Assembly: GCF_038900055.1 (NCBI RefSeq)
Contig: NZ_JBBMQM010000001.1
Span: 2,666,001-2,730,000 of the forward strand
Length of the DNA stretch: 64,000 nt
Direction: 5' to 3'
DNA from: Henriciella sp. AS95
GTDB taxonomy: Bacteria > Pseudomonadota > Alphaproteobacteria > Caulobacterales > Hyphomonadaceae
In this document: positions 1 through 64,000 of the stretch, piece by piece
Layout: each line of letters opens with the position of its first letter
Position numbering within the stretch: position 1 is the first letter of the stretch
Program-made: the position numbers and the translations under genes
Notes under the pieces: generated by a model
What the model was told of the DNA's origin: nothing
What the model saw: only the letters and a program-made list of their open reading frames with translations
Database searches by the model: none

Positions 1-360
1 GGCGTCGCCGTAAAGCGGCTGAATGAGGACGACTCGCTGGCCGGAAAGCATCAGCTCCATGCCCTCGCATGCGGCTCTCAAAGCGCCGATGATTTCCTTG
101 ACCGCTGCGCGTCCGCCATCACGAGAGCGCACAGCCAGGGTCAGCGTATGGGACTGGCCCGCCACCCCAGAGGCACCCCTGTCTTCGCAGGTGTGCGCCT
201 CAAGAACGACATGCGGGAATGCCGGCTGCTCGGTTTCGTCGTCGAAAATACGGGCGGGATTGCCGAGCAGTGCCTGCAGGTTGGGGTCCGCTTGCAACGC
301 CGTCAGAAAGCTCTGCTGAAGCGCCATTTCAGCTGACCAGATCATGCCGTCGGCGCTCAT
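1..360 (-). CDS. GTA tail terminator-like protein (DUF3168), 3' end outside window
   Basis: An open minus-strand frame of 120 codons runs from ATG at 360 to the left edge with no stop, so the protein is truncated by the window. The N-terminus (MSADGMIWSAEMALQQSFLT) followed by a LQADPNLQALLGNPARIFDD stretch and a PAFPHVVLEAHT strand matches the DUF3168 pattern of R. capsulatus GTA gp8. That family forms the ring ending the tail tube. The ATG overlaps the adaptor stop by 4 bases (ATGA), showing translational coupling. In the reference GTA order a head-tail stopper (g7) normally sits between adaptor and this gene; none is present here. Family call is from pattern recognition, not a search. Confidence 0.75.
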   Translation of the reverse strand, partial: MSADGMIWSAEMALQQSFLTALQADPNLQALLGNPARIFDDETEQPAFPHVVLEAHTCEDRGASGVAGQSHTLTLAVRSRDGGRAAVKEIIGALRAACEGMELMLSGQRVVLIQPLYGDA

Positions 361-902
361 AGCAGCACCTCGCGCCGCGCCGCGATGACAGCTTGCGCCT
401 CGGGTGGCATCGCAGCATCGGCACTGCGTCTGTAGGATTCGAGCAGAACGGCTTTCAGGGCTTGAACCAGATCGTCCGGGACATCGCTGGCGTCCCCAAA
501 ACCTGCGTCGAAGTCGATTTGTACAATCGCGCCGAATGGGACGGGCGGGCACCAGCTGGTCTGCTTGACGCAGAGCTTTCCATCGATCAGCTCAAAATGA
601 GATGTCACGTCGCTGGAAACATCTTCCGCGTCGATAACTGTGACACTGACGAGCGACTTCACCGGGCTGGGCCGCAGCCGCACGCCGGTGCGGGCGAGGC
701 TATTTGGCCAGCTCCGCAAAGTCCTGCGAAGCGTCCGCGTCACGAGGGCGAGCCCCGCCGCTTCTTCAAGCCTGGCCTGAGCGCTGGCGACGAGATCGCT
801 CACGAGCTGGTCCTCGCCATCATGGCCGATCCTCAGCCAGGTTTTCGCCTCGACGAGAGACAAAGCCTTCTCGCCCGGCGGTGAAATCACCGTCAGTGTC
901 AT
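357..902 (-). CDS. GTA/phage head-tail adaptor (gp6-like connector)
   Basis: This 181-residue protein has the head-tail connector layout: an N-terminal helical domain (LSLVEAKTWLRIGHDGEDQL, residues about 14-33) typical of HK97 gp6-like adaptors, then a long helix LVASAQARLEEAAGLALVTR. A beta-rich middle follows, and the C-terminal helix is rich in Ala and Arg. It should sit as a ring under the portal and join head to tail. The gene lies downstream of capsid and a small unknown gene on the same strand, and its stop overlaps the next start by 4 bases. Length fits the GTA gp6 family. Confidence 0.8.
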   Translation of the reverse strand: MTLTVISPPGEKALSLVEAKTWLRIGHDGEDQLVSDLVASAQARLEEAAGLALVTRTLRRTLRSWPNSLARTGVRLRPSPVKSLVSVTVIDAEDVSSDVTSHFELIDGKLCVKQTSWCPPVPFGAIVQIDFDAGFGDASDVPDDLVQALKAVLLESYRRSADAAMPPEAQAVIAARREVLL

Positions 903-959
903 GATTATCTCTCAGATTTTTAAGAGGTTTGTCTCTCGCCCAACTTCGGCGTTGTGTTG

Positions 960-1163
960 CTAGACCAGCGTCTGCAGCTTCTCGACGACCGCACCACCAA
1001 TTGGCAAGGCGATGGATCGAAGCAACTCGTCATCGATCTGGGTTTCGGTCGAGTTGATCAACGTTGCGACAGCCTCGGCCACTTTTGTGGTGAACTCGTC
1101 CTGCTGCGGCTTGGTGAGCAGTGCGGCCTGGCGGACCAGGGTTGTAAAAATGGATTCGAACAT
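960..1163 (-). CDS. Small unknown protein inside the GTA head cluster
   Basis: A 67-residue ORF begins at ATG 1163, preceded by AAGGAAACACCC, a good ribosome binding site. It is mostly predicted helix (TKPQQDEFTTKVAEAVATLI; IDDELLRSIALPIGGAVVEKL) with no signal peptide or membrane segment. It lies between capsid and adaptor on the same strand, so it is probably part of the head operon. I do not recognise the family, and R. capsulatus GTA has no gene at this place. It could be a head decoration or capsid-chaperone protein, or a cargo gene; nothing in the sequence decides this. Confidence 0.6.
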   Translation of the reverse strand: MFESIFTTLVRQAALLTKPQQDEFTTKVAEAVATLINSTETQIDDELLRSIALPIGGAVVEKLQTLV

Positions 1164-1241
1164 GGGTGTTTCCTTTGTTGAGAGTCTGGGAGGATAGCCG
1201 GGCGCAGACCTGTCGCCGCGCGCGGTCAGATCGGGTCAGGA

Positions 1242-2420
1242 TCAGAACACCATCGCCTTGATGGCATCGAAGTTCTGGACGCCGCCACCGACGCGCTTCG
1301 TCGTGTAGAAGAGCACGTAAGGTTTGGCGGAATACGGATCGCGGAGCACGCGCGCGCCCTGCCGGTCGGCGATGAGATAGCCGCGGCGGAAATCGCCAAA
1401 GGCTATCGCCGCATTCCCGGTGCCGATGTCCGGCATGTCTTCGAGCTCGGTGACCGGATAGCCGAAGATCGTCTGCGCCTCGCCATTCATGCCAGGTCGC
1501 CAGAGATAGCGCCCATCTGTATCCTTCAGCTTACGGACGGCTGCCACGGTGCGCCGGTTCATCACGAAACGGCTATTGACGCGAAATTGCGACTTCGGTG
1601 TCTGGATGAGGTCGATGATCTGGTCGCCCGCATCATCCTCGGTAAAATCACCCGCGACTGAGCCGATCTTCCCCCAGGCATGTGAGGCTTCAGCGACGAC
1701 CGTATAGTCCAGAAAGCCCCGCGGCTTGCCTGAACCATCGCCCGTCACGAAGGCCGCGCTTTCCTGGATCGAAAACGCCGCTTCAACCTCGTCAGCCAGC
1801 CACTCATCGACATCGGCATAGGAGTCTTCGAGCAGAGTCTGCGTGGCTGCCGGCATGGCGTAAAGTTCGCCTGCTGGAAATTCGAGAAGGCTAAGGCCAG
1901 CCGTCGTGGTTTCAGGCCGGGCGGCCGTTTCGCTCGCCCAGGCGGCGCCCACACCAAGGCTGACTGGCTTGCGATAGACGCCTGCTGACGTCTGCCGTAC
2001 GCTGGCAATCTGGCGCATGGGAGAGGCCTGCATCAAGCGGGCTTCAATCATCCGGTCAAGTTCCGGCGGCGCCGTATAGCCGCCCTGATCGTCGGTCCCT
2101 GCCGACAGCGACTTCATGTCCAGCCTCGCAAGGCCGCTTTCGTCGCCCTTTCTCAGGTATCGCGACCAGGCCTCATTCTGCTCGCCCTCCGCAACGGTGG
2201 CGGGGGCACCTTGCTCAGGCCGCGCCGCCTTCAGGCTGAGCTGATCGAGCCTGCGATCGAGCTTCTTTAGTTTGTCGTCGAGCAGCGCGTCGGATGAGCC
2301 CTTCACCTCCATCTCGGCAAGGCGCGCATCATTCGCCTGCTTGTAGGCCTCGAACGCGGCCATCATGTCGGCTGCGACAGACTTCATGTCCGTCCCCGCC
2401 ATCTTGGTTTCCTTGGTCAC
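1242..2420 (-). CDS. GTA/HK97-type major capsid protein
   Basis: A 392-residue HK97-fold capsid protein. Residues about 10-75 are a charged coiled coil (FEAYKQANDARLAEMEVKG; KLKKLDRRLDQLSLKAARPE) corresponding to the delta scaffold removed by the prohead protease. The mature part shows the GTA capsid signatures DDQGGYTAPPELDRMIEARL, SPMRQIASVRQTS, ELYAMPAATQTLLEDSYADV and AAFVTGDGSGKPRGFL. The start is GTG at 2420: AGGAG lies 6 bases upstream, and the nearby ATG is immediately followed by a stop in its own frame. It lies downstream of the protease gene with a palindrome-bearing gap of about 115 bases, unusual in so tight an operon. Confidence 0.93.
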   Translation of the reverse strand: MTKETKMAGTDMKSVAADMMAAFEAYKQANDARLAEMEVKGSSDALLDDKLKKLDRRLDQLSLKAARPEQGAPATVAEGEQNEAWSRYLRKGDESGLARLDMKSLSAGTDDQGGYTAPPELDRMIEARLMQASPMRQIASVRQTSAGVYRKPVSLGVGAAWASETAARPETTTAGLSLLEFPAGELYAMPAATQTLLEDSYADVDEWLADEVEAAFSIQESAAFVTGDGSGKPRGFLDYTVVAEASHAWGKIGSVAGDFTEDDAGDQIIDLIQTPKSQFRVNSRFVMNRRTVAAVRKLKDTDGRYLWRPGMNGEAQTIFGYPVTELEDMPDIGTGNAAIAFGDFRRGYLIADRQGARVLRDPYSAKPYVLFYTTKRVGGGVQNFDAIKAMVF

Positions 2421-2490
2421 TTCATTCTCCTGCTAAATCGCATCTCTTCGCTTCGCTCAGGCGAACTGCGCCTTCGCCTTGCTCGTGGGG

Positions 2491-2526
2491 CACCTTCATG
2501 GTGAGCGAAGTCGAACCACGAAGGTG
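2491..2526. repeat. REP-like palindrome between protease and capsid genes
   Basis: CACCTTCATGGT (2491-2502) is the reverse complement of ACCACGAAGGTG (2515-2526) with one mismatch that would be a G-U pair in RNA. The loop is GAGCGAAGTCGA. This resembles the intergenic palindromic repeats built on a TTCGCTCACCATGAAGG core that occur dispersed in some alphaproteobacterial genomes, but only one copy lies in this window. In the operon mRNA it would form a 12-bp hairpin just after the protease stop, which could adjust the protease-to-capsid ratio. Confidence 0.55.
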
Positions 2527-2537
2527 CTGGTCCTTCC

Positions 2538-2945
2538 TCAGGCCGCCCGCGCGGCCGTTCCAATCTGTGTGAATCTTGCAAGCGGCTGCATCGGCTCTGC
2601 GACCAGCGAGACCTCCACGAGATCGACGTCGCTGAGCGCGCGCCCTCCTTCGACCCTCGGGGTCCAGAGCCGCGCTCGAAAGCCGATCGAGAGCCCATCG
2701 AGCCCCAGCGCCACAAGCTTGCGCGCGCCCTCTCCTTCAATCAGCCCACGGACGAACAGGCCTCGCCCGTCCTCGATCAGCCGCGTCCAGCGTCCTGCCA
2801 CCGCACCACTCCTGTGCTGGAGCAGCATGGGCAAGCCGCCTCGCTTGAGGCTGCGGGCAAAGGCGCCCGCCCGGATGACATCACCGGAAAGATCCGGCGC
2901 CCCGAACAGAGCGGCATAGCCTTCGATCAGAATTGCCTTATCCAT
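2538..2945 (-). CDS. GTA prohead protease (HK97 U35 family)
   Basis: A 135-residue protein starting IEGYAALFGAPDLSGDVIRA, the standard opening of HK97-type prohead proteases (peptidase family U35). The probable catalytic His is in MLLQHRSGAVAG (about residue 43) and the Ser in LDGLSIGFRAR (about residue 86). A conserved LVEVSLVAEPM block follows. It cleaves the capsid scaffold during head maturation. It is short for the family, as GTA versions are. The start overlaps the end of the upstream small gene by 8 bases, indicating coupled translation. Confidence 0.88.
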   Translation of the reverse strand: MDKAILIEGYAALFGAPDLSGDVIRAGAFARSLKRGGLPMLLQHRSGAVAGRWTRLIEDGRGLFVRGLIEGEGARKLVALGLDGLSIGFRARLWTPRVEGGRALSDVDLVEVSLVAEPMQPLARFTQIGTAARAA

Positions 2946-3165
2946 CGACGCGCTCCAGCCGGCTTTCGATCCGGTCGAGCTGGGCCTTCATGGCGCCAAG
3001 TTCGGCTTCGACGCGCGCAAGACGTTCACCAATCGGACTGGCCAGTTCGACGCGATGCTCAAGCGCTGAAATCCGTTGCGCCGCCGCGCCCGCCCAGACC
3101 AGCGCACCGCCTGTCTGAACCGCAATGGCAAACAGAAGCGCGATCGTGACTTTCCGCTCGATCAC
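2938..3165 (-). CDS. Small membrane/coiled-coil protein of the GTA cluster (g3.5 position)
   Basis: This 75-residue protein has one N-terminal hydrophobic segment (VTIALLFAIAVQTGGALVWAGAAA, residues about 6-29) and a heptad-rich C-terminus (ISALEHRVELASPIGERLAR...VEAELGAMKAQLDRIES). It overlaps the portal stop by 4 bases and the protease start by 8, so it is certainly part of the operon. R. capsulatus GTA has a small gene (g3.5) at the same position. Its function is unknown; membrane tethering is only an inference from the hydrophobic segment. Confidence 0.75.
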   Translation of the reverse strand: MIERKVTIALLFAIAVQTGGALVWAGAAAQRISALEHRVELASPIGERLARVEAELGAMKAQLDRIESRLERVDG

Positions 3166-4277
3166 TGGCCGACCCCCGCCATGGCGCGCTTTTCTTCGTC
3201 GGTCAGGAAGCTCGCCGCTTCCAGCCGCGTCCAGAGCGCTTCGCGTTCGGCAGCAAAAGCCGGCACAGCGTCCAGATCTGGTCTGATACTCACCGCCTCG
3301 AACCGGCCAGCCAGCCAGATCGACAGCGCGTCGGCCACCTTGTGAACGAGAGGCAGCACCGTCAGTCGCCAGAAGGCGAGATTGGCTTCCTTATAGGTCG
3401 CATACGTATTGTCGCCCGGAATACCGAGCAGCATCGGCGGCACACCAAACGCCAGGGCGATCTCACGGGCCGCTGCATGCCGGGTTTCGGCGAAGTCCAT
3501 TTCCGCTGGCGATAGCGACATCGGTTTCCAGTCCAGTCCGCCATCAAGCAGGAGCGGGCGCCCAGCATTGTGCTTGCCAGCATGCGCGGTTTCGATTTCT
3601 TCCTTGAGCCGATCAAACTGATCGGGCGTGAGACTTGTGCCATTCTTGCCGTAGACCAGCGCTCCCGACGGCCGGGCCGCGTTGTCGATCAGCGATTTCG
3701 CCCAAGCGGCTGCGCCATTGTGAATGCCGAGCGCCTTGTGCGCAGCGGCCAGCGGCGCAAGACCGTGAATGCTGTCTGAGGGGTGGTAGAGCTTGAGGTG
3801 CAGGACCGGGCTCCAGCCATCGGCTTCACGATGGATGATCCGCTCGCCTCGGCGTTGGCGAACGGCCCAGCCGATCAACCCGCCTTGTGCGTTGGTTTCA
3901 GCACGCACCGTGTCCGCCCGCAGAGGAAAGAGGCCCTTGGGTTCACTGTCGCCTGTTAGCGTCACCGCCTCAGCCCAGGCGTTACCGGTGATCTGAAGAT
4001 CGCCGTAAAGGCGCTCAAGCAGAACGCGGCCCGCCTCATCCGGCGACGGATTGGCGAGCAGCGTAGCGGCCGCCTCATCATTGCTGACAGTGAGCGGAAT
4101 GGACGCTGCGGCCTCGGCAATCATCCGCACGCAGCGATAGACGATCGCATTTCCCGCGAAGCCGTCACGCATCAGCGTCCCTGCGTCCTGACGCCCCCAA
4201 TGGCTGGCCGGCAAGCTCGCCAGGGCCACGAAGGACGACGCCGCCCGCGTCTCAGTTTTCTGCCATGGCCACCGCAT
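3162..4277 (-). CDS. GTA/HK97 portal protein
   Basis: The 371-residue protein belongs to the HK97 portal family. It shows the N-terminal block GNAIVYRCVRMIAEAAASIP, the central LYHPSDSIHGLAPLAAAHKA, and the clip/wing segment EIALAFGVPPMLLGIPGDNT followed by TYKEANLAFWRLTVLPLV. The portal forms the dodecameric ring through which the terminase packages DNA. It is downstream of terminase on the same strand after a 127-base gap with no recognisable gene, and overlaps the next gene by 4 bases (ATGA). Length is typical for GTA portals. Confidence 0.92.
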   Translation of the reverse strand: MRWPWQKTETRAASSFVALASLPASHWGRQDAGTLMRDGFAGNAIVYRCVRMIAEAAASIPLTVSNDEAAATLLANPSPDEAGRVLLERLYGDLQITGNAWAEAVTLTGDSEPKGLFPLRADTVRAETNAQGGLIGWAVRQRRGERIIHREADGWSPVLHLKLYHPSDSIHGLAPLAAAHKALGIHNGAAAWAKSLIDNAARPSGALVYGKNGTSLTPDQFDRLKEEIETAHAGKHNAGRPLLLDGGLDWKPMSLSPAEMDFAETRHAAAREIALAFGVPPMLLGIPGDNTYATYKEANLAFWRLTVLPLVHKVADALSIWLAGRFEAVSIRPDLDAVPAFAAEREALWTRLEAASFLTDEEKRAMAGVGQ

Positions 4278-4404
4278 CCATCACTCCTTGTTGCGTCGAT
4301 GGATGCACCCTATGCGGGCGACCTGTCCGGTATGGGCGATTTCATTGCGATCGCGCTGGGACGGCAGGTGCGGCCGGGAAACTCGCAGAGACTTCCCGCG
4401 ACGC

Positions 4405-5631
4405 TTAGTCCAATGAGCGGACCGAGGGCTCTGCGCCGGGCGGGATCATGATTGCTGTGATCGCCCAGACCAGCGCGTCCAACCTGTCGGGCGAGCCGCG
4501 AAAGCCGGGCGCGCCGAAGGTCATCATTTCTTCTTCAAGCGCTGGAAAAACGCCAACATGCTTGACGTCACCCTGCTGATATCTCGCCGCCACGGGCCCA
4601 GCGCGCATCAGCTTCGGCAATTGTGCATGCATCAGGATGACCGGCACATCCGCCCCGGCCGTAGCGAGAACGGCACGAACCATTTCCCCGCCCTGATTCG
4701 ACTCAGCGACAATGCGGCGCGCGCCGACGGCCTTGGCGGTTGAGACACACCGGCTCGCCCATCCGGTCGGCGTCAATCCCTGTACGCTGGCATCATCGAG
4801 AACGTAAATCTCTTCACGCAAGCCGGGCGCACGGACGGTGCCCACAGCAACGATGCCACAGGCATCCGCATCAGCGCCAAAACTCGCAGGCGGGTCGACG
4901 GCCACGATGACATCGCTGAAACGCTCCGGGGCCGAGGACACGCGCGCCCTGTCGAGATCAACCTGTCGCCAGAGTGCGCCGTCAGCGTCATCCAGCAGCT
5001 CGCCATTCAGCTCCTGCAGCCCGATCCGGGTCCCCGCATATTTTGATGTGACGTGCTCGAGGAACACCGGCGAGAGATGCGCAAGATTGTCATCTGTCTT
5101 CGACTTGGTGACCGTAACAGACGGGTCTTTCACCAGTTGCCTGATCAGCGGGATCGGCCTCGGCGTCGTGGTTGCGACGATGCGAGGATTTGGCCCAATT
5201 CTGAGCGTCATCTGAAGCATGTCCCAGACATTGAGTCCGTAGTGCCAGGCGGCGAGCTCATCGCACCACGCCGCATCGAATTGCGGTCCACGCAGGCTGT
5301 CTGGATCCTCCGCCGAGAACACATAGGCTTCGGCTCCATTCGGCCAGACCAGTCGTCGCCGCGACACTTCGTAAGCCGGTGGCGTTTCACCGTTTCGGCC
5401 GATCGCCCGCAGACCGGAGACACCTTCGATCATCACCTCACGGGCATCTCCAAGTGTCGGCGCGACCAATGCGATCCTTTGATAGCCGCCATGGAGCGCC
5501 GCAAAGCGGATCCATTCCGCGCCAGCCCTGGTCTTGCCGGCCCCTCTTCCACCGAGCAACAACCAGGCTCGCCAGTCTCCAGCAGGCGGCATCTGAGCCC
5601 GCCGCGCCGTCAGGGCCCATGATAAAGTCAT
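4405..5631 (-). CDS. GTA terminase large subunit
   Basis: A 408-residue DNA-packaging ATPase-nuclease. The Walker A motif is GGRGAGKTRAGAEW at residues 27-40, the Walker B with catalytic Glu is in FDAAWCDELAAW, and the C-terminal nuclease acidic residues sit in VIVAVDPPAS and ESNQGGEMVRA. GTA terminases package host DNA without sequence preference; family membership suggests this but does not prove it. No small terminase or integrase gene is adjacent. The upstream ribosome binding site is weak. This is the first gene of the head operon; its promoter would lie in 5632-5735. Confidence 0.92.
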   Translation of the reverse strand: MTLSWALTARRAQMPPAGDWRAWLLLGGRGAGKTRAGAEWIRFAALHGGYQRIALVAPTLGDAREVMIEGVSGLRAIGRNGETPPAYEVSRRRLVWPNGAEAYVFSAEDPDSLRGPQFDAAWCDELAAWHYGLNVWDMLQMTLRIGPNPRIVATTTPRPIPLIRQLVKDPSVTVTKSKTDDNLAHLSPVFLEHVTSKYAGTRIGLQELNGELLDDADGALWRQVDLDRARVSSAPERFSDVIVAVDPPASFGADADACGIVAVGTVRAPGLREEIYVLDDASVQGLTPTGWASRCVSTAKAVGARRIVAESNQGGEMVRAVLATAGADVPVILMHAQLPKLMRAGPVAARYQQGDVKHVGVFPALEEEMMTFGAPGFRGSPDRLDALVWAITAIMIPPGAEPSVRSLD

Positions 5632-5735
5632 GAGCGTTCAGGCCCCGATCAAGAATAGTCTGCTCAGCATGCAAACTGTATAGTCGCAAGGCCGGGTCGG
5701 TCGGATCGATTGCGCGGCTGACGCAGCTGGCTACA

Positions 5736-5752
5736 CTCCTTCAGAAAGGAGG
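5736..5752 (+). promoter_or_regulatory. Hairpin sequestering the RBS of the 50-residue membrane protein
   Basis: CTCCTT (5736-5741) is the exact reverse complement of AAGGAG (5746-5751), with a CAGA loop. The AAAGGAGG Shine-Dalgarno (5745-5752) lies 8 bases before ATG 5761, so folding would hide an otherwise near-perfect ribosome binding site. The stem is only six pairs, and its effect in the cell is an inference. Confidence 0.45.
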
Positions 5753-5760
5753 ATGCAACC

Positions 5761-5913
5761 ATGTTTCTGTTCCTGCTCTGGTGGTGCGTGGACGATCACC
5801 TTGCGGCCGCGCTGGAAACGCCAGGTCTCGGCGAATTGCCGCTCTGGGTCCCGCTTATCCTGTCGCTGGCGTTCAGTTTCACACTTCAGGGCGCCGTGAA
5901 GCGAAAGGGCTAA
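5761..5913 (+). CDS. 50-residue single-pass membrane protein
   Basis: A short ORF, MFLFLLWWCVDDHL... ending GAVKRKG, runs from ATG 5761 to TAA 5913. The Shine-Dalgarno AAAGGAGG at 8 bases spacing is among the strongest in the window. The protein has a hydrophobic N-terminus (FLFLLWW), an acidic middle, a clear transmembrane stretch LPLWVPLILSLAFSFTLQGA (residues about 26-45) and a basic tail KRKG, suggesting the C-terminus is cytoplasmic. It lies between the divergent GTA terminase and the acyltransferase. No family is recognised. The start signal and amphipathic layout support a real gene, but homologues were not checked. Confidence 0.6.
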   Translation: MFLFLLWWCVDDHLAAALETPGLGELPLWVPLILSLAFSFTLQGAVKRKG

Positions 5914-6004
5914 ACGCCACACTTTTCGCCAAATCGGTGAGTGGTGACAGGTTTTCCCGTAAAAATTGCTAGTTCGCATGTTCGGTTCGGACCACAGTGC
6001 ACAT

Positions 6005-6634
6005 ATGGCGGGAACCAGCCCTTTATCCCGGTCGCGGCCCAAACCGTCGAACCGGACCGGCGTTTTCGCTTCCCTGATGCGAAACCTCGCCGCGCTCATG
6101 CTCGCGGTCACGGGCTGGAAACTGGAAGGCGACTGGCCGCAGGATGCCGAAAAGGCCGTCCTCGTTGCAGCGCCTCACACGTCCAACTGGGACGGCTTAT
6201 GGATGATATTCGCGGCGGCGTACTATCGCGTAAAACTGAGATGGATGGGGAAGAAGTCACTGGTGGACCATCCTCTGGGATGGTTCGTGAAATGGCTTGG
6301 CTGCGTCCCCGTGGACCGCAAGTCTGCATCCGACATCGTCGAACAGACGGCCGCTGCGTTTGCTGAAAGCGACCGCCTCACACTTGCCGTCGCCCCGGAG
6401 GGCACGCGTTCAGCCATGACTGAGTGGAAAAGCGGCTTCTATCGGATTGCGATAAAAGCCGGTGTTCCGCTGATTATCACGGTGCTGGATTACGGAACCC
6501 GCACCGTGAAAATCGCTGGTCTGTTTCAGCCAACCGGCGACTACCAGGCCGACTTGCCGCTCATCAAAGCGTACTACGCAAACGCCGAGGGAAGGCATAA
6601 GGGCAATTTCAGCCTCAATGCTGGTGAAGACTGA
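6005..6634 (+). CDS. PlsC-like lysophospholipid acyltransferase
   Basis: The acyltransferase signature HTSNWD (H-x4-D motif, catalytic His) and the substrate-binding block PEGTRS identify a PlsC/LPLAT family protein of about 210 residues. This compact subfamily also shows KWLGCVPVDRKSA and FYRIAIKAGVP. It would transfer acyl chains to a lysophospholipid or related acceptor at the inner membrane. An N-terminal hydrophobic stretch (LMRNLAALMLAVTGW) may attach it to the membrane. The start is uncertain: in-frame TTG 5966, ATG 5978, 6005 and 6077 exist and none has a strong ribosome binding site. It converges with the next gene with a 3-base gap. Confidence 0.85.
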   Translation: MAGTSPLSRSRPKPSNRTGVFASLMRNLAALMLAVTGWKLEGDWPQDAEKAVLVAAPHTSNWDGLWMIFAAAYYRVKLRWMGKKSLVDHPLGWFVKWLGCVPVDRKSASDIVEQTAAAFAESDRLTLAVAPEGTRSAMTEWKSGFYRIAIKAGVPLIITVLDYGTRTVKIAGLFQPTGDYQADLPLIKAYYANAEGRHKGNFSLNAGED

Positions 6635-6637
6635 CCC

Positions 6638-7654
6638 TCAGTCCGGGTCGGACACCTTCACGACAAGCTTGCCGAGATTTTTGCCCGTGAACAGGCGTTC
6701 GAGTGAGGCCGGGGCATTTTCAAGGCCATCGACAATATCAGTTTCGAATTTGATTTTTCCGTCCAGAAGCCAACCGGCCATTGCCTGCATGCCTTCTGCA
6801 AACCGATCCATATAATCGGTGACGATAAAGCCCTTGAGTGTCACATGTCTCATCAGCAGCATCGAGAAATTGTATGGGCCCGGTACCGGTTCGGTTGCAT
6901 TGTATGATGAGATGAGCCCGCACAGCGGCATGCGTGCAAAGTCATTGAGCCGCGTCAGGATCGTATCCATGATGTCGCCGCCAACATTCTCGAAGTTGAT
7001 GTCGATCCCGTCCGGACAATGCTTGTCGAGCGCCGCACCGACATCTTCTGTCTTATAATTTATGGCGGCGTCGAAACCTGCCGTCTCAGTCAACCACCGG
7101 CATTTTTCGTCCGAACCAGCAATACCGACCACACGGCAACCTTGAATCTTACCGATTTGACCGACCATTGACCCGACAGCGCCCGCGGCAGCCGACACGA
7201 CCAGGGTTTCGCCCGCCTTCGGCTTTCCGATTTCCATGAGCCCGAAATAAGCGGTCATTCCAGTCATGCCGAGCGGTCCCGAGAACGCGGTCAATGGCAC
7301 CCCCGGTATTTGCGGAAGTCTGGAAAGTTCCTCGCCTTTCTTCACATGATAGAGCGCCCAGGTTCCAAGCCCTGTGTTCACGATGTTTCCCTTTTCCAGG
7401 CCATCGAACCGGCTGTCTTCAACGATTGAAAGGCCCCCGCCCCGCATCGGATCACCAATCTCGACAGGTGGCATGTACTGGTCCTGGTCTGACATCCAGA
7501 TACGGTTGGTTGGGTCCAGCGACAGGAACAGCGTGCGGATCAGCACCTCGCCGTCGCCGAGTTCCGGAACGGGCTGCTCGACCAATTCAAGATCGCCATC
7601 GCTGACATCGCCGACCGGTCGGTTGCGCAGAATCCAGACCTTGTTGGTAACCAT
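6638..7654 (-). CDS. NADP-dependent zinc-free oxidoreductase (MDR family, CurA/LTB4DH-like)
   Basis: A 338-residue medium-chain dehydrogenase/reductase of the leukotriene B4 12-hydroxydehydrogenase/curcumin reductase type. The family signature LFLSLDPTNRIWMSD lies near residue 45, the cofactor-binding motif is AAAGAVGSMVGQIGKI, and the substrate-side NFENVGGDIMD block is present. There are no zinc-ligand cysteines, as expected. Such enzymes reduce alpha,beta-unsaturated ketones using NADPH; the natural substrate here is unknown. The start ATG 7654 follows CUCAGGGAGGAAAUUCCA, a strong ribosome binding site containing the UCAGGG element that matches the sRNA loop near 34.9 kb. Confidence 0.88.
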   Translation of the reverse strand: MVTNKVWILRNRPVGDVSDGDLELVEQPVPELGDGEVLIRTLFLSLDPTNRIWMSDQDQYMPPVEIGDPMRGGGLSIVEDSRFDGLEKGNIVNTGLGTWALYHVKKGEELSRLPQIPGVPLTAFSGPLGMTGMTAYFGLMEIGKPKAGETLVVSAAAGAVGSMVGQIGKIQGCRVVGIAGSDEKCRWLTETAGFDAAINYKTEDVGAALDKHCPDGIDINFENVGGDIMDTILTRLNDFARMPLCGLISSYNATEPVPGPYNFSMLLMRHVTLKGFIVTDYMDRFAEGMQAMAGWLLDGKIKFETDIVDGLENAPASLERLFTGKNLGKLVVKVSDPD

Positions 7655-7904
7655 TGGAATTTCCTCCCTGAGTTTTGCTGCCAGCTTATGAGCCGGAAGG
7701 ATCGGCGGCTAGCCACTAAGCGAGGGAGAGGATGGGATTGGGGGCAAGCAAGGTGCAGCCATGTGCGTTTTGTTTGGAACGAATACCGCGTGCCAGACAT
7801 ATTATCCTTGCAAATCCGAGAAACGGTGACGCCCCCACACTGCAATTTCCGCCGCAGAAAGCGGCGAAATTCGCACCCCCCAAAATACGTCTGCGAAGAC
7901 GCGT

Positions 7905-8825
7905 TCAGTTCAACGAGTTCGTCACTGCATCAATCGGAATGTCGTAGTGGCGGGCGCAGAACTGACAGTCCATTTTCAGCGTCCCATCCGGCTCGACCAA
8001 TTCACGAAGTGACTCGTCAGGCATGCTCGCCAGCGTGTTGCGCAGCCGTTCCTCATTACACGTACATCTGTCGACCAGAGACTTCGGCGTGTCCATGCGC
8101 ACGCCGCCTTCGTGAAAAAGCCTGAACAGCAGGTCTGGCGCCGAGAGTTCCTCAGACATCAGTTCGTCAATCGTGAGCGTAGAGAACAGGGCCTGCGCCT
8201 CGCGCCAGCCCTCTTCAGTTTCGCCGCGCGCTTCATCGCCAGCGATCCGTTGTATCATGATGCCAGCACCGCGCCATTCTCCGGCAACGTCCTTGCGCGC
8301 GGCCATGAGAAGACAGGTCTCAACCTGCTCAGAGCGGTGAAAATAATCCTCCGCGCAGGCGGCGAGCGTTCCCTTGGCCAGAGGCACAACGCCTTGGTAA
8401 GGCTGCACATTCGGCTTGTTCTGAACGATGATAAGCGCAAGCGCCCCCATAGACCCGAACAGTTGCGGCATGTGTGGCTTCTCGCCCTTGTTCACCTTTT
8501 CAAGGTACGACCAGCGTTCCTGCTCGAAGCGCGAATAGGCGCGCACAGCGCCATCACTTGAATACTCTCCGACCAGCATTGAAACTGGTCCATCGCCCTC
8601 TGCCTGCGTCAGCACGCGCCCATCGAGCTTCATGCCCGAACCGACCAGCGTCGCCAGGATCAGCGCCTCGCCGAGAATTTCGCCGAGATGGTCCGGATAG
8701 GCATGGCGGTGCAGGATCGGCGAAATCGAACCCGGGCCCATGCGCACAATCCGGCCGGCAATAGGGAGCGTTTCCGACGTGAATGACGCGACAAAGTCCT
8801 GTGGATGGGAAGAAATAGAGCTCAC
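7905..8825 (-). CDS. hslO: Redox-regulated chaperone Hsp33
   Basis: The C-terminal zinc site has the Hsp33 pattern: DRCTCNEER (C-x-C) followed after 25-30 residues by MDCQFCARHYD (C-x-x-C). The N-terminal domain contains GRIVRMGPGS and HAYPDHLGEILGEALILATL, conserved in the family. Hsp33 becomes an unfolded-protein holdase when its four cysteines are oxidised. I chose GTG 8825 (MSSISSHPQDFVASF...) because family proteins begin close to this point; upstream in-frame starts GTG 8870 and TTG 8924 would add an unlikely Cys/Arg-rich extension. In many alphaproteobacteria hslO follows argD and argF directly; here it is about 12 kb from argF, same strand and order. Confidence 0.9.
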   Translation of the reverse strand: MSSISSHPQDFVASFTSETLPIAGRIVRMGPGSISPILHRHAYPDHLGEILGEALILATLVGSGMKLDGRVLTQAEGDGPVSMLVGEYSSDGAVRAYSRFEQERWSYLEKVNKGEKPHMPQLFGSMGALALIIVQNKPNVQPYQGVVPLAKGTLAACAEDYFHRSEQVETCLLMAARKDVAGEWRGAGIMIQRIAGDEARGETEEGWREAQALFSTLTIDELMSEELSAPDLLFRLFHEGGVRMDTPKSLVDRCTCNEERLRNTLASMPDESLRELVEPDGTLKMDCQFCARHYDIPIDAVTNSLN

Positions 8826-9025
8826 GTTATCTGTCCAGTATTTGCTTTGTGGGCCATTTGGCGGTCTCACCCTCCGACAACAAGGGGGCGCCAGCATGAG
8901 TTGGACAGCGCCGGCAGGCACCAAGGTGTCAACCTGATAGATAAAATCTCATCTATTGGGAAAAGGCCGATTTAAACACAATGTAATATGCCCGATCCTC
9001 TGCAGAAGCTAAGAGGGCCAAGAAC

Positions 9026-11011
9026 TTGCTCCTGAAATTGCGCTCCTTGTTCAATGTCCAGAGCGACGACCCGGAACTTAACCGGGCGCGTTACCGCGCC
9101 CTGAGCCGGCAGCTTCCCCTCATGTACGGCATCCTCGCAATCAACATGCTTGCGCTAACCATCACACACCGGGACCTGGCGCCTGTCTGGCTGACACTGA
9201 TCATGCCGGTGCTTTTCATCAGCTACATGCTGGCGCGTACGGTGAAGTATGTGATGAGCCGCCACACCATCACTGAAGACAGCGACATCGTAAAAAGCCT
9301 CAACAATACCATCATCCAGGCAGGGATCACTGCAGTCTGCTTTGCAGCATGGGGATTGTCATTCTTTCAATACGGCACGGCAGAACACCATTCACAACTG
9401 ATCTTCTTTATTGGCCTGACTTCGGTGACGTGTGCGTTCTGCCTCATGCACCTGCCACAGGCAGCGCTGATCAATTTCGCGGTCGTGACAGTCGCTTCAT
9501 GCATTTACCTTATTCAGATGCAATCAACCGTTTTCCTGGCCATCGCCTTCAACATGGTGCTGGTCGCAGTAGTGTTCGGCACCCTTCTGCTGAACAGCGA
9601 GCGGGACTTTGCCCGGATGATCCTCCAGAAAAAAGCTCAGCGTCGCCAGCACTTGCGCCTGCAGATCCTCAACCAGGAAAACCAGAAACTCGCCAACACC
9701 GACAGCCTGACAGGTTTGTCGAACCGCCGCCTGTTCCTCGCCGAAATTGACGAACTGGTGAAACAACACGAGCTCTACGCCAGCGAATTCGTTGTCGCGC
9801 TAATGGATCTCGATGGCTTCAAACCGATCAATGACGTCTTCGGGCATCCTGCAGGCGACCAGGTTCTGATCCAGACGGCTGATCGTCTGCGAGAAGCATT
9901 CGCTGGCGAGCCTGTAACAATTGCACGCCTTGGCGGCGATGAGTTCGGCCTGCTATTCCGCAAACCGGGCACGGACGATCAGGTTCTGGAAACAGCACGC
10001 CGCGCCTGCAAGGCGCTGAAACAGGCATTCCAGTTCGACGAAGGCTCGGCCAACCTCACGGCGACTATTGGCATGGCCCGGTTCCCAACGGCGGCGGATA
10101 CTCGCAGCCACCTGTTCGACCGTGCCGACTATGCGCTCTACTATGCCAAGCAGAATTCCAAGGCTGAACCGGTCTTCTTCTCGCACGAGCATGAGCGCCT
10201 GATCTTTGCCAACAGCGCTATGGAGCAGGCACTTCGCCATGCTGATCTCGAGAAGGAAATGTCTGTTGAATTCCAGCCCGTCCTGGACCTGAGCACCGGT
10301 CATACACGCGGACTGGAAGCTCTCGCGCGCTGGTATTCGCCGCAACTCGGCCGCGTGCGTCCGGACCTTTTCATCACTGCCGCAGAAAATATCGGCATGA
10401 TCGGACACCTCACCGAGGTTCTGTTCCGCAAGGCCGTCGCCGAAGCCGCCCACTGGCCGCACCAGCTCATCTTGAGCTTCAATCTGTCGGCCATCAGCCT
10501 GACGTCGACCGGCCCTGTACAACGCCTCCTGTCGATCGCCGAAAACGCTGGCGTGTCGCCGCAGCGCCTGATGTTCGAAATCACTGAGTCGGCCGTGATG
10601 AAGGATTATGACAGCGCCCAGGAAGTGCTGGCCATCATCCGTGAGGTCGGGGCGCATGTCGCGATTGACGACTTTGGTACCGGCTTCTCCAGCCTCGCCT
10701 ATGTCCACCGCCTTCCGATCGATACGCTGAAAGTCGACCGCAGCTTCATCCGTGACCTCACACGCAACGAAAAGAGCACGAACGTCCTGCGGTCGATACT
10801 CAGCCTCTGCGAAAACCTCGAAATCGGCTGCATTATCGAAGGTGTCGAAACCCAGGAACAGTTCGATCTCGTCACCGACCTGGGGGGCATATGCATTCAG
10901 GGCTATTATTACAGCAAACCACTTTCGGCCGGTGATACGGCCATGGTTCTGCAGATCGAATTCGACGAACAAGAGCCGGTCGGCCAGCCTCGCCGAATGG
11001 CCGCAAGCTGA
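9026..11011 (+). CDS. Membrane GGDEF-EAL cyclic-di-GMP enzyme
   Basis: A 661-residue protein with about five to six transmembrane helices (residues about 30-190), then a GGDEF domain (ARLGGDEFGLLF near residue 303) and an EAL domain (GLEALARWY near 429). Both active-site motifs look intact: GGDEF is canonical, and the EAL domain keeps FNLSA, DDFGTGFSSLAY, LKVDRSFI and EGVETQEQ. The upstream residues (GEPVTI) lack an RxxD inhibitory site. It could make or degrade c-di-GMP; such hybrids are often mainly phosphodiesterases. The start is TTG 9026, supported by AAGAGGG about 9 bases upstream. Cell location is the inner membrane. The signal it senses is unknown. Confidence 0.93.
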   Translation: MLLKLRSLFNVQSDDPELNRARYRALSRQLPLMYGILAINMLALTITHRDLAPVWLTLIMPVLFISYMLARTVKYVMSRHTITEDSDIVKSLNNTIIQAGITAVCFAAWGLSFFQYGTAEHHSQLIFFIGLTSVTCAFCLMHLPQAALINFAVVTVASCIYLIQMQSTVFLAIAFNMVLVAVVFGTLLLNSERDFARMILQKKAQRRQHLRLQILNQENQKLANTDSLTGLSNRRLFLAEIDELVKQHELYASEFVVALMDLDGFKPINDVFGHPAGDQVLIQTADRLREAFAGEPVTIARLGGDEFGLLFRKPGTDDQVLETARRACKALKQAFQFDEGSANLTATIGMARFPTAADTRSHLFDRADYALYYAKQNSKAEPVFFSHEHERLIFANSAMEQALRHADLEKEMSVEFQPVLDLSTGHTRGLEALARWYSPQLGRVRPDLFITAAENIGMIGHLTEVLFRKAVAEAAHWPHQLILSFNLSAISLTSTGPVQRLLSIAENAGVSPQRLMFEITESAVMKDYDSAQEVLAIIREVGAHVAIDDFGTGFSSLAYVHRLPIDTLKVDRSFIRDLTRNEKSTNVLRSILSLCENLEIGCIIEGVETQEQFDLVTDLGGICIQGYYYSKPLSAGDTAMVLQIEFDEQEPVGQPRRMAAS

Positions 11012-11014
11012 CCC

Positions 11015-12217
11015 TTAGCGGACCCAGGCGCCGGGCGAATTCGTCTTGTACCCCAGCGCCCGGTAAGCCGCATCGATCAGCGACTGGCCTCGCTCATTCA
11101 TGAGCAATCCTTGTCCCATCTGCGTCATCGTATAGCTGAAAGCGAGTCCGCACTCCGGGTCTGCGAAACCGATATGGCCGCCCGCTCCTACATGACCAAA
11201 AGCCGCTTCGCCGATAATTGCTGACTGGTCCTGTCCCGCCGGCAGGCCACGATTGTCCATCGATTTCATAAAGCCTGACGCAAACCGCGTCGGCACAAGC
11301 AGCGTGGCGTCGCGCTGGGTCGCCGTGGACACCATGCCCATCGCTTTCAGCCGCTCATGCGAAACGAGTGAACCATCATCGCAGGCCAGAGGTGTATACA
11401 TCGCCACCTGCCCTCTCGCATTCGAGATACCGCCCGCACCCCCAATCTCGGCCTTGTGGGCATCAACGTCGTTCGCGCCCCAGCCACCATTGTTCAGGAA
11501 CGACAGAGCCTGAATGGATGTCGGCTCGCCCAATAAGAGCTTGGTAAAATCCGACATCGCGTCGCCAGGCTGCGGCGCATAGGCAAGGATATCTGCGATG
11601 TGCAGATCAACGCCGTCGGGCACGCCTATCCAGAATTTCGCGCCGGTGGGTCCTGCGACTTCTTCTGCAAAGAACCGACCAAGCGACTTGCCAGAGACCC
11701 GGCGAACCAGTTCGCCAACCGTCCAGCCAAAATTGATCATGTGATAGCCATTGCGCGTGCCCGGCTCCCACCAGGCCTGCTCATCCTCCATGCGCTTGAT
11801 CATGTAGTCCCAATCGAGAAAGCCCTTTTCCTTGATCGGCTCACGAAGCGCCGGGATCGCACTTTCGTGGTTGAGCATCATCTGTACGGTTGTGTTTTCC
11901 TTCCCGTTCTTTGCAAATTCCGGCCAGTACTTCGAAACCGGTGCCTGAAGCTCGAGCTGGCCGCGATCGATGAGAATATGCGCACACAGTGCGGTCGCGG
12001 CCTTCGTGCAGGAAAATACAATTGAAACGGTGTCTTCACGCCACGGGTCGCCGCTCCGCACATCAGCAACCCCGCCCCATAGGTCGACCAGGGTTTCACC
12101 ATTCACGCTGAGGCAGACGGACGCGCCCTTTTCGCCGCGCTCGGCAAAGTTACGCTCGAACTCTTCCTTCAGCTCAGCGAATTTCGGGTCACAACTTCCC
12201 TGCACAGCGCTCGACAT
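11015..12217 (-). CDS. Beta-lactamase-fold serine hydrolase (EstB/class C-like esterase)
   Basis: This 400-residue protein has the class C beta-lactamase/esterase motif SCTK at residues 69-72 (nucleophile Ser and general-base Lys), preceded by the strand VSVNGETLVDLWGG. A YHMINFGWTVGEL block carries the probable catalytic Tyr, and the C-terminus has GHVGAGGHIGFADPE in the KTG-box position. There is no signal peptide, so a cytoplasmic esterase is more likely than an antibiotic-hydrolysing enzyme. The start has a good AAAGGAAAGCC ribosome binding site. It converges with the GGDEF-EAL gene with 3 bases between stops. Confidence 0.87.
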   Translation of the reverse strand: MSSAVQGSCDPKFAELKEEFERNFAERGEKGASVCLSVNGETLVDLWGGVADVRSGDPWREDTVSIVFSCTKAATALCAHILIDRGQLELQAPVSKYWPEFAKNGKENTTVQMMLNHESAIPALREPIKEKGFLDWDYMIKRMEDEQAWWEPGTRNGYHMINFGWTVGELVRRVSGKSLGRFFAEEVAGPTGAKFWIGVPDGVDLHIADILAYAPQPGDAMSDFTKLLLGEPTSIQALSFLNNGGWGANDVDAHKAEIGGAGGISNARGQVAMYTPLACDDGSLVSHERLKAMGMVSTATQRDATLLVPTRFASGFMKSMDNRGLPAGQDQSAIIGEAAFGHVGAGGHIGFADPECGLAFSYTMTQMGQGLLMNERGQSLIDAAYRALGYKTNSPGAWVR

Positions 12218-12298
12218 GGCTTTCCTTTCCCAAGGTCATTTTCGCAAAGTCTTTTCGAGTTGTAAGCGCCGCGCAAGGACCTCCCTTGCGGCAAGCCC

Positions 12299-12898
12299 CT
12301 AGAAGAAGACGAAATAAACGACGAAGCCGACGAACAGGAGACCGCCCAGTATTGTGAGCTCGAGCTCATGCTTCTCAAGGATATCTTCGGCCCGCTGCCC
12401 AATTGCCATGACGAGCGCCGCCAGAGCGAAATATCGGATCGAGCGCGACAGCGCGACGGCAAGGATGAAGTACAACAACGGGTAACCAGCTGCCCCTGCT
12501 GCCGCTACGCCTACCTGGAATGGAAACGGCGTTACGCCGATCATGAACAGGGTCGCAAAGCCGTCATTCTGCAGCTGCTCCATGATGTCCGAATAGGAGC
12601 TCTCTGCGTCCAGCATCGACACCAATGGCCGTATGGCCTCTTCAGCGAAGACGGCGCCGAGCCAGTACATCACGATGCCGCCGAGGACATTCCCAAGCAG
12701 AAGCGCAGCGGCGATCAGCCAGGCTTTTTTCCGCTTCAAAATCATCAAGGGAAGAAAGACAGGCTCCATCGGCACGACGATGATCGTGTTTTCAATAAAA
12801 CCGATCAGCGTCGCAAGCGGCAGCGCCCAAGGCCCTTCACCCCAGTCCGATACCGCGCGCCTTAGCGAAGGCGTCTTCTTCTCACCCGTTTCTGACAT
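12299..12898 (-). CDS. YqaA/DedA-like membrane protein
   Basis: The 199-residue polytopic protein has hydrophobic segments at about residues 25-50, 60-85, 110-150 and 175-199. It carries the VTT/SNARE-associated Golgi-type features GVTPFPFQVGVAAAGAAGYP and FILAVALSRSIRYFALA, placing it with YqaA-type relatives of the DedA family. DedA proteins act in lipid carrier flipping and membrane homeostasis; the specific role of YqaA-type members is unclear. It lies 81 bases downstream of the esterase start on the same strand. Confidence 0.8.
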   Translation of the reverse strand: MSETGEKKTPSLRRAVSDWGEGPWALPLATLIGFIENTIIVVPMEPVFLPLMILKRKKAWLIAAALLLGNVLGGIVMYWLGAVFAEEAIRPLVSMLDAESSYSDIMEQLQNDGFATLFMIGVTPFPFQVGVAAAGAAGYPLLYFILAVALSRSIRYFALAALVMAIGQRAEDILEKHELELTILGGLLFVGFVVYFVFF

Positions 12899-12949
12899 GC
12901 TAACTCAACGGCGCAGATGTCAGCTGCGTTCCGGCACAACGTGCGGCCA

Positions 12950-13690
12950 CTAGAATTTACGTCCAATCCAGAAACGGATGTCATTGTCCGGCGTGGCTTC
13001 ATTCAGACCGAAAAGCGACCCGACCGTCCACGTCCATTCCCCCTCAAGCCGGCCATTCAGGACCGGCCCGAATTGCTGACTGCGCCCATCAGCGCCAAAG
13101 TCTTCGGTGCTACCGAGTGAGTTATAAGACTGCAGAGCGACGCTCATTCCCTCGCCAAGATCATATGCGAGTTGCGCGCGGGCCGAGAGCAGGACGCCAT
13201 CGGCAGCACTGTCACCAAACTCTATCGCACTCAGCCCCATGAGCCGCGCTTTGAGCCTGTCGCCTAAAACGAACTCATTCGTCCAGTTGAGACCGAGTCT
13301 TTCGGCGCGGTCGCCATCACCCAAACGTGCATCGATCCGTACACCCGTCGACCAGAAGGCGGCATCCTCATCGCTAAGCTGGATCGCCAGCTCAGCCTGG
13401 ACATAATCGTATTCCAGCCCTTCCAGGCCGCCCCGATCAGTCGCCCGAATCAAGACCGTCAGCCGCTTCCGGCCATCAATCGCGTGATTATATCCAAGCC
13501 GATGCCCGAACCGATCGTCGGCACCCTCTTCAGTTGTCCAGGCTGAACGGTATTCGAAACTGCGCTCGCCCTCTGAAACCTTGGGTCCCGAAACACTGCT
13601 CGTGTTTTGAGCGGCGGCGGAAAGTGCCATGCTCGCCATGGCCAGTCCGCCGCATACCGATACTTTGGCGACTGGTTTCTTCGTGAACAT
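12950..13690 (-). CDS. Secreted beta-rich protein, probably outer membrane
   Basis: Starting at ATG 13690 (ribosome binding site GGGAGGAGCG) the protein has a signal peptide, KVSVCGGLAMASMALSAAAQ. It continues as alternating amphipathic strands: YVQAELAIQLSDEDAAFWST, GVRIDARLGDGDRAERLGLN, LAYDLGEGMSVALQSYNSLG, and it ends in WIGRKF with a C-terminal aromatic residue as in outer-membrane barrels. Length is about 247 residues. I recognise no named family. A small beta-barrel or copper-resistance-like outer-membrane protein is an inference from the strand pattern. Confidence 0.75.
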   Translation of the reverse strand: MFTKKPVAKVSVCGGLAMASMALSAAAQNTSSVSGPKVSEGERSFEYRSAWTTEEGADDRFGHRLGYNHAIDGRKRLTVLIRATDRGGLEGLEYDYVQAELAIQLSDEDAAFWSTGVRIDARLGDGDRAERLGLNWTNEFVLGDRLKARLMGLSAIEFGDSAADGVLLSARAQLAYDLGEGMSVALQSYNSLGSTEDFGADGRSQQFGPVLNGRLEGEWTWTVGSLFGLNEATPDNDIRFWIGRKF

Positions 13691-13831
13691 CGCTCCTCCC
13701 AGAATCGTCCGCATGCGCCCATTTACAACGTTCGCGCGTCACTGTCACAAATATGACATGACGCTACTCTGGAAATTTGCCGCTGTGGTCACGCGCCCTA
13801 TCTGCTCGTCGGATCACTTTAACTGGATGGA

Positions 13832-15154
13832 ATGCAGACCTTGGCCGAGACGACGCTCGATAAAGCATACCGGATGCTCACCTCAGAGGATGACGGCCGC
13901 GTCTGCCTCGATATTCCTGAGAGCGCCTGTAATCACCAGCCGCGCAACTTCTTCACCCATATCGTCGCCCTGGGAGCAACCAAGACCGCAGATGGGCTTA
14001 TTGACCCGAAACTGGTCCTGTCCTGGCTACTGACCCAGCTCGGTGCCCCGGCCGTCTTTCTCGGGCTACTTGTCCCTGTTCGCGAGTCGGGTGCCCTGCT
14101 GCCTCAGCTTTTCACGGCCGCCAGACTCCGTCGCCTTCCCTATCGGAAGTATGCGTGGGCCGGCGGAAGCATAGTCCAGGGCCTGTGCGCAATCTCCATC
14201 GGCATCGCCGCTTTGACATTGGAAGGACAGGCCGCAGGCGCCACGATCATCATTGCGCTGACGGTTCTCGCGCTCGCCCGCAGCGTGTGCTCAGTGACCT
14301 ATAAGGACGTGCTCGGAAAGACTGTTTCAAAGTCCAGGCGCGGAACAGCCACGGGCACAGCGACCTCGATGTCCGCCCTCTTCGTTCTGGTTTTTGGCGC
14401 AATGCTGGCGAGTGGCTTGCTGAAGCGAATGGACGTGGTGGTGACCGCAATTTTCGTTGCCAGCGGCCTGTGGCTTTGCGCGGCCATCCTGTTCGCCACT
14501 CTGGAAGAGGAGAAAGGGGCGACTGAAGGCGGACGCAATCCACTCAGCGCGGCACTGGATAATTTCAGACTGCTTCGCGACGACGCTCAGCTTCGCCGCT
14601 TCATAGCAACGCGCAGCCTGCTCATTTCAACGGCCCTTGCCCCGCCCTTCATGGTGGCACTCGGCGCCTCCGACAGGTCCGAGAACATGTTCGGCGGTCT
14701 TGGCTTGCTCGTCATCGCTTCGTCTGGCGCAGCCCTGCTTAGCTCGTATGTCTGGGGCCGCCTGGCAGATCGCTCCAGCCGCAAGGTTCTCATCTATTCA
14801 TCGGGCGCCGCGACGATCGCACTGATCGGCACCGTAGTGCTGAACGCACTGGGCCTACTCACAGACATCTGGGCACTTCCCCTGGTGATCTTTGCATTGA
14901 TGATTGCTTATCAGGGCGTGCGTCTCGGCCGGTCGACGCATCTCGTGGACATGGCGAATGAAGACACACGCGCCGCTTACACCGCGCTGTCGAACACCAT
15001 TATCGGCGTCCTGCTTCTGGCTGGCAGCGTGTTCAGCCTGATTGCAGAATTGGCAGGGCTTCAAACCGTCATCGTTGTGCTCGCCGTGATGAGCGCGCTC
15101 GCCATACCAGTGGCGATCAGTCTGGACGAAGTGCAGGACGACGAAGCGCGGTAG
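13832..15154 (+). CDS. Major facilitator superfamily transporter
   Basis: A 440-residue protein with about 12 hydrophobic segments arranged in two halves, separated by a charged loop (LEEEKGATEGGRNPL near residue 220). The inter-helix motif GRLADRSSRKVLIYSSG resembles MFS motif A in the second half. A roughly 60-residue hydrophilic N-terminus precedes the first helix. The substrate cannot be told from sequence. It is divergent from the outer-membrane-like gene at 12950-13690. The assigned start has only a weak upstream GGATGGA. Confidence 0.82.
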   Translation: MQTLAETTLDKAYRMLTSEDDGRVCLDIPESACNHQPRNFFTHIVALGATKTADGLIDPKLVLSWLLTQLGAPAVFLGLLVPVRESGALLPQLFTAARLRRLPYRKYAWAGGSIVQGLCAISIGIAALTLEGQAAGATIIIALTVLALARSVCSVTYKDVLGKTVSKSRRGTATGTATSMSALFVLVFGAMLASGLLKRMDVVVTAIFVASGLWLCAAILFATLEEEKGATEGGRNPLSAALDNFRLLRDDAQLRRFIATRSLLISTALAPPFMVALGASDRSENMFGGLGLLVIASSGAALLSSYVWGRLADRSSRKVLIYSSGAATIALIGTVVLNALGLLTDIWALPLVIFALMIAYQGVRLGRSTHLVDMANEDTRAAYTALSNTIIGVLLLAGSVFSLIAELAGLQTVIVVLAVMSALAIPVAISLDEVQDDEAR

Positions 15155-15166
15155 GCCCGCAACGCG

Positions 15167-16450
15167 TCAGGTCAGCGCCGGGGCTGGCGGGTCATCTTCC
15201 AGGCTCGTGTCATCAGTGGCACTTTCCTCTGATTCCTCGGCTTCGCTGACGGCTCCTTCAGCCGAGCATGCATCGGTGTTTGGATCCATAACATCGTGGA
15301 CGATGTCTTCGTCATCAGTCTCACACGGTTTGCGACCTTCCAGGAAGGTATCGAGCCATTCCAACTCCGGCGTCCGTTCTGAAAACGCCTTGAGAGCGAT
15401 AAGCATCGGCGTGGACAAAAGCATGCCAACGAAGGACCACAGCCAGGCCCAGAAAGCGAGCGAGATAAAAACCGCTACGGCATTCAGTCTCAGCCGGCGG
15501 CCCACGGCGACGGGGGTCACAAACTGGCCTTCGATCGTATTGATAAGCCAATAGGCAAGCGGCGGCGCGAGAGACATCCAGAAATTGTCGTAGGTGACAA
15601 TGCCCATGACAAAGGCCAGTCCGATGCCAAAGATCGAGCCGATATAGGGAATGTAGTTCAGAGCGAAGGCCGCAACGCCAAAGAAGATGGGATCCGGCAT
15701 ACCGATCACCCACATCGCCGTGCCGATCAGCACCCCGAGCGCGAGATTGATCGCCGTAATTGTGAGCAGGTAAGTGGAGAGCTGGTTCTCCATTTCACGC
15801 GCGATGCGCAGCGATTTTTTCTTCGCCGCCGCATTCGGCATCACCTGAACGAGCTTCTCGTAGAACAGGTCTCCAGACGCGATCAGGAAGGTCGCCAGCA
15901 CGACCGCCAACATGATCTGACCGAGAATATATGGCGTTGTTTCAGCCCAGAGACTGAAGACGCCCTCTTCCCGGATCACAACACGCTCGGGCGCGTTTGC
16001 GGCACTGTTCTGCTGCATGGCTTCGAGTTGTTCGCCTGCCTGGCGAACAGGCTCCAGCACACCCGTCAGATCATCAATGCGCTCCTGCACCTTGTTCATC
16101 AGCTGCGGCTCGTCACTGAGAAGCGTGGCCAGTGAATTTGAAATCATGAAAAGCGTGATCGCGCCAGCGGCACAAAGGAGCGTCATGATGATCGCAGCGG
16201 CGAATGGTGGCGCGATGCCAATGCTGCCCATTGCGCGGCGGATCGGACTTAGAATGAGAGCAAGCAGGACGGCAAAGACAACTGGGATAAAGAAGGCCTG
16301 CGCATAACCCAGCGCCATAATCGCCGCAAAAACGAAAAGACCTATGATCGCCCAATGAGTATAGGCCGTGCCCGGCTGGGCTGATAAAAATCCTCGTTTC
16401 AAACCGTCGTCATCCCGTTTTTTCGATGGTACTCCGCCGGATCGGAGCAT
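15167..16450 (-). CDS. AI-2E/PerM family transporter
   Basis: A membrane protein of the AI-2E transporter (PerM/TqsA) family, with N-terminal helices ALGYAQAFFIPVVFAVLLAL and APPFAAAIIMTLLCAAGAIT. Following these are a long periplasmic/coiled region and the family blocks PDPIFFGVAAFALNYIPYIG and INTIEGQFVTPVAVGRRLRL. A long acidic C-terminal tail (AEEAEESEESATDDTSLEDD-like) is unusual. The start at ATG 16450 (MLRSGGVPSKKRDDDG) is preferred over ATG 16576 because the longer form would overlap the divergent neighbour. Substrate is unknown; many members do not carry AI-2. Confidence 0.87.
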   Translation of the reverse strand: MLRSGGVPSKKRDDDGLKRGFLSAQPGTAYTHWAIIGLFVFAAIMALGYAQAFFIPVVFAVLLALILSPIRRAMGSIGIAPPFAAAIIMTLLCAAGAITLFMISNSLATLLSDEPQLMNKVQERIDDLTGVLEPVRQAGEQLEAMQQNSAANAPERVVIREEGVFSLWAETTPYILGQIMLAVVLATFLIASGDLFYEKLVQVMPNAAAKKKSLRIAREMENQLSTYLLTITAINLALGVLIGTAMWVIGMPDPIFFGVAAFALNYIPYIGSIFGIGLAFVMGIVTYDNFWMSLAPPLAYWLINTIEGQFVTPVAVGRRLRLNAVAVFISLAFWAWLWSFVGMLLSTPMLIALKAFSERTPELEWLDTFLEGRKPCETDDEDIVHDVMDPNTDACSAEGAVSEAEESEESATDDTSLEDDPPAPALT

Positions 16451-16568
16451 GAACACTAAACGACGATAGTGCGCTGTCAGTTCCGCCCGCTTTAGTTGTG
16501 CCGGTATCTTGAGCGCTGCAGCTCGTCGCGGGATACTGCGATAGTAAACGATCAGGGGGCTCGCGAAC

Positions 16569-17435
16569 GTGGCCAAACCATTCCGCTGGGACTTTGCGAA
16601 ACGCGAACAGCTTGGCGGCTGGATCGACCGGGCCAGCGACTTTCACCCGCCACACCCGGAAGATCTCGACACGCTGCGCGAGACGGCCGCCCGCATCCTC
16701 GCCATGAGCGACGGGGCCGATCTCGCTTTCATCGGGCGGTCACCGGAGAATTTCTACGATTACCTTTCGGGCATCTTTGACGGCATTGAGGGCGCGCCGG
16801 CGCTCAGTCTCGTGCCCTTCTCGATGCGCGGGCTCGGCGTGGGCGGTGTCGACGCCATCGCGCCTCACAAGTTTGAGGGTTTGCGGGCCGCCCTGGAGGC
16901 GCAGGGCGTGCGGCCATCCGCCATCGCGAAAGGCGGGGCCGCGCTCTGCCTCGTCGATGCCGTCGCCTATGGCGGCACGTTCGAGTCCTTCGTGACCGTG
17001 CTTCACCGCATTGCCCGCGAGGACGGGACAGACTGGAATGCAGTGCAGCGCAAGCTGCGCATCATCGGGCTGAGGGTGCGCACCAAGAACAGCCCCAAGA
17101 CCTGGCGCTGGCAGCAGCATCAGCGCTGGCTAGACCTCGTACCGGACATGTCGATCAAGAATGTCTCCGTACCGGACGGCTACCTGTTCCTGCTGGCGAG
17201 CGGCCCGGACAAGGTAACCCGGTCCTTCCATGAAGGCCGCTGGGACGAGGACCAGTCGGGCGCCGCCCCGCCGAGCGAGGATCAGCTGCGCGGCATGGCG
17301 CTCGCCGCCTGGCTCTATGACCTTGGCCAGACACGCGAGGAACGTCATACCCTGGCGGGCCTGATCGCCGCCCGCCCCGAAATGAAGCAGGCCGCGACCC
17401 GCGCACTCGTCACCGCTCTGCGGCGCGGACACTAG
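16569..17435 (+). CDS. Conserved hypothetical protein
   Basis: A 288-residue soluble protein starting at GTG with GGGGG about 10 bases upstream. Residues about 45-75 (MSDGADLAFIGRSPENFYDY) and GGAALCLVDAVAYGGTFESF (about 120-140) look like a Rossmann-type or phosphoribosyltransferase-like core, the latter being the expected ribose-phosphate loop position. This is suggestive only. The C-terminal quarter is helical. I do not recognise a characterised family. Its stop shares the tetranucleotide CTAG with the convergent alcohol dehydrogenase. Confidence 0.75.
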   Translation: MAKPFRWDFAKREQLGGWIDRASDFHPPHPEDLDTLRETAARILAMSDGADLAFIGRSPENFYDYLSGIFDGIEGAPALSLVPFSMRGLGVGGVDAIAPHKFEGLRAALEAQGVRPSAIAKGGAALCLVDAVAYGGTFESFVTVLHRIAREDGTDWNAVQRKLRIIGLRVRTKNSPKTWRWQQHQRWLDLVPDMSIKNVSVPDGYLFLLASGPDKVTRSFHEGRWDEDQSGAAPPSEDQLRGMALAAWLYDLGQTREERHTLAGLIAARPEMKQAATRALVTALRRGH

Positions 17436-18532
17436 TCGAAGACGACAACCTGGCGGGCGACCGTGCCTTTATTGTCTTTCAAGTTCTGAAGGGCATCGGT
17501 GATGCCATCGATACCGATACGATCAGAAACGAGGTCATCGAGATGCAGTCGGCCCTGCTTGTAGAGCTCGATCAGGCGCGGGAAATCGATGCGGAAACGG
17601 TTCGATCCCATGATCGCTCCCTGCAAGCGCTTTTCGGTCACCATCAGTTCGATGCCCGGCACTTCAATGTTCACACCGGGCGGTATCATACCGATGATGG
17701 TGGACACACCGCGCGGACGCAGCATCAGATAGGACTGCTCGGCCGTGAGCTTCAGTCCAATACACTCGAAGGAATAGTGGACACCTCCGCCGGTCAGTTC
17801 TTTGACCTGTTCAACCGGATTACCATTCTTCGGATTGACGAAGTCGGTCGCCCCGAACGTCTTGGCCATTTTGAGCTTGTCGTCGGACAGATCGACCGCA
17901 ATGATCCGCGACGCGCCGGCAATCGCTGCGCCGTTTATCGTCGACAGGCCGACACCGCCACACCCAATAACCGCCACTGTCGACCCCGGTTCGACCTTGG
18001 CCGCATGGAACACCGATCCGACCCCGGTGATCACGCCGCAACCGATCAACGCCGCTCGGTCCATCGGCATCTCGGGGTCGATGGCGCAGAGCGTATTTTC
18101 ATGCACCAGGATCTGTTCGGCAAAGGATGAGAGGTTGAGAAACTGGTTGACCTTCTCTTTGCCGATCGCCAGGCGCGGCGCCTCCGTCGGTTCACGGTTG
18201 AACAGGGGGCGGTTCACCGTGTGGCAGACCGACATGTGTCCCGACAGGCAATATTCGCACGCCCCGCAGAAAGGCGAGAGGATCGAAACGACATGATCGC
18301 CCGGTTTTACCGCGCTCACCATGCTGCCGACTTGCTCAACGATGCCGGCGCTCTCATGGCCGAGGATGACCGGCGCCTCTATCGGGAAATCGCCATCCCA
18401 GAAATGAACGTCCGAATGACAGACACCGGCCGCCTTTACACGCACCAGAACCTCGCGTGGTCCGGGTTTTGAGACGGTAACGTCTTCTATCGACAGAGGC
18501 TTGTTCGCCTCCCGCATCACGGCAGCTCTCAT
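17432..18532 (-). CDS. Zinc-dependent alcohol dehydrogenase
   Basis: The protein is a zinc MDR alcohol dehydrogenase of about 366 residues. The catalytic zinc ligands are in AAGVCHSDVHFW and ILGHESAGIVE, the structural zinc cysteines in CGACEYCLSGHMSVC, and the NAD site is IGCGGVGLSTINGA. It resembles class III-like and acyl-alcohol dehydrogenases. The start is ATG 18532 after GGAGGAAACACC; an upstream in-frame start exists but lacks this signal and would add a non-conserved stretch. Substrate unknown. The 3' end shares its stop with the convergent hypothetical gene. Confidence 0.92.
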   Translation of the reverse strand: MRAAVMREANKPLSIEDVTVSKPGPREVLVRVKAAGVCHSDVHFWDGDFPIEAPVILGHESAGIVEQVGSMVSAVKPGDHVVSILSPFCGACEYCLSGHMSVCHTVNRPLFNREPTEAPRLAIGKEKVNQFLNLSSFAEQILVHENTLCAIDPEMPMDRAALIGCGVITGVGSVFHAAKVEPGSTVAVIGCGGVGLSTINGAAIAGASRIIAVDLSDDKLKMAKTFGATDFVNPKNGNPVEQVKELTGGGVHYSFECIGLKLTAEQSYLMLRPRGVSTIIGMIPPGVNIEVPGIELMVTEKRLQGAIMGSNRFRIDFPRLIELYKQGRLHLDDLVSDRIGIDGITDALQNLKDNKGTVARQVVVFD

Positions 18533-18693
18533 GGTGTTTCCTCCTGTTGTCTGAAGCGCTCTGATGGCGCTTGTTGGCCGTGACGTTTGCCCAAACCCCG
18601 CCCCTTGACCAGAGGAGTCGCAGGGGAAGGGTGACCCGCCGCGCAATCAGTGGTTAGATCGCCCGAGGGCGGCATGGCATCAGGAGGGTCTGC

Positions 18694-20739
18694 TTGGCAG
18701 GGGGCGTAGACGGTATCAGCCAGGACTGGTGGGACCGCTGGTGGGAAGACGACTGGAGCTGGGAGGGGCTGGCGAAGAAGCCGTGGGACGGTTGGGTGGT
18801 GCCCGAGCCGGGTGCAGAGCCGGTGCTGGATGAGGAATATAACGGGTTCAATCATCCCGATTTGAAATCGCGTTTCGGACCTGAAGCGCGGACAGCCACC
18901 CTTCAGGATTATTGGCGCGATCAGGAACAGTGCCTTGAGAAAGGGCCGGGCGGCGTCAGCTTCACTCGCCTGCACCTGCCCTTCGAATGGCAGGATGGCA
19001 CGCCGACAGGCAAAGCCGACTGGCCCTCAAATGCCTTGAATGCTCTGATAGAGAGTCGGCTGAATCAGGTCGCCGACCGCGCTTTCGAAGCGGAGACGTC
19101 ACTTCAAATCCTCTGGCGCGCCCAATTCCAGGGCGGTGTTTTCCTTCGGTTTCGTCCGAGCGAGCTTGACTTATACCCTCGCTCACGATCGGAACGCCCA
19201 CAACTCGCTATCCGTTGTGACACTTGTGCCTTTGCCGGTCCCGCCGGGTTCACCGAGGCCGCCTTTGCCGGTCACGCCTGGTTCAGCGAGGCCGCCTTTG
19301 CCGGTCACGCCTGGTTCAGCGAGGCCACCTTTGCCGGTCCCGCCTGGTTCGACAAGGCCGCCTTTGCCGGTCCCGCCTCGTTCGACAAGGCCGCCTTTGC
19401 CGGTCCCGCCGGGTTCACCGAGGCCGCCTTTGCCGGTCCCGCCTCGTTCGACAAGGCCGCCTTTGCCGGTCCCGCCTGGTTCAACAAGGCCGCCTTTGCC
19501 GGTCCCGCCTCGTTCAACAAGGCCGCCTTTGCCGGTCCCGCCTCGTTCGACAAGGCCGCCTTTGCCGGTCACGCCTGGTTCAGCGAGGCCGCCTTTGCCG
19601 GTCCCGCCTGGTTCACCGAGGCCGCCTTTGCCGGTCACGCCTGGTTCACCGGCAAAGGCACAAGTGTCACAACGGACCCTATCAAAGGGAATTTGCAGCT
19701 TGATCCGGCGGCTGCACCAAAAGCAGAAGAGTCACAGACAGGCCAACTCCATTTTCCGGAGCAGACAAGCTGGCTTGCCAAGCGATCTTTTCCGAATGCG
19801 TCTTTTAAGCAGGCTGTCTTTCTGGACAGAGCGCGGTTCGATAATCGCGACTTTCTCTCAGATACATCTTTCAAGAATGCGATCTTTCTGCGTGAAGCCG
19901 AGGTCCATGACAGCAAGCTGCACCGCGGCATCTCCTTTCGCGATACGCAGATGAAGTCAGGGCTGGAGCGAGGAAAAGCGGTTCCGGAAATTGAGCCACA
20001 ATTCCAGCACAGCTGGGACGCTGCGTTAGAGCGCCTTCATGGCGCCGAAAAACGCGCCGCCGAAATACGAGGTAAACCCGTTTTAGATTTCGAGACGTGG
20101 AAAAAGGACTTCACTCAAAAGCGGCGGACCGCTGAAGATGACTTCAGCACATCACCGCAGCACGAACAGTCCACCTATTTCGGGCGTCTGGAAGACTGTT
20201 ACCGCACGCTGAAACAGCTCATGGAAGACAAGCGCGACCGGGGACAGGAAGCGCACTTCTTCAAGCTTGAACTGAAAGCCAGACGCAATCGGCGCGACCG
20301 GCATGTCCCTTGGTGGGAACGGCAGGCGTCCGATGTCTATGGCGCGATTTCGGATTTCGGCACATCGATCTTCCGGCCTCTGGTCTGGCTGACCGGATCG
20401 GTCTTCGCCTTCGCTATCGCCTATTGGATAATGGGGACATGGTTTGCCTTCTCCCCCTCCTGGCAGGGCTGGGGCGATGCGCTGTCCTTCTCCTTCGGGC
20501 GCGTCCTGCCTTTCGGGCCATGGAGCGAACCGGATGCCTGCGGCCTGATGGGCCGCCTGCTGGACCTTTCACCACAGCCGGGCGCTGCGCCTTGCCCGCT
20601 TCAGGACGGGGCCGACTATACGATGCGGGGCGGCACACCCATCTGGGTGCGCTTGCTCGCATCCGTCCAGTCGCTCACCGCCATCATCCTGGTCTTCCTG
20701 TCCGGCCTTGCGGTGCGCCGGAAATTCCAGATCAACTGA
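18694..20739 (+). CDS. Pentapeptide-repeat protein with C-terminal two-helix membrane domain
   Basis: A 681-residue protein. The start is TTG 18694, supported by AGGAGGG 7 bases upstream. Residues 1-175 are Trp-rich and hydrophilic. Residues about 178-320 are thirteen copies of an 11-residue unit (AAFAGPAWFDK-like) with Phe every 5 or 6 positions, the Pentapeptide_3 pattern expected to form a right-handed beta-helix. Weaker pentapeptides follow (FKQAVFLDRARFDNRDFL). After a charged helix region, two membrane helices lie near 563-584 and 652-673, separated by a WGDALSFSFGRVLPFGPW loop. That layout recalls pentapeptide proteins fused to 2TM ion-channel domains, but no selectivity filter is visible. 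The array is flanked by a perfect inverted repeat. Confidence 0.88.
   Translation: MAGGVDGISQDWWDRWWEDDWSWEGLAKKPWDGWVVPEPGAEPVLDEEYNGFNHPDLKSRFGPEARTATLQDYWRDQEQCLEKGPGGVSFTRLHLPFEWQDGTPTGKADWPSNALNALIESRLNQVADRAFEAETSLQILWRAQFQGGVFLRFRPSELDLYPRSRSERPQLAIRCDTCAFAGPAGFTEAAFAGHAWFSEAAFAGHAWFSEATFAGPAWFDKAAFAGPASFDKAAFAGPAGFTEAAFAGPASFDKAAFAGPAWFNKAAFAGPASFNKAAFAGPASFDKAAFAGHAWFSEAAFAGPAWFTEAAFAGHAWFTGKGTSVTTDPIKGNLQLDPAAAPKAEESQTGQLHFPEQTSWLAKRSFPNASFKQAVFLDRARFDNRDFLSDTSFKNAIFLREAEVHDSKLHRGISFRDTQMKSGLERGKAVPEIEPQFQHSWDAALERLHGAEKRAAEIRGKPVLDFETWKKDFTQKRRTAEDDFSTSPQHEQSTYFGRLEDCYRTLKQLMEDKRDRGQEAHFFKLELKARRNRRDRHVPWWERQASDVYGAISDFGTSIFRPLVWLTGSVFAFAIAYWIMGTWFAFSPSWQGWGDALSFSFGRVLPFGPWSEPDACGLMGRLLDLSPQPGAAPCPLQDGADYTMRGGTPIWVRLLASVQSLTAIILVFLSGLAVRRKFQIN
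19211..19676. repeat. Perfect 29-bp inverted repeat flanking the coding minisatellite
   Basis: The 29 bases at 19211-19239 (beginning TCCGTTGTGACACTTGTG) are the exact reverse complement of 19648-19676 (ending CAAGTGTCACAACGGA). Identity stops abruptly on both sides. The enclosed 408 bases (19240-19647) are a whole number of codons, and both arms meet the segment at codon boundaries. The opposite strand of the segment is also open, so inversion would keep the gene's reading frame. The arms extend about 14 bases beyond the 33-bp repeat unit, so they are not a by-product of the array. Confidence 0.9.
19225..19653 (+). repeat. 33-bp tandem repeat (13 copies) coding the pentapeptide array
   Basis: Thirteen consecutive 33-base units, each encoding an 11-residue AAFAG[PH]A[WSG]F[DSTN][KE] repeat, lie in frame within the pentapeptide gene. 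Variation is confined to a few positions (CCC/CAC for Pro/His, TGG/TCG/GGG, GAC/AAC/AGC/ACC, AAG/GAG), so the copies are very young or kept alike by recombination. Five reading frames are open across the block. Copy number is likely to vary between strains. Confidence 0.93.
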
Positions 20740-20742
20740 GGC

Positions 20743-21669
20743 CTACTTCCCCACGCACCAGCGCATGATCGCCTTCTGGGCATGGAGGCGGTTTTCGGCT
20801 TCGTCGAAGACCAGGGAATTCGGGCCGTCGATCACTTCGCTATCGACCTCTTCGCCCCTGTGGGCCGGTAGGCAGTGCAGGAATTTCGCGCCGCCCTGAG
20901 CGAGATCCATCAGCTCTTCGGTGACGGCGTAGGGCTCGAGTTCTTCCAGACGCTCATCAGCGTCCACGTCGCCCATGGACACGAACGTATCTGCGATCAC
21001 GACATCAGCCCCTTCGACGGCATCCTCCGCGCTATCGAACAGTTCGATCCGCCCCTGCATCTCCCGCGCAAGCTCGACATCGTCATCATCCGGCGCGTAG
21101 CGGTCCGGCGTGCCGATCGCCAGAGAGAAGCCGAACTTCGGCGCGGCGTGAATGAAGGAGGAGCAGACATTGTTGCCATCGCCCACCCAGGCCAGCCGTG
21201 CCCCCTTCAGGTCCAGGCCATGCTCTTCCAGCGTCATCAGATCCGCCATGATCTGGCAGGGATGCGAGCGGTTGGTCAGGCCGTTGATCACGGGAACGGA
21301 TGCCGCATCGGCGAAGTCTTCGACGTCGGTGTGATCGTTCGCGCGGATCATGATCATGTCGACATAACGCGACAGGACCCGCGCTGTGTCACCAATGCTC
21401 TCGCCGCGCCCGAGCTGCATGTCATTGGCGTTGAGAACGATTGATGAGCCGCCGAGCTGACGAATGCCGACATCAAAGCTCGTGCGCGTGCGGGTGGAAG
21501 ACTTCTCGAAGATCATTGCCAGGATATGGCCGTCCAGTGGCGCTCCTTCGTCGATCTTGCCTTTCGGCCAGCCGGCACGGGCCCGCTTCATTGCGTGCGC
21601 TTCGTCCAGCATCGAGCGAAGCTCGCTTGCTTCAAGCTGCCAGAGATCGAGAAAATGCCGTATCGCCAT
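20743..21669 (-). CDS. argF: Ornithine carbamoyltransferase
   Basis: A 308-residue enzyme with the carbamoyl-phosphate site SSTRTRTSF (residues 57-65), HPCQ near residue 136, and the ornithine/catalytic block [13 protein letters not shown] near 268-280. It converts ornithine and carbamoyl phosphate to citrulline in arginine synthesis. The start ATG 21669 has AGGAGG upstream. argD lies about 12 kb away on the same strand. The gene converges with the pentapeptide gene with a 3-base gap. Confidence 0.96.
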
Positions 21670-21803
21670 GGCCCGAATCCTCCTGTCCTCTCAGGAAAAC
21701 CAAACGGCGCGCATAATGGAAAATCGCCGCCATGCATAGACCACTGAATAAAAACAGTTCTGCGGGAACCAACAACACAACCGCGAGTTCTCTTCCATTC
21801 TGC

Positions 21804-21821
21804 CAACACAGCCATGTGTTG
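21804..21821. promoter_or_regulatory. Palindromic operator candidate upstream of bphO-bphP
   Basis: CAACACA (21804-21810), spacer GCCA, TGTGTTG (21815-21821) is a perfect inverted repeat. Seven bases downstream lies CATAAT (21828-21833), a plausible -10 element, so the palindrome would occupy the -35 zone of the bphO promoter. This is a typical operator position. The regulator is not identifiable, and the TGT-N12-ACA pattern of PpsR/CrtJ was not found here. Confidence 0.45.
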
Positions 21822-21892
21822 TGCGGGCATAATATCGATTGCCACAGGCTTCGGTCTGTCGCCGACAGGCTGAGGGAGCCACGCACATACAG

Positions 21893-22453
21893 ATGACCGG
21901 CCTAAGAGCGCGTCTGCGCACCGATACACGCAAACAGCACGAGCATATCGATTCCTTATACAGTCAGTACGATTTATCCACGCGGAGCGGCTTGGCGAGC
22001 CTCCTCCATGCCCACGCCATTGCCCTGTCCTGGTGTTATGACGCCATCCCGAACTCAATGATGATGTACCGGCGAGCCATATGTGAGCTGATCGGCGCGA
22101 TCGCGGCAGACCTTGCCCAGCTTGATCAACCGCCTGTCACACATTGGCCGACCTGTCCGGACACCCCAGCCCCTCATCCGCTCGGCATCGTCTATGTGGT
22201 TGCCGGCTCTCGTCTTGGCGGTCGAATGCTTGTTCGTCAGGTCGAGGCATCACCGGACAAGGCCGTTGCAGCAGCGACAGATTATTTTACCTGCAATACC
22301 GGCGATGAACTCTGGCGCAACGTATTGCTCGAACTGCGTAACTGGCATGGAAATGACCGGGAAAGCGACCGTATTATTACGGGCGCGCGCGAAACCTTTG
22401 AATGGTTTGCCATTGCACAAACTGAAACAGAAAAGGGCCGGGTTGCGGCATGA
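21893..22453 (+). CDS. bphO: Heme oxygenase (biliverdin-forming), phytochrome partner
   Basis: From ATG 21893 (MTGLRARLRTDTRKQHEHID) this is a 186-residue bacterial heme oxygenase. The HEHID segment carries the probable proximal heme His, and a GIVYVVAGSRLGGRMLVRQV block matches the Gly-rich distal helix region of BphO proteins. It cleaves heme to biliverdin, CO and iron. Its stop overlaps the start of bphP by 4 bases (ATGA), which fixes its role as chromophore supplier. An upstream in-frame start at 21839 would add 18 residues without conservation. Confidence 0.88.
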   Translation: MTGLRARLRTDTRKQHEHIDSLYSQYDLSTRSGLASLLHAHAIALSWCYDAIPNSMMMYRRAICELIGAIAADLAQLDQPPVTHWPTCPDTPAPHPLGIVYVVAGSRLGGRMLVRQVEASPDKAVAAATDYFTCNTGDELWRNVLLELRNWHGNDRESDRIITGARETFEWFAIAQTETEKGRVAA

Positions 22454-25020
22454 CGAACACGACAGTTTCGCCAGACACCAAGATCGACCTCTCCAATTGC
22501 GATCGCGAGCCAATTCATATTCTTGGCCATGTCCAGCAGTTCGGCTGCCTGATTGCCGTAAACTCCGATTGGATCATCTCCCATGCGTCGGACAATACGA
22601 GCGCATTCCTGGAGCTGAATGCGAAGGACATTATCGGCGATAGCCTGTCCGACATTTTCGACAGCGCAGCGCTTGGTCAGATACGGGCGCGCTTGCAGCA
22701 ACTCGACAGTCCGGACGCGGTAGAGCGCCTGTTTGGCCTGTCTCTGCTTCCGGGGAATGATCGCCGGTTCAACGCCGGTGTTCACCGCTCTGGCCCATAC
22801 GTCATCATAGAAATAGAGGCTGGCGGAGACGACAAGCGAACCGACTACACCTCCTATGTCCGCCCCATGATCGATCGCGTCCGACGCGCCCGGACAGTCG
22901 AGGAACTCTGCAAGATCGCAGCGCGGCAGATGAAGGCACTGACCGGTTTTGACCGCGTGATGGTCTATCGCTTTGCGGCCGACCAGTCTGGCGAAGTGAT
23001 CGCGGAAGCTGTCAGCCCAAACATCGATTCCTTTCTTGGCCTCCACTATCCAGCCAGCGATATTCCCCAGCAGGCGCGCGACCTTTATCGCCGCAACCTG
23101 CTGCGCATTATCTCCAATGTGAACGAGAAGGTTTCGCCCATCATTCCGGAACGGTCCCCGGATGGCGAACCACTGGACCTGTCCATGAGTGGCCTGCGCG
23201 CGGTTTCTCCGATCCACATTGAATATCTCAAGAATATGGGCGTCGAGGCGTCGCTTTCGGTGTCGATCCTGCGCCGCGAAAAACTGTGGGGGCTGTTTGC
23301 CTGCCACCATTATTCGCCGCGCGTACTGCCTTATGAAATTCGGTCGGCGGCCGAACTGTTTGCCCAGCTGTTCAGCTTCATCCTCGACCAGATTCTCACC
23401 GACTCCGCGAACGCCCAGTCGCAGCGCACGCAAGTGCTTCACGACCAGCTGATGTCGCAACTCGCCGGCGGGCGCTCCGTGAAGGAGCACTTCCCTGCTG
23501 TCGTCGATGCACTGTCATCCGTCATCGAGAACGATGGGGTTGCAGCCTGGGTGGACGGAGAGTTTCTGTCACTTGGCACGACACCGACGCGCGAAGAATT
23601 CATGGGCATCGTCCGGATGCTCCACACGACAGCCGGGGGCCGCGTCTTCGCGACCGATGAACTGGGCGAAGTGCACCCACCCGCCAGGGACTATCTTGAC
23701 CGCGCAGCAGGCCTTCTTGCCGTTCCAGTGTCGCGACGGCCTCGCGACTACATCGTGCTCTTTCGCCAGGAGATCAACAAGAGTGTGAAATGGGCGGGCA
23801 ATCCTGAAAAACCCGTCACGCTTGGCCCGAATGGACCGCGCCTCACGCCGCGCAAGAGCTTTGAGCTCTGGCAGGAAACCGTCCACGGACAAAGCGAACC
23901 ATGGACGAGTGCACAGGTCAGCGCAGCCGAACAGCTTCGCGTCACGCTGCTGGAAGTCGTGCTGCGCATGTCTGATGCAGCCCATCAGGACCGTATTCGC
24001 GCCAATGAGCGCCAGGAATTGCTGATTGCGGAACTCAATCACCGGGTCCGCAACATCCTCAACCTCATTCGCGGTGTCGTTGCTCAGAGCGCCAAGGATG
24101 CAGCTTCAGTCAGCGAACTCTCAACCGTGATCGGCGGTAGAATCCATGCGCTTGGCCGGGCCCACGATCAGCTGACGCAGGACAATTGGGCTCCGTCTTC
24201 ACTGTTTGGACTGATCCGCACTGAAGTCGACGCTTATCTCGGCAAGAAGGCTTCCCGCGTCCGCATTTCGGGCCCAGATGCCATGCTGACACCAACCGCT
24301 TTCAGCACAATGTCGCTCGTGATCCACGAGATGACGACGAACTCTGCCAAATATGGCGCCCTTGCCGATTCGCGTGGAGAGATAGCCATCACCACGCAGG
24401 AAGCTGACGATGGCAGCCTCGCGATTTCCTGGCGCGAGTCAGGCGGTCCCGCCGTTCAGGCACCAACCCGCAAGGGCTTTGGCACGACGATCATCGAAAA
24501 TTCCATTCCCCACGAACTGTCTGGCACAGCCGAAACGCGTTACGCGCTAACCGGGCTGGAAGCGGACTTCACGGTTCCGGCGAAGTTCGTCTCAAGCTTC
24601 AATGCCGCATCGTCGCCCACCCCTGAAGCGGCCAGCAAGCCGCCTGGCAAGCCAGCCGGCGGCATCGAAATGGGCAATGTGCTGATTGTGGAAGACAATA
24701 TGATCATCGCATTGGACGCCGAAGATCTCCTTCGTAACGCCGGTGCCGAAAGCGTGCTGGTGTCCAGTTCAGTCGAGGAAGCTCAACGCGAACTCGATTC
24801 GAATGACATCGCGTTCGCACTTCTCGACGTCAATCTCGGGAGCGAGACCAGCGAACCGATTGCAGCTGCGCTCAGCGAGAATGGAACGCCCTTTGTCTTC
24901 GCGACCGGCTATGGCGACTCCGCCGCCCTCGCCAGCAAATTTCCCGGCGCCCCTATTCTGCAGAAGCCATATGACGAGAACAGCCTGACGGACGCGATCG
25001 CAGCCGCACTAAAAGGCTAG
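22450..25020 (+). CDS. bphP: Bacteriophytochrome HWE-type histidine kinase with receiver domain
   Basis: An 856-residue red/far-red light sensor. The N-terminal biliverdin-binding cysteine is Cys17 in SNCDREPIHILGHVQQFG. The PAS domain is followed by a GAF domain with the chromophore motif YPASDIPQQAR (about residue 200), a PHY region (about 330-510), and an HWE/HisKA_2-type kinase. The kinase has phosphoacceptor His in AELNHRVRN (about 531), N-box HEMTTNSAKYG and WRESGGP. A C-terminal receiver (about 743-856) has Asp in LLDVNLG and Lys in LQKPYD. The kinase could phosphorylate its own receiver. No separate response regulator gene is adjacent. Confidence 0.96.
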   Translation: MTNTTVSPDTKIDLSNCDREPIHILGHVQQFGCLIAVNSDWIISHASDNTSAFLELNAKDIIGDSLSDIFDSAALGQIRARLQQLDSPDAVERLFGLSLLPGNDRRFNAGVHRSGPYVIIEIEAGGDDKRTDYTSYVRPMIDRVRRARTVEELCKIAARQMKALTGFDRVMVYRFAADQSGEVIAEAVSPNIDSFLGLHYPASDIPQQARDLYRRNLLRIISNVNEKVSPIIPERSPDGEPLDLSMSGLRAVSPIHIEYLKNMGVEASLSVSILRREKLWGLFACHHYSPRVLPYEIRSAAELFAQLFSFILDQILTDSANAQSQRTQVLHDQLMSQLAGGRSVKEHFPAVVDALSSVIENDGVAAWVDGEFLSLGTTPTREEFMGIVRMLHTTAGGRVFATDELGEVHPPARDYLDRAAGLLAVPVSRRPRDYIVLFRQEINKSVKWAGNPEKPVTLGPNGPRLTPRKSFELWQETVHGQSEPWTSAQVSAAEQLRVTLLEVVLRMSDAAHQDRIRANERQELLIAELNHRVRNILNLIRGVVAQSAKDAASVSELSTVIGGRIHALGRAHDQLTQDNWAPSSLFGLIRTEVDAYLGKKASRVRISGPDAMLTPTAFSTMSLVIHEMTTNSAKYGALADSRGEIAITTQEADDGSLAISWRESGGPAVQAPTRKGFGTTIIENSIPHELSGTAETRYALTGLEADFTVPAKFVSSFNAASSPTPEAASKPPGKPAGGIEMGNVLIVEDNMIIALDAEDLLRNAGAESVLVSSSVEEAQRELDSNDIAFALLDVNLGSETSEPIAAALSENGTPFVFATGYGDSAALASKFPGAPILQKPYDENSLTDAIAAALKG

Positions 25021-25074
25021 GCAGCCGGGTTTAGCCCGCTTGTCTCAAAGCTGTTCCTCTTTAAACATGTCTGC

Positions 25075-26100
25075 ATGATTGCCGTTCCCACTGCTGCTGC
25101 GCCAGCATCTTCCGATCCGCCAGCCGATGGCCCACTTCTGTTTGGGTGTGTGCTTGACGGTCATGGCGGCTGCTCGAATGTCGACTGGCAAACAGCGCAA
25201 CACTGGAAGCCCGCGGGCAATGAGCAAGCCCTTTGGTTGCATCTCGACCGTGTTTACGACGGTCTGGACGACTGGCTGGAAGACAGGCTCGACCTGAGTG
25301 AAGCGACGGCGGAGCTTCTGCTGTCGAACGAGACAAGGCCGCGTGCCTTCTGCGTCGGCGAAAGCCTTATCACCGTGCTACGCGGCATCAATTTCAATCC
25401 GGGCGCGGAACCGGAAGACATGATTGCGATGCAAATCTGGTGCGATGGGCAAAGGCTGATCACACTGCGCCGTCGCCGTCTGCAAACGCCTCGCGATATC
25501 CACGCTGAACTGATCGCAGGAAATGGCCCTTCTTCAATTGGCGACCTGTTCACCTGGCTGCTGGAGCAGATGGTGGCCAAGATGAGCCACGCCATCGTTG
25601 ATATGAACGACCATATCGATGCCATGGAAGATCAGAGCGAGGATGAGCGCGATACCGACGCCATGCTGACCAAGATCGCCGATATCCGGCGAAATTGTCT
25701 TGCGCTGAAACGCTATATGTCCCCGCAGCATGAAGCGCTTCAGCACATTCAGAAGAGCCCGCCATCCTGGCTCACAGAAGATAACCTCGCCGACATCCGC
25801 GAAACGGGTGAACGGCTCGCGCGCTATCTTGACGACCTCGATGTCTCGAAGGAAAGCGCCCTGGTCCTGCAGGATGACCTGAATAACCGCGCCGCTGCCA
25901 AGATGAACCAGACCATGTACATGCTCTCCATCGTTGCGGCGATCTTTCTTCCCCTCGGTTTCATCACCGGACTTCTCGGCATCAATGTCGGCGGCATGCC
26001 GGGTGTCGATTCCGGCTATGCATTCTGGCTCACCGTCGGCATGCTGGCCGTGATGATGGGACTTCAATTCTGGATATTCAGGAAACTCAAATGGCTTTGA
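25075..26100 (+). CDS. CorA/ZntB-like metal ion transporter
   Basis: A 341-residue CorA-superfamily protein. The large N-terminal cytoplasmic domain is followed by a long stalk helix (IRETGERLARYLDDLDVSKE) and two C-terminal membrane helices (MYMLSIVAAIFLPLGFITGL and YAFWLTVGMLAVMMGLQFWI). The signature loop is GINVGGMPG rather than GMN, which places it with ZntB-type transporters that move zinc with protons. It starts 54 bases after bphP, and its end overlaps the mscS start by 10 bases, so the four genes probably form one operon. Confidence 0.88.
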   Translation: MIAVPTAAAPASSDPPADGPLLFGCVLDGHGGCSNVDWQTAQHWKPAGNEQALWLHLDRVYDGLDDWLEDRLDLSEATAELLLSNETRPRAFCVGESLITVLRGINFNPGAEPEDMIAMQIWCDGQRLITLRRRRLQTPRDIHAELIAGNGPSSIGDLFTWLLEQMVAKMSHAIVDMNDHIDAMEDQSEDERDTDAMLTKIADIRRNCLALKRYMSPQHEALQHIQKSPPSWLTEDNLADIRETGERLARYLDDLDVSKESALVLQDDLNNRAAAKMNQTMYMLSIVAAIFLPLGFITGLLGINVGGMPGVDSGYAFWLTVGMLAVMMGLQFWIFRKLKWL

Positions 26101-27647
26101 CCGGACTTATCCTCACCCTCGCGCAGCAGGCTACCGATCCGGAAGCCCCAGCGACCGGGGCGCAAGGGGGTGAAGGCGAAGCGGCCGTTAAATCTCATCT
26201 CGACTGGGACTCGATCCAGCAACAGGCGGTCGAGGCATTCCACGCCTTTCAGGAGCAATTCATCTCATGGGGATCGCTCTGGCAGGTCCTGGCCGTTCTG
26301 GGCGCTATCGTGCTTGGCTACATCCTGTCCCGCTTTCCGACGGGCCGCCTGCGGAAGACGGCAGAGGCGCGCGAACACAAGGACATTATCTACCGGCTTG
26401 TAAAATCCATCGCCCGTATCCTGTGGCCGGCCTTTACGGTGATTTTTCTCTGGATCAGCACCGCTGTCTTCGAAGCACTGGAGCTGCGCAATGAAGGCTT
26501 GCGCATAGCGGCCAGCCTGCTCAATGCCTGGATCGTGGTCCGCTTCGTAACCTCCAACATGAAACCGGGCTTCTGGCAGACATTCATTGCGATCGTCGCC
26601 TGGACCATTGCAGCGCTCTATATCCTGCGCCTGCTCGATCCGGTCGTCGATGCGCTGAACGCGGCCGCCTTCTCGGTCGGCGGCGTGAAAATTACCGCGA
26701 TGCGCGTGATCACCTCGATCTTTATTGCCATTGTCGCGCTCTGGCTTGGCCGTGTCGCAGGCGACGCCGCCCAGTCGCAGCTCAAATCGACCAAGACGCT
26801 GAACCCCTCCATGGCGGGCCTCCTGGGGCAAGTGCTCAAGGTCGCCTTCATGGCAGCCGCGATCCTGATCGCCCTCTCCACGCTAGGCATCAATCTGACC
26901 GCGCTAACCGTCTTTGGCGGCGCCCTCGGCGTCGGTATCGGTTTCGGCCTTCAATCGATTTTCTCGAACTTCATTTCGGGCATCATCATCCTGTTCGAGC
27001 GCTCAGTGAAAGTCGGCGATTTCATCGAGCTTCAGTCCGACGTGACGGGTCTCGTCAAGGAGATCAACATCCGCTCGACCCTCATCACGACCAATGACAA
27101 TGTCGACATCCTCGTCCCCAATGAAGAGTTCATCAAGGCGCAGGTCATCAACTGGACGCTGCGCGACGCCCGCCGCCGGATGCGCGTCGGGTTTGGTGTT
27201 GCCTATGGCACGGACAAGGAACTGGTTAAGAAAGCCGCGCTGGAAGCTGCAGAAGCCGTAGAATGGACGTTCAGCGGCATTCCGGGACGCGAGCCGCAAG
27301 TCTGGTTGATCGGCTTCGGCGACTCCAGCCTCGATTTCGAACTGGTCGTCTGGCTGACGGAAGAAGCGGTTAAAAAACCCGCACGCGTAAAAGCGGATTA
27401 CTACTGGGAACTGCACACGGCGCTCTACAAATACGAGATCGAGATTCCGTTCCCACAGCGCGATATCAACTTCCGCAATGTTGGCGAGTTCACCATGCTC
27501 AAGGACGGTGCGCAGGTCAGCGAAAGCAAACCGAAACCAGCGCCCGCCGAGCAGCCCTCATCGTCATCCCCGGCGAAATCAGAGCCGACTGGCGGATCGT
27601 CCGAACTCCCTGATGGCACCGACGCTGACGGAGATTCGGGCGACTAA
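26091..27647 (+). CDS. Mechanosensitive channel, MscS family
   Basis: A 518-residue channel. Several N-terminal helices (about residues 60-230) precede the MscS pore helix and beta domain: ALTVFGGALGVGIGFGLQSI, FSNFISGIIILFERSVKVGD, VKEINIRSTLITTNDNVDIL and VPNEEFIKAQVINWT. The C-terminus is a low-complexity Pro/Ser tail. It releases solutes on osmotic down-shock. The start overlaps zntB. The stop (TAA) shares CTAA with the convergent peptidase gene. Confidence 0.94.
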   Translation: MALTGLILTLAQQATDPEAPATGAQGGEGEAAVKSHLDWDSIQQQAVEAFHAFQEQFISWGSLWQVLAVLGAIVLGYILSRFPTGRLRKTAEAREHKDIIYRLVKSIARILWPAFTVIFLWISTAVFEALELRNEGLRIAASLLNAWIVVRFVTSNMKPGFWQTFIAIVAWTIAALYILRLLDPVVDALNAAAFSVGGVKITAMRVITSIFIAIVALWLGRVAGDAAQSQLKSTKTLNPSMAGLLGQVLKVAFMAAAILIALSTLGINLTALTVFGGALGVGIGFGLQSIFSNFISGIIILFERSVKVGDFIELQSDVTGLVKEINIRSTLITTNDNVDILVPNEEFIKAQVINWTLRDARRRMRVGFGVAYGTDKELVKKAALEAAEAVEWTFSGIPGREPQVWLIGFGDSSLDFELVVWLTEEAVKKPARVKADYYWELHTALYKYEIEIPFPQRDINFRNVGEFTMLKDGAQVSESKPKPAPAEQPSSSSPAKSEPTGGSSELPDGTDADGDSGD

Positions 27648-28915
27648 TCTAGCCAGTTCATGGCAGCCTGAAGGGCAAGATCCGCACCGTCCCCATTGTC
27701 TGCAATGACAGGATATGGCGGTCGCCAGTGGTGCCGGCTTTCGCCCCGGATGTGCAGCAGGTCGTATGTTGGAAAACGGACGCTCCAGCCACTGCCTGGA
27801 AGCTCGAAGCCTTCAACACCACCCGCGAGCCCGGCCATGCTGGTGCCAAAGACGCGGCCGCGTTTTAGCCCGTCAAAGCCAATCGCCATGCCTTCCCCCA
27901 TGCTTCCGGTCCACCGCCCTACAAGCACAGCGACCTTTCCTCGGACCCGCCACGGACCTCTGGACGCCACGTACCTTGTTCGCTCGCCGCGCCAGCGTGG
28001 ACCTGATCGCTGATAGGGCTTCACGCCGCCAATAAAACGACCGAGAATGGGTTCGGCCGTTGCCGTATTGCCGCCGCCTGGGGTGTTTCGCAGGTCGATA
28101 ATCCAACGCTTCGCGCCTTTGAGCGTATCAAGCGCCGCGTCGAACGCTTCAACGGTATCCTCATTTCCAAGCGCATCCTCGATCCGCAGATACCCGATCT
28201 TGCCGGGCAGCAATCGCGCGGTCACCAGCGCCTCCGCCGCGTCGGGTTCAGGGTCTCCCAGGTCGAGGTCGATCAATTCGCGCCCTCGCTGCACGACTAG
28301 ACGCCTCTCCGCGCCCCGGTAACCGGCCCCCTGCGCATTCAGCGCCCAAGTAAGCCGTGTCGCTGAAACGACATTTGTGGCAGCCCGGATACGTTCGCTC
28401 GCAGCGGCAAGTGGCGGCTGACCGTTTATCTGGCGCACCACGTCGCCCACGCGCAAACCAGCAGCAGCGGCGCCGGACCCAGGCCGAACGGCCAGCACGA
28501 CAGGCACGCCGGACTCCATGCTCATCCAATAGTCGCTACCGGAAGGCACAAGGCGCGGCGACGTCGATGAGTTGATGTTGAGAGAGACGTGATTGTCGTA
28601 GAGTTGGTCCACCATCCGCTCCAGCACGGCGAGGTGACCGGATGTCGTCTGCGCGGCCGGCGTTTCGGCTTCCTCCAGCGCGAGGCTGCAGGTTTGCGCC
28701 CAGATCTCGGCGCGGCTCTCGAAATAGGCATATCGAGACCGAACCAGCTCGCAGAAAGCAAGCACATCGGCTTTGACTTCTCTCGTTTCTTCGCTGTCGA
28801 CAGGCTCTTCCAGCGCATATGAATAAGCGGCGGAGAATGGCGCATTGAGCGCAATCAGGCACAGTCCGGAAACGGTCCAGAACCGGCTCAAATACCGCCT
28901 CGCCAAGCTCACCAT
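27644..28915 (-). CDS. S41-family peptidase with PDZ domain
   Basis: A 423-residue exported protein with an N-terminal signal (FWTVSGLCLIALNAPFSAAY). A helical domain (about 40-110) is followed by a PDZ domain (AVRPGSGAAAAGLRVGDVVR, QINGQPPL) and a C-terminal-processing-protease core. The core includes GYLRIEDALGN, WIIDLRNTPGGGNTATAEPI, and the probable catalytic Ser in GRWTGSMGEGMAIGFD. The family cleaves C-terminal peptides of periplasmic proteins. The Lys of the Ser-Lys dyad is not obvious; FDGLKRGRVFG holds a candidate. Confidence 0.87.
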   Translation of the reverse strand: MVSLARRYLSRFWTVSGLCLIALNAPFSAAYSYALEEPVDSEETREVKADVLAFCELVRSRYAYFESRAEIWAQTCSLALEEAETPAAQTTSGHLAVLERMVDQLYDNHVSLNINSSTSPRLVPSGSDYWMSMESGVPVVLAVRPGSGAAAAGLRVGDVVRQINGQPPLAAASERIRAATNVVSATRLTWALNAQGAGYRGAERRLVVQRGRELIDLDLGDPEPDAAEALVTARLLPGKIGYLRIEDALGNEDTVEAFDAALDTLKGAKRWIIDLRNTPGGGNTATAEPILGRFIGGVKPYQRSGPRWRGERTRYVASRGPWRVRGKVAVLVGRWTGSMGEGMAIGFDGLKRGRVFGTSMAGLAGGVEGFELPGSGWSVRFPTYDLLHIRGESRHHWRPPYPVIADNGDGADLALQAAMNWLD

Positions 28916-29023
28916 ACGTTAATTTCCTCGACCATTCACGGATCGCGCCGCCCTGATTCTTTCAATTTGCTACGAAGCACCTGGGCTGTCCAACGCGAAC
29001 AGCTCATGGTTCGACCTACGCCT

Positions 29024-29212
29024 TCAGTGGCGAATCTTCACGGCTTTGCCGATAACAAATCCGACGACGACACAGGCGATGACCAGGAATATCCGCCGGG
29101 TCTCAAAACCCATTCCCAGAAAATTCACCTGAATTATGGCCATGTTTTGAAGTGCGAATACTGCCAGAAGGGCGAGCAGGATCAGAGCGAGCCAGGTTTT
29201 AGCGGTTTTCAT
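29024..29212 (-). CDS. LapA-domain small membrane protein
   Basis: From ATG 29212, after GAGGACATT, the 62-residue protein MKTAKTWLALILLALLAVFA... has two membrane helices. The intervening ALQNMAIIQVNFLGMGFETR is the signature of the LapA (DUF1049) family. LapA-like proteins pair with LapB in LPS-assembly control in enterobacteria; the role in alphaproteobacteria is less certain. An upstream in-frame start at 29239 is less likely. Confidence 0.82.
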   Translation of the reverse strand: MKTAKTWLALILLALLAVFALQNMAIIQVNFLGMGFETRRIFLVIACVVVGFVIGKAVKIRH

Positions 29213-29321
29213 AATGTCCTCATCATCTCGGTCTCTCAATGAGGTCTATAGGAGAGGCCGCGATAGAGCCGTCAAGCGCGCCGGCCCGGAACGGCTATTG
29301 CGCCGCAGCGTTAGGTAGACA

Positions 29322-30281
29322 ATGAATCCATTGAAACTCATCGGAAAAATAAAAGCGTCGCCAACCTATCGGCGGCACTTTCGCCCGGCTGCCAGCCTTA
29401 TCGCCCGCACAGGTGGAAGGCTTGGACGAGATGATGTGGCGCTGGTTTCTGGCGGCGTCGCCTTCTACGCCTTTCTTTCGATTTTTCCGGCCGTCGCAGC
29501 CGCCCTCATGGTCTGGGGCATCTTCACCACGTCAGCAGACCTGCGCGAGTACTTTGAAGTGTTGCGCCCGCTGCTGCCAGACGAAGCCTACGCCCTCATC
29601 ACAGACCAGATGATCCGCATCGCAGACTCGCAATCTTCGGGGCTGTCCTGGGGCGCGGTCGTCTCTCTGGTCGTTGCGCTCTGGTCGGCGTCACGCGGCG
29701 CCAATGCCCTGCTTCAGGCTATAGAGGTGACTTATGACCGCCCCGCCAAACGGGGATTTTTCGAACAGAATCTCCTGGCGATCGGCTTCACAGCGGGCGC
29801 AATCGTCTTTGCCATTGTCTCGCTTGCCGCCATCGGCGCGGTTCCGCCAATCATTGAGGCCCTACAACTCGGCGCTGTTCTTGACGCCTTCCTTCGCATC
29901 TTGCGTTGGCTGGGCATGATCGCGCTCTTCCTGGTTGGCATTTACGCATTTCTCAGGACCGCGCGCCCGCACGGCGTTCGCCGCAACGAATCATCCGCCC
30001 GCCCAATCCTGCCTGGCGCTCTCGTCGCTGCCAGTATCTGGCTTATCGCTTCGATCGCCTTTTCATTCTATCTGTCCGCTTTCGCCGACTATAACGAAAC
30101 CTTTGGCTCACTCGGCGCCGTCGCTGCCCTGCTGATGTGGTTATGGCTTTCAGCCTTTGCGATCTGTACGGGCGCTGAAACCAATGGTGTGCTCAGTCGC
30201 AAGGATCGGGGTATCGATACCGAGGCGGCCTATGATCAGGCTCCCGAGCCGGAAGAAGACCATCCGAAAATGAACGTCTAG
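29322..30281 (+). CDS. YihY/virulence factor BrkB family membrane protein
   Basis: The 319-residue protein has about six transmembrane helices and the YihY/BrkB pattern: DDVALVSGGVAFYAFLSIFP at residues 34-53, GLSWGAVVSLVVALWSASRG, NALLQAIEVTYD, and YNETFGSLGAVAALLMWLWL. It is an integral inner-membrane protein once misassigned as RNase BN. Function is unknown; some relatives export small molecules. The C-terminus is acidic and proline-rich. Confidence 0.9.
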   Translation: MNPLKLIGKIKASPTYRRHFRPAASLIARTGGRLGRDDVALVSGGVAFYAFLSIFPAVAAALMVWGIFTTSADLREYFEVLRPLLPDEAYALITDQMIRIADSQSSGLSWGAVVSLVVALWSASRGANALLQAIEVTYDRPAKRGFFEQNLLAIGFTAGAIVFAIVSLAAIGAVPPIIEALQLGAVLDAFLRILRWLGMIALFLVGIYAFLRTARPHGVRRNESSARPILPGALVAASIWLIASIAFSFYLSAFADYNETFGSLGAVAALLMWLWLSAFAICTGAETNGVLSRKDRGIDTEAAYDQAPEPEEDHPKMNV

Positions 30282-30367
30282 GCATTCGCACTGACCGCAA
30301 CGTCACCTCTTGTCGAAGGCTCCGCGACCGATACGCTGCGCGCAGAACCGTCTCAGGAGGACTCATC

Positions 30368-30979
30368 ATGAAACTCTACACGTCCGTTGGCCCGAATCCG
30401 CAGGTTGTTCGCACTTTCATGGCCGAACGCGGCGTGACGGTGGATACGATCGAAGTTGATCTGATGGGCGGCGAAAATCGCAAGGCCGAGTACCTCAAGG
30501 TCAACCCGGCTGGTCAGATGCCCGCATTGGTCCTCGCCGATGGCACGCTGATCACCGAGATTACCGCGATCTGCGAATATCTCGATGAGATCAGCCCGGG
30601 CGACAGCCTGATCGGCAGCACGCCCGAGGAACGCGCCATCACCCGGCGCTGGATGCGTTGGACAGATTTCGAAGTGATCGACCCGATGACGCGGGCCTTC
30701 CGCTACTCCGAAGGCCTGCAACTCTTCCAGAACCGCCTGCCCTGTTTCCCGGACGCAGCGCCGGGCCTCAAGGAATGCGTGAAGGAAGCGCTGCGCTGGC
30801 TCAATGGCCAGATGGACAGCGAGATCTGGCTGACCGGTGACCGCTTCAGCCTCGCCGACATCCTGCTCTTCTCATTCGTTGCGTTCGGCGGACAGGTCGG
30901 CCAACCACTGGACCGAAACCTCACAAACCTCGCGGACTGGTATGACCGCATGGAAAAACGAGAGAGCGTGAAGGCCTAA
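30368..30979 (+). CDS. Glutathione S-transferase family protein
   Basis: A 203-residue GST: the N-terminal thioredoxin fold begins MKLYTSVGPNPQVVRTFMAE and contains VNPAGQMPALVLADGTLITE with the cis-Pro and the ITEITAIC glutathione gamma-glutamyl site. The helical C-domain carries LTGDRFSLADILLFSFVAFG. It joins glutathione to electrophiles. The start has AGGAGG 7 bases upstream. Its TAA shares CTAA with the convergent MarR regulator, which may be a functional neighbour. Confidence 0.93.
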   Translation: MKLYTSVGPNPQVVRTFMAERGVTVDTIEVDLMGGENRKAEYLKVNPAGQMPALVLADGTLITEITAICEYLDEISPGDSLIGSTPEERAITRRWMRWTDFEVIDPMTRAFRYSEGLQLFQNRLPCFPDAAPGLKECVKEALRWLNGQMDSEIWLTGDRFSLADILLFSFVAFGGQVGQPLDRNLTNLADWYDRMEKRESVKA

Positions 30980-31434
30980 GCATCCCCCTCACCCGCCTGT
31001 TCGGCGTCGCAGATGTCGATCAGGCGGTTGAGCTCATCGACAAAATTGTCGAGCCCTCCCTCACCAAATTCGGCGTCAATCTTCTGATTGATCGAAAGCA
31101 TCTGCTCGCCAGCGCGGCTGATGGCGGCCTGGCCGTCATCCGTGAGCTTCAGCACCCATGCACGGCTGTCAGTCTCGCTGCGGCTCTTCTCCAGCATGCC
31201 AAGGCCGATCAGGCGCTTCACCATGGCGGTAATCGCAGAGTCGTTGAGGCGTAGATCGCGCGCGAGGCTGGTCTGGTTCAACTCTTTTGCTGCAGCCACC
31301 CGCGTCAGCACACCGAGCTGTGGGGCTGTAATTCCAGCCGCCTCAACGAGTTGGCGGTCCGTCACCTTTCGCAGCTGCTGAGCAGCGATCTGCAGGCGTG
31401 AATAGAGCCGCGGATTTTTCGTCTTTGTAACCAT
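30976..31434 (-). CDS. MarR-family transcriptional regulator
   Basis: From ATG 31434 (after AGGAC) the protein has a winged helix-turn-helix: TAPQLGVLTRVAAAKELNQT, LARDLRLNDSAITAMVKRLI, and the wing KSRSETDSRAWVLKLTDDG. Dimerisation helices are at both ends. MarR proteins usually repress divergent or nearby genes and are released by small ligands. The divergent neighbour is an acyl-CoA dehydrogenase, with the palindrome TTCACTAGTGAA between them. The longer ORF start at 31476 would run through that palindrome, a reason to prefer 31434. Confidence 0.88.
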   Translation of the reverse strand: MVTKTKNPRLYSRLQIAAQQLRKVTDRQLVEAAGITAPQLGVLTRVAAAKELNQTSLARDLRLNDSAITAMVKRLIGLGMLEKSRSETDSRAWVLKLTDDGQAAISRAGEQMLSINQKIDAEFGEGGLDNFVDELNRLIDICDAEQAGEGDA

Positions 31435-31471
31435 GTCCTGCCCTTGCATGCCTCGCCGCCGAGGGATATAC

Positions 31472-31483
31472 TTCACTAGTGAA
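31472..31483. promoter_or_regulatory. Candidate MarR operator
   Basis: TTCACTAGTGAA is a perfect 12-bp palindrome, 37 bases upstream of the MarR start and 82 bases upstream of the acyl-CoA dehydrogenase start. Position and symmetry fit a MarR-family operator in a divergent promoter region. That MarR binds it is inferred. Confidence 0.5.
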
Positions 31484-31565
31484 ACAATACGGAATGATCA
31501 GCATAAAAGCAAATCATCTCGCACGTTAGAACCAGTCTTAGATCAAACCCCGGAGGAGACAAAAA

Positions 31566-32843
31566 ATGGATACCGGAACCATGGAAAAAATGGACGTTCG
31601 CGATCCGCTGAACGATCTGCGCATGTCTGAAGAGGCTGTGCCTCTTTATGAGGCGGTGAAGAAATTCGTGGCGGAAGAAGTCGAGCCGATGAGCGTCAAG
31701 TTCCACGAGCTTGGTGAAGGCCGCCCGGATCGCTTTGCCTATGTCGATGGCCAGCTGGAGCTGCTCGACGCCGTGAAGGACAAGGCCAAGGCCCAGGGCC
31801 TGTGGAACTTCTTCCTGCCAAACGCGGAGACGGGCGAAGGTCTCTCCAACCTCGACTACGCGTATATTGCTGCCGTTCTCGGCAAGAACCGCCTGGCTTC
31901 AGAAAGCCTGAACTGCGCGGCCCCGGACACGGGCAATATGGAAGTGCTCGAGCGCGTCGGCACCGAAGCGCAGAAAGAACAATGGCTGAAGCCGCTCCTG
32001 AACGGCGAAATCCGCTCCTGCTTTGCGATGACCGAGCCCGGCACCGCCTGCTCTGATGCTCGCAATGTCCGCACCCAGGCTATCCTGAAAAATGGCGAGT
32101 GGACCATCAATGGCGAGAAATACTACGCCTCTGGTGCCGGAGACCCGCGCTGCAAGATCATGATCGTCATGGTCCAGACGGATCCTGACGGCCCAAGCCA
32201 CCAGCAGCAGTCCCAGATCCTCGTGCCAATGGACACGCCCGGCGTTGAAGTGCTCGGCCCTATGCACGTCTTTGGCGAAGACGACGCCCCGCACGGTCAC
32301 ATGCACATTCGCTTCACGGACGTGAAAGTGCCGGAAGAGAACATCCTGCTCGGCGTTGGCCGCGGGTTTGAAATCTCCCAGCTCCGCCTCGGCCCAGGCC
32401 GCATCCACCACTGCATGCGCTCCATCGGCGCGGCAGAGAAAGCCCTCGACCTGATGCTCGAGCGCGGCATGACCCGTGAGGCGTTCGGTCGCCCACTGAT
32501 CAAGCTCGGCGGCAATCAGGAAATTGTCTCGCGCGCCCGTATCGAAATCGAAGCCATGCGCCTGATGGTGCTGAAGGCTGCGAAGGCGATGGACGTGCTC
32601 GGCAACAAGGAAGCTCGCGTCTGGATTTCCATGGTCAAGGCGATGGTGCCGGAACGCGTCTGCAAGATCATCGACGATGCGATCCAGATGCATGGCGCAA
32701 CCGGCGTGTCCCAGTGGACCCCGCTCGCCAACATGTACACCCAGCAGCGCACGCTGCGCCTGGCTGACGGCCCGGACGAGGTTCACCACATGGTCGTGGG
32801 CCGCGCCGAGATCGGCCGCATGGGCATGAAGGGCATGAAGTAA
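31566..32843 (+). CDS. Acyl-CoA dehydrogenase (ACAD10/11-like)
   Basis: A 425-residue FAD-dependent acyl-CoA dehydrogenase. Visible blocks are the FAD/substrate motif SCFAMTEPGTACSDARNVRT, the middle beta domain (ILKNGEWTINGEKYYASGAG) and the C-terminal helical motifs LGPGRIHHCMRSIGAAEKAL, QMHGATGVSQWTPLANMYTQ and LRLADGPDEVHHMVVGRAEI. It oxidises acyl-CoA to enoyl-CoA. Length and motifs fit the ACAD10/11-type branch. The start ATG 31566 follows GGAGGAG. It is followed by a strong terminator. Confidence 0.94.
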   Translation: MDTGTMEKMDVRDPLNDLRMSEEAVPLYEAVKKFVAEEVEPMSVKFHELGEGRPDRFAYVDGQLELLDAVKDKAKAQGLWNFFLPNAETGEGLSNLDYAYIAAVLGKNRLASESLNCAAPDTGNMEVLERVGTEAQKEQWLKPLLNGEIRSCFAMTEPGTACSDARNVRTQAILKNGEWTINGEKYYASGAGDPRCKIMIVMVQTDPDGPSHQQQSQILVPMDTPGVEVLGPMHVFGEDDAPHGHMHIRFTDVKVPEENILLGVGRGFEISQLRLGPGRIHHCMRSIGAAEKALDLMLERGMTREAFGRPLIKLGGNQEIVSRARIEIEAMRLMVLKAAKAMDVLGNKEARVWISMVKAMVPERVCKIIDDAIQMHGATGVSQWTPLANMYTQQRTLRLADGPDEVHHMVVGRAEIGRMGMKGMK

Positions 32844-32867
32844 GACTTCGCGCTCACCTGAATGAAG

Positions 32868-32898
32868 AAAGCCGGCGCCCCAGGTGCCGGCTTTTTTT
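32868..32898. terminator. Bidirectional intrinsic terminator
   Basis: AAAGCCGGCGCC and GGTGCCGGCTTT form a 12-bp stem (one G-U pair) with loop CCA, followed by seven T on the plus strand at 32892-32898. The complementary strand is also T-rich after the stem (TTTCTTCATT), so it may end both the acyl-CoA dehydrogenase transcript and the convergent DUF6653 gene. Confidence 0.9.
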
Positions 32899-32905
32899 GT
32901 GGCCC

Positions 32906-33358
32906 CTATCCGCCCTGCTCTTCCAGCCGCCTCAGCGCCACCATGCGGTCGACGAACCAGAGCTTGGCAAGCATGGACACGGTCATTCCGAACACGGTGG
33001 GCCAGATTTCTAGCTGCCACAGCCCCCACGCGAAAGGCAGCATGGCGAGCGCGCTTAGGCCGTTGAGCAGGGTTGCCATGCGGGCATGATGGGCCGGTAT
33101 CGGCTCCCTCTTGCGGGCAAGCCAGATGCGCTCCCCCATGACACCGCGAGACATCCAGTTGTCGAGATTTCGCGGTTCGGGAAAGAGGCGCGGATTGAGC
33201 CAGGTCCAGAGGAGCACGAGAACAACAGGCACCAGCGCCCACCAGCCGAGCCAGACGCGGCTCCAGATTGCAAGCGCCAGTGCTGGCAGGGTCGCCACAC
33301 GGCTCCAGCCGCTCCACGGATTGGCATGGCGACGCCAGGTGGCGTTATCCATGCTCAT
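32906..33358 (-). CDS. DUF6653-family membrane protein
   Basis: From ATG 33358 (or the ATG two codons later) the protein opens MDNATWRRHANPWSGWSRVA, then LPALALAIWSRVWLGWWALV and NPRLFPEPRNLDNWMSRGVM, a pattern I associate with the DUF6653 family. Four hydrophobic segments make it an inner-membrane protein of about 150 residues. Function is unknown. It converges with the acyl-CoA dehydrogenase over a shared terminator. Confidence 0.72.
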   Translation of the reverse strand: MSMDNATWRRHANPWSGWSRVATLPALALAIWSRVWLGWWALVPVVLVLLWTWLNPRLFPEPRNLDNWMSRGVMGERIWLARKREPIPAHHARMATLLNGLSALAMLPFAWGLWQLEIWPTVFGMTVSMLAKLWFVDRMVALRRLEEQGG

Positions 33359-33422
33359 CAGTTTCTCTGAGGCGTCGCCGAGGTCTACCAATACAAGCGT
33401 CCCCCTCGGTCCTGCTGATAGC

Positions 33423-34613
33423 CTAGCCTTCCATCTCCCACTCGCTCAGTGCCTCGTCCATGACGCTGACGGCCTTGCGGACGTCTTCATCAGTGATGAC
33501 GAGCGGCGGGGCGAGACGCAGGACATTATTGCCGGCAACGCCAACGAGGAGGTTCTTGTCCCGGCAAATCTGCTGGACGGGCTTGGGGGCCGCTTTGAGC
33601 TCTAGACCGGTGAGGAGGCCTTTGCCGGTGACGCCGGCGACCTTGTCTGCATGGCTGTCGGCGAGGCTCTTCAAGCCCTGCGCAACCGTACCCGACACGC
33701 GGCGAACTTCGGCTAGGAAGGCCTCGTCCGCGATCGTGTCCCAGACCACATTGCCGACCGCCATGGCCAGCGGGTTGCCGCCATAGGTCGAGCCGTGAGA
33801 GCCAGGCTGCATCGGCAGGCCGACCTCTTCGGTCATCAGGCAGGCGCCAAACGGGAAGCCACCGCCAACGCCCTTGGCGACGCACATGATGTCTGGCTGC
33901 GCGTCCGGTGCCCATTCATGCGCGAAGAGTTTGCCCGTCCGGCCCATACCGCACTGAACCTCGTCATAGATGAGCAGCGTTCCTGTCTCGTCGCAAAGCT
34001 TGCGCAGGCCCGTCAGGCACTCTTCCGGCATGGCGCGAACGCCGCCCTCGCCCTGAACAGGCTCGACGAAGACCGCGCAGGTCTTGTCGGTCACGGCGGC
34101 CTTGAGGGCGTCATGATCGCCCCATTCGAGCTGGCGAAAGCCCGGAATGGGCGGGCCGAAGCCTTCGAGGTATTTCGGATTACCGCCGGCATTGATCGCA
34201 CCGAGGGAACGACCGTGGAAGGCGCCAGTGAAGGTGATGAACTCGATCCGGTCCTCATTGCCCTTGGACCAGTGATACTTGCGCGCGGCTTTCAGCGCAC
34301 ATTCGACTGCTTCGGTGCCGGAATTGGTGAAGAAGACGCGGTCAGCAAATGTCCGCGCGCACATCTTGTCGGCAAGCTCTTCGCCTGCCTTCACGCGAAA
34401 CATGTTGGAAAGATGCCAGAGCTTGCCGGCTTGCTCCTGCAGCGCCTCTACAAGCTTGGGGTGCGCGTGACCGAGCGCGTTGACGGCGATACCCGCGATG
34501 AAGTCCAGATACTCTTCACCGCCCTCAGTATACAGGCGCACACCCTCGCCGCGCACGAACGCTTCCTCAGGCGGGGCGTAGACGGGCATGATGTGGGCGC
34601 GAGGGTCAGACAT
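33423..34613 (-). CDS. argD: Acetylornithine aminotransferase
   Basis: A class III PLP aminotransferase of about 396 residues from ATG 34613 (MSDPRAHIMPVYAPPEEAFV). The N-terminal FVRGEGVRLYTEGGEEYLDF, FFTNSGTEAVECALKAARKY, FHGRSLGAINAGGNPKYLEG, the cofactor Asp region LLIYDEVQCGMGRTGKLFAH and PLP Lys in DIMCVAKGVGGGFPFGACL identify ArgD. It makes N-acetylornithine for arginine synthesis. The longer ORF to 34679 includes an unlikely N-terminal extension. Upstream lies a structured leader-like region (34754-34810). Confidence 0.94.
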   Translation of the reverse strand: MSDPRAHIMPVYAPPEEAFVRGEGVRLYTEGGEEYLDFIAGIAVNALGHAHPKLVEALQEQAGKLWHLSNMFRVKAGEELADKMCARTFADRVFFTNSGTEAVECALKAARKYHWSKGNEDRIEFITFTGAFHGRSLGAINAGGNPKYLEGFGPPIPGFRQLEWGDHDALKAAVTDKTCAVFVEPVQGEGGVRAMPEECLTGLRKLCDETGTLLIYDEVQCGMGRTGKLFAHEWAPDAQPDIMCVAKGVGGGFPFGACLMTEEVGLPMQPGSHGSTYGGNPLAMAVGNVVWDTIADEAFLAEVRRVSGTVAQGLKSLADSHADKVAGVTGKGLLTGLELKAAPKPVQQICRDKNLLVGVAGNNVLRLAPPLVITDEDVRKAVSVMDEALSEWEMEG

Positions 34614-34753
34614 GTGAATTGGCTCCAATGGGTTGATGTGAATTGTCATCCGCATGACCGCGGCGACAAGCAAAGTCAACTCACACCACAGCAGCCATTC
34701 GAATGTGGCAGACTAATTTAGTTTCAAATGCAATTATGCATGAGAGTCATGTC

Positions 34754-34810
34754 TTTGCAGGGGTTTTTGTCAGCAGGCAGAGCCCCTATTTGCCCGTCAC
34801 TGCCTGCAAA
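34754..34810 (-). promoter_or_regulatory. Pseudoknot-capable region upstream of argD
   Basis: GCAGGCAG pairs with CTGCCTGC (34773-34780 with 34800-34807) and AGGGG pairs with CCCCT (34759-34763 with 3483-series bases 34783... i.e. 34783-34787). The two helices interlock as an H-type pseudoknot, joined in the argD sense by the A-rich linker TGACAAAAA. An alternative outer stem pairs TTTGCAGG (34754-34761) with CCTGCAAA (34803-34810). This lies 140-200 bases upstream of argD, where a 5' leader would be. It resembles small pseudoknot riboswitches in form only; no known class was matched. Confidence 0.35.
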
Positions 34811-34836
34811 CACTTCTCCCTAACACGTTTGTAATA

Positions 34837-34892
34837 ATTGTTTTTCGATATGGACTTGACGTTATTCGATATGTCGGATATTGAAAAACAAT
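34837..34892 (+). promoter_or_regulatory. sRNA promoter with repeated TTCGATAT half-sites
   Basis: TTGACG (34856-34861), a 17-base spacer and TATTGA (34879-34884) form a sigma70-like promoter with a start near 34891. TTCGATAT occurs at 34844-34851 and again at 34865-34872, 21 bases apart (two helical turns). An inverted copy ATATTGAA lies at 34878-34885. ATTGTTTTTCGATAT (34837-34851) and ATATTGAAAAACAAT (34878-34892) are inverted repeats with one mismatch spanning the whole promoter. This strongly suggests an operator for an unidentified dimeric regulator. Confidence 0.6.
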
Positions 34893-35005
34893 AATAACAA
34901 GGACCCGGTTGGTGCTTTCCCTGACGCCCTGACCCTGAGCCGCCAACTGGGTCCAAACCACTGAAACTTCAATACATCAGGCCCCCAAAAGGGGCCTTTC
35001 TTTTT
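34891..35005 (+). ncRNA. Orphan small RNA, about 115 nt
   Basis: A promoter, a structured body and an intrinsic terminator are present with no ORF. The 5' hairpin pairs GGACCCGGTTGG (34901-34912) with CCAACTGGGTCC (34943-34954), 12 bp with one G-U. Its 30-base loop holds three CCCTGA motifs (34920-34938) and exposes no purine-rich tract. A single-stranded stretch (AAACCACTGAAACTTCAATA) leads to the terminator stem. It lies between argD and hisG, both on the other strand. No plus-strand gene follows for about 4 kb, so it is not a leader of a downstream gene. I do not recognise the family. Confidence 0.65.
34979..35005 (+). terminator. Intrinsic terminator of the small RNA
   Basis: AGGCCCC (34979-34985), loop CAAAA, GGGGCCT (34991-34997), then TTCTTTTT. 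The T-tract exists only in the plus-strand direction, which fixes the sRNA orientation. Confidence 0.88.
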
Positions 35006-35089
35006 GGGCGCAACAAAAATGGATTGCAGAGGCTGAAATATGCCGTGCGCACCAGAGGGGCCGTCATCAGAAAACTGTCGATTTTGGAT

Positions 35090-35119
35090 AAAAAAACGGC
35101 GCGGCTATCGAGCCGCGCC
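35090..35119 (-). terminator. Intrinsic terminator downstream of hisG
   Basis: GGCGCGGCT (35098-35106), loop ATCG, AGCCGCGCC (35111-35119) is a perfect 9-bp stem. Read on the minus strand it is followed by one G and seven T (35096-35090). It lies 72 bases past the hisG stop and ends the hisS-hisZ-hisG transcript. Confidence 0.88.
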
Positions 35120-35190
35120 TGTAAGAGTTCTTGCAGCGTTTCCTCCCAGAAACTTGCGAAGACCTGTATCGCCAATTTTCTGTCACATTG

Positions 35191-36135
35191 TCAAGCGGCA
35201 GATGTTAAATTGGTAACAAAGCCTTTAAATGCGGGCGACTCCTGGTCAAAAATGAACTCGCAGCTGGAGATTGAGACAGGTCCTGCCCCCGAATCTGCGA
35301 TTCTCCTGGCAATTTCTACCGCCATATAGGAGGGCACGAGAACGGAATTTGCCGAAATTGGCCTGATCCCTTCCCCTTCAAGGAGAGAATCCGGGATCGA
35401 ATTCGCGGCGAGGAGGAGTTTTTGGTCCCGAGCAGAATCAAAAGCCTCAATTGAGGCGAGTAATTTCTGGAGCGCCCCAAGTGATTCCTCGTCCCAAACA
35501 GCCTTGAGCGATCCGGCCAGCCCAGCCTGACTTTTCAAGATCACACCATCATCGAGAACCTTGAGGCCATTCGCCTTCAACGTCGCCCCTGTTGAGGTAA
35601 TGTCGACAACGACTTCAGCCTGCCCCGAACTCGGCGCTGCTTCCGTCGCCCCAGCGCTCTCGATCAGTCGGTACTCGCCCACCGATTTTTGCGCAAAGAA
35701 ATTGCGCGTCAGCCGCATATACTTGGTCGCAACTTTCATTCGGCGCCCGTGACGCTGCCTGAAAAGGGCACCAGCTGCCTCCAGCTCGCTCATCGTGTTG
35801 ACGTCCAGCCACGCCGACGGGACCGCCACAACGACATCCGCTCCACCAAAATCCAGCCGCTTGATGACTTGCGCATCGGCAGACAGGTTCGCAGAGAGAT
35901 CATTGAGAAGGTCCTCTCCCGTGACACCAAGATGGAAGCTTCCATCGATCAGGCCCTGTGCGATTTCACGCGCCGACAGCAACATCACATCCGCTTCGGG
36001 AAGCCCTTTCAGCTCGGCCGTATAACCGCGCTCGCCGCCCGACTGTTTAAGCGTGAAGCCCGCTTTGGCGAGCCAGGCCTCAGCATTGTCCTTCAGCCGT
36101 CCCTTGGACGGGATTGCAATCGAAAGCCGTGTCAT
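35191..36135 (-). CDS. hisG: ATP phosphoribosyltransferase
   Basis: A 314-residue HisG: LSIAIPSKGRLKDNAEAWLA at the N-terminus, LGVTGEDLLNDL, the PRPP-binding region EVVVDITSTGATLKANGLKV, and a long C-terminal extension (EGIRPISANSVLVPSYMAVE). It catalyses the first step of histidine synthesis. The adjacent HisZ implies a hetero-octameric HisG-HisZ complex, which normally uses a short HisG of about 210-230 residues, so 314 residues is long for that type. The start overlaps the hisZ stop by 4 bases (ATGA) after GGAGGAGCGGC. Confidence 0.94.
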   Translation of the reverse strand: MTRLSIAIPSKGRLKDNAEAWLAKAGFTLKQSGGERGYTAELKGLPEADVMLLSAREIAQGLIDGSFHLGVTGEDLLNDLSANLSADAQVIKRLDFGGADVVVAVPSAWLDVNTMSELEAAGALFRQRHGRRMKVATKYMRLTRNFFAQKSVGEYRLIESAGATEAAPSSGQAEVVVDITSTGATLKANGLKVLDDGVILKSQAGLAGSLKAVWDEESLGALQKLLASIEAFDSARDQKLLLAANSIPDSLLEGEGIRPISANSVLVPSYMAVEIARRIADSGAGPVSISSCEFIFDQESPAFKGFVTNLTSAA

Positions 36136-37232
36136 GCCGCTCCTCCTGTCCCGAGACGATCAGGGCGGACCACGCCGCCAATCGCCGTTGCATCGACAGC
36201 ACCATTTGAGAGCTTTGACAGAAGCGTGTCGTAACGCCCGCCAGCGGCAAAGGGCTGGCGGCTACCCGCTTCGCCCTTCTGAAAAAGCTCAAACAGGAAG
36301 CCATCATAATAATTGAAACGCCGGCCGAAGGGCGTGCCGAAGCGTGCCGTCGCCATATATTTTGGCGCAGCGGCCCGGATCTTGGTGACGCGTTCGTTAA
36401 GCCGCTCCAGCGCTGGTTCAACGCCAGCGAGCCCCGCCTGTCGCGCAATAGCGAGAAGTGCGTCAGCCGCCTGCTCTGGCAGACAGTCGACAGCCATAAC
36501 TGCCTCCAGCGTCTGACGCGCGAGATCAGGCGTGCCGCCATAGGCGGCGTCTGTCGCCTGCTGCAGAAGTCCTTCAACAATCTCATCCAGCGTGCGCACA
36601 CCCTGCGGCTGAATGCCGGAGAGCGCGAAAATATCGGAAACGATCGCCTTGGCTTCATCTGGGCTTGCGCCCTGAAGGCGTGCGGCAAGGCCATGCACCG
36701 GCTTGCCCGGTTTGGCATTGAGCAGCGCAGAGACACCGCCAACCTGTCTGAACGCCCGCTTCAACGCTTCAGCGAGGCCAGGCGCGAGATCAAGCGCGTT
36801 GACAAATGCCGGGAAGATGGAGAGGTCGCCCAAGCGGGTTTCGCTGTCGCCAGCCCCGGCCGCAGTGGCAGCCTGGCAGACGATGGCAAAACATTCCGCA
36901 TCCGTGTCGGCATTGGAGGGCGCCCCATAGCGCTCGAAACCGACCTGCGTAAACTCCATCGCATCGCCGGGAACAGTCGGCAGGCGGAAAGCGCGAGCGG
37001 CATAGCGTTTGACGGTCTCGGCCGAAACGCCAGCTTCGGCCTGCGCGATCGCGACCGGCAAGGTGAGATCCGGGCGCAGCGCGCACTCTTCACCGCTCTC
37101 CCCCACAAACACACACAGGCGCGACCTTACCGCCTCTCCGGACAGTTCGAGCGGCTGGTTCGCGGGCATCACGATTGGCGGGTCGACGAGATCGCCGCCA
37201 AGTTTTGCAAAGATGTCGATTGGTGAGGTCAT
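36132..37232 (-). CDS. hisZ: ATP phosphoribosyltransferase regulatory subunit
   Basis: A 366-residue class II aaRS-like protein without tRNA ligation motifs. VDPPIVMPANQPLELSGEAV is near the N-terminus, RPDLTLPVAIAQAEAG corresponds to motif 2, and GRRFNYYDGFLFELFQ with AAGGRYDTLLSKLSNGAVDA matches the C-terminal catalytic-like region. HisZ is the histidine-sensing partner of HisG. It overlaps hisS by 4 bases upstream and hisG by 4 bases downstream. Confidence 0.93.
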   Translation of the reverse strand: MTSPIDIFAKLGGDLVDPPIVMPANQPLELSGEAVRSRLCVFVGESGEECALRPDLTLPVAIAQAEAGVSAETVKRYAARAFRLPTVPGDAMEFTQVGFERYGAPSNADTDAECFAIVCQAATAAGAGDSETRLGDLSIFPAFVNALDLAPGLAEALKRAFRQVGGVSALLNAKPGKPVHGLAARLQGASPDEAKAIVSDIFALSGIQPQGVRTLDEIVEGLLQQATDAAYGGTPDLARQTLEAVMAVDCLPEQAADALLAIARQAGLAGVEPALERLNERVTKIRAAAPKYMATARFGTPFGRRFNYYDGFLFELFQKGEAGSRQPFAAGGRYDTLLSKLSNGAVDATAIGGVVRPDRLGTGGAA

Positions 37233-38719
37233 TCCGACGCCTCGACGATTTCGCGAATGCGCGCGACCATCTCGGAGCGGGGCGCTTCGAACTGGCCCGG
37301 GCGGGCTTCGCGGTACTCCTCATTCGACTTGATCGCTTTGGCCTGTTTCGCGCCCTCTTTGAGGTCCTTGATCGTGACGACGCCTTTGGCGATCTCGTCC
37401 TCTCCAACCATGACGGCGACGGGCGCGCCGCGACGGTCCGCATATTTCATCTGAGGACGCATGCCAGATGACCCCATATAGGCCTCGGCGCGAATGCCGG
37501 CGCCGCGAAGCTCGGTCGCCAGCTTCAGCGCTTCGGTCGGGTCATCGCGGTTCATGTTGAGGATCACCACCGGGCCGTTCAGCGCCTCAATGTCGCCGCT
37601 GATCGCGAACGCTGCGGCGAGCCGCGAAATACCAACCGAGAAGCCGGTAGCCGGGACTTTCTCCCCGGTGAAGCGGGCGACGAGATCATCATAACGTCCG
37701 CCGCCGCCGACAGAGCCGATGCGGACCGTGTTGCCGTCTTCGTCCACTGTCTCTTTCAGAAGCTCCGCCTCGAAGACCGGGCCGGTATAGTATTCCAGCC
37801 CGCGCACAACGGATGGGTCGAACAGGACATCGCTTTCCGGACATCCAAACGCTTCCAGCCCGCGCGCGATGGCCGTGAGTTCCTGGAGACCCGCTTGCGC
37901 CTCCTCGCCCGTGCCGACCGCAGCGCCAAGCGCCTCAAGCGTCGCGCCGCGGGTATCGCGTCCGGCCTGCGCGAACGCCATGACTTTCGCGATACCGCCA
38001 GCGTCGAGACCAGCACCCTTGGTGAAGTCTCCCGACTCGTCTTCGCGGCCTGCGCCGAGGAGCAGCTTCACGCCGTCCTCCCCGAGCCGGTCGAGCTTGT
38101 CGAGCGCCCGCAGAATTGTGAGGCGGGTGGTGTCATTGTTCGCACCAACACCTTCCAGAACAGCGTTAAGCAAGCGGCGCGTGTTCACCCGCACCACAAA
38201 CTCTCCGTCGCCAGCGCCCGCTGCCCGCATCGCTTCAGCGGCCATGGCAATCATCTCGGCATCGGCGTGCGCGCCCGCTGCGCCGACCGTATCAGCATCG
38301 CATTGCAGGAATTCGCGAAAGCGTCCCGGCCCCGGCTTCTCATTGCGCCAGACGGGCCCCGCCGCATAGCGCCGGAAGGGCTTGGGCAGGGTCTGCCAGT
38401 TCTCGGCTGCGAAACGGGCGAGCGGGGCGGTGAGATCATAGCGCAGCGAGATCCACTGTTCGTCATCATCCTGCATCGAAAAGACACCGGCGTTCGGGCG
38501 GTCATCATCGGGCAGGAACTTGCCGAGCGCGTCTGCATATTCCCAGGCGCCGGTTTCCAGAGCCTCAAAGCCCCAACGACGATAGACAGAGGTCACCCGG
38601 TCGATCATCTCAGCCTGGGCGTGGATCAGACCTTCGCGCCGGTCCGGGAAGCCGCGCGGCTTGCGGGCGAGGTCTTTGCCGGTCTTGGGACCGTCCTGAT
38701 CTTTATGCTTCTTGCTCAT
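37229..38719 (-). CDS. hisS: Histidyl-tRNA synthetase
   Basis: A 496-residue class II synthetase. Motif 2 (FRRYAAGPVWRNEKPGPGRF) and the histidine motif VRGLEYYTGPVFEAEL with GGGGRYDDLVARFTGEKVPA are clear. The anticodon-binding domain follows at about 390-496. It charges tRNA-His, and here heads the his operon. The 5' leader on the same strand encodes a His-rich peptide (38904-38942), so the synthetase and HisZ-HisG are probably all controlled by histidine supply. Confidence 0.96.
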   Translation of the reverse strand: MSKKHKDQDGPKTGKDLARKPRGFPDRREGLIHAQAEMIDRVTSVYRRWGFEALETGAWEYADALGKFLPDDDRPNAGVFSMQDDDEQWISLRYDLTAPLARFAAENWQTLPKPFRRYAAGPVWRNEKPGPGRFREFLQCDADTVGAAGAHADAEMIAMAAEAMRAAGAGDGEFVVRVNTRRLLNAVLEGVGANNDTTRLTILRALDKLDRLGEDGVKLLLGAGREDESGDFTKGAGLDAGGIAKVMAFAQAGRDTRGATLEALGAAVGTGEEAQAGLQELTAIARGLEAFGCPESDVLFDPSVVRGLEYYTGPVFEAELLKETVDEDGNTVRIGSVGGGGRYDDLVARFTGEKVPATGFSVGISRLAAAFAISGDIEALNGPVVILNMNRDDPTEALKLATELRGAGIRAEAYMGSSGMRPQMKYADRRGAPVAVMVGEDEIAKGVVTIKDLKEGAKQAKAIKSNEEYREARPGQFEAPRSEMVARIREIVEASE

Positions 38720-38865
38720 GTCTCGTCTTCTGTTTCTGGTCGCTTGAGGCTCCGCTTAGACGAAGCCGGTCAGGGTGTGAAGCAAGACGCGGTCGGACGA
38801 GACGCAAAGCCGGTATCGACTGGTCTGCCTCTGGCGGTTCAATATCTGGAAATGAACACTTTAGA

Positions 38866-38902
38866 GAGGCGCAGCCGGACCGGTTCGCGCCTCGTTCGGC
38901 GC
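38866..38902 (-). promoter_or_regulatory. Mutually exclusive hairpins after the his leader peptide
   Basis: On the minus strand GCGCC (38902-38898) can pair with GGCGC (38891-38887). Alternatively GAGGCGC (38893-38887) pairs with GCGCCTC (38872-38866). The two share GGCGC, so only one can form, as expected for an attenuator read by ribosome position. The second stem is followed by TCTCTAAAG, not a clean T-tract, so the outcome could be Rho-dependent or translational. The remaining leader to hisS (38720-38865) shows nothing else certain. Confidence 0.55.
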
Positions 38903-38903
38903 G

Positions 38904-38942
38904 TCACGCGTGGTGGTGATGGTGATGCAGCATCGTGTTCAT
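38904..38942 (-). CDS. Histidine leader peptide (hisL-like)
   Basis: ATG 38942 opens a 12-codon ORF, MNTMLHHHHHHA then TGA. It holds six consecutive His codons (CAT CAC CAT CAC CAC CAC) about 190 bases upstream of hisS on the same strand. Ribosome stalling when charged tRNA-His is scarce would alter folding of the downstream hairpins. A promoter at 38951-38979 puts the transcript start near 38944, only about 2 bases before the ATG, so the peptide would be translated from a practically leaderless mRNA. Confidence 0.85.
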   Translation of the reverse strand: MNTMLHHHHHHA

Positions 38943-38950
38943 TGAGCCGC

Positions 38951-38979
38951 TCAATATGAGGCAAGCTGCGACAAGTCAA
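38951..38979 (-). promoter_or_regulatory. Promoter of the his operon
   Basis: On the minus strand TTGACT (38979-38974), a 17-base spacer and TATTGA (38956-38951) form a sigma70-like promoter. The -10 hexamer is the same as in the sRNA promoter near 34880. The predicted start is about 38944. Confidence 0.65.
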
Positions 38980-39023
38980 GCAAACGAACGGGTTCTGACT
39001 AGGCAGTCTCCACCTGATACGCC

Positions 39024-40058
39024 ATGGTGCGGCCGATGAGGGGACACAATCGACGCGACGTATTGGCCGGTTTCGGCGCAAGCCTGCTGGCTGGGTGCAG
39101 GGCCGACAGTGCCCCTCTCTGGTCGAAGCTGATACCGACCGATGACCTCATCTGGGGAGTGAATGGTCATCCGTTTCGCGCCTATCCCGACATTTCATTC
39201 GAAACGCAGATCCGGCTCGTGCGCGAGCTTGGCATGACGCATTACCGGATCGGCTGGGATTTCGACCAATTGGCAACACTCAAACCCATTGCCGATCGAT
39301 ATGGCGTGACGCTGCTCCCAATCATCCACCCGGACGGCCCCCTCGACGACAAGACACCACAGCAGCTTTACGATGACAGTTTCGAGCGCGCTCGCTGGCT
39401 GACGCGTCGCTATCGAGGCCAGTTCCCCGTCTGGGAGCTTGGGAATGAGCTGGAAAGCCACGCCATCATTCAGCCCTGCGAAATGCGCGATGACGGCACG
39501 CAATACCCGTGCGAATGGGGCCCTGCCGGCGGCGTTGAGCCGGAAGACTATTATGGCCCGCGCTGGGATCAGGTGAGCTTTGCCTTGCGCGGGTTGCTGG
39601 ACGGCGCCAAAGCGGGCGACCCGCACGCCCGGCGCGCAATCGGCACCGCTGGCTGGGGCCACCTCGGCGCCTTTGAGCGCTGGAAAAGCGATGGGCTCGA
39701 TTGGGAGATCACCGTCTGGCACGACTACGAAACCGTGCGCGAATCCTATCTTGAAGTGCTGGCGAGCTTCGGAAAGCCTATCTGGATCACCGAGTTCAAT
39801 GCGGGCGGTGGCGGCTTCGAAACCGAAGAAGACAATGCCCGGATGCTGACGGAGCGGATCGCCTTCTATCGCAGCATGCGGGAGAAATATCGCGTCGAGG
39901 CGGCCTTCATCTACGAACTCCTGGATGAACCCTATTGGGATGATTTCGAAGGCAAGATGGGCCTCTACCGCCTGCACAAGAATGACAAGGATCGCTGGTA
40001 TGTCGGCGACCTGAAACCAGCCGGCGAGGCGGTGAAGGCTGCGCTGTCCAAAAGCTGA
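39024..40058 (+). CDS. Glycoside hydrolase, clan GH-A-like lipoprotein
   Basis: A 344-residue (beta/alpha)8-type hydrolase. The N-terminus RRDVLAGFGASLLAGCRADS combines a Tat-like twin arginine with a lipobox (LLAGC), suggesting export and lipid anchoring. The acid/base Glu is in VWELGNELESH (clan A 'NE' motif), and the nucleophile Glu is in KPIWITEFNAGGGGF near residue 250. The exact GH family (5, 39 or relatives) is not resolved. No sugar transporter lies nearby. It is divergent from the his operon. Confidence 0.8.
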   Translation: MVRPMRGHNRRDVLAGFGASLLAGCRADSAPLWSKLIPTDDLIWGVNGHPFRAYPDISFETQIRLVRELGMTHYRIGWDFDQLATLKPIADRYGVTLLPIIHPDGPLDDKTPQQLYDDSFERARWLTRRYRGQFPVWELGNELESHAIIQPCEMRDDGTQYPCEWGPAGGVEPEDYYGPRWDQVSFALRGLLDGAKAGDPHARRAIGTAGWGHLGAFERWKSDGLDWEITVWHDYETVRESYLEVLASFGKPIWITEFNAGGGGFETEEDNARMLTERIAFYRSMREKYRVEAAFIYELLDEPYWDDFEGKMGLYRLHKNDKDRWYVGDLKPAGEAVKAALSKS

Positions 40059-40062
40059 TCCG

Positions 40063-41436
40063 CTAGATCAGGAGCTCATTATCCTTCTCTTCGCTCCGGC
40101 TCTCATCGTGCATCGCAATCGCAATCCCGAACGTCAGGATACCAACGCGGCCCGCCGTCATGAGAATAATGATGATGAGTTTGCCAAGGTCGGAGAGCTC
40201 CCCGGTGATGCCCATGGACAGTCCAACAGTGCCAAGCGCGGAAATGACCTCGAATACGATACGCTCAAATTCAAACTGCGGGTCAGTCAGGCCGAGCAGG
40301 AAAATCGCGATGGACATAAGTACGATGAAATAGACCGCTGAGGCACCCGCTGCCTGTAGGCGCGAGGCCGCGATGGGCCGCTTGAAGAAGCGAACACGAC
40401 TGCGCTGCTTGAGCGTCGACCGCATGATTGCAAGCAGAGCGGCAAACGTCGTGGTCTTTAGGCCGCCGCCTGTGCCTGATGGCGACGCGCCAACGGCCAT
40501 GAGCACGAAAAGCACGACCAGAACCGACATCGAAAGTCCACCTATCGGCACAGTGTTGAAGCCAACCGTCGTTGTCGCTGTCATGGTCTGGAAGAAGGCT
40601 GCAAGCAAACGGTCCGATGGCTCCAGGGCTGAAATGCCGGGATCGGCGACAAACAGGATGAGCGTGCCTATGAAAAGGAAGGAGCCGGTCATCCGCAGGA
40701 TTACCTTGGTCGTGAAACCGAGATGGAACGCAGCGGACGTAAAATTGCGCCAGACATCCCAGATCACAAGAAAGCCCATAGCGCCGAGCAGGCTGAGCGC
40801 TGAAATGACAATGTTGAGCGCCGCATTTCCGCTATAGGCCTCGAAACTATTCGGGTTGAGGCTGAAGCCCGCCGTGCAGAAGGCAGAAACGGCGTGGAAG
40901 ATTGCGCTCCACACCGCATTCTCCTCTCCGGCAGCCCTGAAAATGAGCCAAAGCACGAATGCGCCAATCGCCTCGCAGACGAGCGTAAAAATGACGACAG
41001 TGAGGATGAAGTGGCCGGGCTTTAAATCGTCCGGCAGAGCGAACGCGGCCCGTGTGATCTTCTCGCGCAAAGGCGACAGCTTGTGCGCGGTGGCCAGCAC
41101 CGCAAAAGAACCGATCGTCATATACCCGACCCCGCCAATCTGGATCAGAAGCAGGATGATCAATTCTCCGAGGAGATTATAGCTCGTCCCCGGATCGATC
41201 GTTGCCAGTCCGGTCGTTGAGACCGCCGACACTGAGGTGAAGAAGCTATCAATTGCAGCAACGCGAGTCTCATGTGTCAACGGCATGGACAGCAGGCACC
41301 ATCCGGCAAGCATGTAGCCCACATATCCGACGACAAGCAGCTTCGCCGGATTGGTTCTAAGGACTGAGAGGCGGGCGCCGCGCAGCAAATTGCTGAGTTG
41401 GCCTTTCCGGGACGGACCGGACCCTTCATTTGGCAT
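40063..41436 (-). CDS. TrkH/KtrB-family potassium uptake protein
   Basis: About 457 residues with repeated membrane-pore-membrane units. Pore-loop signatures include SAVSTTGLATIDPG, AVSAFCTAGFSLNP, TATTTVGFNTVPIGG and SALGTVGLSMGITG, each with the conserved filter Gly. It forms the K+ channel-like subunit. No TrkA/KtrA regulatory gene is adjacent. The start at ATG 41436 (MPNEGSGPSRKG) is chosen because the ORF beyond it overlaps the divergent gene region and lacks hydrophobic segments. Confidence 0.92.
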   Translation of the reverse strand: MPNEGSGPSRKGQLSNLLRGARLSVLRTNPAKLLVVGYVGYMLAGWCLLSMPLTHETRVAAIDSFFTSVSAVSTTGLATIDPGTSYNLLGELIILLLIQIGGVGYMTIGSFAVLATAHKLSPLREKITRAAFALPDDLKPGHFILTVVIFTLVCEAIGAFVLWLIFRAAGEENAVWSAIFHAVSAFCTAGFSLNPNSFEAYSGNAALNIVISALSLLGAMGFLVIWDVWRNFTSAAFHLGFTTKVILRMTGSFLFIGTLILFVADPGISALEPSDRLLAAFFQTMTATTTVGFNTVPIGGLSMSVLVVLFVLMAVGASPSGTGGGLKTTTFAALLAIMRSTLKQRSRVRFFKRPIAASRLQAAGASAVYFIVLMSIAIFLLGLTDPQFEFERIVFEVISALGTVGLSMGITGELSDLGKLIIIILMTAGRVGILTFGIAIAMHDESRSEEKDNELLI

Positions 41437-41567
41437 TCGCTGGCTGTCAGCCTCCGCATCTGAACAGATGGCCAAACGTACCATTGCGCAACCGGTTCCC
41501 CGTCCACGCGAGGCGAACGGCACGCCCCTTGCTCTCCTCTCAGGGGAATTATGGAGACCGTGCCGAC

Positions 41568-42062
41568 ATGAAACGCCTTTTCCTTGCTATCGCTGCTGCC
41601 ACCCTGCCCTTTGCAGCGTCCGCCTCGCCGCAACTGGCGACCGATTGGGGCGTCAAAGCATCGGACCTGTACCAGGAGACGGTAGACTTCATTGAGAATG
41701 TCGACCGGTCTGGCGAAACCGCGATCCCCGCTGAATACGAAACCGAAATTGTACGCTTCGCGCATGCTGCAGCCAAGCTTGGAAGCTGGATCGACGGAAA
41801 TAATGGTCCGTCTGATCTTGGCTGTATTTTCCGCGGCATGGCACAGGAAGGCGAAGTTCAACTGGACGCGCTTTATGATGCCCAATCACCGGTCCAGACC
41901 CGCGAAAGCCTCGTGCGCCTGGCGACCATGTTTTCAGATGCCGAGATCATTGCGGTTGCCGCAGTGTATTCCGCGGACCATGACACCCCTGCAGCACCGG
42001 CTGGCATCGTCGCATCATGCCCGGTCAGCCCTGCCTCTTCTTTCGCGGCACTTGGCGACTAG
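41568..42062 (+). CDS. Periplasmic hypothetical protein
   Basis: From ATG 41568 the 164-residue protein has a signal peptide MKRLFLAIAAATLPFAASAS. The mature part is acidic and helical (YQETVDFIENVDRSGE, EIVRFAHAAAKLGSWIDGNN), with two Cys residues (LGCIFRGM and VASCPVSP) that could form a disulfide. No family is recognised. The longer frame to 41430 is rejected because the signal peptide would be internal. Its stop shares CTAG with the convergent thioesterase. Confidence 0.72.
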   Translation: MKRLFLAIAAATLPFAASASPQLATDWGVKASDLYQETVDFIENVDRSGETAIPAEYETEIVRFAHAAAKLGSWIDGNNGPSDLGCIFRGMAQEGEVQLDALYDAQSPVQTRESLVRLATMFSDAEIIAVAAVYSADHDTPAAPAGIVASCPVSPASSFAALGD

Positions 42063-42910
42063 TCCTTCTTCGCAGCGAACCGCGCCTTGAAGGCTTCGGG
42101 GTCGAATATTCTGATGATGCCGGACTGACTACCCGACGCCATTAGCTCACCACGATCGGAAAACATCGCGGCGCGCCCGTGAACAAATCCATTGTGCACG
42201 CCTTCGATCTGGATGTCGCAGCAGACCCATTCGGTCTCCACGATCTTGCGGACGCGCAGCGTATTGTCGAGTGAGGTGGCGCCGGCTGGCAGGCCGAGCG
42301 CGTGACTGGTGCCAGACGGAACGAAGTCATTGATCACCGCAAGTGTCACCGCATCGATCGCCGCGCCATTGCGCAACCGCCCCCACAGAACCACCCGGCC
42401 GTCGGCGCTGCGTCCGCCCTCAACGTTGCGCCCCGGCGCATAGCGCCCCTTGGCGACGCGCATATCGAGGTTGGAATGCAGGTCATCGGCCTCAGGCCCA
42501 AAGCGCGGCATGGGCGGACAATCTTCAGGCGGGGCGACATCCGGCATCTCGACCCATTGATGGGAATGTTCGGATTCGCGCGCACCGACCGCAGCGTTAC
42601 AAGTGAAGATCTCGCGGTCCTTCACATGAGCAAGGACACGGGCCTGCGTGATATGCTTGCCATCCATCTTCGAGCGGACATCGACATCCACCACATCACC
42701 CGGATTGGCATAGGAAAGGTATTGCGCCGTCGCCCAGATACACGGCCGCTCTGTCGTGCGCTCGAGCGCAGCGATCGCCGTGGCCAGTCCAACCCCGCCA
42801 AACAGAAACTTCATGCCGGGAGGGCCAACGCAGTAGCGCTCCTCGACAGGCAGAAACCAACGGTGCGGATTGTGTGTCGACTGAAGGTCGATGAAAGATT
42901 TCGTGCTCAT
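42059..42910 (-). CDS. Acyl-CoA thioesterase, TesB-like double hotdog
   Basis: A 283-residue double-hotdog protein. FLFGGVGLATAIAALERTTE forms the first hotdog helix, ATAQYLSYANPGDVVDVDVR follows, and SLDNTLRVRKIVETEWVCCD with FVHGRAAMFSDRGELMASGS forms the second hotdog. It hydrolyses acyl-CoA thioesters. It begins 12 bases after oppC-like permease, suggesting co-transcription with the permease genes, an uncommon pairing. Confidence 0.83.
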   Translation of the reverse strand: MSTKSFIDLQSTHNPHRWFLPVEERYCVGPPGMKFLFGGVGLATAIAALERTTERPCIWATAQYLSYANPGDVVDVDVRSKMDGKHITQARVLAHVKDREIFTCNAAVGARESEHSHQWVEMPDVAPPEDCPPMPRFGPEADDLHSNLDMRVAKGRYAPGRNVEGGRSADGRVVLWGRLRNGAAIDAVTLAVINDFVPSGTSHALGLPAGATSLDNTLRVRKIVETEWVCCDIQIEGVHNGFVHGRAAMFSDRGELMASGSQSGIIRIFDPEAFKARFAAKKD

Positions 42911-42922
42911 GGGAAGAGGCGT

Positions 42923-43825
42923 CTAGCGCTCTTTCGGGTCGAGCGCATCCCTCAATCCATCGCCAATAAAGTTCAGGCAGAGCAGCGTCACCGCCATCAG
43001 GATGGCGGGCGCCATGAGAAGGTATGGCTTGTCCTGCATTTCCTTCGCGCCGTTCGAGATCAGCACGCCGAGCGAGGTCAGCGGCTCATTCACGCCGAGG
43101 CCAAGGAAGGAGAGGAAACTCTCTGCCATGATCACAACCGGAATAGTCAGCGTCACATAGACCGCCACGGGGCCGACAACGTTCGGCAGAATGTGCCGGC
43201 GGATGATGGCGGAGCCCGGTACACCAGCGGCGCGCGCGGCCTCGATGAATTCCTTGCCCTTGATGGCGAGCGTCTGTCCCCGAACGATCCGGCTCATGGT
43301 CAGCCATTCGACCGCACCAATGGCTGCAAAGATCAGGATGATGTTTCGCCCGAAGACCGTCAGCAGCAGGATCACGAAGAAGATGAATGGCATTGCGTAG
43401 AGCACGTCGACAAAGCGCATCATGATGTTGTCGACGCGCCCACCGACAAAGCCTGCAATCGCGCCCCAGGTCACGCCGATGATGAGCGAGACCAGCGTCG
43501 CGACAAGGCCAACGGCAAGCGAAATGCGAAGCCCCAGAAGATTGCGAGCGACCAGGTCCCGCCCCTGCTCGTCGGTGCCGAGCAGGTGCCAATTGTCAAA
43601 CGTGGGCGCCAGCTCGGTCTGTGCCGAGATCGATTTGTAGGAGTGCACCCAAAGCATCGGCCCGAAAATGGCCAGGAAGAACATGACACCGAGCACCCAC
43701 ATGGAGATGACGGCAGCCTTGTTGTTGAACAGGCGGCGCTTGGCATCGTCCCAGAGCGAGCGCCCGCCGGTAAGGGCCTGTTCGACCGGGTCCTTCCGGC
43801 CTGTCATGTCGAGCGTATCAACCAT
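42923..43825 (-). CDS. Oligopeptide/dipeptide ABC permease, OppC-like
   Basis: A 300-residue permease. The N-terminal OppC helix is followed by six membrane segments, with LLGTDEQGRDLVARNLLGLR (the OppC family block) and the EAA loop EAARAAGVPGSAIIRRHILP that contacts the ATPase. It imports peptides or similar solutes. The start overlaps the upstream permease stop by one base (TGATG). No ATP-binding or substrate-binding subunit is in the window. Confidence 0.93.
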   Translation of the reverse strand: MVDTLDMTGRKDPVEQALTGGRSLWDDAKRRLFNNKAAVISMWVLGVMFFLAIFGPMLWVHSYKSISAQTELAPTFDNWHLLGTDEQGRDLVARNLLGLRISLAVGLVATLVSLIIGVTWGAIAGFVGGRVDNIMMRFVDVLYAMPFIFFVILLLTVFGRNIILIFAAIGAVEWLTMSRIVRGQTLAIKGKEFIEAARAAGVPGSAIIRRHILPNVVGPVAVYVTLTIPVVIMAESFLSFLGLGVNEPLTSLGVLISNGAKEMQDKPYLLMAPAILMAVTLLCLNFIGDGLRDALDPKER

Positions 43826-44796
43826 CAGTCGTACTTCACTTTCGGGTCCAGCAACGCATACAGGATGTCGGCAATGAGGTTAAAGATAACGATCAGCGTC
43901 GCGTAGATGATCAGCGCGCCCATAACGAGCGTATAGTCCCGGTTGATCGCCCCATCGACAAAGTATGAGCCCATGCCCGGCAAGCCGAAAATCCGCTCGA
44001 TCACGAGAGAGCCTGTCATCACACGGGCCATGGCAGGGCCTGCATAGGATACCAGCGGCAGGATGGCCGATGGGAGAACATGTCGGCGGATGACAGTGCC
44101 TTCAGCAAGGCCTTTCGCCCGCGCGGTTCGCACATGAGGCGAGCGCATGGTCTCAATCGTCGAGGCGCGCATCAGGCGCGAAATGATCGCGATCTGCGGC
44201 AGCGCCAGCGTCAGAACCGGCAGGGTCATATTGTGCAGGTTCATCCCGATATTCGGATACTCGCCAAGACCGCCCACCGCGAACAGCCCCGCCCCAAGCG
44301 CAAAGACCAGAATCAGGATGGGACCGGTCACAAAGGTCGGGATGGAAATGCCCGCCATCGCAAAGCCCATGACGGTGTAGTCCCCTGTCGTATTCTGGCG
44401 GAGGCCTGCAAAAACACCAAGGGCGGTGCCGACAATTATGGCCAGCAGCATTGAGAAGGAGCCGATTGCGAGGCTGACCGGCAGGCCATCGGCGATCAGG
44501 TCATTCACGCTTTTGCCGAGCGTTTTCATCGACGGCCCAAAATCACCCTGCAGCACGCCAAGCAAGTAATCGGTGAACTGTTTCCAGAGCGGCTGATCGA
44601 GACCAAATTTTGCAGCTATGGCCGCTTCAGTTGCGGCATTGAGTTTGCGTTCGCCATCAAACGGGCCGCCCGGCGCCATGCGCATCATGAAGAAGGCGAC
44701 GGCAACGATGACGAGAAGGGTTGGTATGGCAAAAAGCAGGCGTCGCAGGACATAGGCCCACGGAACGCGGGAAAGGCTTCGCTGAAGGGCTGACAC
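43825..44796 (-). CDS. Oligopeptide/dipeptide ABC permease, OppB-like
   Basis: A 323-residue permease with OppB features: the first helix LRRLLFAIPTLLVIVAVAFF, APGGPFDGERKLNAATEAAI, FGLDQPLWKQFTDYLLGVLQ and the EAA-like loop RTARAKGLAEGTVIRRHVLP. The terminal MGALIIYATLIVIFNLIADI and ALLDPKVKYD are also typical. It starts at GTG 44796. It is the first gene of a three-gene unit with oppC-like and thioesterase genes. Confidence 0.93.
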   Translation of the reverse strand: MSALQRSLSRVPWAYVLRRLLFAIPTLLVIVAVAFFMMRMAPGGPFDGERKLNAATEAAIAAKFGLDQPLWKQFTDYLLGVLQGDFGPSMKTLGKSVNDLIADGLPVSLAIGSFSMLLAIIVGTALGVFAGLRQNTTGDYTVMGFAMAGISIPTFVTGPILILVFALGAGLFAVGGLGEYPNIGMNLHNMTLPVLTLALPQIAIISRLMRASTIETMRSPHVRTARAKGLAEGTVIRRHVLPSAILPLVSYAGPAMARVMTGSLVIERIFGLPGMGSYFVDGAINRDYTLVMGALIIYATLIVIFNLIADILYALLDPKVKYD

Positions 44797-44917
44797 GTGC
44801 GGGCTTTTCTCTTTACGTTACGACTGAACCGGATTCGAGGCTTGGAACTCGTCCTGATGCTTCCTAGGTTCACAGCCAAGCACAGCTTGTCAACGCTACA
44901 TGACACCGGAGTAATTC

Positions 44918-45328
44918 ATGGCCGACATCCGCAAAGTGACTGATCATTTCTCGGTCGCACCACAAATCAACGAAGACGATGTCGACGAAATTGCCGCCGC
45001 CGGCTTCAAGACAATCGTGGCCAATCGGCCGGACGGCGAAGGCGGTGTCGACCAGCCGCGAATGGGAGCGATTCGCACGCGCGCCGAGCAATTGGGCCTG
45101 ACGTTTGTCGCGCTGCCCTTCTCGGGCGCGCCGACACCCGAAATTATCGAACGCACGCAGTCAATTCTGTCGGAAGCCCCCGCACCGGTTCTGGCGTATT
45201 GCCGCACTGGCACACGCTCGGTCACAGCGTGGGCACTGACGCATGGCGGTCAGGGCATGGGCGAAGAAATCGTGGAAGCTGCTGCAGGCGCAGGCTACGA
45301 CCTCTCGAGCATACAGGGCCTGCTCTGA
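44918..45328 (+). CDS. TIGR01244/DUF442-family phosphatase-like sulfur transferase
   Basis: A 136-residue protein with the BLH/DUF442 fold: FSVAPQINEDDVDEIAAAGF, KTIVANRPDGEGG, VALPFSGAPTPEIIERTQ, and the active-site loop AYCRTGTRSVTAWAL with Cys95 and Arg100. Related domains accompany sulfide-oxidising persulfide dioxygenases, but none is nearby. It is a dual-specificity-phosphatase-like or rhodanese-like enzyme. The start has GGAG upstream. Confidence 0.85.
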   Translation: MADIRKVTDHFSVAPQINEDDVDEIAAAGFKTIVANRPDGEGGVDQPRMGAIRTRAEQLGLTFVALPFSGAPTPEIIERTQSILSEAPAPVLAYCRTGTRSVTAWALTHGGQGMGEEIVEAAAGAGYDLSSIQGLL

Positions 45329-45451
45329 TCACGCAGGCTTGTCCTGACGTGAAACAAACCTCACATGACAAACAGCGGTTAAGAGTTGAAACTCTGATCG
45401 TGGCGTGCGATTCACGCCCATCTGCCTGAGGGGGCATGAGGGAGTACAGGT

Positions 45452-46387
45452 ATGTCGAGAAACTGGCTGACGGACTTCAAGTATGAAGACGGCGCTTGGC
45501 TTGTGAAGAAAACTGGCCACCGCGTGCCGGCGAACTTCCAGTTGGCGAATGACATCTTCACCTGGCTCACCTTCTATACACTCGCCCAATCCTGGCGCAC
45601 ATGGCGCCGTGTTACGGGACATAAACGCCCGACCATTGCATTCCACCCGGACAAACCGCGCCCCTGGTATTTCATCTGGCCGGTCATGCACGCTTCAGGC
45701 GCCAAACTCATTTCCGACGTTTCCAAAGCCGACATCGTTTTCCAGTTCGATGATTCGACTCTTGCCGATCACACTGTCCCGCAGACCAAACCGGGCGCAA
45801 AGCTGGTGAATTTCGGCTGCAATGACATTTCGAAATCCAAGGTCGCCGAAGCGTTCGAACGCGCTGCCGGTTACGGCCTGAAGGTCGACCCACGCGTCTA
45901 TGAAGGCCCGATGGTCGAAAAGTCCGAGAAGAATGCATGCCACGACGGCCGTATCATTGAAGGCCCAATGGATCCCGTCGAAGACAAGACCTATCAGCGC
46001 CTCGTCGACAATGAGATCGATGGCGGCCTCGTCGAGGATTTGCGCTGCTGTATTGTTGGCGGTGAGCCCACCCTGGTTTTCCGCAAGCGCCGCGAACTGT
46101 CACGCCGCTTCCTGAATGAGAATGCCCAAGTTTTGCTCGACGACCCACGCAAATGCTACACGAGCGATGAAATTGCCGTGATCAAAGCCTTTGCTGCTGA
46201 AATCGGTCTGGATTGGGGCGGCGTTGATGTGTTACGCGACCGGGATTCAGGCCGTATCTACATTGTGGACGCGAACAAGACTGATATGGGCCCGCCCGTG
46301 GCGTTGAAACTTGGCGACAAGTTGAAATCGACCCGCCGCATGGCGCGCGCTTTTGTCACCGCGTTTACACCGAAACGGTCAGCCTAA
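45452..46387 (+). CDS. Unknown protein with ATP-grasp-like C-terminus
   Basis: A 311-residue soluble protein starting after GGGAG. The C-terminal region DEIAVIKAFAAEIGLDWGGV with VDVLRDRDSGRIYIVDANKT resembles the metal/ATP-binding end of ATP-grasp ligases, where conserved Asp and Asn coordinate Mg-ATP. A middle IIEGPMDP...DLRCCIVGGEPTLVFRKR would match the lid and adenine loops. The N-terminal FYTLAQSWRTWRRVTGHKRP is basic. No characterised family is recognised; a ligase acting on a cell-surface or peptide substrate is possible but unproven. Confidence 0.72.
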   Translation: MSRNWLTDFKYEDGAWLVKKTGHRVPANFQLANDIFTWLTFYTLAQSWRTWRRVTGHKRPTIAFHPDKPRPWYFIWPVMHASGAKLISDVSKADIVFQFDDSTLADHTVPQTKPGAKLVNFGCNDISKSKVAEAFERAAGYGLKVDPRVYEGPMVEKSEKNACHDGRIIEGPMDPVEDKTYQRLVDNEIDGGLVEDLRCCIVGGEPTLVFRKRRELSRRFLNENAQVLLDDPRKCYTSDEIAVIKAFAAEIGLDWGGVDVLRDRDSGRIYIVDANKTDMGPPVALKLGDKLKSTRRMARAFVTAFTPKRSA

Positions 46388-46431
46388 AATCGTCTACACT
46401 AGACGGGAATAGAAACTGCCGAAGAGGTCCC

Positions 46432-47343
46432 ATGGGCATCCCATTCATCAAGGACATCGACTTCGAATACGGAAAAGTCGAGCAGGTCTCCCCACTCATC
46501 CGCCGTGTGATCGCCAACAATCCCGGTCCGTTCACCTTTGTCGGCACCGGTGTCTATATCATCGGCCATGGCGAGGTTGCCGTGCTCGATCCCGGCCCGA
46601 TGCTGGACGAGCACTTCGAGGCGCTTAAGGCAGCCCTGAAAGACGAGACGATTACCCATGTGCTCGTCTCCCACGGTCACTCCGACCACTCCCCGCTGGC
46701 CCAACCGCTCGCGGACTGGGCCGGCTGCAAGACCTACGCAAAGAATTGCGGCGTTCCGACCGCCAAGGGCGAGCTCGGCTCTGCCGACGATCTCGGCTTC
46801 CAGCCGGATGTGAAAGTAGGCGACGGCGATGTCGTGTCCGGCCCCGGCTGGACGCTCGATGTGATCGAGACGCCAGGCCATACCTGCAACCATCTCTGCT
46901 TCGGCCTTCGCGAAGAGAATGCCTGCCTGTCGGGCGACCACATCATGGGCTGGTCGACCACCATCGTCGCCCCACCGGATGGCGATATGGACGATTATAT
47001 GCGCTCACTGGACAAGATCGAGGCGCGTGACTTCGACATTCTGTGGCCGACGCACGGCTCTCCGATTCGCGAAGACGTGAGCGGCTTTATCCAGGCTTAT
47101 CGCCAGCATAGGCTCGACCGCGAGAGCGCCATCATTGCACACCTCAAGGCAGGCGAAACCAACATCCCGCGCATGGTCGAGGTGATGTATGCTGACGTCG
47201 AGAAGCGTCTGCACCCAGCTGCCGCCATGTCTGTGCTCGGCCACATGCTGAAGCTCCTCAAGGATGGAATGGTCGAAACGGCAGATGCCAATCCGACCAC
47301 GCGGTCAGAATTCCACTGGAAAGCGCTGCAGAAGACGGCTTAG
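46432..47343 (+). CDS. MBL-fold hydrolase (LACTB2-like)
   Basis: A 303-residue metallo-beta-lactamase-fold protein. The metal motif HGHSDH (HxHxDH) is at residues 81-86. Further metal ligands are in ETPGHTCNHLCF and CLSGDHIMGWST, and WPTHGSPIRE gives the last His. The C-terminal winged-helix-like domain resembles LACTB2/YcbL-type proteins, some of which are endoribonucleases. The start ATG 46432 follows GAAGAGG. Its stop TAG shares TTAG with the convergent DJ-1/PfpI gene. Confidence 0.9.
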   Translation: MGIPFIKDIDFEYGKVEQVSPLIRRVIANNPGPFTFVGTGVYIIGHGEVAVLDPGPMLDEHFEALKAALKDETITHVLVSHGHSDHSPLAQPLADWAGCKTYAKNCGVPTAKGELGSADDLGFQPDVKVGDGDVVSGPGWTLDVIETPGHTCNHLCFGLREENACLSGDHIMGWSTTIVAPPDGDMDDYMRSLDKIEARDFDILWPTHGSPIREDVSGFIQAYRQHRLDRESAIIAHLKAGETNIPRMVEVMYADVEKRLHPAAAMSVLGHMLKLLKDGMVETADANPTTRSEFHWKALQKTA

Positions 47344-48041
47344 GTCTGGAAGCCAAGCCCCTTGGCAATCGATTTCACTGTCTGAACGCGTCCGGGCGCA
47401 GCCTTGTCGATCAGCGCCCAGTAGCGCTCCAGCGTATCGTCATCCGCCTTGTCCGGTGTGCCGGAATCGAAGGGCGGATGCGGGTCATACTCGATCGAAA
47501 GCTGGATGAATTTCGCATGCGCCTCGCCGCGGATCCGCGCGACGAGCGCGAGAGCAAAGTCGATCCCTGAGGTCACGCCCCCGCCCGTCAGCCGGTTTCG
47601 ATCCAGGACCACGCGCTGTTTGACCGGGATAGCATCGAAAAAAGCGAGCTGGTCATGCGACGCCCAGTGGGTTGTCGCTTCATAGCCCTTGAGCAAGCCA
47701 GCCGCGCCGAGCACCAGAGAGCCCGTGCAAACGCTTGTCACCCAATCTGCCGACGCGCCCACCTTACGCACCCAGTCCAGCGCGACCTCATCCTGCATCA
47801 CATCAAGCGTGCCAAACCCGCCCGGCACGCAGATGATGTCTGCATGCTCCACCTCCTCAAACGTCTTGGTCGGCAGAAGGGAAAAGCCTGAATCAGTCGG
47901 CACGGGATCGCGCGTCTTCCAGACAAGATCAAGCGTGACATTGCCGAGCCGTGAGAGCACCTGCGCCGGGCCGGTCAGGTCCAGCTGGGTGACATTGGGA
48001 AAGACAAGAAACGCGACGGAAATCGGAGCAAATTCGGGCAT
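47340..48041 (-). CDS. DJ-1/PfpI-family protein (isonitrile hydratase-like)
   Basis: A 233-residue glutamine-amidotransferase-like protein. VAFLVFPNVTQLDLTGPAQV at the N-terminus, ADIICVPGGFGTLDVM, and the nucleophile elbow VTSVCTGSLVLGAAGLLKGY with Cys near residue 104 followed by ATTHWASHDQL match the isonitrile hydratase/ThiJ branch. No AraC regulator domain is attached. Substrate unknown. Confidence 0.88.
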   Translation of the reverse strand: MPEFAPISVAFLVFPNVTQLDLTGPAQVLSRLGNVTLDLVWKTRDPVPTDSGFSLLPTKTFEEVEHADIICVPGGFGTLDVMQDEVALDWVRKVGASADWVTSVCTGSLVLGAAGLLKGYEATTHWASHDQLAFFDAIPVKQRVVLDRNRLTGGGVTSGIDFALALVARIRGEAHAKFIQLSIEYDPHPPFDSGTPDKADDDTLERYWALIDKAAPGRVQTVKSIAKGLGFQT

Positions 48042-48177
48042 GGGCAGCCCTCCTTCAGGTCAAGAGGTTCATGCCCAGACGCCCGGCATCGGATAGGCTG
48101 CGCTCCCCGGCGGTGATCCGCCTCATGCGTCAGTTACACAGCAAATGTCTTCTACACCGAACGAGCCGGTTGGTCGA

Positions 48178-49080
48178 TCAGCTTTCTGGGCGCCCATTCG
48201 CGCGATCGGCCAACTCGTCCATGAAGCTCGACACGCGCCGGGCATTGGCCCCCAGGTCGGACAGGCCGACGCGACTGATCGAGCGCATGTCGACACGGGT
48301 CGCACCATCGACAGCGCGGATCCGCACAGCAATGTCATCCTTGAAGCCAAACCATCCGGTCGTCGCAGTCGCTTCGAGCATGGTCTGCTGAACATCTTCG
48401 CCGGTTTCCGGCCGGGTAAAGATCGTCCAGCCCCGCGCGTCGGCAAGACGGGTCGCATAGGACGCGATCTCGCCCGGCGACTGGTCGAAATAATAAGGTT
48501 CAATTGGGCGCACATAGGCAGGCGCGACGTCGTCGCCATCAACAGTCTTTGGCTGTTCTGCTTCTTCCTGTACCTCCGACACGAGCCGTCCGCCCATGCC
48601 AGGCCAGCGTTCTTCCACGGCTGGCGCTTCCGGAATAACGGGCGCGTCCTCAACCGGGTTCATTGCATCATCGGATTTGCGTTGCGCGAGCAGCGCCTCA
48701 GAGAAACGCACCGGATCATCCCAGTCGGTCTGGATATCGTGGATCGGCGGCAGGCTCGTAGCCTGCGCGCCGAATCCGAGGAGGCGGAAAAGCAGCATGA
48801 AAGCAATGAGCGTCGCACCGAGCGCCAGGATGACCGGCTTGGTGCGCGGGGCTTTTGTGAAGCCTGCGATCAGAGCGGCAACGGCGATGATGACGGCAGG
48901 GATAGCCACGAAAGCCCCCCACGCAATGGTCATCTTGCCAAGGCCGAACTGCCAGCCCCAAACACCGTATTTTGTACCGAGCGCCGCAGCGGCAAACCAC
49001 AGGACGGCGAGGATGGAGATAACGAGCGCGGCACCGGCAAACTTCAGACGCCAGCCCGCTGACTGAACAGCTTCACTCAT
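48178..49080 (-). CDS. DUF1499-containing membrane protein
   Basis: A 300-residue protein with three N-terminal membrane segments (about residues 10-32, 50-72, 80-100) and a C-terminal DUF1499 domain: YATRLADARGWTIFTRPETG, TATTGWFGFKDDIAVRIRAV, TRVDMRSISRVGLSDLGANA. The two parts are joined by a disordered acidic linker. Function is unknown. DUF1499 proteins are often found in marine bacteria and cyanobacteria. Confidence 0.87.
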   Translation of the reverse strand: MSEAVQSAGWRLKFAGAALVISILAVLWFAAAALGTKYGVWGWQFGLGKMTIAWGAFVAIPAVIIAVAALIAGFTKAPRTKPVILALGATLIAFMLLFRLLGFGAQATSLPPIHDIQTDWDDPVRFSEALLAQRKSDDAMNPVEDAPVIPEAPAVEERWPGMGGRLVSEVQEEAEQPKTVDGDDVAPAYVRPIEPYYFDQSPGEIASYATRLADARGWTIFTRPETGEDVQQTMLEATATTGWFGFKDDIAVRIRAVDGATRVDMRSISRVGLSDLGANARRVSSFMDELADRANGRPES

Positions 49081-49185
49081 ATTTTTCTCCCTCGCGCCAA
49101 AAACAATTCAGCGCCCGCACACATATCGTGGCGAGCGCTGATAGCAAGGTGAAGTCGCTGCTCACACCAAAATGTGACGCGTGCG

Positions 49186-50811
49186 TCAGGCCGTTGGCAG
49201 CTTATAATCCTTGAACATTTCGCGGAGCTTCAGCTTGTTGATCTTTCCGGTCGCGCCGAGGGGAATTTCCTCGACAAACTGGACATCATCCGGCGTCCAC
49301 CATTTGGCGATCTTGCCTTCGAGCTGTTTGAGCACGTCTTCCTTGCTGGGCTCTTCGCCGGGCGCGGCCTGAACAATCAGGAGCGGCCGCTCATCCCATT
49401 TGGGATGGTAAATGCCGATCGCGGCAGCGTTCGCCACCTTCGGATGGCCCACAGCAAAGTTCTCGATGTCGATAGAGCTGATCCACTCACCGCCGGACTT
49501 GATAACGTCCTTGGCGCGGTCGGTAATCTGCATGGTCGAATTCTGGTCGAGCGTCGCCACATCGCCTGTGTCGAACCAGCCATCCTCGTCAATCGCCGAG
49601 CCATCGCCTTTGAAGTAGGACTTGGTAATCGCCGGACCACGACACATGAGCTTGCCTGACGTTTCGCCATCGCGCGGCAGCGTCTTGCCATTGTCGTCGA
49701 CGATCTTGAGCTCGACCCCGAATGGCGGGCGCCCCTGCTTCAGCTTGTAGGCGATCTGTTCTTCGTGGGAAGCATCGCCAAGCGATGGTGGCAGCGCCCC
49801 GAGCGTTCCCATCGGAGACAGTTCCGTCATGCCCCACGCGTGGAAAACCTGTACGTCATAGTCTTCCTCGAAGGCCCGCAGGATTTTCTCAGGAACGGCC
49901 GATCCACCGATCACAACCTTTTTGAGATAAGGAAGCTTCAGGTCATTTTCCTGCAGGTAGGTGAGCAGCATCAGCCACACAGTCGGCACCGCCGCCGTGA
50001 TCGTGACCTTCTCGCTGTCGAGCAATTCATAGATCGCCTTGCCGGACATATCCGCGCCAGGCATCACCATTTTCGCACCGGTGGCTGGACAGGAGAAAGC
50101 AAGCCCCCAGGCATTGGCGTGGAACATCGGGACCACTGGCAGCAACGTATCATTGGCCCCCATACCGATCGTATCGACGCCCATCGTGATCATGGTGTGA
50201 AGGACATTGGAGCGGTGCGAATAGAGCACGCCCTTGGGATTACCCGTCGTACCAGACGTATAGCAGAGGCCGCAGGCTGTGTTCTCGTCAAAATTGCCCC
50301 ATTCGACATCGGTCGAGCGACCATCAATCCAGAGCTCGAAATTAACCGCATCAAGAGAGTTCTCCGGCATGTTTTCCGGGTCACACATGATAATGAATTT
50401 CTCGATGGTCTTCAGCTGCGGTTTGGCTGCCTCGACCAGCGGCAGGAAGGTCGTGTCAAAGATCAGGATACGGTCTTCAGCATGGTTGGCGATCCAGGCA
50501 ATCTGATCAGGGTGCAGACGTGGATTGACCGTATGGAGCACTGCGCCGATGCCCATGGTGCCAAACCAGGCTTCCATGTGGCGAGAGGTATTCCACGCCA
50601 GCGTCGCGACCCGGTCGCCAAGCTCGATGCCTTCATCCTGCAGGGCAGCGGAGACCTGTTTGGCCCGCAGACGCAAATCCGCATATGTCGTGCGCTTCAC
50701 CTCGCCGGTTTCAACGCACCGTGTCACGATTTCGCGATCACCATGATTGTGAGCAGCATGGTCGAGGACCTTGTCGACCGTCATTTGCCAGTCTTGCATC
50801 AATCCAAGCAT
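49186..50811 (-). CDS. AMP-forming acyl-CoA ligase (DmdB-like)
   Basis: A 541-residue ANL-superfamily ligase. P-loop-like motif [20 protein letters not shown], acyl pocket [60 protein letters not shown] and the C-terminal [14 protein letters not shown] Lys are all present. It activates a fatty or short-chain acid to acyl-CoA. Similarity of layout to 3-methylmercaptopropionyl-CoA ligase (DmdB) is recognised, but substrate is not fixed by sequence. The RBS UUCAGGGAGGAAAAC precedes ATG 50811. Confidence 0.93.
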
Positions 50812-50906
50812 GTTTTCCTCCCTGAATACCTATGTCTCTTGCGGTTTCCGCAGCGTTCACTTCCTTCTATGACCCGAATGCACCTGCAGCAAGCAAGGGA
50901 AAGGTG

Positions 50907-51896
50907 ATGACCGCGATGAATTGTCTTAAATATCTGATGGGTTCTGTTGCAAGTATTGTGCTTATCTCCGGCTGCCAGCCCGCAGATGACAGCCTTCAAC
51001 CGATCGACGAATCGCCGCGGTCCCAATCGGAGGACGCCGCGCCATCAACCGGCAGACACCTACCTGCAGCACTCAACTGCGTTCGCGAATCCGGCGGTTT
51101 GCTGGTCGCAACGCATCGTGGCGGACCCGCGAAAGGGTATCCGGAAAATGCCATCGAGACGCTGGATTACGCGCTAAGCCAGGGCGCTCGCATCATGGAA
51201 ATCGACGTTGCCGAAAGCCGCGACGGCCAACTCTTTCTGATGCATGACCGATCACTGGGCCGTACAACCACAGGCGGCGGTTCCGTTGCCGACACAGACT
51301 GGAGCGAGATCAGCCGTTTCAGCCTCGTCGACGATTTCGGCACGGTCACTCGGTTCGCTCCGCCGACGCTCGAGGATACGCTCGCATGGGCGGTGAAATC
51401 CGGCGCAATCCTTGAACTCGACCGGAAGGAAACAACGAGCTTCCGCAACATCATTGATGCCGTTCGAGAGGCGGGCGCCGAAAACAATGTCATCATCATT
51501 ACCTATACCGATGACGAAGCGCTTCAGGTCGCAAAGCTCGCGCCGGAAATGATGATGACCGCAGGAATCGGCAATCGCGACCACGAGGCAGCCATGATCG
51601 CGGCCGGTCTCAACCCGGAGAATTTGATCGCCTGGACCGGAACCAACCGGCCGAATCCCGGAAAGTGGAAGGGCCTCGCCACCAAGGATATCGAGAGCGC
51701 TTTCGGCACGCTTGGACGCAAGGGCGAACGGCTCGATGATCAGTATTGGGCCGATGGTGACCCATCGGAATACGAAGACCTCATCGACGGCGGCCTTGTC
51801 CTGCTCGCGACCGACGAGCCTTACAAGCTGCTCGATCTCGACGGTCCGATCGGCGATGCCATCGTCGCTGCCAACGAGCAGTGCTTTCAAGACTGA
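50907..51896 (+). CDS. Glycerophosphodiester phosphodiesterase lipoprotein
   Basis: From ATG 50907 (AAGGGA 6 bases upstream) the protein has a lipoprotein signal, MNCLKYLMGSVASIVLISGC, with lipobox LISGC. The GDPD barrel shows VATHRGGPAKGYPENAIETL (catalytic His and Glu), ARIMEIDVAESRDGQLFLMH with metal-binding Glu/Asp and second His, and DRSLGRTTTGGG. It hydrolyses glycerophosphodiesters outside the inner membrane. The longer ORF to 50832 lacks a ribosome binding site. Confidence 0.93.
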   Translation: MTAMNCLKYLMGSVASIVLISGCQPADDSLQPIDESPRSQSEDAAPSTGRHLPAALNCVRESGGLLVATHRGGPAKGYPENAIETLDYALSQGARIMEIDVAESRDGQLFLMHDRSLGRTTTGGGSVADTDWSEISRFSLVDDFGTVTRFAPPTLEDTLAWAVKSGAILELDRKETTSFRNIIDAVREAGAENNVIIITYTDDEALQVAKLAPEMMMTAGIGNRDHEAAMIAAGLNPENLIAWTGTNRPNPGKWKGLATKDIESAFGTLGRKGERLDDQYWADGDPSEYEDLIDGGLVLLATDEPYKLLDLDGPIGDAIVAANEQCFQD

Positions 51897-52111
51897 TCGC
51901 CGCTCCAAACGCTTGACGGAAGCAAAACTTCACCCTATCTGCGCGGCCCAAGGTGAGAGACGCCAGCCGTTCGCGGAGCCAGTTGGCTTCAGGGTGAAGA
52001 TCTCTGGGCTCGTCCCGTCCATCGAAGACAGACTCTTCAAATCAGAAGACCGGTCTGCGGCAAGGCGAACATCCGCACATTGACACCGGCCTGATTTTGA
52101 AAGGTCAGATC

Positions 52112-52561
52112 ATGACACCCCAACCATCAACCCGCGCCAAGGCAAAAGCACGCGCCCGAGAGATACGCGCCGAGCACGCAAAAGCGGGCCAGTCACTCAG
52201 CCATTCGCACGCTCTTGAACTCGTCGCGCATGAACTCGGTTATCGAGACTGGAACACAGCGTCGGCCCGACTCTCCAACACGCCTGAAGTACCGTTACAG
52301 GTTGGTGAACGCGTGACCGGCAGGTATCTCAAACAAGCCTTTGTCGGCCGCGTCCATTCTGTTCGCGAACTTGCAGGCGGCATGGGGTACGAAGTTTCGA
52401 TTCACTTTGACGAGCCCGTCGACGTTGTTGAATTCGAGAGCTTTTCCGGCCTTCGTCAACGCGTCAGTGCTGTGGTGGATTCCGACGGCATCTCGTGGAG
52501 CAAGACCAGTGATGGCGTGCCCCACCTCATTGTTGAGCGCACAAGTCTAGGGCTTATCTGA
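52112..52561 (+). CDS. Glyoxalase_8-like domain protein
   Basis: Starting at ATG 52112 after AAAGGTCAGATC. The N-terminal helical part AKARAREIRAEHAKAGQSLS followed by HSHALELVAHELGYRDWNTA is the pattern annotated as 'glyoxalase superfamily' (Glyoxalase_8) in proteobacteria. The C-terminal part GERVTGRYLKQAFVGRVHSV with VDVVEFESFSGLRQRVSAVV and TSDGVPHLIVERTS often accompanies it. Biological role is unknown. It stands alone, 215 bases from the preceding gene. Confidence 0.78.
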   Translation: MTPQPSTRAKAKARAREIRAEHAKAGQSLSHSHALELVAHELGYRDWNTASARLSNTPEVPLQVGERVTGRYLKQAFVGRVHSVRELAGGMGYEVSIHFDEPVDVVEFESFSGLRQRVSAVVDSDGISWSKTSDGVPHLIVERTSLGLI

Positions 52562-52964
52562 ACGCCCGATATTCATCGGGAGCCGCGCTGGGTCGTCGCC
52601 CCCCCAAGCCGCCATTTGCTCTCAAGGGTCAGCGGGTTCCGGATGCGCCGTGTTGCGCTGCATTTTGCATTCCGGAGCCCGCCCATTGGCCCCCTAAGCC
52701 ACTTAAATCGACCGCAAAACCTAAGCGATAAATTAAACAAGGGAAAACCTTCGACTTTTGAGTCTATGTCGCAATGACTACTGCACGTATCGCACGCCTC
52801 ACCCAATCTACCTTAAATGATAACCCGATGAATTCGGGATCAAATTTTGGAAAATTTCGCGGACTGAGCAACCAAATTTTCATTTTTTCGAGCGATAAGT
52901 TTTTCTGGGCAGACAATCCGAGGCGGTGGCCCGATCTGCTGTTTCGGATTTCGAATATCTGGGG
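52562..52964. other. 403-base intergenic region, comparatively AT-rich
   Basis: No convincing gene is seen. CCCGAT-ATTC-ATCGGG (52564-52579) is a 6-bp hairpin right after the glyoxalase stop but lacks a T-tract. CCCGATGAATTCGGG lies near 52827. The stretch 52700-52900 is clearly richer in A and T than its surroundings. A 66-codon plus-strand ORF at 52774-52974 has no ribosome binding site and overlaps the next start. Confidence 0.5.
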
Positions 52965-53165
52965 ATGTCTTTGATCAATATCGTCAAGGAGCTGTACAAG
53001 GTGGGACCGCTCATCTTCGCGTTCGGATTTCTGGCGCCGCTGTGCGCCCAGCTTATCGAACGCACCGGAGCACCGACCCCCTTCGACCTCACGCCGCTCG
53101 CGACAGGCTTTCTCGTTGCGGCGCTCCTGGGCATTCCCGCGCAAATCCGGGGACGTTGGATCTAA
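52965..53165 (+). CDS. Small membrane protein upstream of the desaturase
   Basis: A 66-residue protein from ATG 52965 (GGGG 5 bases upstream), MSLINIVKELYKVGPLIFAF..., with two hydrophobic segments (VGPLIFAFGFLAPLCAQLI and LATGFLVAALLGIPAQI) and a basic end RGRWI. Its stop TAA overlaps the desaturase ATG by one base (TAATG), so the two are translationally coupled. It may help membrane insertion or act with the desaturase; no family is recognised. Confidence 0.72.
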   Translation: MSLINIVKELYKVGPLIFAFGFLAPLCAQLIERTGAPTPFDLTPLATGFLVAALLGIPAQIRGRWI

Positions 53166-54040
53166 TGACGCAGCAGACCGATATTTCAAACCTTTCTCAC
53201 GCCGAGCTCGTGCGTATGGAGCGGTCGATTGCGCGACGCCATATCGACCGATTCCCGTACCTTGTGGTCATCGGCACTTTTGTGAACCTCGCCGTGTGGC
53301 TATCGCTCTGGCCGCTCCTTTTCATGGGCCTGATGCCAATGTGGCTAGGCCTGATCATCGCGACGATAACGGCGATCCTGAGCTATCTGCCATCACACGA
53401 AGCCCAGCATGATATCATCGCCCGGCCCGGCTCGAAGCTATACTGGCTGAACGAACTTGTCGGCCACATCTCGACGATACCGCTCGCCCTTCCGTACCGC
53501 CTCGCTAAAATCACCCACCTTGAACACCACAAGCACACCAATGATCCCGAGCGCGACCCCGATTACATGGCGCGCGCACGCGGTCCATTTCACGCGATCT
53601 GGCGAAGCATTCAAAACCGGCAGCCACGCGGCAATGGCGCTTTCAATGCCTATTCGAAATCGCTGGCACGCCTGAAGCGCTATGATGTGTTGCTCGGCGC
53701 AGCCGTCTACAGATTTGTCTGGTTCGGCCTGCTCATCGCGATCGCCTGGAGCGGCCACGCCATCGAGGCGGCTGTCCTCTGGTGGCTGCCGCATCACCTC
53801 GCCTACACCTACATCCAGTACTACCTCAGCTGGGCGCCGCACCACCCTGCGGAAAGCACCGACCGCTACAAGCATACCCGCAGCTTCCGGGCCGCACTCG
53901 GCAATATCGGTTCACTCGGCATGCAGTACCACATCGTGCACCACCTGCACCCGCGGATCCCGCTCTACCGGACGGCAGCAGCCTATTGGGAAATGAGGCC
54001 AATCCTGAAAGCGCGCGGCGCGAACATCGAAGACCTCTAG
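53165..54040 (+). CDS. Membrane fatty acid desaturase
   Basis: A 291-residue membrane di-iron enzyme. The three His boxes are HEAQH (residues 78-82), HLEHHKH (about 119) and HIVHHLHP (about 256), with hydrophobic helices between. The family inserts double bonds or hydroxyl groups in lipids or carotenoids; sequence alone does not separate a fatty-acid desaturase from related hydroxylases. The start ATG 53165 is set by the one-base overlap with the upstream gene. Confidence 0.9.
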   Translation: MTQQTDISNLSHAELVRMERSIARRHIDRFPYLVVIGTFVNLAVWLSLWPLLFMGLMPMWLGLIIATITAILSYLPSHEAQHDIIARPGSKLYWLNELVGHISTIPLALPYRLAKITHLEHHKHTNDPERDPDYMARARGPFHAIWRSIQNRQPRGNGAFNAYSKSLARLKRYDVLLGAAVYRFVWFGLLIAIAWSGHAIEAAVLWWLPHHLAYTYIQYYLSWAPHHPAESTDRYKHTRSFRAALGNIGSLGMQYHIVHHLHPRIPLYRTAAAYWEMRPILKARGANIEDL

Positions 54041-54046
54041 TTTCCG

Positions 54047-54703
54047 CTAAGGGTAAAGGCGCTCACGCGTCCAGACGCCGGACTTCTTTGTGAATTTCAG
54101 CCGGTCATGCATCCGGAATGCCTGATCCTGCCAAAACTCGATCTCAACCGGCACGACCCGATAGCCGCCCCAGTTCGCTGGGCGGGGAATATCGTCACGC
54201 CCCTGATAGTCCACCTCCAATGCCTTGATACGGTCTTCAAAAACCTGGCGGGACGGCAAGGGACGTGACTGGTCCGACGCGATGGCACTGATCCGGCTCG
54301 GCCGGGCGCGAGACGAAAAATACTCATCCGCCTCTTCTGAAGGCACACCGATAACATCGCCGCGAATGCGGACCTGCCGGCGCAGTGACTTCCAGTGAAA
54401 GCCGAGCGCGGCGAACGGATTAGCCTTCAGTTCCTGCCCCTTCGCACTGTCGAAATTGGTGTAGAAAGCGAAGCCTTCTTGAGAGACCGCCTTGAGAAGG
54501 ACAATGCGAATATCGGGACGGCCATGCTCATCCACGGTCGCAAGCGACATGGCATTCGAGTCGTTGAGCTCCTTCTCCCTCGCTTCAGCCATCCAGGTCT
54601 GGAAAAGCGCAATCGGCTCGGCCACGTCAGGTATGAGCGGATTGCCCGCACTGTCGCGCTGATAGTCCTCAGCGCTGGGGCTGGGCGGGATGATGTCACT
54701 CAT
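54047..54703 (-). CDS. pdxH: Pyridoxamine/pyridoxine 5'-phosphate oxidase
   Basis: From ATG 54703 after GGGAGAAGAAG. Conserved blocks: NAMSLATVDEHGRPDIRIVL, LKAVSQEGFAFYTNFDSAKG, GFHWKSLRRQVRIRGDV, SDQSRPLPSRQVFEDRI and PANWGGYRVVPVEIEFWQ. It makes PLP using FMN and oxygen. The start overlaps the upstream hypothetical gene by 8 bases, so expression is coupled to the SDR operon. Length about 218 residues is typical. Confidence 0.95.
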   Translation of the reverse strand: MSDIIPPSPSAEDYQRDSAGNPLIPDVAEPIALFQTWMAEAREKELNDSNAMSLATVDEHGRPDIRIVLLKAVSQEGFAFYTNFDSAKGQELKANPFAALGFHWKSLRRQVRIRGDVIGVPSEEADEYFSSRARPSRISAIASDQSRPLPSRQVFEDRIKALEVDYQGRDDIPRPANWGGYRVVPVEIEFWQDQAFRMHDRLKFTKKSGVWTRERLYP

Positions 54704-55244
54704 CTTCTTCTCCCTTTCTGAAATCGTCTTCGCGTGCATTGAATGATGTAATTGTGTGCCTGCGTCCCAGGAAAATAAAGGGCCAGTACGTTCTAAAGGA
54801 CGTGTTTTCCTTGAAGCGCCTCCAACGCTCTAATTGCCGGTCTTCTTCCGTTTCTTCGTCAGCTTCAAGCAGATCAACCGCCATGTTCCGGATCACGGCA
54901 TCGTCGTGAAAAGCAAGCTCCTCTAACTGGGCTCTCAAACCGTCGAGCCTGGTCAAACAATGAGGAATTGCCGCAAGCGAGGCGCGTGACACAGCATTCC
55001 ATGGGTCGTTGTGTGGCCAATTCAGCCCATGCTTGATCAGGTCTCCCACGCGACCGCGATCCGGTATCAGGGACAGAACCGAAATGGTCTGGGCGACTAT
55101 GACAGCATTGTCTGAAGCAAGTGCCTTCTTTTCGAGCGCAGCAATATCGAGAGTATTGTTCTTGTCTGCGTGAGCGTCGAAGAACTTAAGAAATTCTTCT
55201 CTGTGCTCGGCAGGAATTGATGCTTCAAAAAGTGTCCGGTTCAA
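54696..55244 (-). CDS. Unknown helical protein in the SDR-pdxH operon
   Basis: A 182-residue soluble protein, mainly helical: LDIAALEKKALASDNAVIVA, QTISVLSLIPDRGRVGDLIK, WNAVSRASLAAIPHCLTRLD, LEELAFHDDAVIRNMAVDLL. The spacing of paired helices recalls HEAT-type repeats. It overlaps the SDR gene by 4 bases upstream and pdxH by 8 bases downstream, so it is certainly expressed with them. No named family is recognised. Confidence 0.78.
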   Translation of the reverse strand: MNRTLFEASIPAEHREEFLKFFDAHADKNNTLDIAALEKKALASDNAVIVAQTISVLSLIPDRGRVGDLIKHGLNWPHNDPWNAVSRASLAAIPHCLTRLDGLRAQLEELAFHDDAVIRNMAVDLLEADEETEEDRQLERWRRFKENTSFRTYWPFIFLGRRHTITSFNAREDDFRKGEEDE

Positions 55245-55999
55245 GCCAGAATGCCCCCATCCACACGCAGCACCTGGCCGGTAATATAGTCGGCCTTATC
55301 CGACGCTAGAAAGGCCACCGCATCGGCGATGTTCTGCGCCGTCCCCCACCGTCCTTCCAATGGAAGTATCTTGCGCATCCGCTCCATCGTTTTCTCGCGA
55401 TCGACGCGGCCGCTCTCAAAAGCCGTTGTCCACATACCGTCGTCAATGACGCCGGGCGCGACGGCGTTCACGCGCACGCCAGCGCGGCCCAGATCGATCG
55501 ACATGTTCCGCGTCATCGAGTTCACCGCCCCCTTGGAGGCTGAATAGGCGATCTGACCGACACTGCCCGTGCTGGCCGAGACAGACGAGATATTCACCAC
55601 ACAGCCCTTGCGGGACTTCAGGCTCTCGGTCAGCGCGTCCGTCAGAAGGATCAGGTTCCGCACATTCACATTAAGCGTCGTGTCGAGACCATCCTCGGTC
55701 ACGTGTCCGGCCGGTTCATTCACGCTGACGCCAGCATTGTTGACGAGAATGTCGACAGGCCCCAGCTGCTCAACGATGGCCTCGGCGAGTGCCTTCCAGC
55801 CATCGCTGGAGGCGAGGTCAGCATGCAGCACCACCGGATCGTTCGGAAGCTTCTTGGCGATCTTCTCCAGCGCATCGGTGTCACGGGCCACCAGCGCAAC
55901 GCGCGCTCCGTCTTCAGCGAGCGTGCGCGCAATCGCCTCGCCGATCCCACGGCTTGCACCGGTTACGACTGCATTCTTGCCTGAGAGATCATATGTCAT
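55241..55999 (-). CDS. Short-chain dehydrogenase/reductase
   Basis: A 252-residue SDR. NAD(P) motif TGASRGIGEAIA at residues 14-25, VNNAGVSVNE, catalytic Ser in NISSVSASTG, and YSASKGAVNSMTRN (Tyr-x3-Lys), ending GQVLRVDGGIL as in FabG-like 3-oxoacyl-ACP reductases. The substrate is not defined. It is the first gene of a three-gene coupled operon leading to pdxH. Confidence 0.93.
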   Translation of the reverse strand: MTYDLSGKNAVVTGASRGIGEAIARTLAEDGARVALVARDTDALEKIAKKLPNDPVVLHADLASSDGWKALAEAIVEQLGPVDILVNNAGVSVNEPAGHVTEDGLDTTLNVNVRNLILLTDALTESLKSRKGCVVNISSVSASTGSVGQIAYSASKGAVNSMTRNMSIDLGRAGVRVNAVAPGVIDDGMWTTAFESGRVDREKTMERMRKILPLEGRWGTAQNIADAVAFLASDKADYITGQVLRVDGGILA

Positions 56000-56150
56000 C
56001 TGGTCCTGCCCTTGGGTTTGTTTGGCCTCATCCTATTGCCTTTGGGCTGCGCAGCAAACAGCGAGGACGCCGCGTGCGCTTTCGCCGCGAAGTGAAATCA
56101 GCGCGACCGGGCCCGCAACGCTTGCCCTTCGTCATCAAATTCGCCATTGA

Positions 56151-57164
<1,014 letters not shown>

Positions 57165-57186
57165 TCCGCGCAGCTTCCGGGCAGCC

Positions 57187-58275
57187 ATGTCGCACAATAC
57201 ATTCGGCCACCTCTTCCGCGTGACGACCTGGGGCGAAAGCCACGGGCCGTCCATCGGCTGCGTGGTCGATGGCTGCCCGCCCGGCCTGCCGTTGGACGAA
57301 GCGTTCGTGCAGGGCTTTCTCGACAAGAGAAAGCCGGGCACCAGCCGCTTCGTCACCCAGCGCAAGGAACCCGATGAAGTCCGCATCCTGTCGGGCGTCT
57401 TCGAGGATGACCGCACGGGCGGCCCTGTCACAACCGGCACGCCGATCTCCATGCTGATCGAGAATGTCGACCAGCGCTCCAAGGACTATTCGGAAATCCG
57501 CGACCGCTACCGGCCCGGACATGCCGACTATGCCTATGACCAGAAATATGGTGTGCGCGACTATCGCGGCGGCGGGCGCAGCTCGGCGCGCGAAACCGCG
57601 ATGCGGGTCGCGGCCGGCGCCGTTGCACGCCGTGTCCTCGGCGAAGGCATCGTGATTCGCGGGGCAGTCGTCCAGATCGGCCCGCACAAGATTGATCGGG
57701 ATGCCTGGGACTGGGACGAGACATCCAACAACCCCTTCTGGTGCCCGGACGCCAAGACCGCTGCAAAGTGGGAAGACTTCCTGGATGAGACCCGCAAGGC
57801 TGGCTCCAGCGCTGGGGCCGTCGTTGAGGTCCAGGCGTCAGGCCTCCCTGCCGGTTGGGGCGCGCCCATCTATGGCAAGCTCGACGCCGAACTCGCCGGC
57901 GCGATGATGAGCATCAACGCCGCCAAGGGCGTCGAGATCGGCGCGGGCTTTGCCGCGGCCGCTTTTTCGGGCGAAGAAAATGCCGACGAAATGCGCATGA
58001 GCGATGAGGGCGTACGTTTCCTCTCGAACAATAATGGCGGCGTTGCTGGCGGCATCTCGACCGGTCAGGACGTTGTCGTGCGTGTCGCGATCAAGCCGAC
58101 CTCATCGATCCTGTCCGTCACGAAATCGGTCACGCGCGACGGCGAGGATGTCGACGTACGTACAAAAGGCCGCCACGACCCTTGCGTCGGCATTCGCGCG
58201 GTCCCTGTTGCAGAGGCAATGCTGGCTTGCGTGCTGGCTGATGCAAAACTTCGCCATCGCGGCCAGATGGGATAA
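57187..58275 (+). CDS. aroC: Chorismate synthase
   Basis: A 362-residue enzyme with all family signatures: [20 protein letters not shown] at the N-terminus, [20 protein letters not shown] around residue 135, and the C-terminal [20 protein letters not shown] with [17 protein letters not shown]. It forms chorismate, the branch point to aromatic amino acids, using reduced FMN. Likely co-transcribed with mdh. Confidence 0.97.
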
Positions 58276-58311
58276 CTTTTCAGCCTGCCCGTTGCAGACC
58301 GCATGACCTGC

Positions 58312-58560
58312 CTATCGGCGCGTTACCGCCCGAAGTAACAAGATCGCCAGGCCAACACCCAGCAGGATCAGTGCACTTCCTGCGCCTGCCTCTCCGAGCA
58401 GGTTCGTCAGCCCACTGAACATTTCTGACATTGGCTCTTCCTGGCCAGTCGCAGCGCTTGCTGTCTGGGTCTCGCCAAACATGACAACAAAACCGGCAGC
58501 GACAAATACGGCGCCCATCATTACTGCAAGGCATTGCCTGATACGGTCAGAAACATCCAT
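58312..58560 (-). CDS. Small two-helix membrane protein, paralogue A
   Basis: An 82-residue protein with helix 1 LAVMMGAVFVAAGFVVMFGE, a hydrophilic loop (TASAATGQEEPMSEMFSG), and helix 2 SALILLGVGLAILLLRAVTRR. The loop-to-helix segment GLTNLLGEAGAGSALI and the RR end match the neighbouring 58684-58947 product, indicating tandem duplication. No family is recognised. Confidence 0.68.
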   Translation of the reverse strand: MDVSDRIRQCLAVMMGAVFVAAGFVVMFGETQTASAATGQEEPMSEMFSGLTNLLGEAGAGSALILLGVGLAILLLRAVTRR

Positions 58561-58683
58561 ACTTACACACCCAGTGATTGATGCTTCCTAGGCTTATGAC
58601 GGAAGTCATCAGAAGCTTGCAACGCCTTGGCACGACCGAAGATCAAAAAAAACCGTTGTGCCGATATTTTTACCACAGATGAC

Positions 58684-58947
58684 TCAGCGCCGGTCAGCGA
58701 GCCAGAAAAGCAACCCGCCTATCAAGATGCCCGCTGCGATCATGGCCAGCCCTGCCCCCGGATCGCCGAAGACGTCACGCAGAGCATTCAATGCACGTGA
58801 AAACACGCCTGCACGCCCGCGACCGGAGGCCGCCGCCGGATCGCCAATAATAGCGAATACGCCTGTCAGGACGAAGACCAGCCCGACGATGACAGCCAGC
58901 GTCTTCAGCCTGGCCGGACCGGGCCGACGGCCTCCCACCCTTCTCAT
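58684..58947 (-). CDS. Small two-helix membrane protein, paralogue B
   Basis: An 87-residue protein: basic start MRRVGGRRPGPARLK, helix 1 TLAVIVGLVFVLTGVFAII, loop with ALNALRDVFGDPGAGLAM, helix 2 IAAGILIGGLLFWLADRR. It shares with paralogue A the pattern G-x-VFV-x2-G in helix 1, ALxxL before GxxGAGxAxI, and a terminal RR. It lies just downstream of the carboxylesterase gene on the same strand. Function unknown. Confidence 0.68.
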   Translation of the reverse strand: MRRVGGRRPGPARLKTLAVIVGLVFVLTGVFAIIGDPAAASGRGRAGVFSRALNALRDVFGDPGAGLAMIAAGILIGGLLFWLADRR

Positions 58948-58967
58948 AAGACCTTAAGCTGTGCCCA

Positions 58968-60557
58968 TCAGTCCAGCGTGGAGAGGATGGCCTCTTCGTC
59001 TTCGAAATAGTCCGTATCAACTTCAGATTCGGTGTTGATACGCATAAAAGCGCGCGATTCCGTGTCGAATGCGGGCCAGAACGGAAGGCCGCGCGCATTG
59101 GGATCGCCGAATCGAGCGAAGCTGATCCAGGCCTCGCTCATCTGATCAGCAACAATCTGCGGCGCATCTGTATCGCCAATCATACTCGCCGAATGCTCAA
59201 GCGTATCGAACGCGAACGGTATTTCGAGCGCATGTAGAGAACCGATCTTACCGTCCATGACCGGCGTCGCCCAATCGAAGTGGTAAATCCAGACCGGCGC
59301 ACCGCCCTGTTCCGCCTTACGGCTCGCCTGAATGAAGGCAGGCCGCTCGAACATCAGGTCACTGGCAATCGCAAAGAGAAGATCGGTAGAACTCAGCTCA
59401 GGGCGAAGGTCACGATAGGCGCTTGTGAGGGTTTCGGCCTGAGCGGGGTCTTCCATAAACGGGGCAAGGCGCGCCGGAATATCCGCGTCCGTGATCTCGA
59501 ACACACTCGGATCAGCCATAAGAAACAGGGATGCTTCAGTTTCGTTCGTGCCGATCAGCATGGGCACGTCGATCGCCGTCTGTGGCGCATCTGGCGCGAA
59601 TGGATCGCGTGGAAGCGAGCGATTGTCGACAACCGGTCCGTAATTGATGTTGATCTCCGGATTTGAACTGCCCGCTCTGAAAGCCTCGACAAAATCTTCC
59701 GGTGTCGCGGCCAGCAGATCCTCCAGGGAGTCCGCCCCCATCACTTCCATAAAAGCAGCCGTATCTTTCGCCGCTTCTTCAGGCGTTCGTCCCTTCAACA
59801 TCGATCCACTCTGCACAACAGCGCGGTCGATCAGCCCCTGTGCTTCGGGCATGGCGAGCAAGGTCGACACTTTTGCGCCGCCACCCGATTCACCAAAGAT
59901 GAGAACGTTCTCAGGATTGCCGCCGAAATTCTCGATATTATCACGCACCCACTCAAGCGAGGCGACCATATCAAGATTTCCGACATTGCCGCTATCCGCA
60001 TAGAGCGGATCATCGGTGATGCTGGTGAGATCGAGGTAGCCGAGCCCATTGAGACGATGGTTCACCGTCACGACGACAACGTCTCCGCGATTGGCGAGAT
60101 TGGTGCCCTGAAAGGTCGTGCTGGATCCCGAACCGGCCGTAAACCCACCGCCATGAAACCAGACCATGACCGGCCGTTTGCGGTCGTCCAGCCCCGGCGT
60201 CCAGACGTTCAGGCCCAGCATGTTCTCGCTCTGCGCGGGTAGCGGATCCGGAGTCCACGTCGCAAACAGCGCACCAGCCAATTCGACCTGCGGCGTGGTG
60301 TCGGGATATTGAAGCGCATCCTTCACGCCATCCCATGATGCCGGCTTCTTCGGCGGCTGGAACCGCGTCGTTGACGTGTCTGCACCGTAAGGAATGCCCA
60401 GGAAAACACTGACACCCTCATCGATGGACCCTCGAACCTGACCGTATTCAGTGTCCGCAATCGGCGCCTCCTGAGCAATCGCTGCCGGAAGTGCCGTCGC
60501 AAACATTGCGCAAGCCACGAAGGCGATGCGCAATCTTCTCACTGGAGCCAGGTTCAT
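58968..60557 (-). CDS. Type-B carboxylesterase, exported (copy 1)
   Basis: A 529-residue carboxylesterase with signal peptide RIAFVACAMFATALPAAIAQ. Oxyanion region VMVWFHGGGFTAGSGSSTTF, nucleophile elbow NVLIFGESGGGAKVSTLLAM, acid residue probably in GTNETEASLF, and His in GSLHALEIPFAFDT. It hydrolyses carboxylic esters in the periplasm. It is closely related along its whole length to the next gene (60609-62237), so the two are tandem paralogues. Confidence 0.92.
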   Translation of the reverse strand: MNLAPVRRLRIAFVACAMFATALPAAIAQEAPIADTEYGQVRGSIDEGVSVFLGIPYGADTSTTRFQPPKKPASWDGVKDALQYPDTTPQVELAGALFATWTPDPLPAQSENMLGLNVWTPGLDDRKRPVMVWFHGGGFTAGSGSSTTFQGTNLANRGDVVVVTVNHRLNGLGYLDLTSITDDPLYADSGNVGNLDMVASLEWVRDNIENFGGNPENVLIFGESGGGAKVSTLLAMPEAQGLIDRAVVQSGSMLKGRTPEEAAKDTAAFMEVMGADSLEDLLAATPEDFVEAFRAGSSNPEININYGPVVDNRSLPRDPFAPDAPQTAIDVPMLIGTNETEASLFLMADPSVFEITDADIPARLAPFMEDPAQAETLTSAYRDLRPELSSTDLLFAIASDLMFERPAFIQASRKAEQGGAPVWIYHFDWATPVMDGKIGSLHALEIPFAFDTLEHSASMIGDTDAPQIVADQMSEAWISFARFGDPNARGLPFWPAFDTESRAFMRINTESEVDTDYFEDEEAILSTLD

Positions 60558-60608
60558 TATCTTCTCCGTCGTAGCATGATCTGGCGACCAAGCTTTACGA
60601 TCTGGAGG

Positions 60609-62237
60609 TTATTGTCCAGCCTCCAAAATGGCGCGTTCCCCCTCGAAATACCCAGTCTCTACTTCTGATACCGAGTTGAATCGCATGACAGGCGATGAAC
60701 GCCCATCATATTGTGGCCAGTAAGGCAAACCGCGCGCATTCGGGTTTCCGTGCCGGGCGAAGCTGATCCACGCTTCGCTGACCTGATCCGCCACGTCCTG
60801 GGCCGCCGCCGGATCGCCGACCATGCTCTCGGAGTTTTCCAGCGTGTCGAACGCGAACGGAATTTCGAGCGCATGCGGGGTCTTCAGCTTCCCGCCGGCG
60901 ATCGGCGTCTGCCAGTCGAACAGGTACAGCCAGACGGGCGCACCGCCCTGCTCGGATTTCAGTCGCGCCTGAATGACAGCATTGTGGCCATAACGAAGGT
61001 CAGACACGATTGTGAAAAGCAGCTCGGTTGGGCTCTCATCGGGAAACAGTTCCCGATAGCCATCGACGATAGCCTGCGGGTCCTGTTCGAGGCCGTACGG
61101 CGCGAGGAACGGCGCGATGCCATCATAGTCAACCTTCCAGACGCGCGGGTCAGCGAACAGGAAGATCGACGCTTCATCATCATTGTTGCCAATCAGCATC
61201 GGAACATCCATGGCCGTCGCCGGGGCAGACGGGTCCCAGGGATGAGCCGCCATGTTCCGGCCATCCATCACCGGGCCAAAATAGATGCGGCCTTTCTTCA
61301 GCGCATCTTCGAACGCTTCAGACGGGACGTCACCGAGCTTGTCGAGCTCATTTGGCTCCAGACCGAGCCGGCTGAGGAATTCGACAGAATCCTTTGTGGC
61401 CTGCTCGGCCGTGCGAATCTTGAGGTGTGAGCCAGACTGGACGATGGCGCGGTCGATAAGCCCTTCAGCTTCGGGCATGGCGACCAGCGTCGACACTTTT
61501 CGACCGCCGCCGGACTCGCCAAAAATTGTCACGTTCTCGGGGTTGCCACCAAAGTTTGCGATGTTGTCGCGCACCCATTCCAGCGCCATGATCATGTCGA
61601 GATTGCCGACATTACCGCTATCAGGATAGGCCTCGCCGCCCTCAAGTTCTGCAAGGTAAAGATAGCCCATCGCGTTCAGACGATGGTTGATCGTCACCAC
61701 CACGACATCGCCGCGATTGGCAAGGTTTACACCTTCATAGGCGGTGCTCGATCCGTTTCCATTTTCAAAACCACCGCCATGCAGCCAGACCATGACCGGG
61801 CGCTTCTTGGCGTCGAGACCTGGTGTCCAGACGTTGAGACCCAGCGGGTTTTCGCTGTGCGGCGGCACGGGATCAGGCTGCCAGCTTTTGAAGAAGGCCG
61901 TATTGCCGGTGATCTGCAGTGTTGAATCGGGATAGGCATCGGCATCGAGAACGTCCGACCACGGCTCTGGCTTATTGGCTCTCTGGAACCGAGTGTTCCG
62001 GGTGTCAGCGCCATACGGAATACCAAGGAAAACATTCACGCCCTCCTCTAATTTTCCGCGCACCTGTCCATAAGCGGTGTTGGCCACAGGGCCATCGGCG
62101 ACCGGTTTACTGGTTTCGACGTCAACGGTACTGCTCGCTGTGTCCTGCGGCGCAGGCGTCGTTGTCGCTGCGCAGCTGGTAATCGCCACCGCTGCTGCGA
62201 ATGTTGAAAAACGTAGTCCGAATCTGAAGAAAGACAC
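60609..62237 (-). CDS. Type-B carboxylesterase, lipoprotein (copy 2)
   Basis: From GTG 62237 (GGGAG 7 bases upstream) a 542-residue protein with lipoprotein signal LRFSTFAAAVAITSCAATTT. Catalytic blocks are VMVWLHGGGFENGNGSSTAY, NVTIFGESGGGRKVSTLVAM, GNNDDEASIFLF and TPHALEIPFAFDT. It parallels copy 1 but is lipid-anchored instead of soluble. The ORF extends to 62375, but that start would overlap the upstream ferredoxin reductase. The start region holds UCAGGG twice next to the ribosome binding site. Confidence 0.9.
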   Translation of the reverse strand: MSFFRFGLRFSTFAAAVAITSCAATTTPAPQDTASSTVDVETSKPVADGPVANTAYGQVRGKLEEGVNVFLGIPYGADTRNTRFQRANKPEPWSDVLDADAYPDSTLQITGNTAFFKSWQPDPVPPHSENPLGLNVWTPGLDAKKRPVMVWLHGGGFENGNGSSTAYEGVNLANRGDVVVVTINHRLNAMGYLYLAELEGGEAYPDSGNVGNLDMIMALEWVRDNIANFGGNPENVTIFGESGGGRKVSTLVAMPEAEGLIDRAIVQSGSHLKIRTAEQATKDSVEFLSRLGLEPNELDKLGDVPSEAFEDALKKGRIYFGPVMDGRNMAAHPWDPSAPATAMDVPMLIGNNDDEASIFLFADPRVWKVDYDGIAPFLAPYGLEQDPQAIVDGYRELFPDESPTELLFTIVSDLRYGHNAVIQARLKSEQGGAPVWLYLFDWQTPIAGGKLKTPHALEIPFAFDTLENSESMVGDPAAAQDVADQVSEAWISFARHGNPNARGLPYWPQYDGRSSPVMRFNSVSEVETGYFEGERAILEAGQ

Positions 62238-62352
62238 CCTGACACTCCCTGACCTGTATCGCTGCGCCCGGTGCCATACCAGCCGCGCTTTTCTCTTATC
62301 AGGCGAGGTTAATGGAGGTGATGTTAGTCGGCTAGCCCAAAATTGGGATTTT

Positions 62353-63168
62353 TTAACCGACGAAAGCTTTTTCAATCACAAACTCAGCCGGAGCGGCGTT
62401 CGAGCCTTCGTTGAGGCCAGCCTTTAGCATCAGATCTTTCATTTCCAGCGTCATCGGCATGGATCCACAAATCATGGCGCGGTCGTCAGCCGCGTTCAGC
62501 GGCGGAATGCCGAGATCATCAAAGAGCTGACCAGAGCGAATGAGATCGGTTGGCCGGCCGGAATGATCGAAAGGCTCACGCGTGCATGTCGCGTAGAGGC
62601 GCAGCTTGCCTTGAGCCATCTCGCCCAGGAATTCGTGGTTCAGGGTCTCTGCCACGATCTCGCGCGAATAGGCGAGCTCAGCCACGTCGCGGCATGTGTG
62701 GGTGACGATCACCTCGTCGAACTTCTCATACGTTTCCGGATCACGGATCACGCTGGCGAAGGGCGCAAAGCCTGTCCCCGTCGAGAAGCACCAGAGGCGT
62801 TTGCCCGGAACCAGAGCGTCATGGACCAGCGTGCCGACCGGCTTCTTGCCCAAGAGCACCTTGTCGCCAGGCTGGATCTTCTGAAGGCGCGAGGTTAGCG
62901 GACCGTCCTGCACCTTGATGGAATAGAATTCGAGTTCTTCATCCCAGGACGGCGACGCAATTGAGTAGGCCCGCAGCAGCGGCTTGCCGTCTTCCTTGGG
63001 CAAGCCGATCATGATGAACTCGCCCGAGCGGAAGCGGAAAGCGTCCGGCCGGGTCAGCCGGAACTTGAAGAGGCGGTCCGTATAGTGATGCACCGAGAGG
63101 ACGGTTTCCTCGGTCGGCGCATTCGGGTTCACCCGCGGGGCAGCTGTCTGAGCATTTGCAGTGGTCAT
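62353..63168 (-). CDS. fpr: Ferredoxin-NADP+ reductase
   Basis: From ATG 63168 a 271-residue FNR of the bacterial subclass. FAD motif LLRAYSIASPSW (RxYS), LLGKKPVGTLVHDALVPGKR, NADP site LWCFSTGTGFAPFASVIRDP, VIVTHTCRDVAELAYSREIV, and CGSMPMTLEMKDLML near the C-terminus, ending in the subclass-typical FVIEKAFVG. It exchanges electrons between NADPH and ferredoxin or flavodoxin, often in oxidative-stress defence. Confidence 0.94.
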   Translation of the reverse strand: MTTANAQTAAPRVNPNAPTEETVLSVHHYTDRLFKFRLTRPDAFRFRSGEFIMIGLPKEDGKPLLRAYSIASPSWDEELEFYSIKVQDGPLTSRLQKIQPGDKVLLGKKPVGTLVHDALVPGKRLWCFSTGTGFAPFASVIRDPETYEKFDEVIVTHTCRDVAELAYSREIVAETLNHEFLGEMAQGKLRLYATCTREPFDHSGRPTDLIRSGQLFDDLGIPPLNAADDRAMICGSMPMTLEMKDLMLKAGLNEGSNAAPAEFVIEKAFVG

Positions 63169-63263
63169 ATCTTCATCCGCTAACTTGTCAGGCCTTCTTG
63201 GCGTCAGATGAACGCGATGCATGTTTTGTGCAAGGCAACAAATGATCGCATTAGCAGAACTAA

Positions 63264-63302
63264 AACACGAAAACGGATGTAGCCGGGGTTCAGCTACATC
63301 CG
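63264..63302 (-). terminator. Intrinsic terminator of the rhodanese gene
   Basis: CGGATGTAGC (63274-63283) and GCTACATCCG (63293-63302) form a perfect 10-bp stem with a 9-base loop. On the minus strand it is followed by TTTTCGTGTTTT. It lies 29 bases after the rhodanese stop. Confidence 0.85.
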
Positions 63303-63330
63303 CTCAGCAAGTGCCATCGCGCAGGAATGG

Positions 63331-63870
63331 TCAGGGCGTTTGCAGCGATGTCACCCAGTTGACGGCCTCGTCATTGGTCGAGACGAGTTCGCCAAGTTCG
63401 TAGATATTCTCATAGCCGTAGCCATAGAGATTGATGAAAGTCGGAATGTTGAGAGCGAGCGGCGCACGTTTCAGCACGACCGGAGCGACATCATCCTCAA
63501 AATTATTGTTGCAATAGATGAGGATGCGCGTGTCCTTGGAGGGAATCACCTCGGCCAGCTTTTCATCGGTGAAGTCCGAGAAATTAAGATGCACAGCGCC
63601 GCTGATATGCCCCATCACATACGCCGCCTCGCTGCGGGTATCGAGGATGATGGCGTCTTCCTCTGCCTTCATCTCATTGAAGTCTGCGAGGCTGACGAGC
63701 CGACCTTCGCGATAAGCCATGACATCTTCGGTCATCATCGCGAAAGCTGGATAGTCGATTTCTGGTGAGCCCTCTGCGGCGGGGCCTTCTTGCGCATTGG
63801 CCATCAAGCCGGACGCAACAAAGGCGACGATCATCGCCAGTCCGATTATAGCGTTTCGACGTTCGCCCAT
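63331..63870 (-). CDS. Periplasmic rhodanese-domain protein
   Basis: From ATG 63870 a 179-residue protein with signal peptide NAIIGLAMIVAFVASGLMANA and a single rhodanese domain. The domain includes DAIILDTRSEAAYVMGHISG, AVHLNFSDFTDEKL, and active-site loop RILIYCNNNFEDDVAPVV with Cys. The loop CNNNFED is not the usual six-residue C-x4-[RK] form, so sulfur transfer is uncertain. The longer ORF (to 63975) would hide the signal peptide. Confidence 0.85.
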   Translation of the reverse strand: MGERRNAIIGLAMIVAFVASGLMANAQEGPAAEGSPEIDYPAFAMMTEDVMAYREGRLVSLADFNEMKAEEDAIILDTRSEAAYVMGHISGAVHLNFSDFTDEKLAEVIPSKDTRILIYCNNNFEDDVAPVVLKRAPLALNIPTFINLYGYGYENIYELGELVSTNDEAVNWVTSLQTP

Positions 63871-64000
63871 GGCGTAGTCTCCTCTTCCCGTGGCAACCAA
63901 ACTCAACCCGAAATGGGGCGGCAATGGGGTAAGGAGCGGGCTATTGGAGGGTAAATTTTGCCGCGGACAGGGCATTTCCCGACCGCGGCAGAATCTTTTC

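Follow-up and report, generated by a model that had tools for sequence, protein, structure and literature searches.

A gene for a pentapeptide-repeat protein in Henriciella sp. AS95 contains a perfect 29-bp inverted repeat, with one arm at each edge of a tandem array. We think that this inverted repeat is probably the scar of a template switch of the quasipalindrome type, in which one boundary of the array was converted by copying the other boundary in reverse. An earlier annotation, made from the letters of the sequence alone (the first-pass annotation), had offered two readings of the inverted repeat: either a phase-variation switch or a scar left by an inverted template switch. Comparisons to related genomes favor the scar and speak against the switch.

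The inverted repeat and the array

The gene lies in a window of 64,000 nucleotides (the whole stretch of DNA that we analyzed), on a 3.8-Mb contig. We refer to the window's gene as the AS95 gene, and to the genomes that we compared it to by labels such as G002, G012, and G014. The protein matches the profile of Pentapeptide_3 (PF13576 in Pfam) with 119.2 bits (E = 8e-35), which exceeds the curated cut-off of 27, so it belongs to this family. NCBIfam gave no match. The start codon is TTG; at the corresponding residue, the orthologs in G002, G012, and G014 start with ATG.

What the first-pass annotation had described at this site proved accurate. The inverted repeat is perfect, and its coordinates and those of the 408 bases between its arms are exact (Table 1). 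The segment between the arms is made of 33-bp units (12.8 copies with 91% matches), it has no stop codons when read in antisense, and neither inner junction interrupts a codon: position 19239 ends codon 182 and position 19648 starts codon 319. Also, the arms reach beyond the array unit, with 17 of their 29 bp outside it. The other 12 bases (GCCTTTGCCGGT) are array-unit sequence, and from most of the units, GCCTTTGCCGGT can pair with ACCGGCAAAGGC at the right boundary. The right boundary has a family-wide motif, F[ST]G[KEQ]G.S[VL].

Table 1. Features of the pentapeptide-repeat gene (positions within the window)
Feature	Position	Strand	Remarks
Pentapeptide_3 (PF13576) beta-helix gene	18694..20739	+	681 aa, TTG start, long C-terminal helices; from the list of open reading frames and Pfam
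Left boundary patch, 33 bp / 11 codons (AIRCDTCAFAG)	19207..19239	+	proposed inverted copy of the right boundary
Left arm, 29 bp	19211-19239		within the left boundary patch (19207..19239)
33-bp tandem array, ~12.8 units (AFAGPAWFDKA)	19228..19648	+	codes for beta-helix
Spacer, 408 nt	19240..19647		segment that inversion would flip
Right arm (TGKGTSVTTD)	19648..19676	+	caps the array at its C-terminal end; the proposed template for the copy

This is the only perfect inverted repeat of at least 18 bp, with arms within 3 kb of each other, in the window; the next best ones are 85–89% identical. Elsewhere in the window, a large open reading frame (22450-25020) contains a 20-nt inverted repeat (85%; 23703-23722 and 24240-24259) with its arms 517 nt apart.

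The stop-free antisense frame of the spacer is unremarkable. The spacer uses just 15 distinct codons, and none of them is TTA, CTA, or TCA, so the antisense frame is open here because the array was homogenized to this set of codons. The array of the AS95 gene is short and nearly uniform (13 units), while the arrays of the three closest orthologs are longer and highly diverged. This suggests that the array in AS95 recently contracted or re-expanded.

In predicted structures, the forward array forms regular short strands (pLDDT of ~79–93 over residues 201–320), and the model of the whole protein has low confidence (mean pLDDT of 62.3). Foldseek found no match for the protein model in the PDB at E = 0.001 or better.

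Orthologs and gene context

The orthologs in G002, G012, and G014 (G014 is Henriciella barbarensis, from the same genus as AS95) are syntenic, with an alcohol dehydrogenase gene on one side and argF on the other. A more distant ortholog is found in G006. We also searched across the genus, the family, and the order, and found that the same C-terminal family occurs in other genera. In those members, the right cap is different (FSGEGRSLTSER) and so is the left boundary. We rejected an origin from a mobile element or by insertion: the gene and its neighbors are syntenic in the three orthologous loci, and the array runs without a break into the rest of the protein, with no sign of an inserted unit.

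The closest relative of the AS95 gene is G014 for the N-terminal part and G002 for the C-terminal part, which suggests that the gene has mosaic ancestry. In a FastTree tree of the N-terminal part, the grouping of AS95 with G014 was weakly supported (0.511). AS95 encodes a second, distant member of the family (L039; G000:C1:2054475-2056973), whose DNA is 95–98% identical to a gene from another genus of the family (G032). This suggests a recent transfer between genera. The open reading frame at 16569-17435 in the window (288 amino acids) has no match in Pfam or NCBIfam, and a counterpart with 64% identity lies near the G012 locus.

The inverted similarity is shared at one register

Using a register anchored to the codons, we reverse-complemented the right boundary and compared the left boundary to it. 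The two boundaries match at 29 of 33 positions in AS95, 26/33 in G002, 20/33 in G012, and 18/33 in G014. So, the orthologs with the same array do not lack the inverted repeat; rather, a decayed version of it is present at the same site, and the arms are more alike in AS95 (29/29) than in these relatives.

In the fixed register, the outer 21 nucleotides had 54 matches out of 84, summed across the four orthologs (including AS95). Controls had a mean of 21.1 matches, a standard deviation of 3.8, and a maximum of 33 (n = 479). The signal does not depend on the AS95 gene: for the outer bases alone, with the 12 array-unit bases left out, G002, G012, and G014 together had 37/63 matches, and none of 428 controls scored as high (mean 15.5, maximum 26). 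For G014 by itself, the Watson-Crick signal is weak (9/21, and 32 of the 428 controls were as high). The similarity is confined to offsets of −33 to about +2 and falls to the background level on both sides. If G-U pairs are counted, each of the four genes pairs better at this register than at any other in-phase position, out of ~680–790 positions per gene. In the outgroups G006, G104, and G066, this register is not the top in-phase position.

These comparisons indicate that the inverted similarity is real, that it predates this species, and that it is a block of ~33 bp (11 codons) shared at a single register and missing from the outgroups. The paired block, judging from the alignments, was originally ~33 bp, with a left patch that begins at 19207, and not just the 29 bp that are now perfect. 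The date of the copying event is uncertain because only four orthologs carry the block and the signal in G014 is weak. We left out a tree built from the 33-mer arms because it lacked resolution.

The left boundary resembles the reverse-complemented right boundary of relatives

G002 contains the right arm, differing at two of 28 bases. In contrast, the left arm had no match with three or fewer mismatches in any of the other Henriciella genomes that we searched. We then compared each AS95 boundary to those of the outgroups. The left boundary of AS95 matches the outgroups' left boundaries at an average of 5.1 of 21 positions, which is about what is expected by chance, but it matches their reverse-complemented right boundaries at 8.7 of 21 (0 of 389 controls were as high). 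For comparison, the AS95 right boundary matches the outgroups' right boundaries at 9.6 of 21. The same test gave a moderate signal in G002 and G012 (15/389 and 10/389 controls were as high) and was not significant for G014.

The G002 gene points in the same direction. The left boundary of AS95 (19207-19239) matches the reverse-complemented right boundary of G002 at 31 of 33 positions, versus 27 of 33 for the left boundary of G002. These 31 matches include GCTATC, which has been lost from AS95's own right boundary. Because AS95's left boundary is more similar to the outgroups' reverse-complemented right boundaries than to their left boundaries, it is best explained as an inverted copy of ~33 bp, from right to left.

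The first-pass annotation's suggestion of an inverted template switch is supported by these results, namely the shared register, the sharp end of the block at ~33 bp, and the right-to-left signal.

The arms were probably homogenized again in AS95

Between AS95 and G002, the C-terminal part of the gene has a dS of ~0.69. At gene-average rates, the probability that the arms stayed identical since the two lineages split is ~0.001 for all 29 sites, or 0.018 for the outer 17 sites. This low probability suggests a conversion after or near the split, and the arms have probably been re-homogenized in the AS95 genome.

Alternative explanations

Might the segment between the arms flip? In a phase-variation switch, or intragenic inverton, inversion of 19240-19647 would alternate between the beta-helix protein and a full-length Gly-rich protein. 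Invertons within genes form an established class (Chanin et al. 2024, as cited in PMC11868660), and the perfect 29-bp arms, the in-frame junctions, and the stop-free antisense spacer are what such a switch would have. When we compared the orientation of the array across relatives, as the first-pass annotation had proposed, we found the forward orientation only: in the AS95 assembly and in 10 of 10 other family members that we read, including the three syntenic orthologs. The arrays of these relatives all have the AxF reading. The spacers of the orthologs contain antisense stops (4 in G002, 2 in G012, and 6 in G014), so inversion there would truncate the protein. Neither the open alternative frame nor arms that are compatible with inversion are conserved in these three genomes; at 26/33 in G002 and 20/33 in G012, the relatives' arms are imperfect, unlike conserved recombinase sites. 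The window has no match to Resolvase or Phage_integrase. In the rest of the genome, Resolvase is found only on contig C3, and the integrase-family genes are on C3 or are on C1 but over 800 kb away. The antisense product, which was folded without an alignment, was modeled with low confidence (no residues with pLDDT of 70 or above). A literature search turned up no papers on pentapeptide repeats in connection with inversion and phase variation. Given the forward arrays, the antisense stops, the lack of both recombinase families nearby, and the weak model of the antisense product, a phase switch seems very unlikely. Arms of this length could in principle allow rare homologous inversion, which is a point in favor of flipping, and occasional unselected inversion across the arms may occur. 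That rare inversion in living cells, independent of any recombinase, gives rise to another full-length protein, one with a Gly-rich segment, and is kept by repeated re-perfecting of the arms strikes us as very unlikely too.

Instead of flipping, the arms might pair. A long-range stem in the mRNA or in single-stranded DNA might be under selection because it isolates the array or affects translation or array stability. The minimum-energy RNA fold of AS95 does pair the 29-bp arms (z = −4.65), and six G-U pairs in each of G012 and G014 raise their pairing to 26/33 and 24/33, at the top in-phase position. But these counts of G-U pairs are about what the null predicts (6.3 and 6.2), and of the 7 positions out of 33 in G002 that are unpaired or wobble, just one is a G-U pair. 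The compensatory changes are within the range of the shuffles: the covariation score was reached by 113 of 500, and the number of double changes by 139 of 500. The stem is also absent from outgroups with the same gene plan. We therefore rejected a conserved RNA stem and consider selection for pairing quite unlikely. Chance complementarity between two conserved protein caps, perfected later by ordinary substitutions, is also unlikely, if somewhat easier to credit. Both boundaries do encode motifs that are conserved among Henriciella genes, and genomes offer many possible inverted pairs, so that imperfect ones will arise and the lucky ones will be noticed. Yet the block is sharply bounded and is far beyond the register controls even without the AS95 gene, its left boundary is nearer to the right boundaries of the outgroups than to their left boundaries, and 29 identical sites are improbable at this gene's divergence.

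A proposed mechanism

We propose that a template switch took place in the ancestor of up to four Henriciella species. The 12 bases of the first array unit (GCCTTTGCCGGT) are complementary to the right edge of the array (ACCGGCAAAGGC, which encodes TGKG), and it is plausible that this complementarity was the seed. During replication or repair, a strand at the left edge would have paired at the right edge, used the right boundary as a template for about 21 more bases in reverse, and then switched back. One such event, or perhaps several, would have replaced 11 codons without an insertion or deletion, and the reading frame would have been kept because the seed and its match share the same codon phase. 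From then on, the resulting left cap (about AI[R/C]CDxCAFAG) would have diverged species by species. In AS95, later homogenization of the arms, alongside homogenization of the array, would have produced the 29 perfect bases.

The distance between the arms (408 nt in AS95 and 639–702 nt in the orthologs) is long for template switching, and would make a simple fold-back less likely than an exchange with another molecule or between sister strands. The differing nearest relatives of the N- and C-terminal parts weigh against this account, as recombination between species could blur the reconstruction.

Comparison to known systems

Several systems resemble the proposed template switch. In coding genes of S. 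cerevisiae, template switching between the arms of inverted repeats homogenizes the arms and changes multiple residues (PMC8604942). There, as here, one arm serves as the template for the other inside an open reading frame, which leads to multinucleotide and amino-acid changes, and in yeast these events are recurrent. Spacers were shorter in the inverted repeats that had switched than in the remaining coding ones, and the yeast survey covered spacers of up to 70 nt (PMC8604942), compared to 408–702 nt here. Also, the patch of ~33 bp in Henriciella persists in several species and its seed appears to be a unit of a tandem array.

In the mitochondria of Nematomorpha, template switching was proposed to explain both the formation and the concerted evolution of coding palindromes (PMC6649704). 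Those too are perfect inverted repeats within protein-coding genes, with both arms coding. The nematomorph palindromes are numerous and up to 284 bp long, and both of their arms code for conserved regions, whereas the Henriciella case concerns a single bacterial gene, in which older sequence seems to have been replaced by a copy that now forms one arm. For RNA hairpins, both origin and maintenance by template switching have been proposed (PMC8794818): a reverse-complement repeat is made and then re-perfected, as we propose for Henriciella. The differences are that, in our case, the repeat is part of a gene that codes for a protein, its spacer is long, and its covariation does not rise above shuffles.

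Intragenic invertons (Chanin et al. 2024, as cited in PMC11868660) share with this gene the presence of inverted repeats in one open reading frame that could flip an internal segment. They differ from this gene, whose relatives are in the forward orientation only and have antisense stops, with no recombinase of the families we searched for nearby. The scar, if we have read it correctly, is a further case of the coding inverted repeats already known to be converted by template switching.

Implications

The AS95 gene is a warning: where an array has low complexity, finding an inverted repeat together with an antisense frame free of stops is weak evidence of phase switching. What it offers instead is a case with a direction, backed by relatives, in which one boundary of a repeat domain appears to have been rewritten in frame from the opposite boundary, hundreds of bases away. 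If this is correct, then a tandem array in a bacterial gene can act as the seed for template switching over a long distance, and an 11-residue peptide derived from antisense sequence arose and persists across several species.
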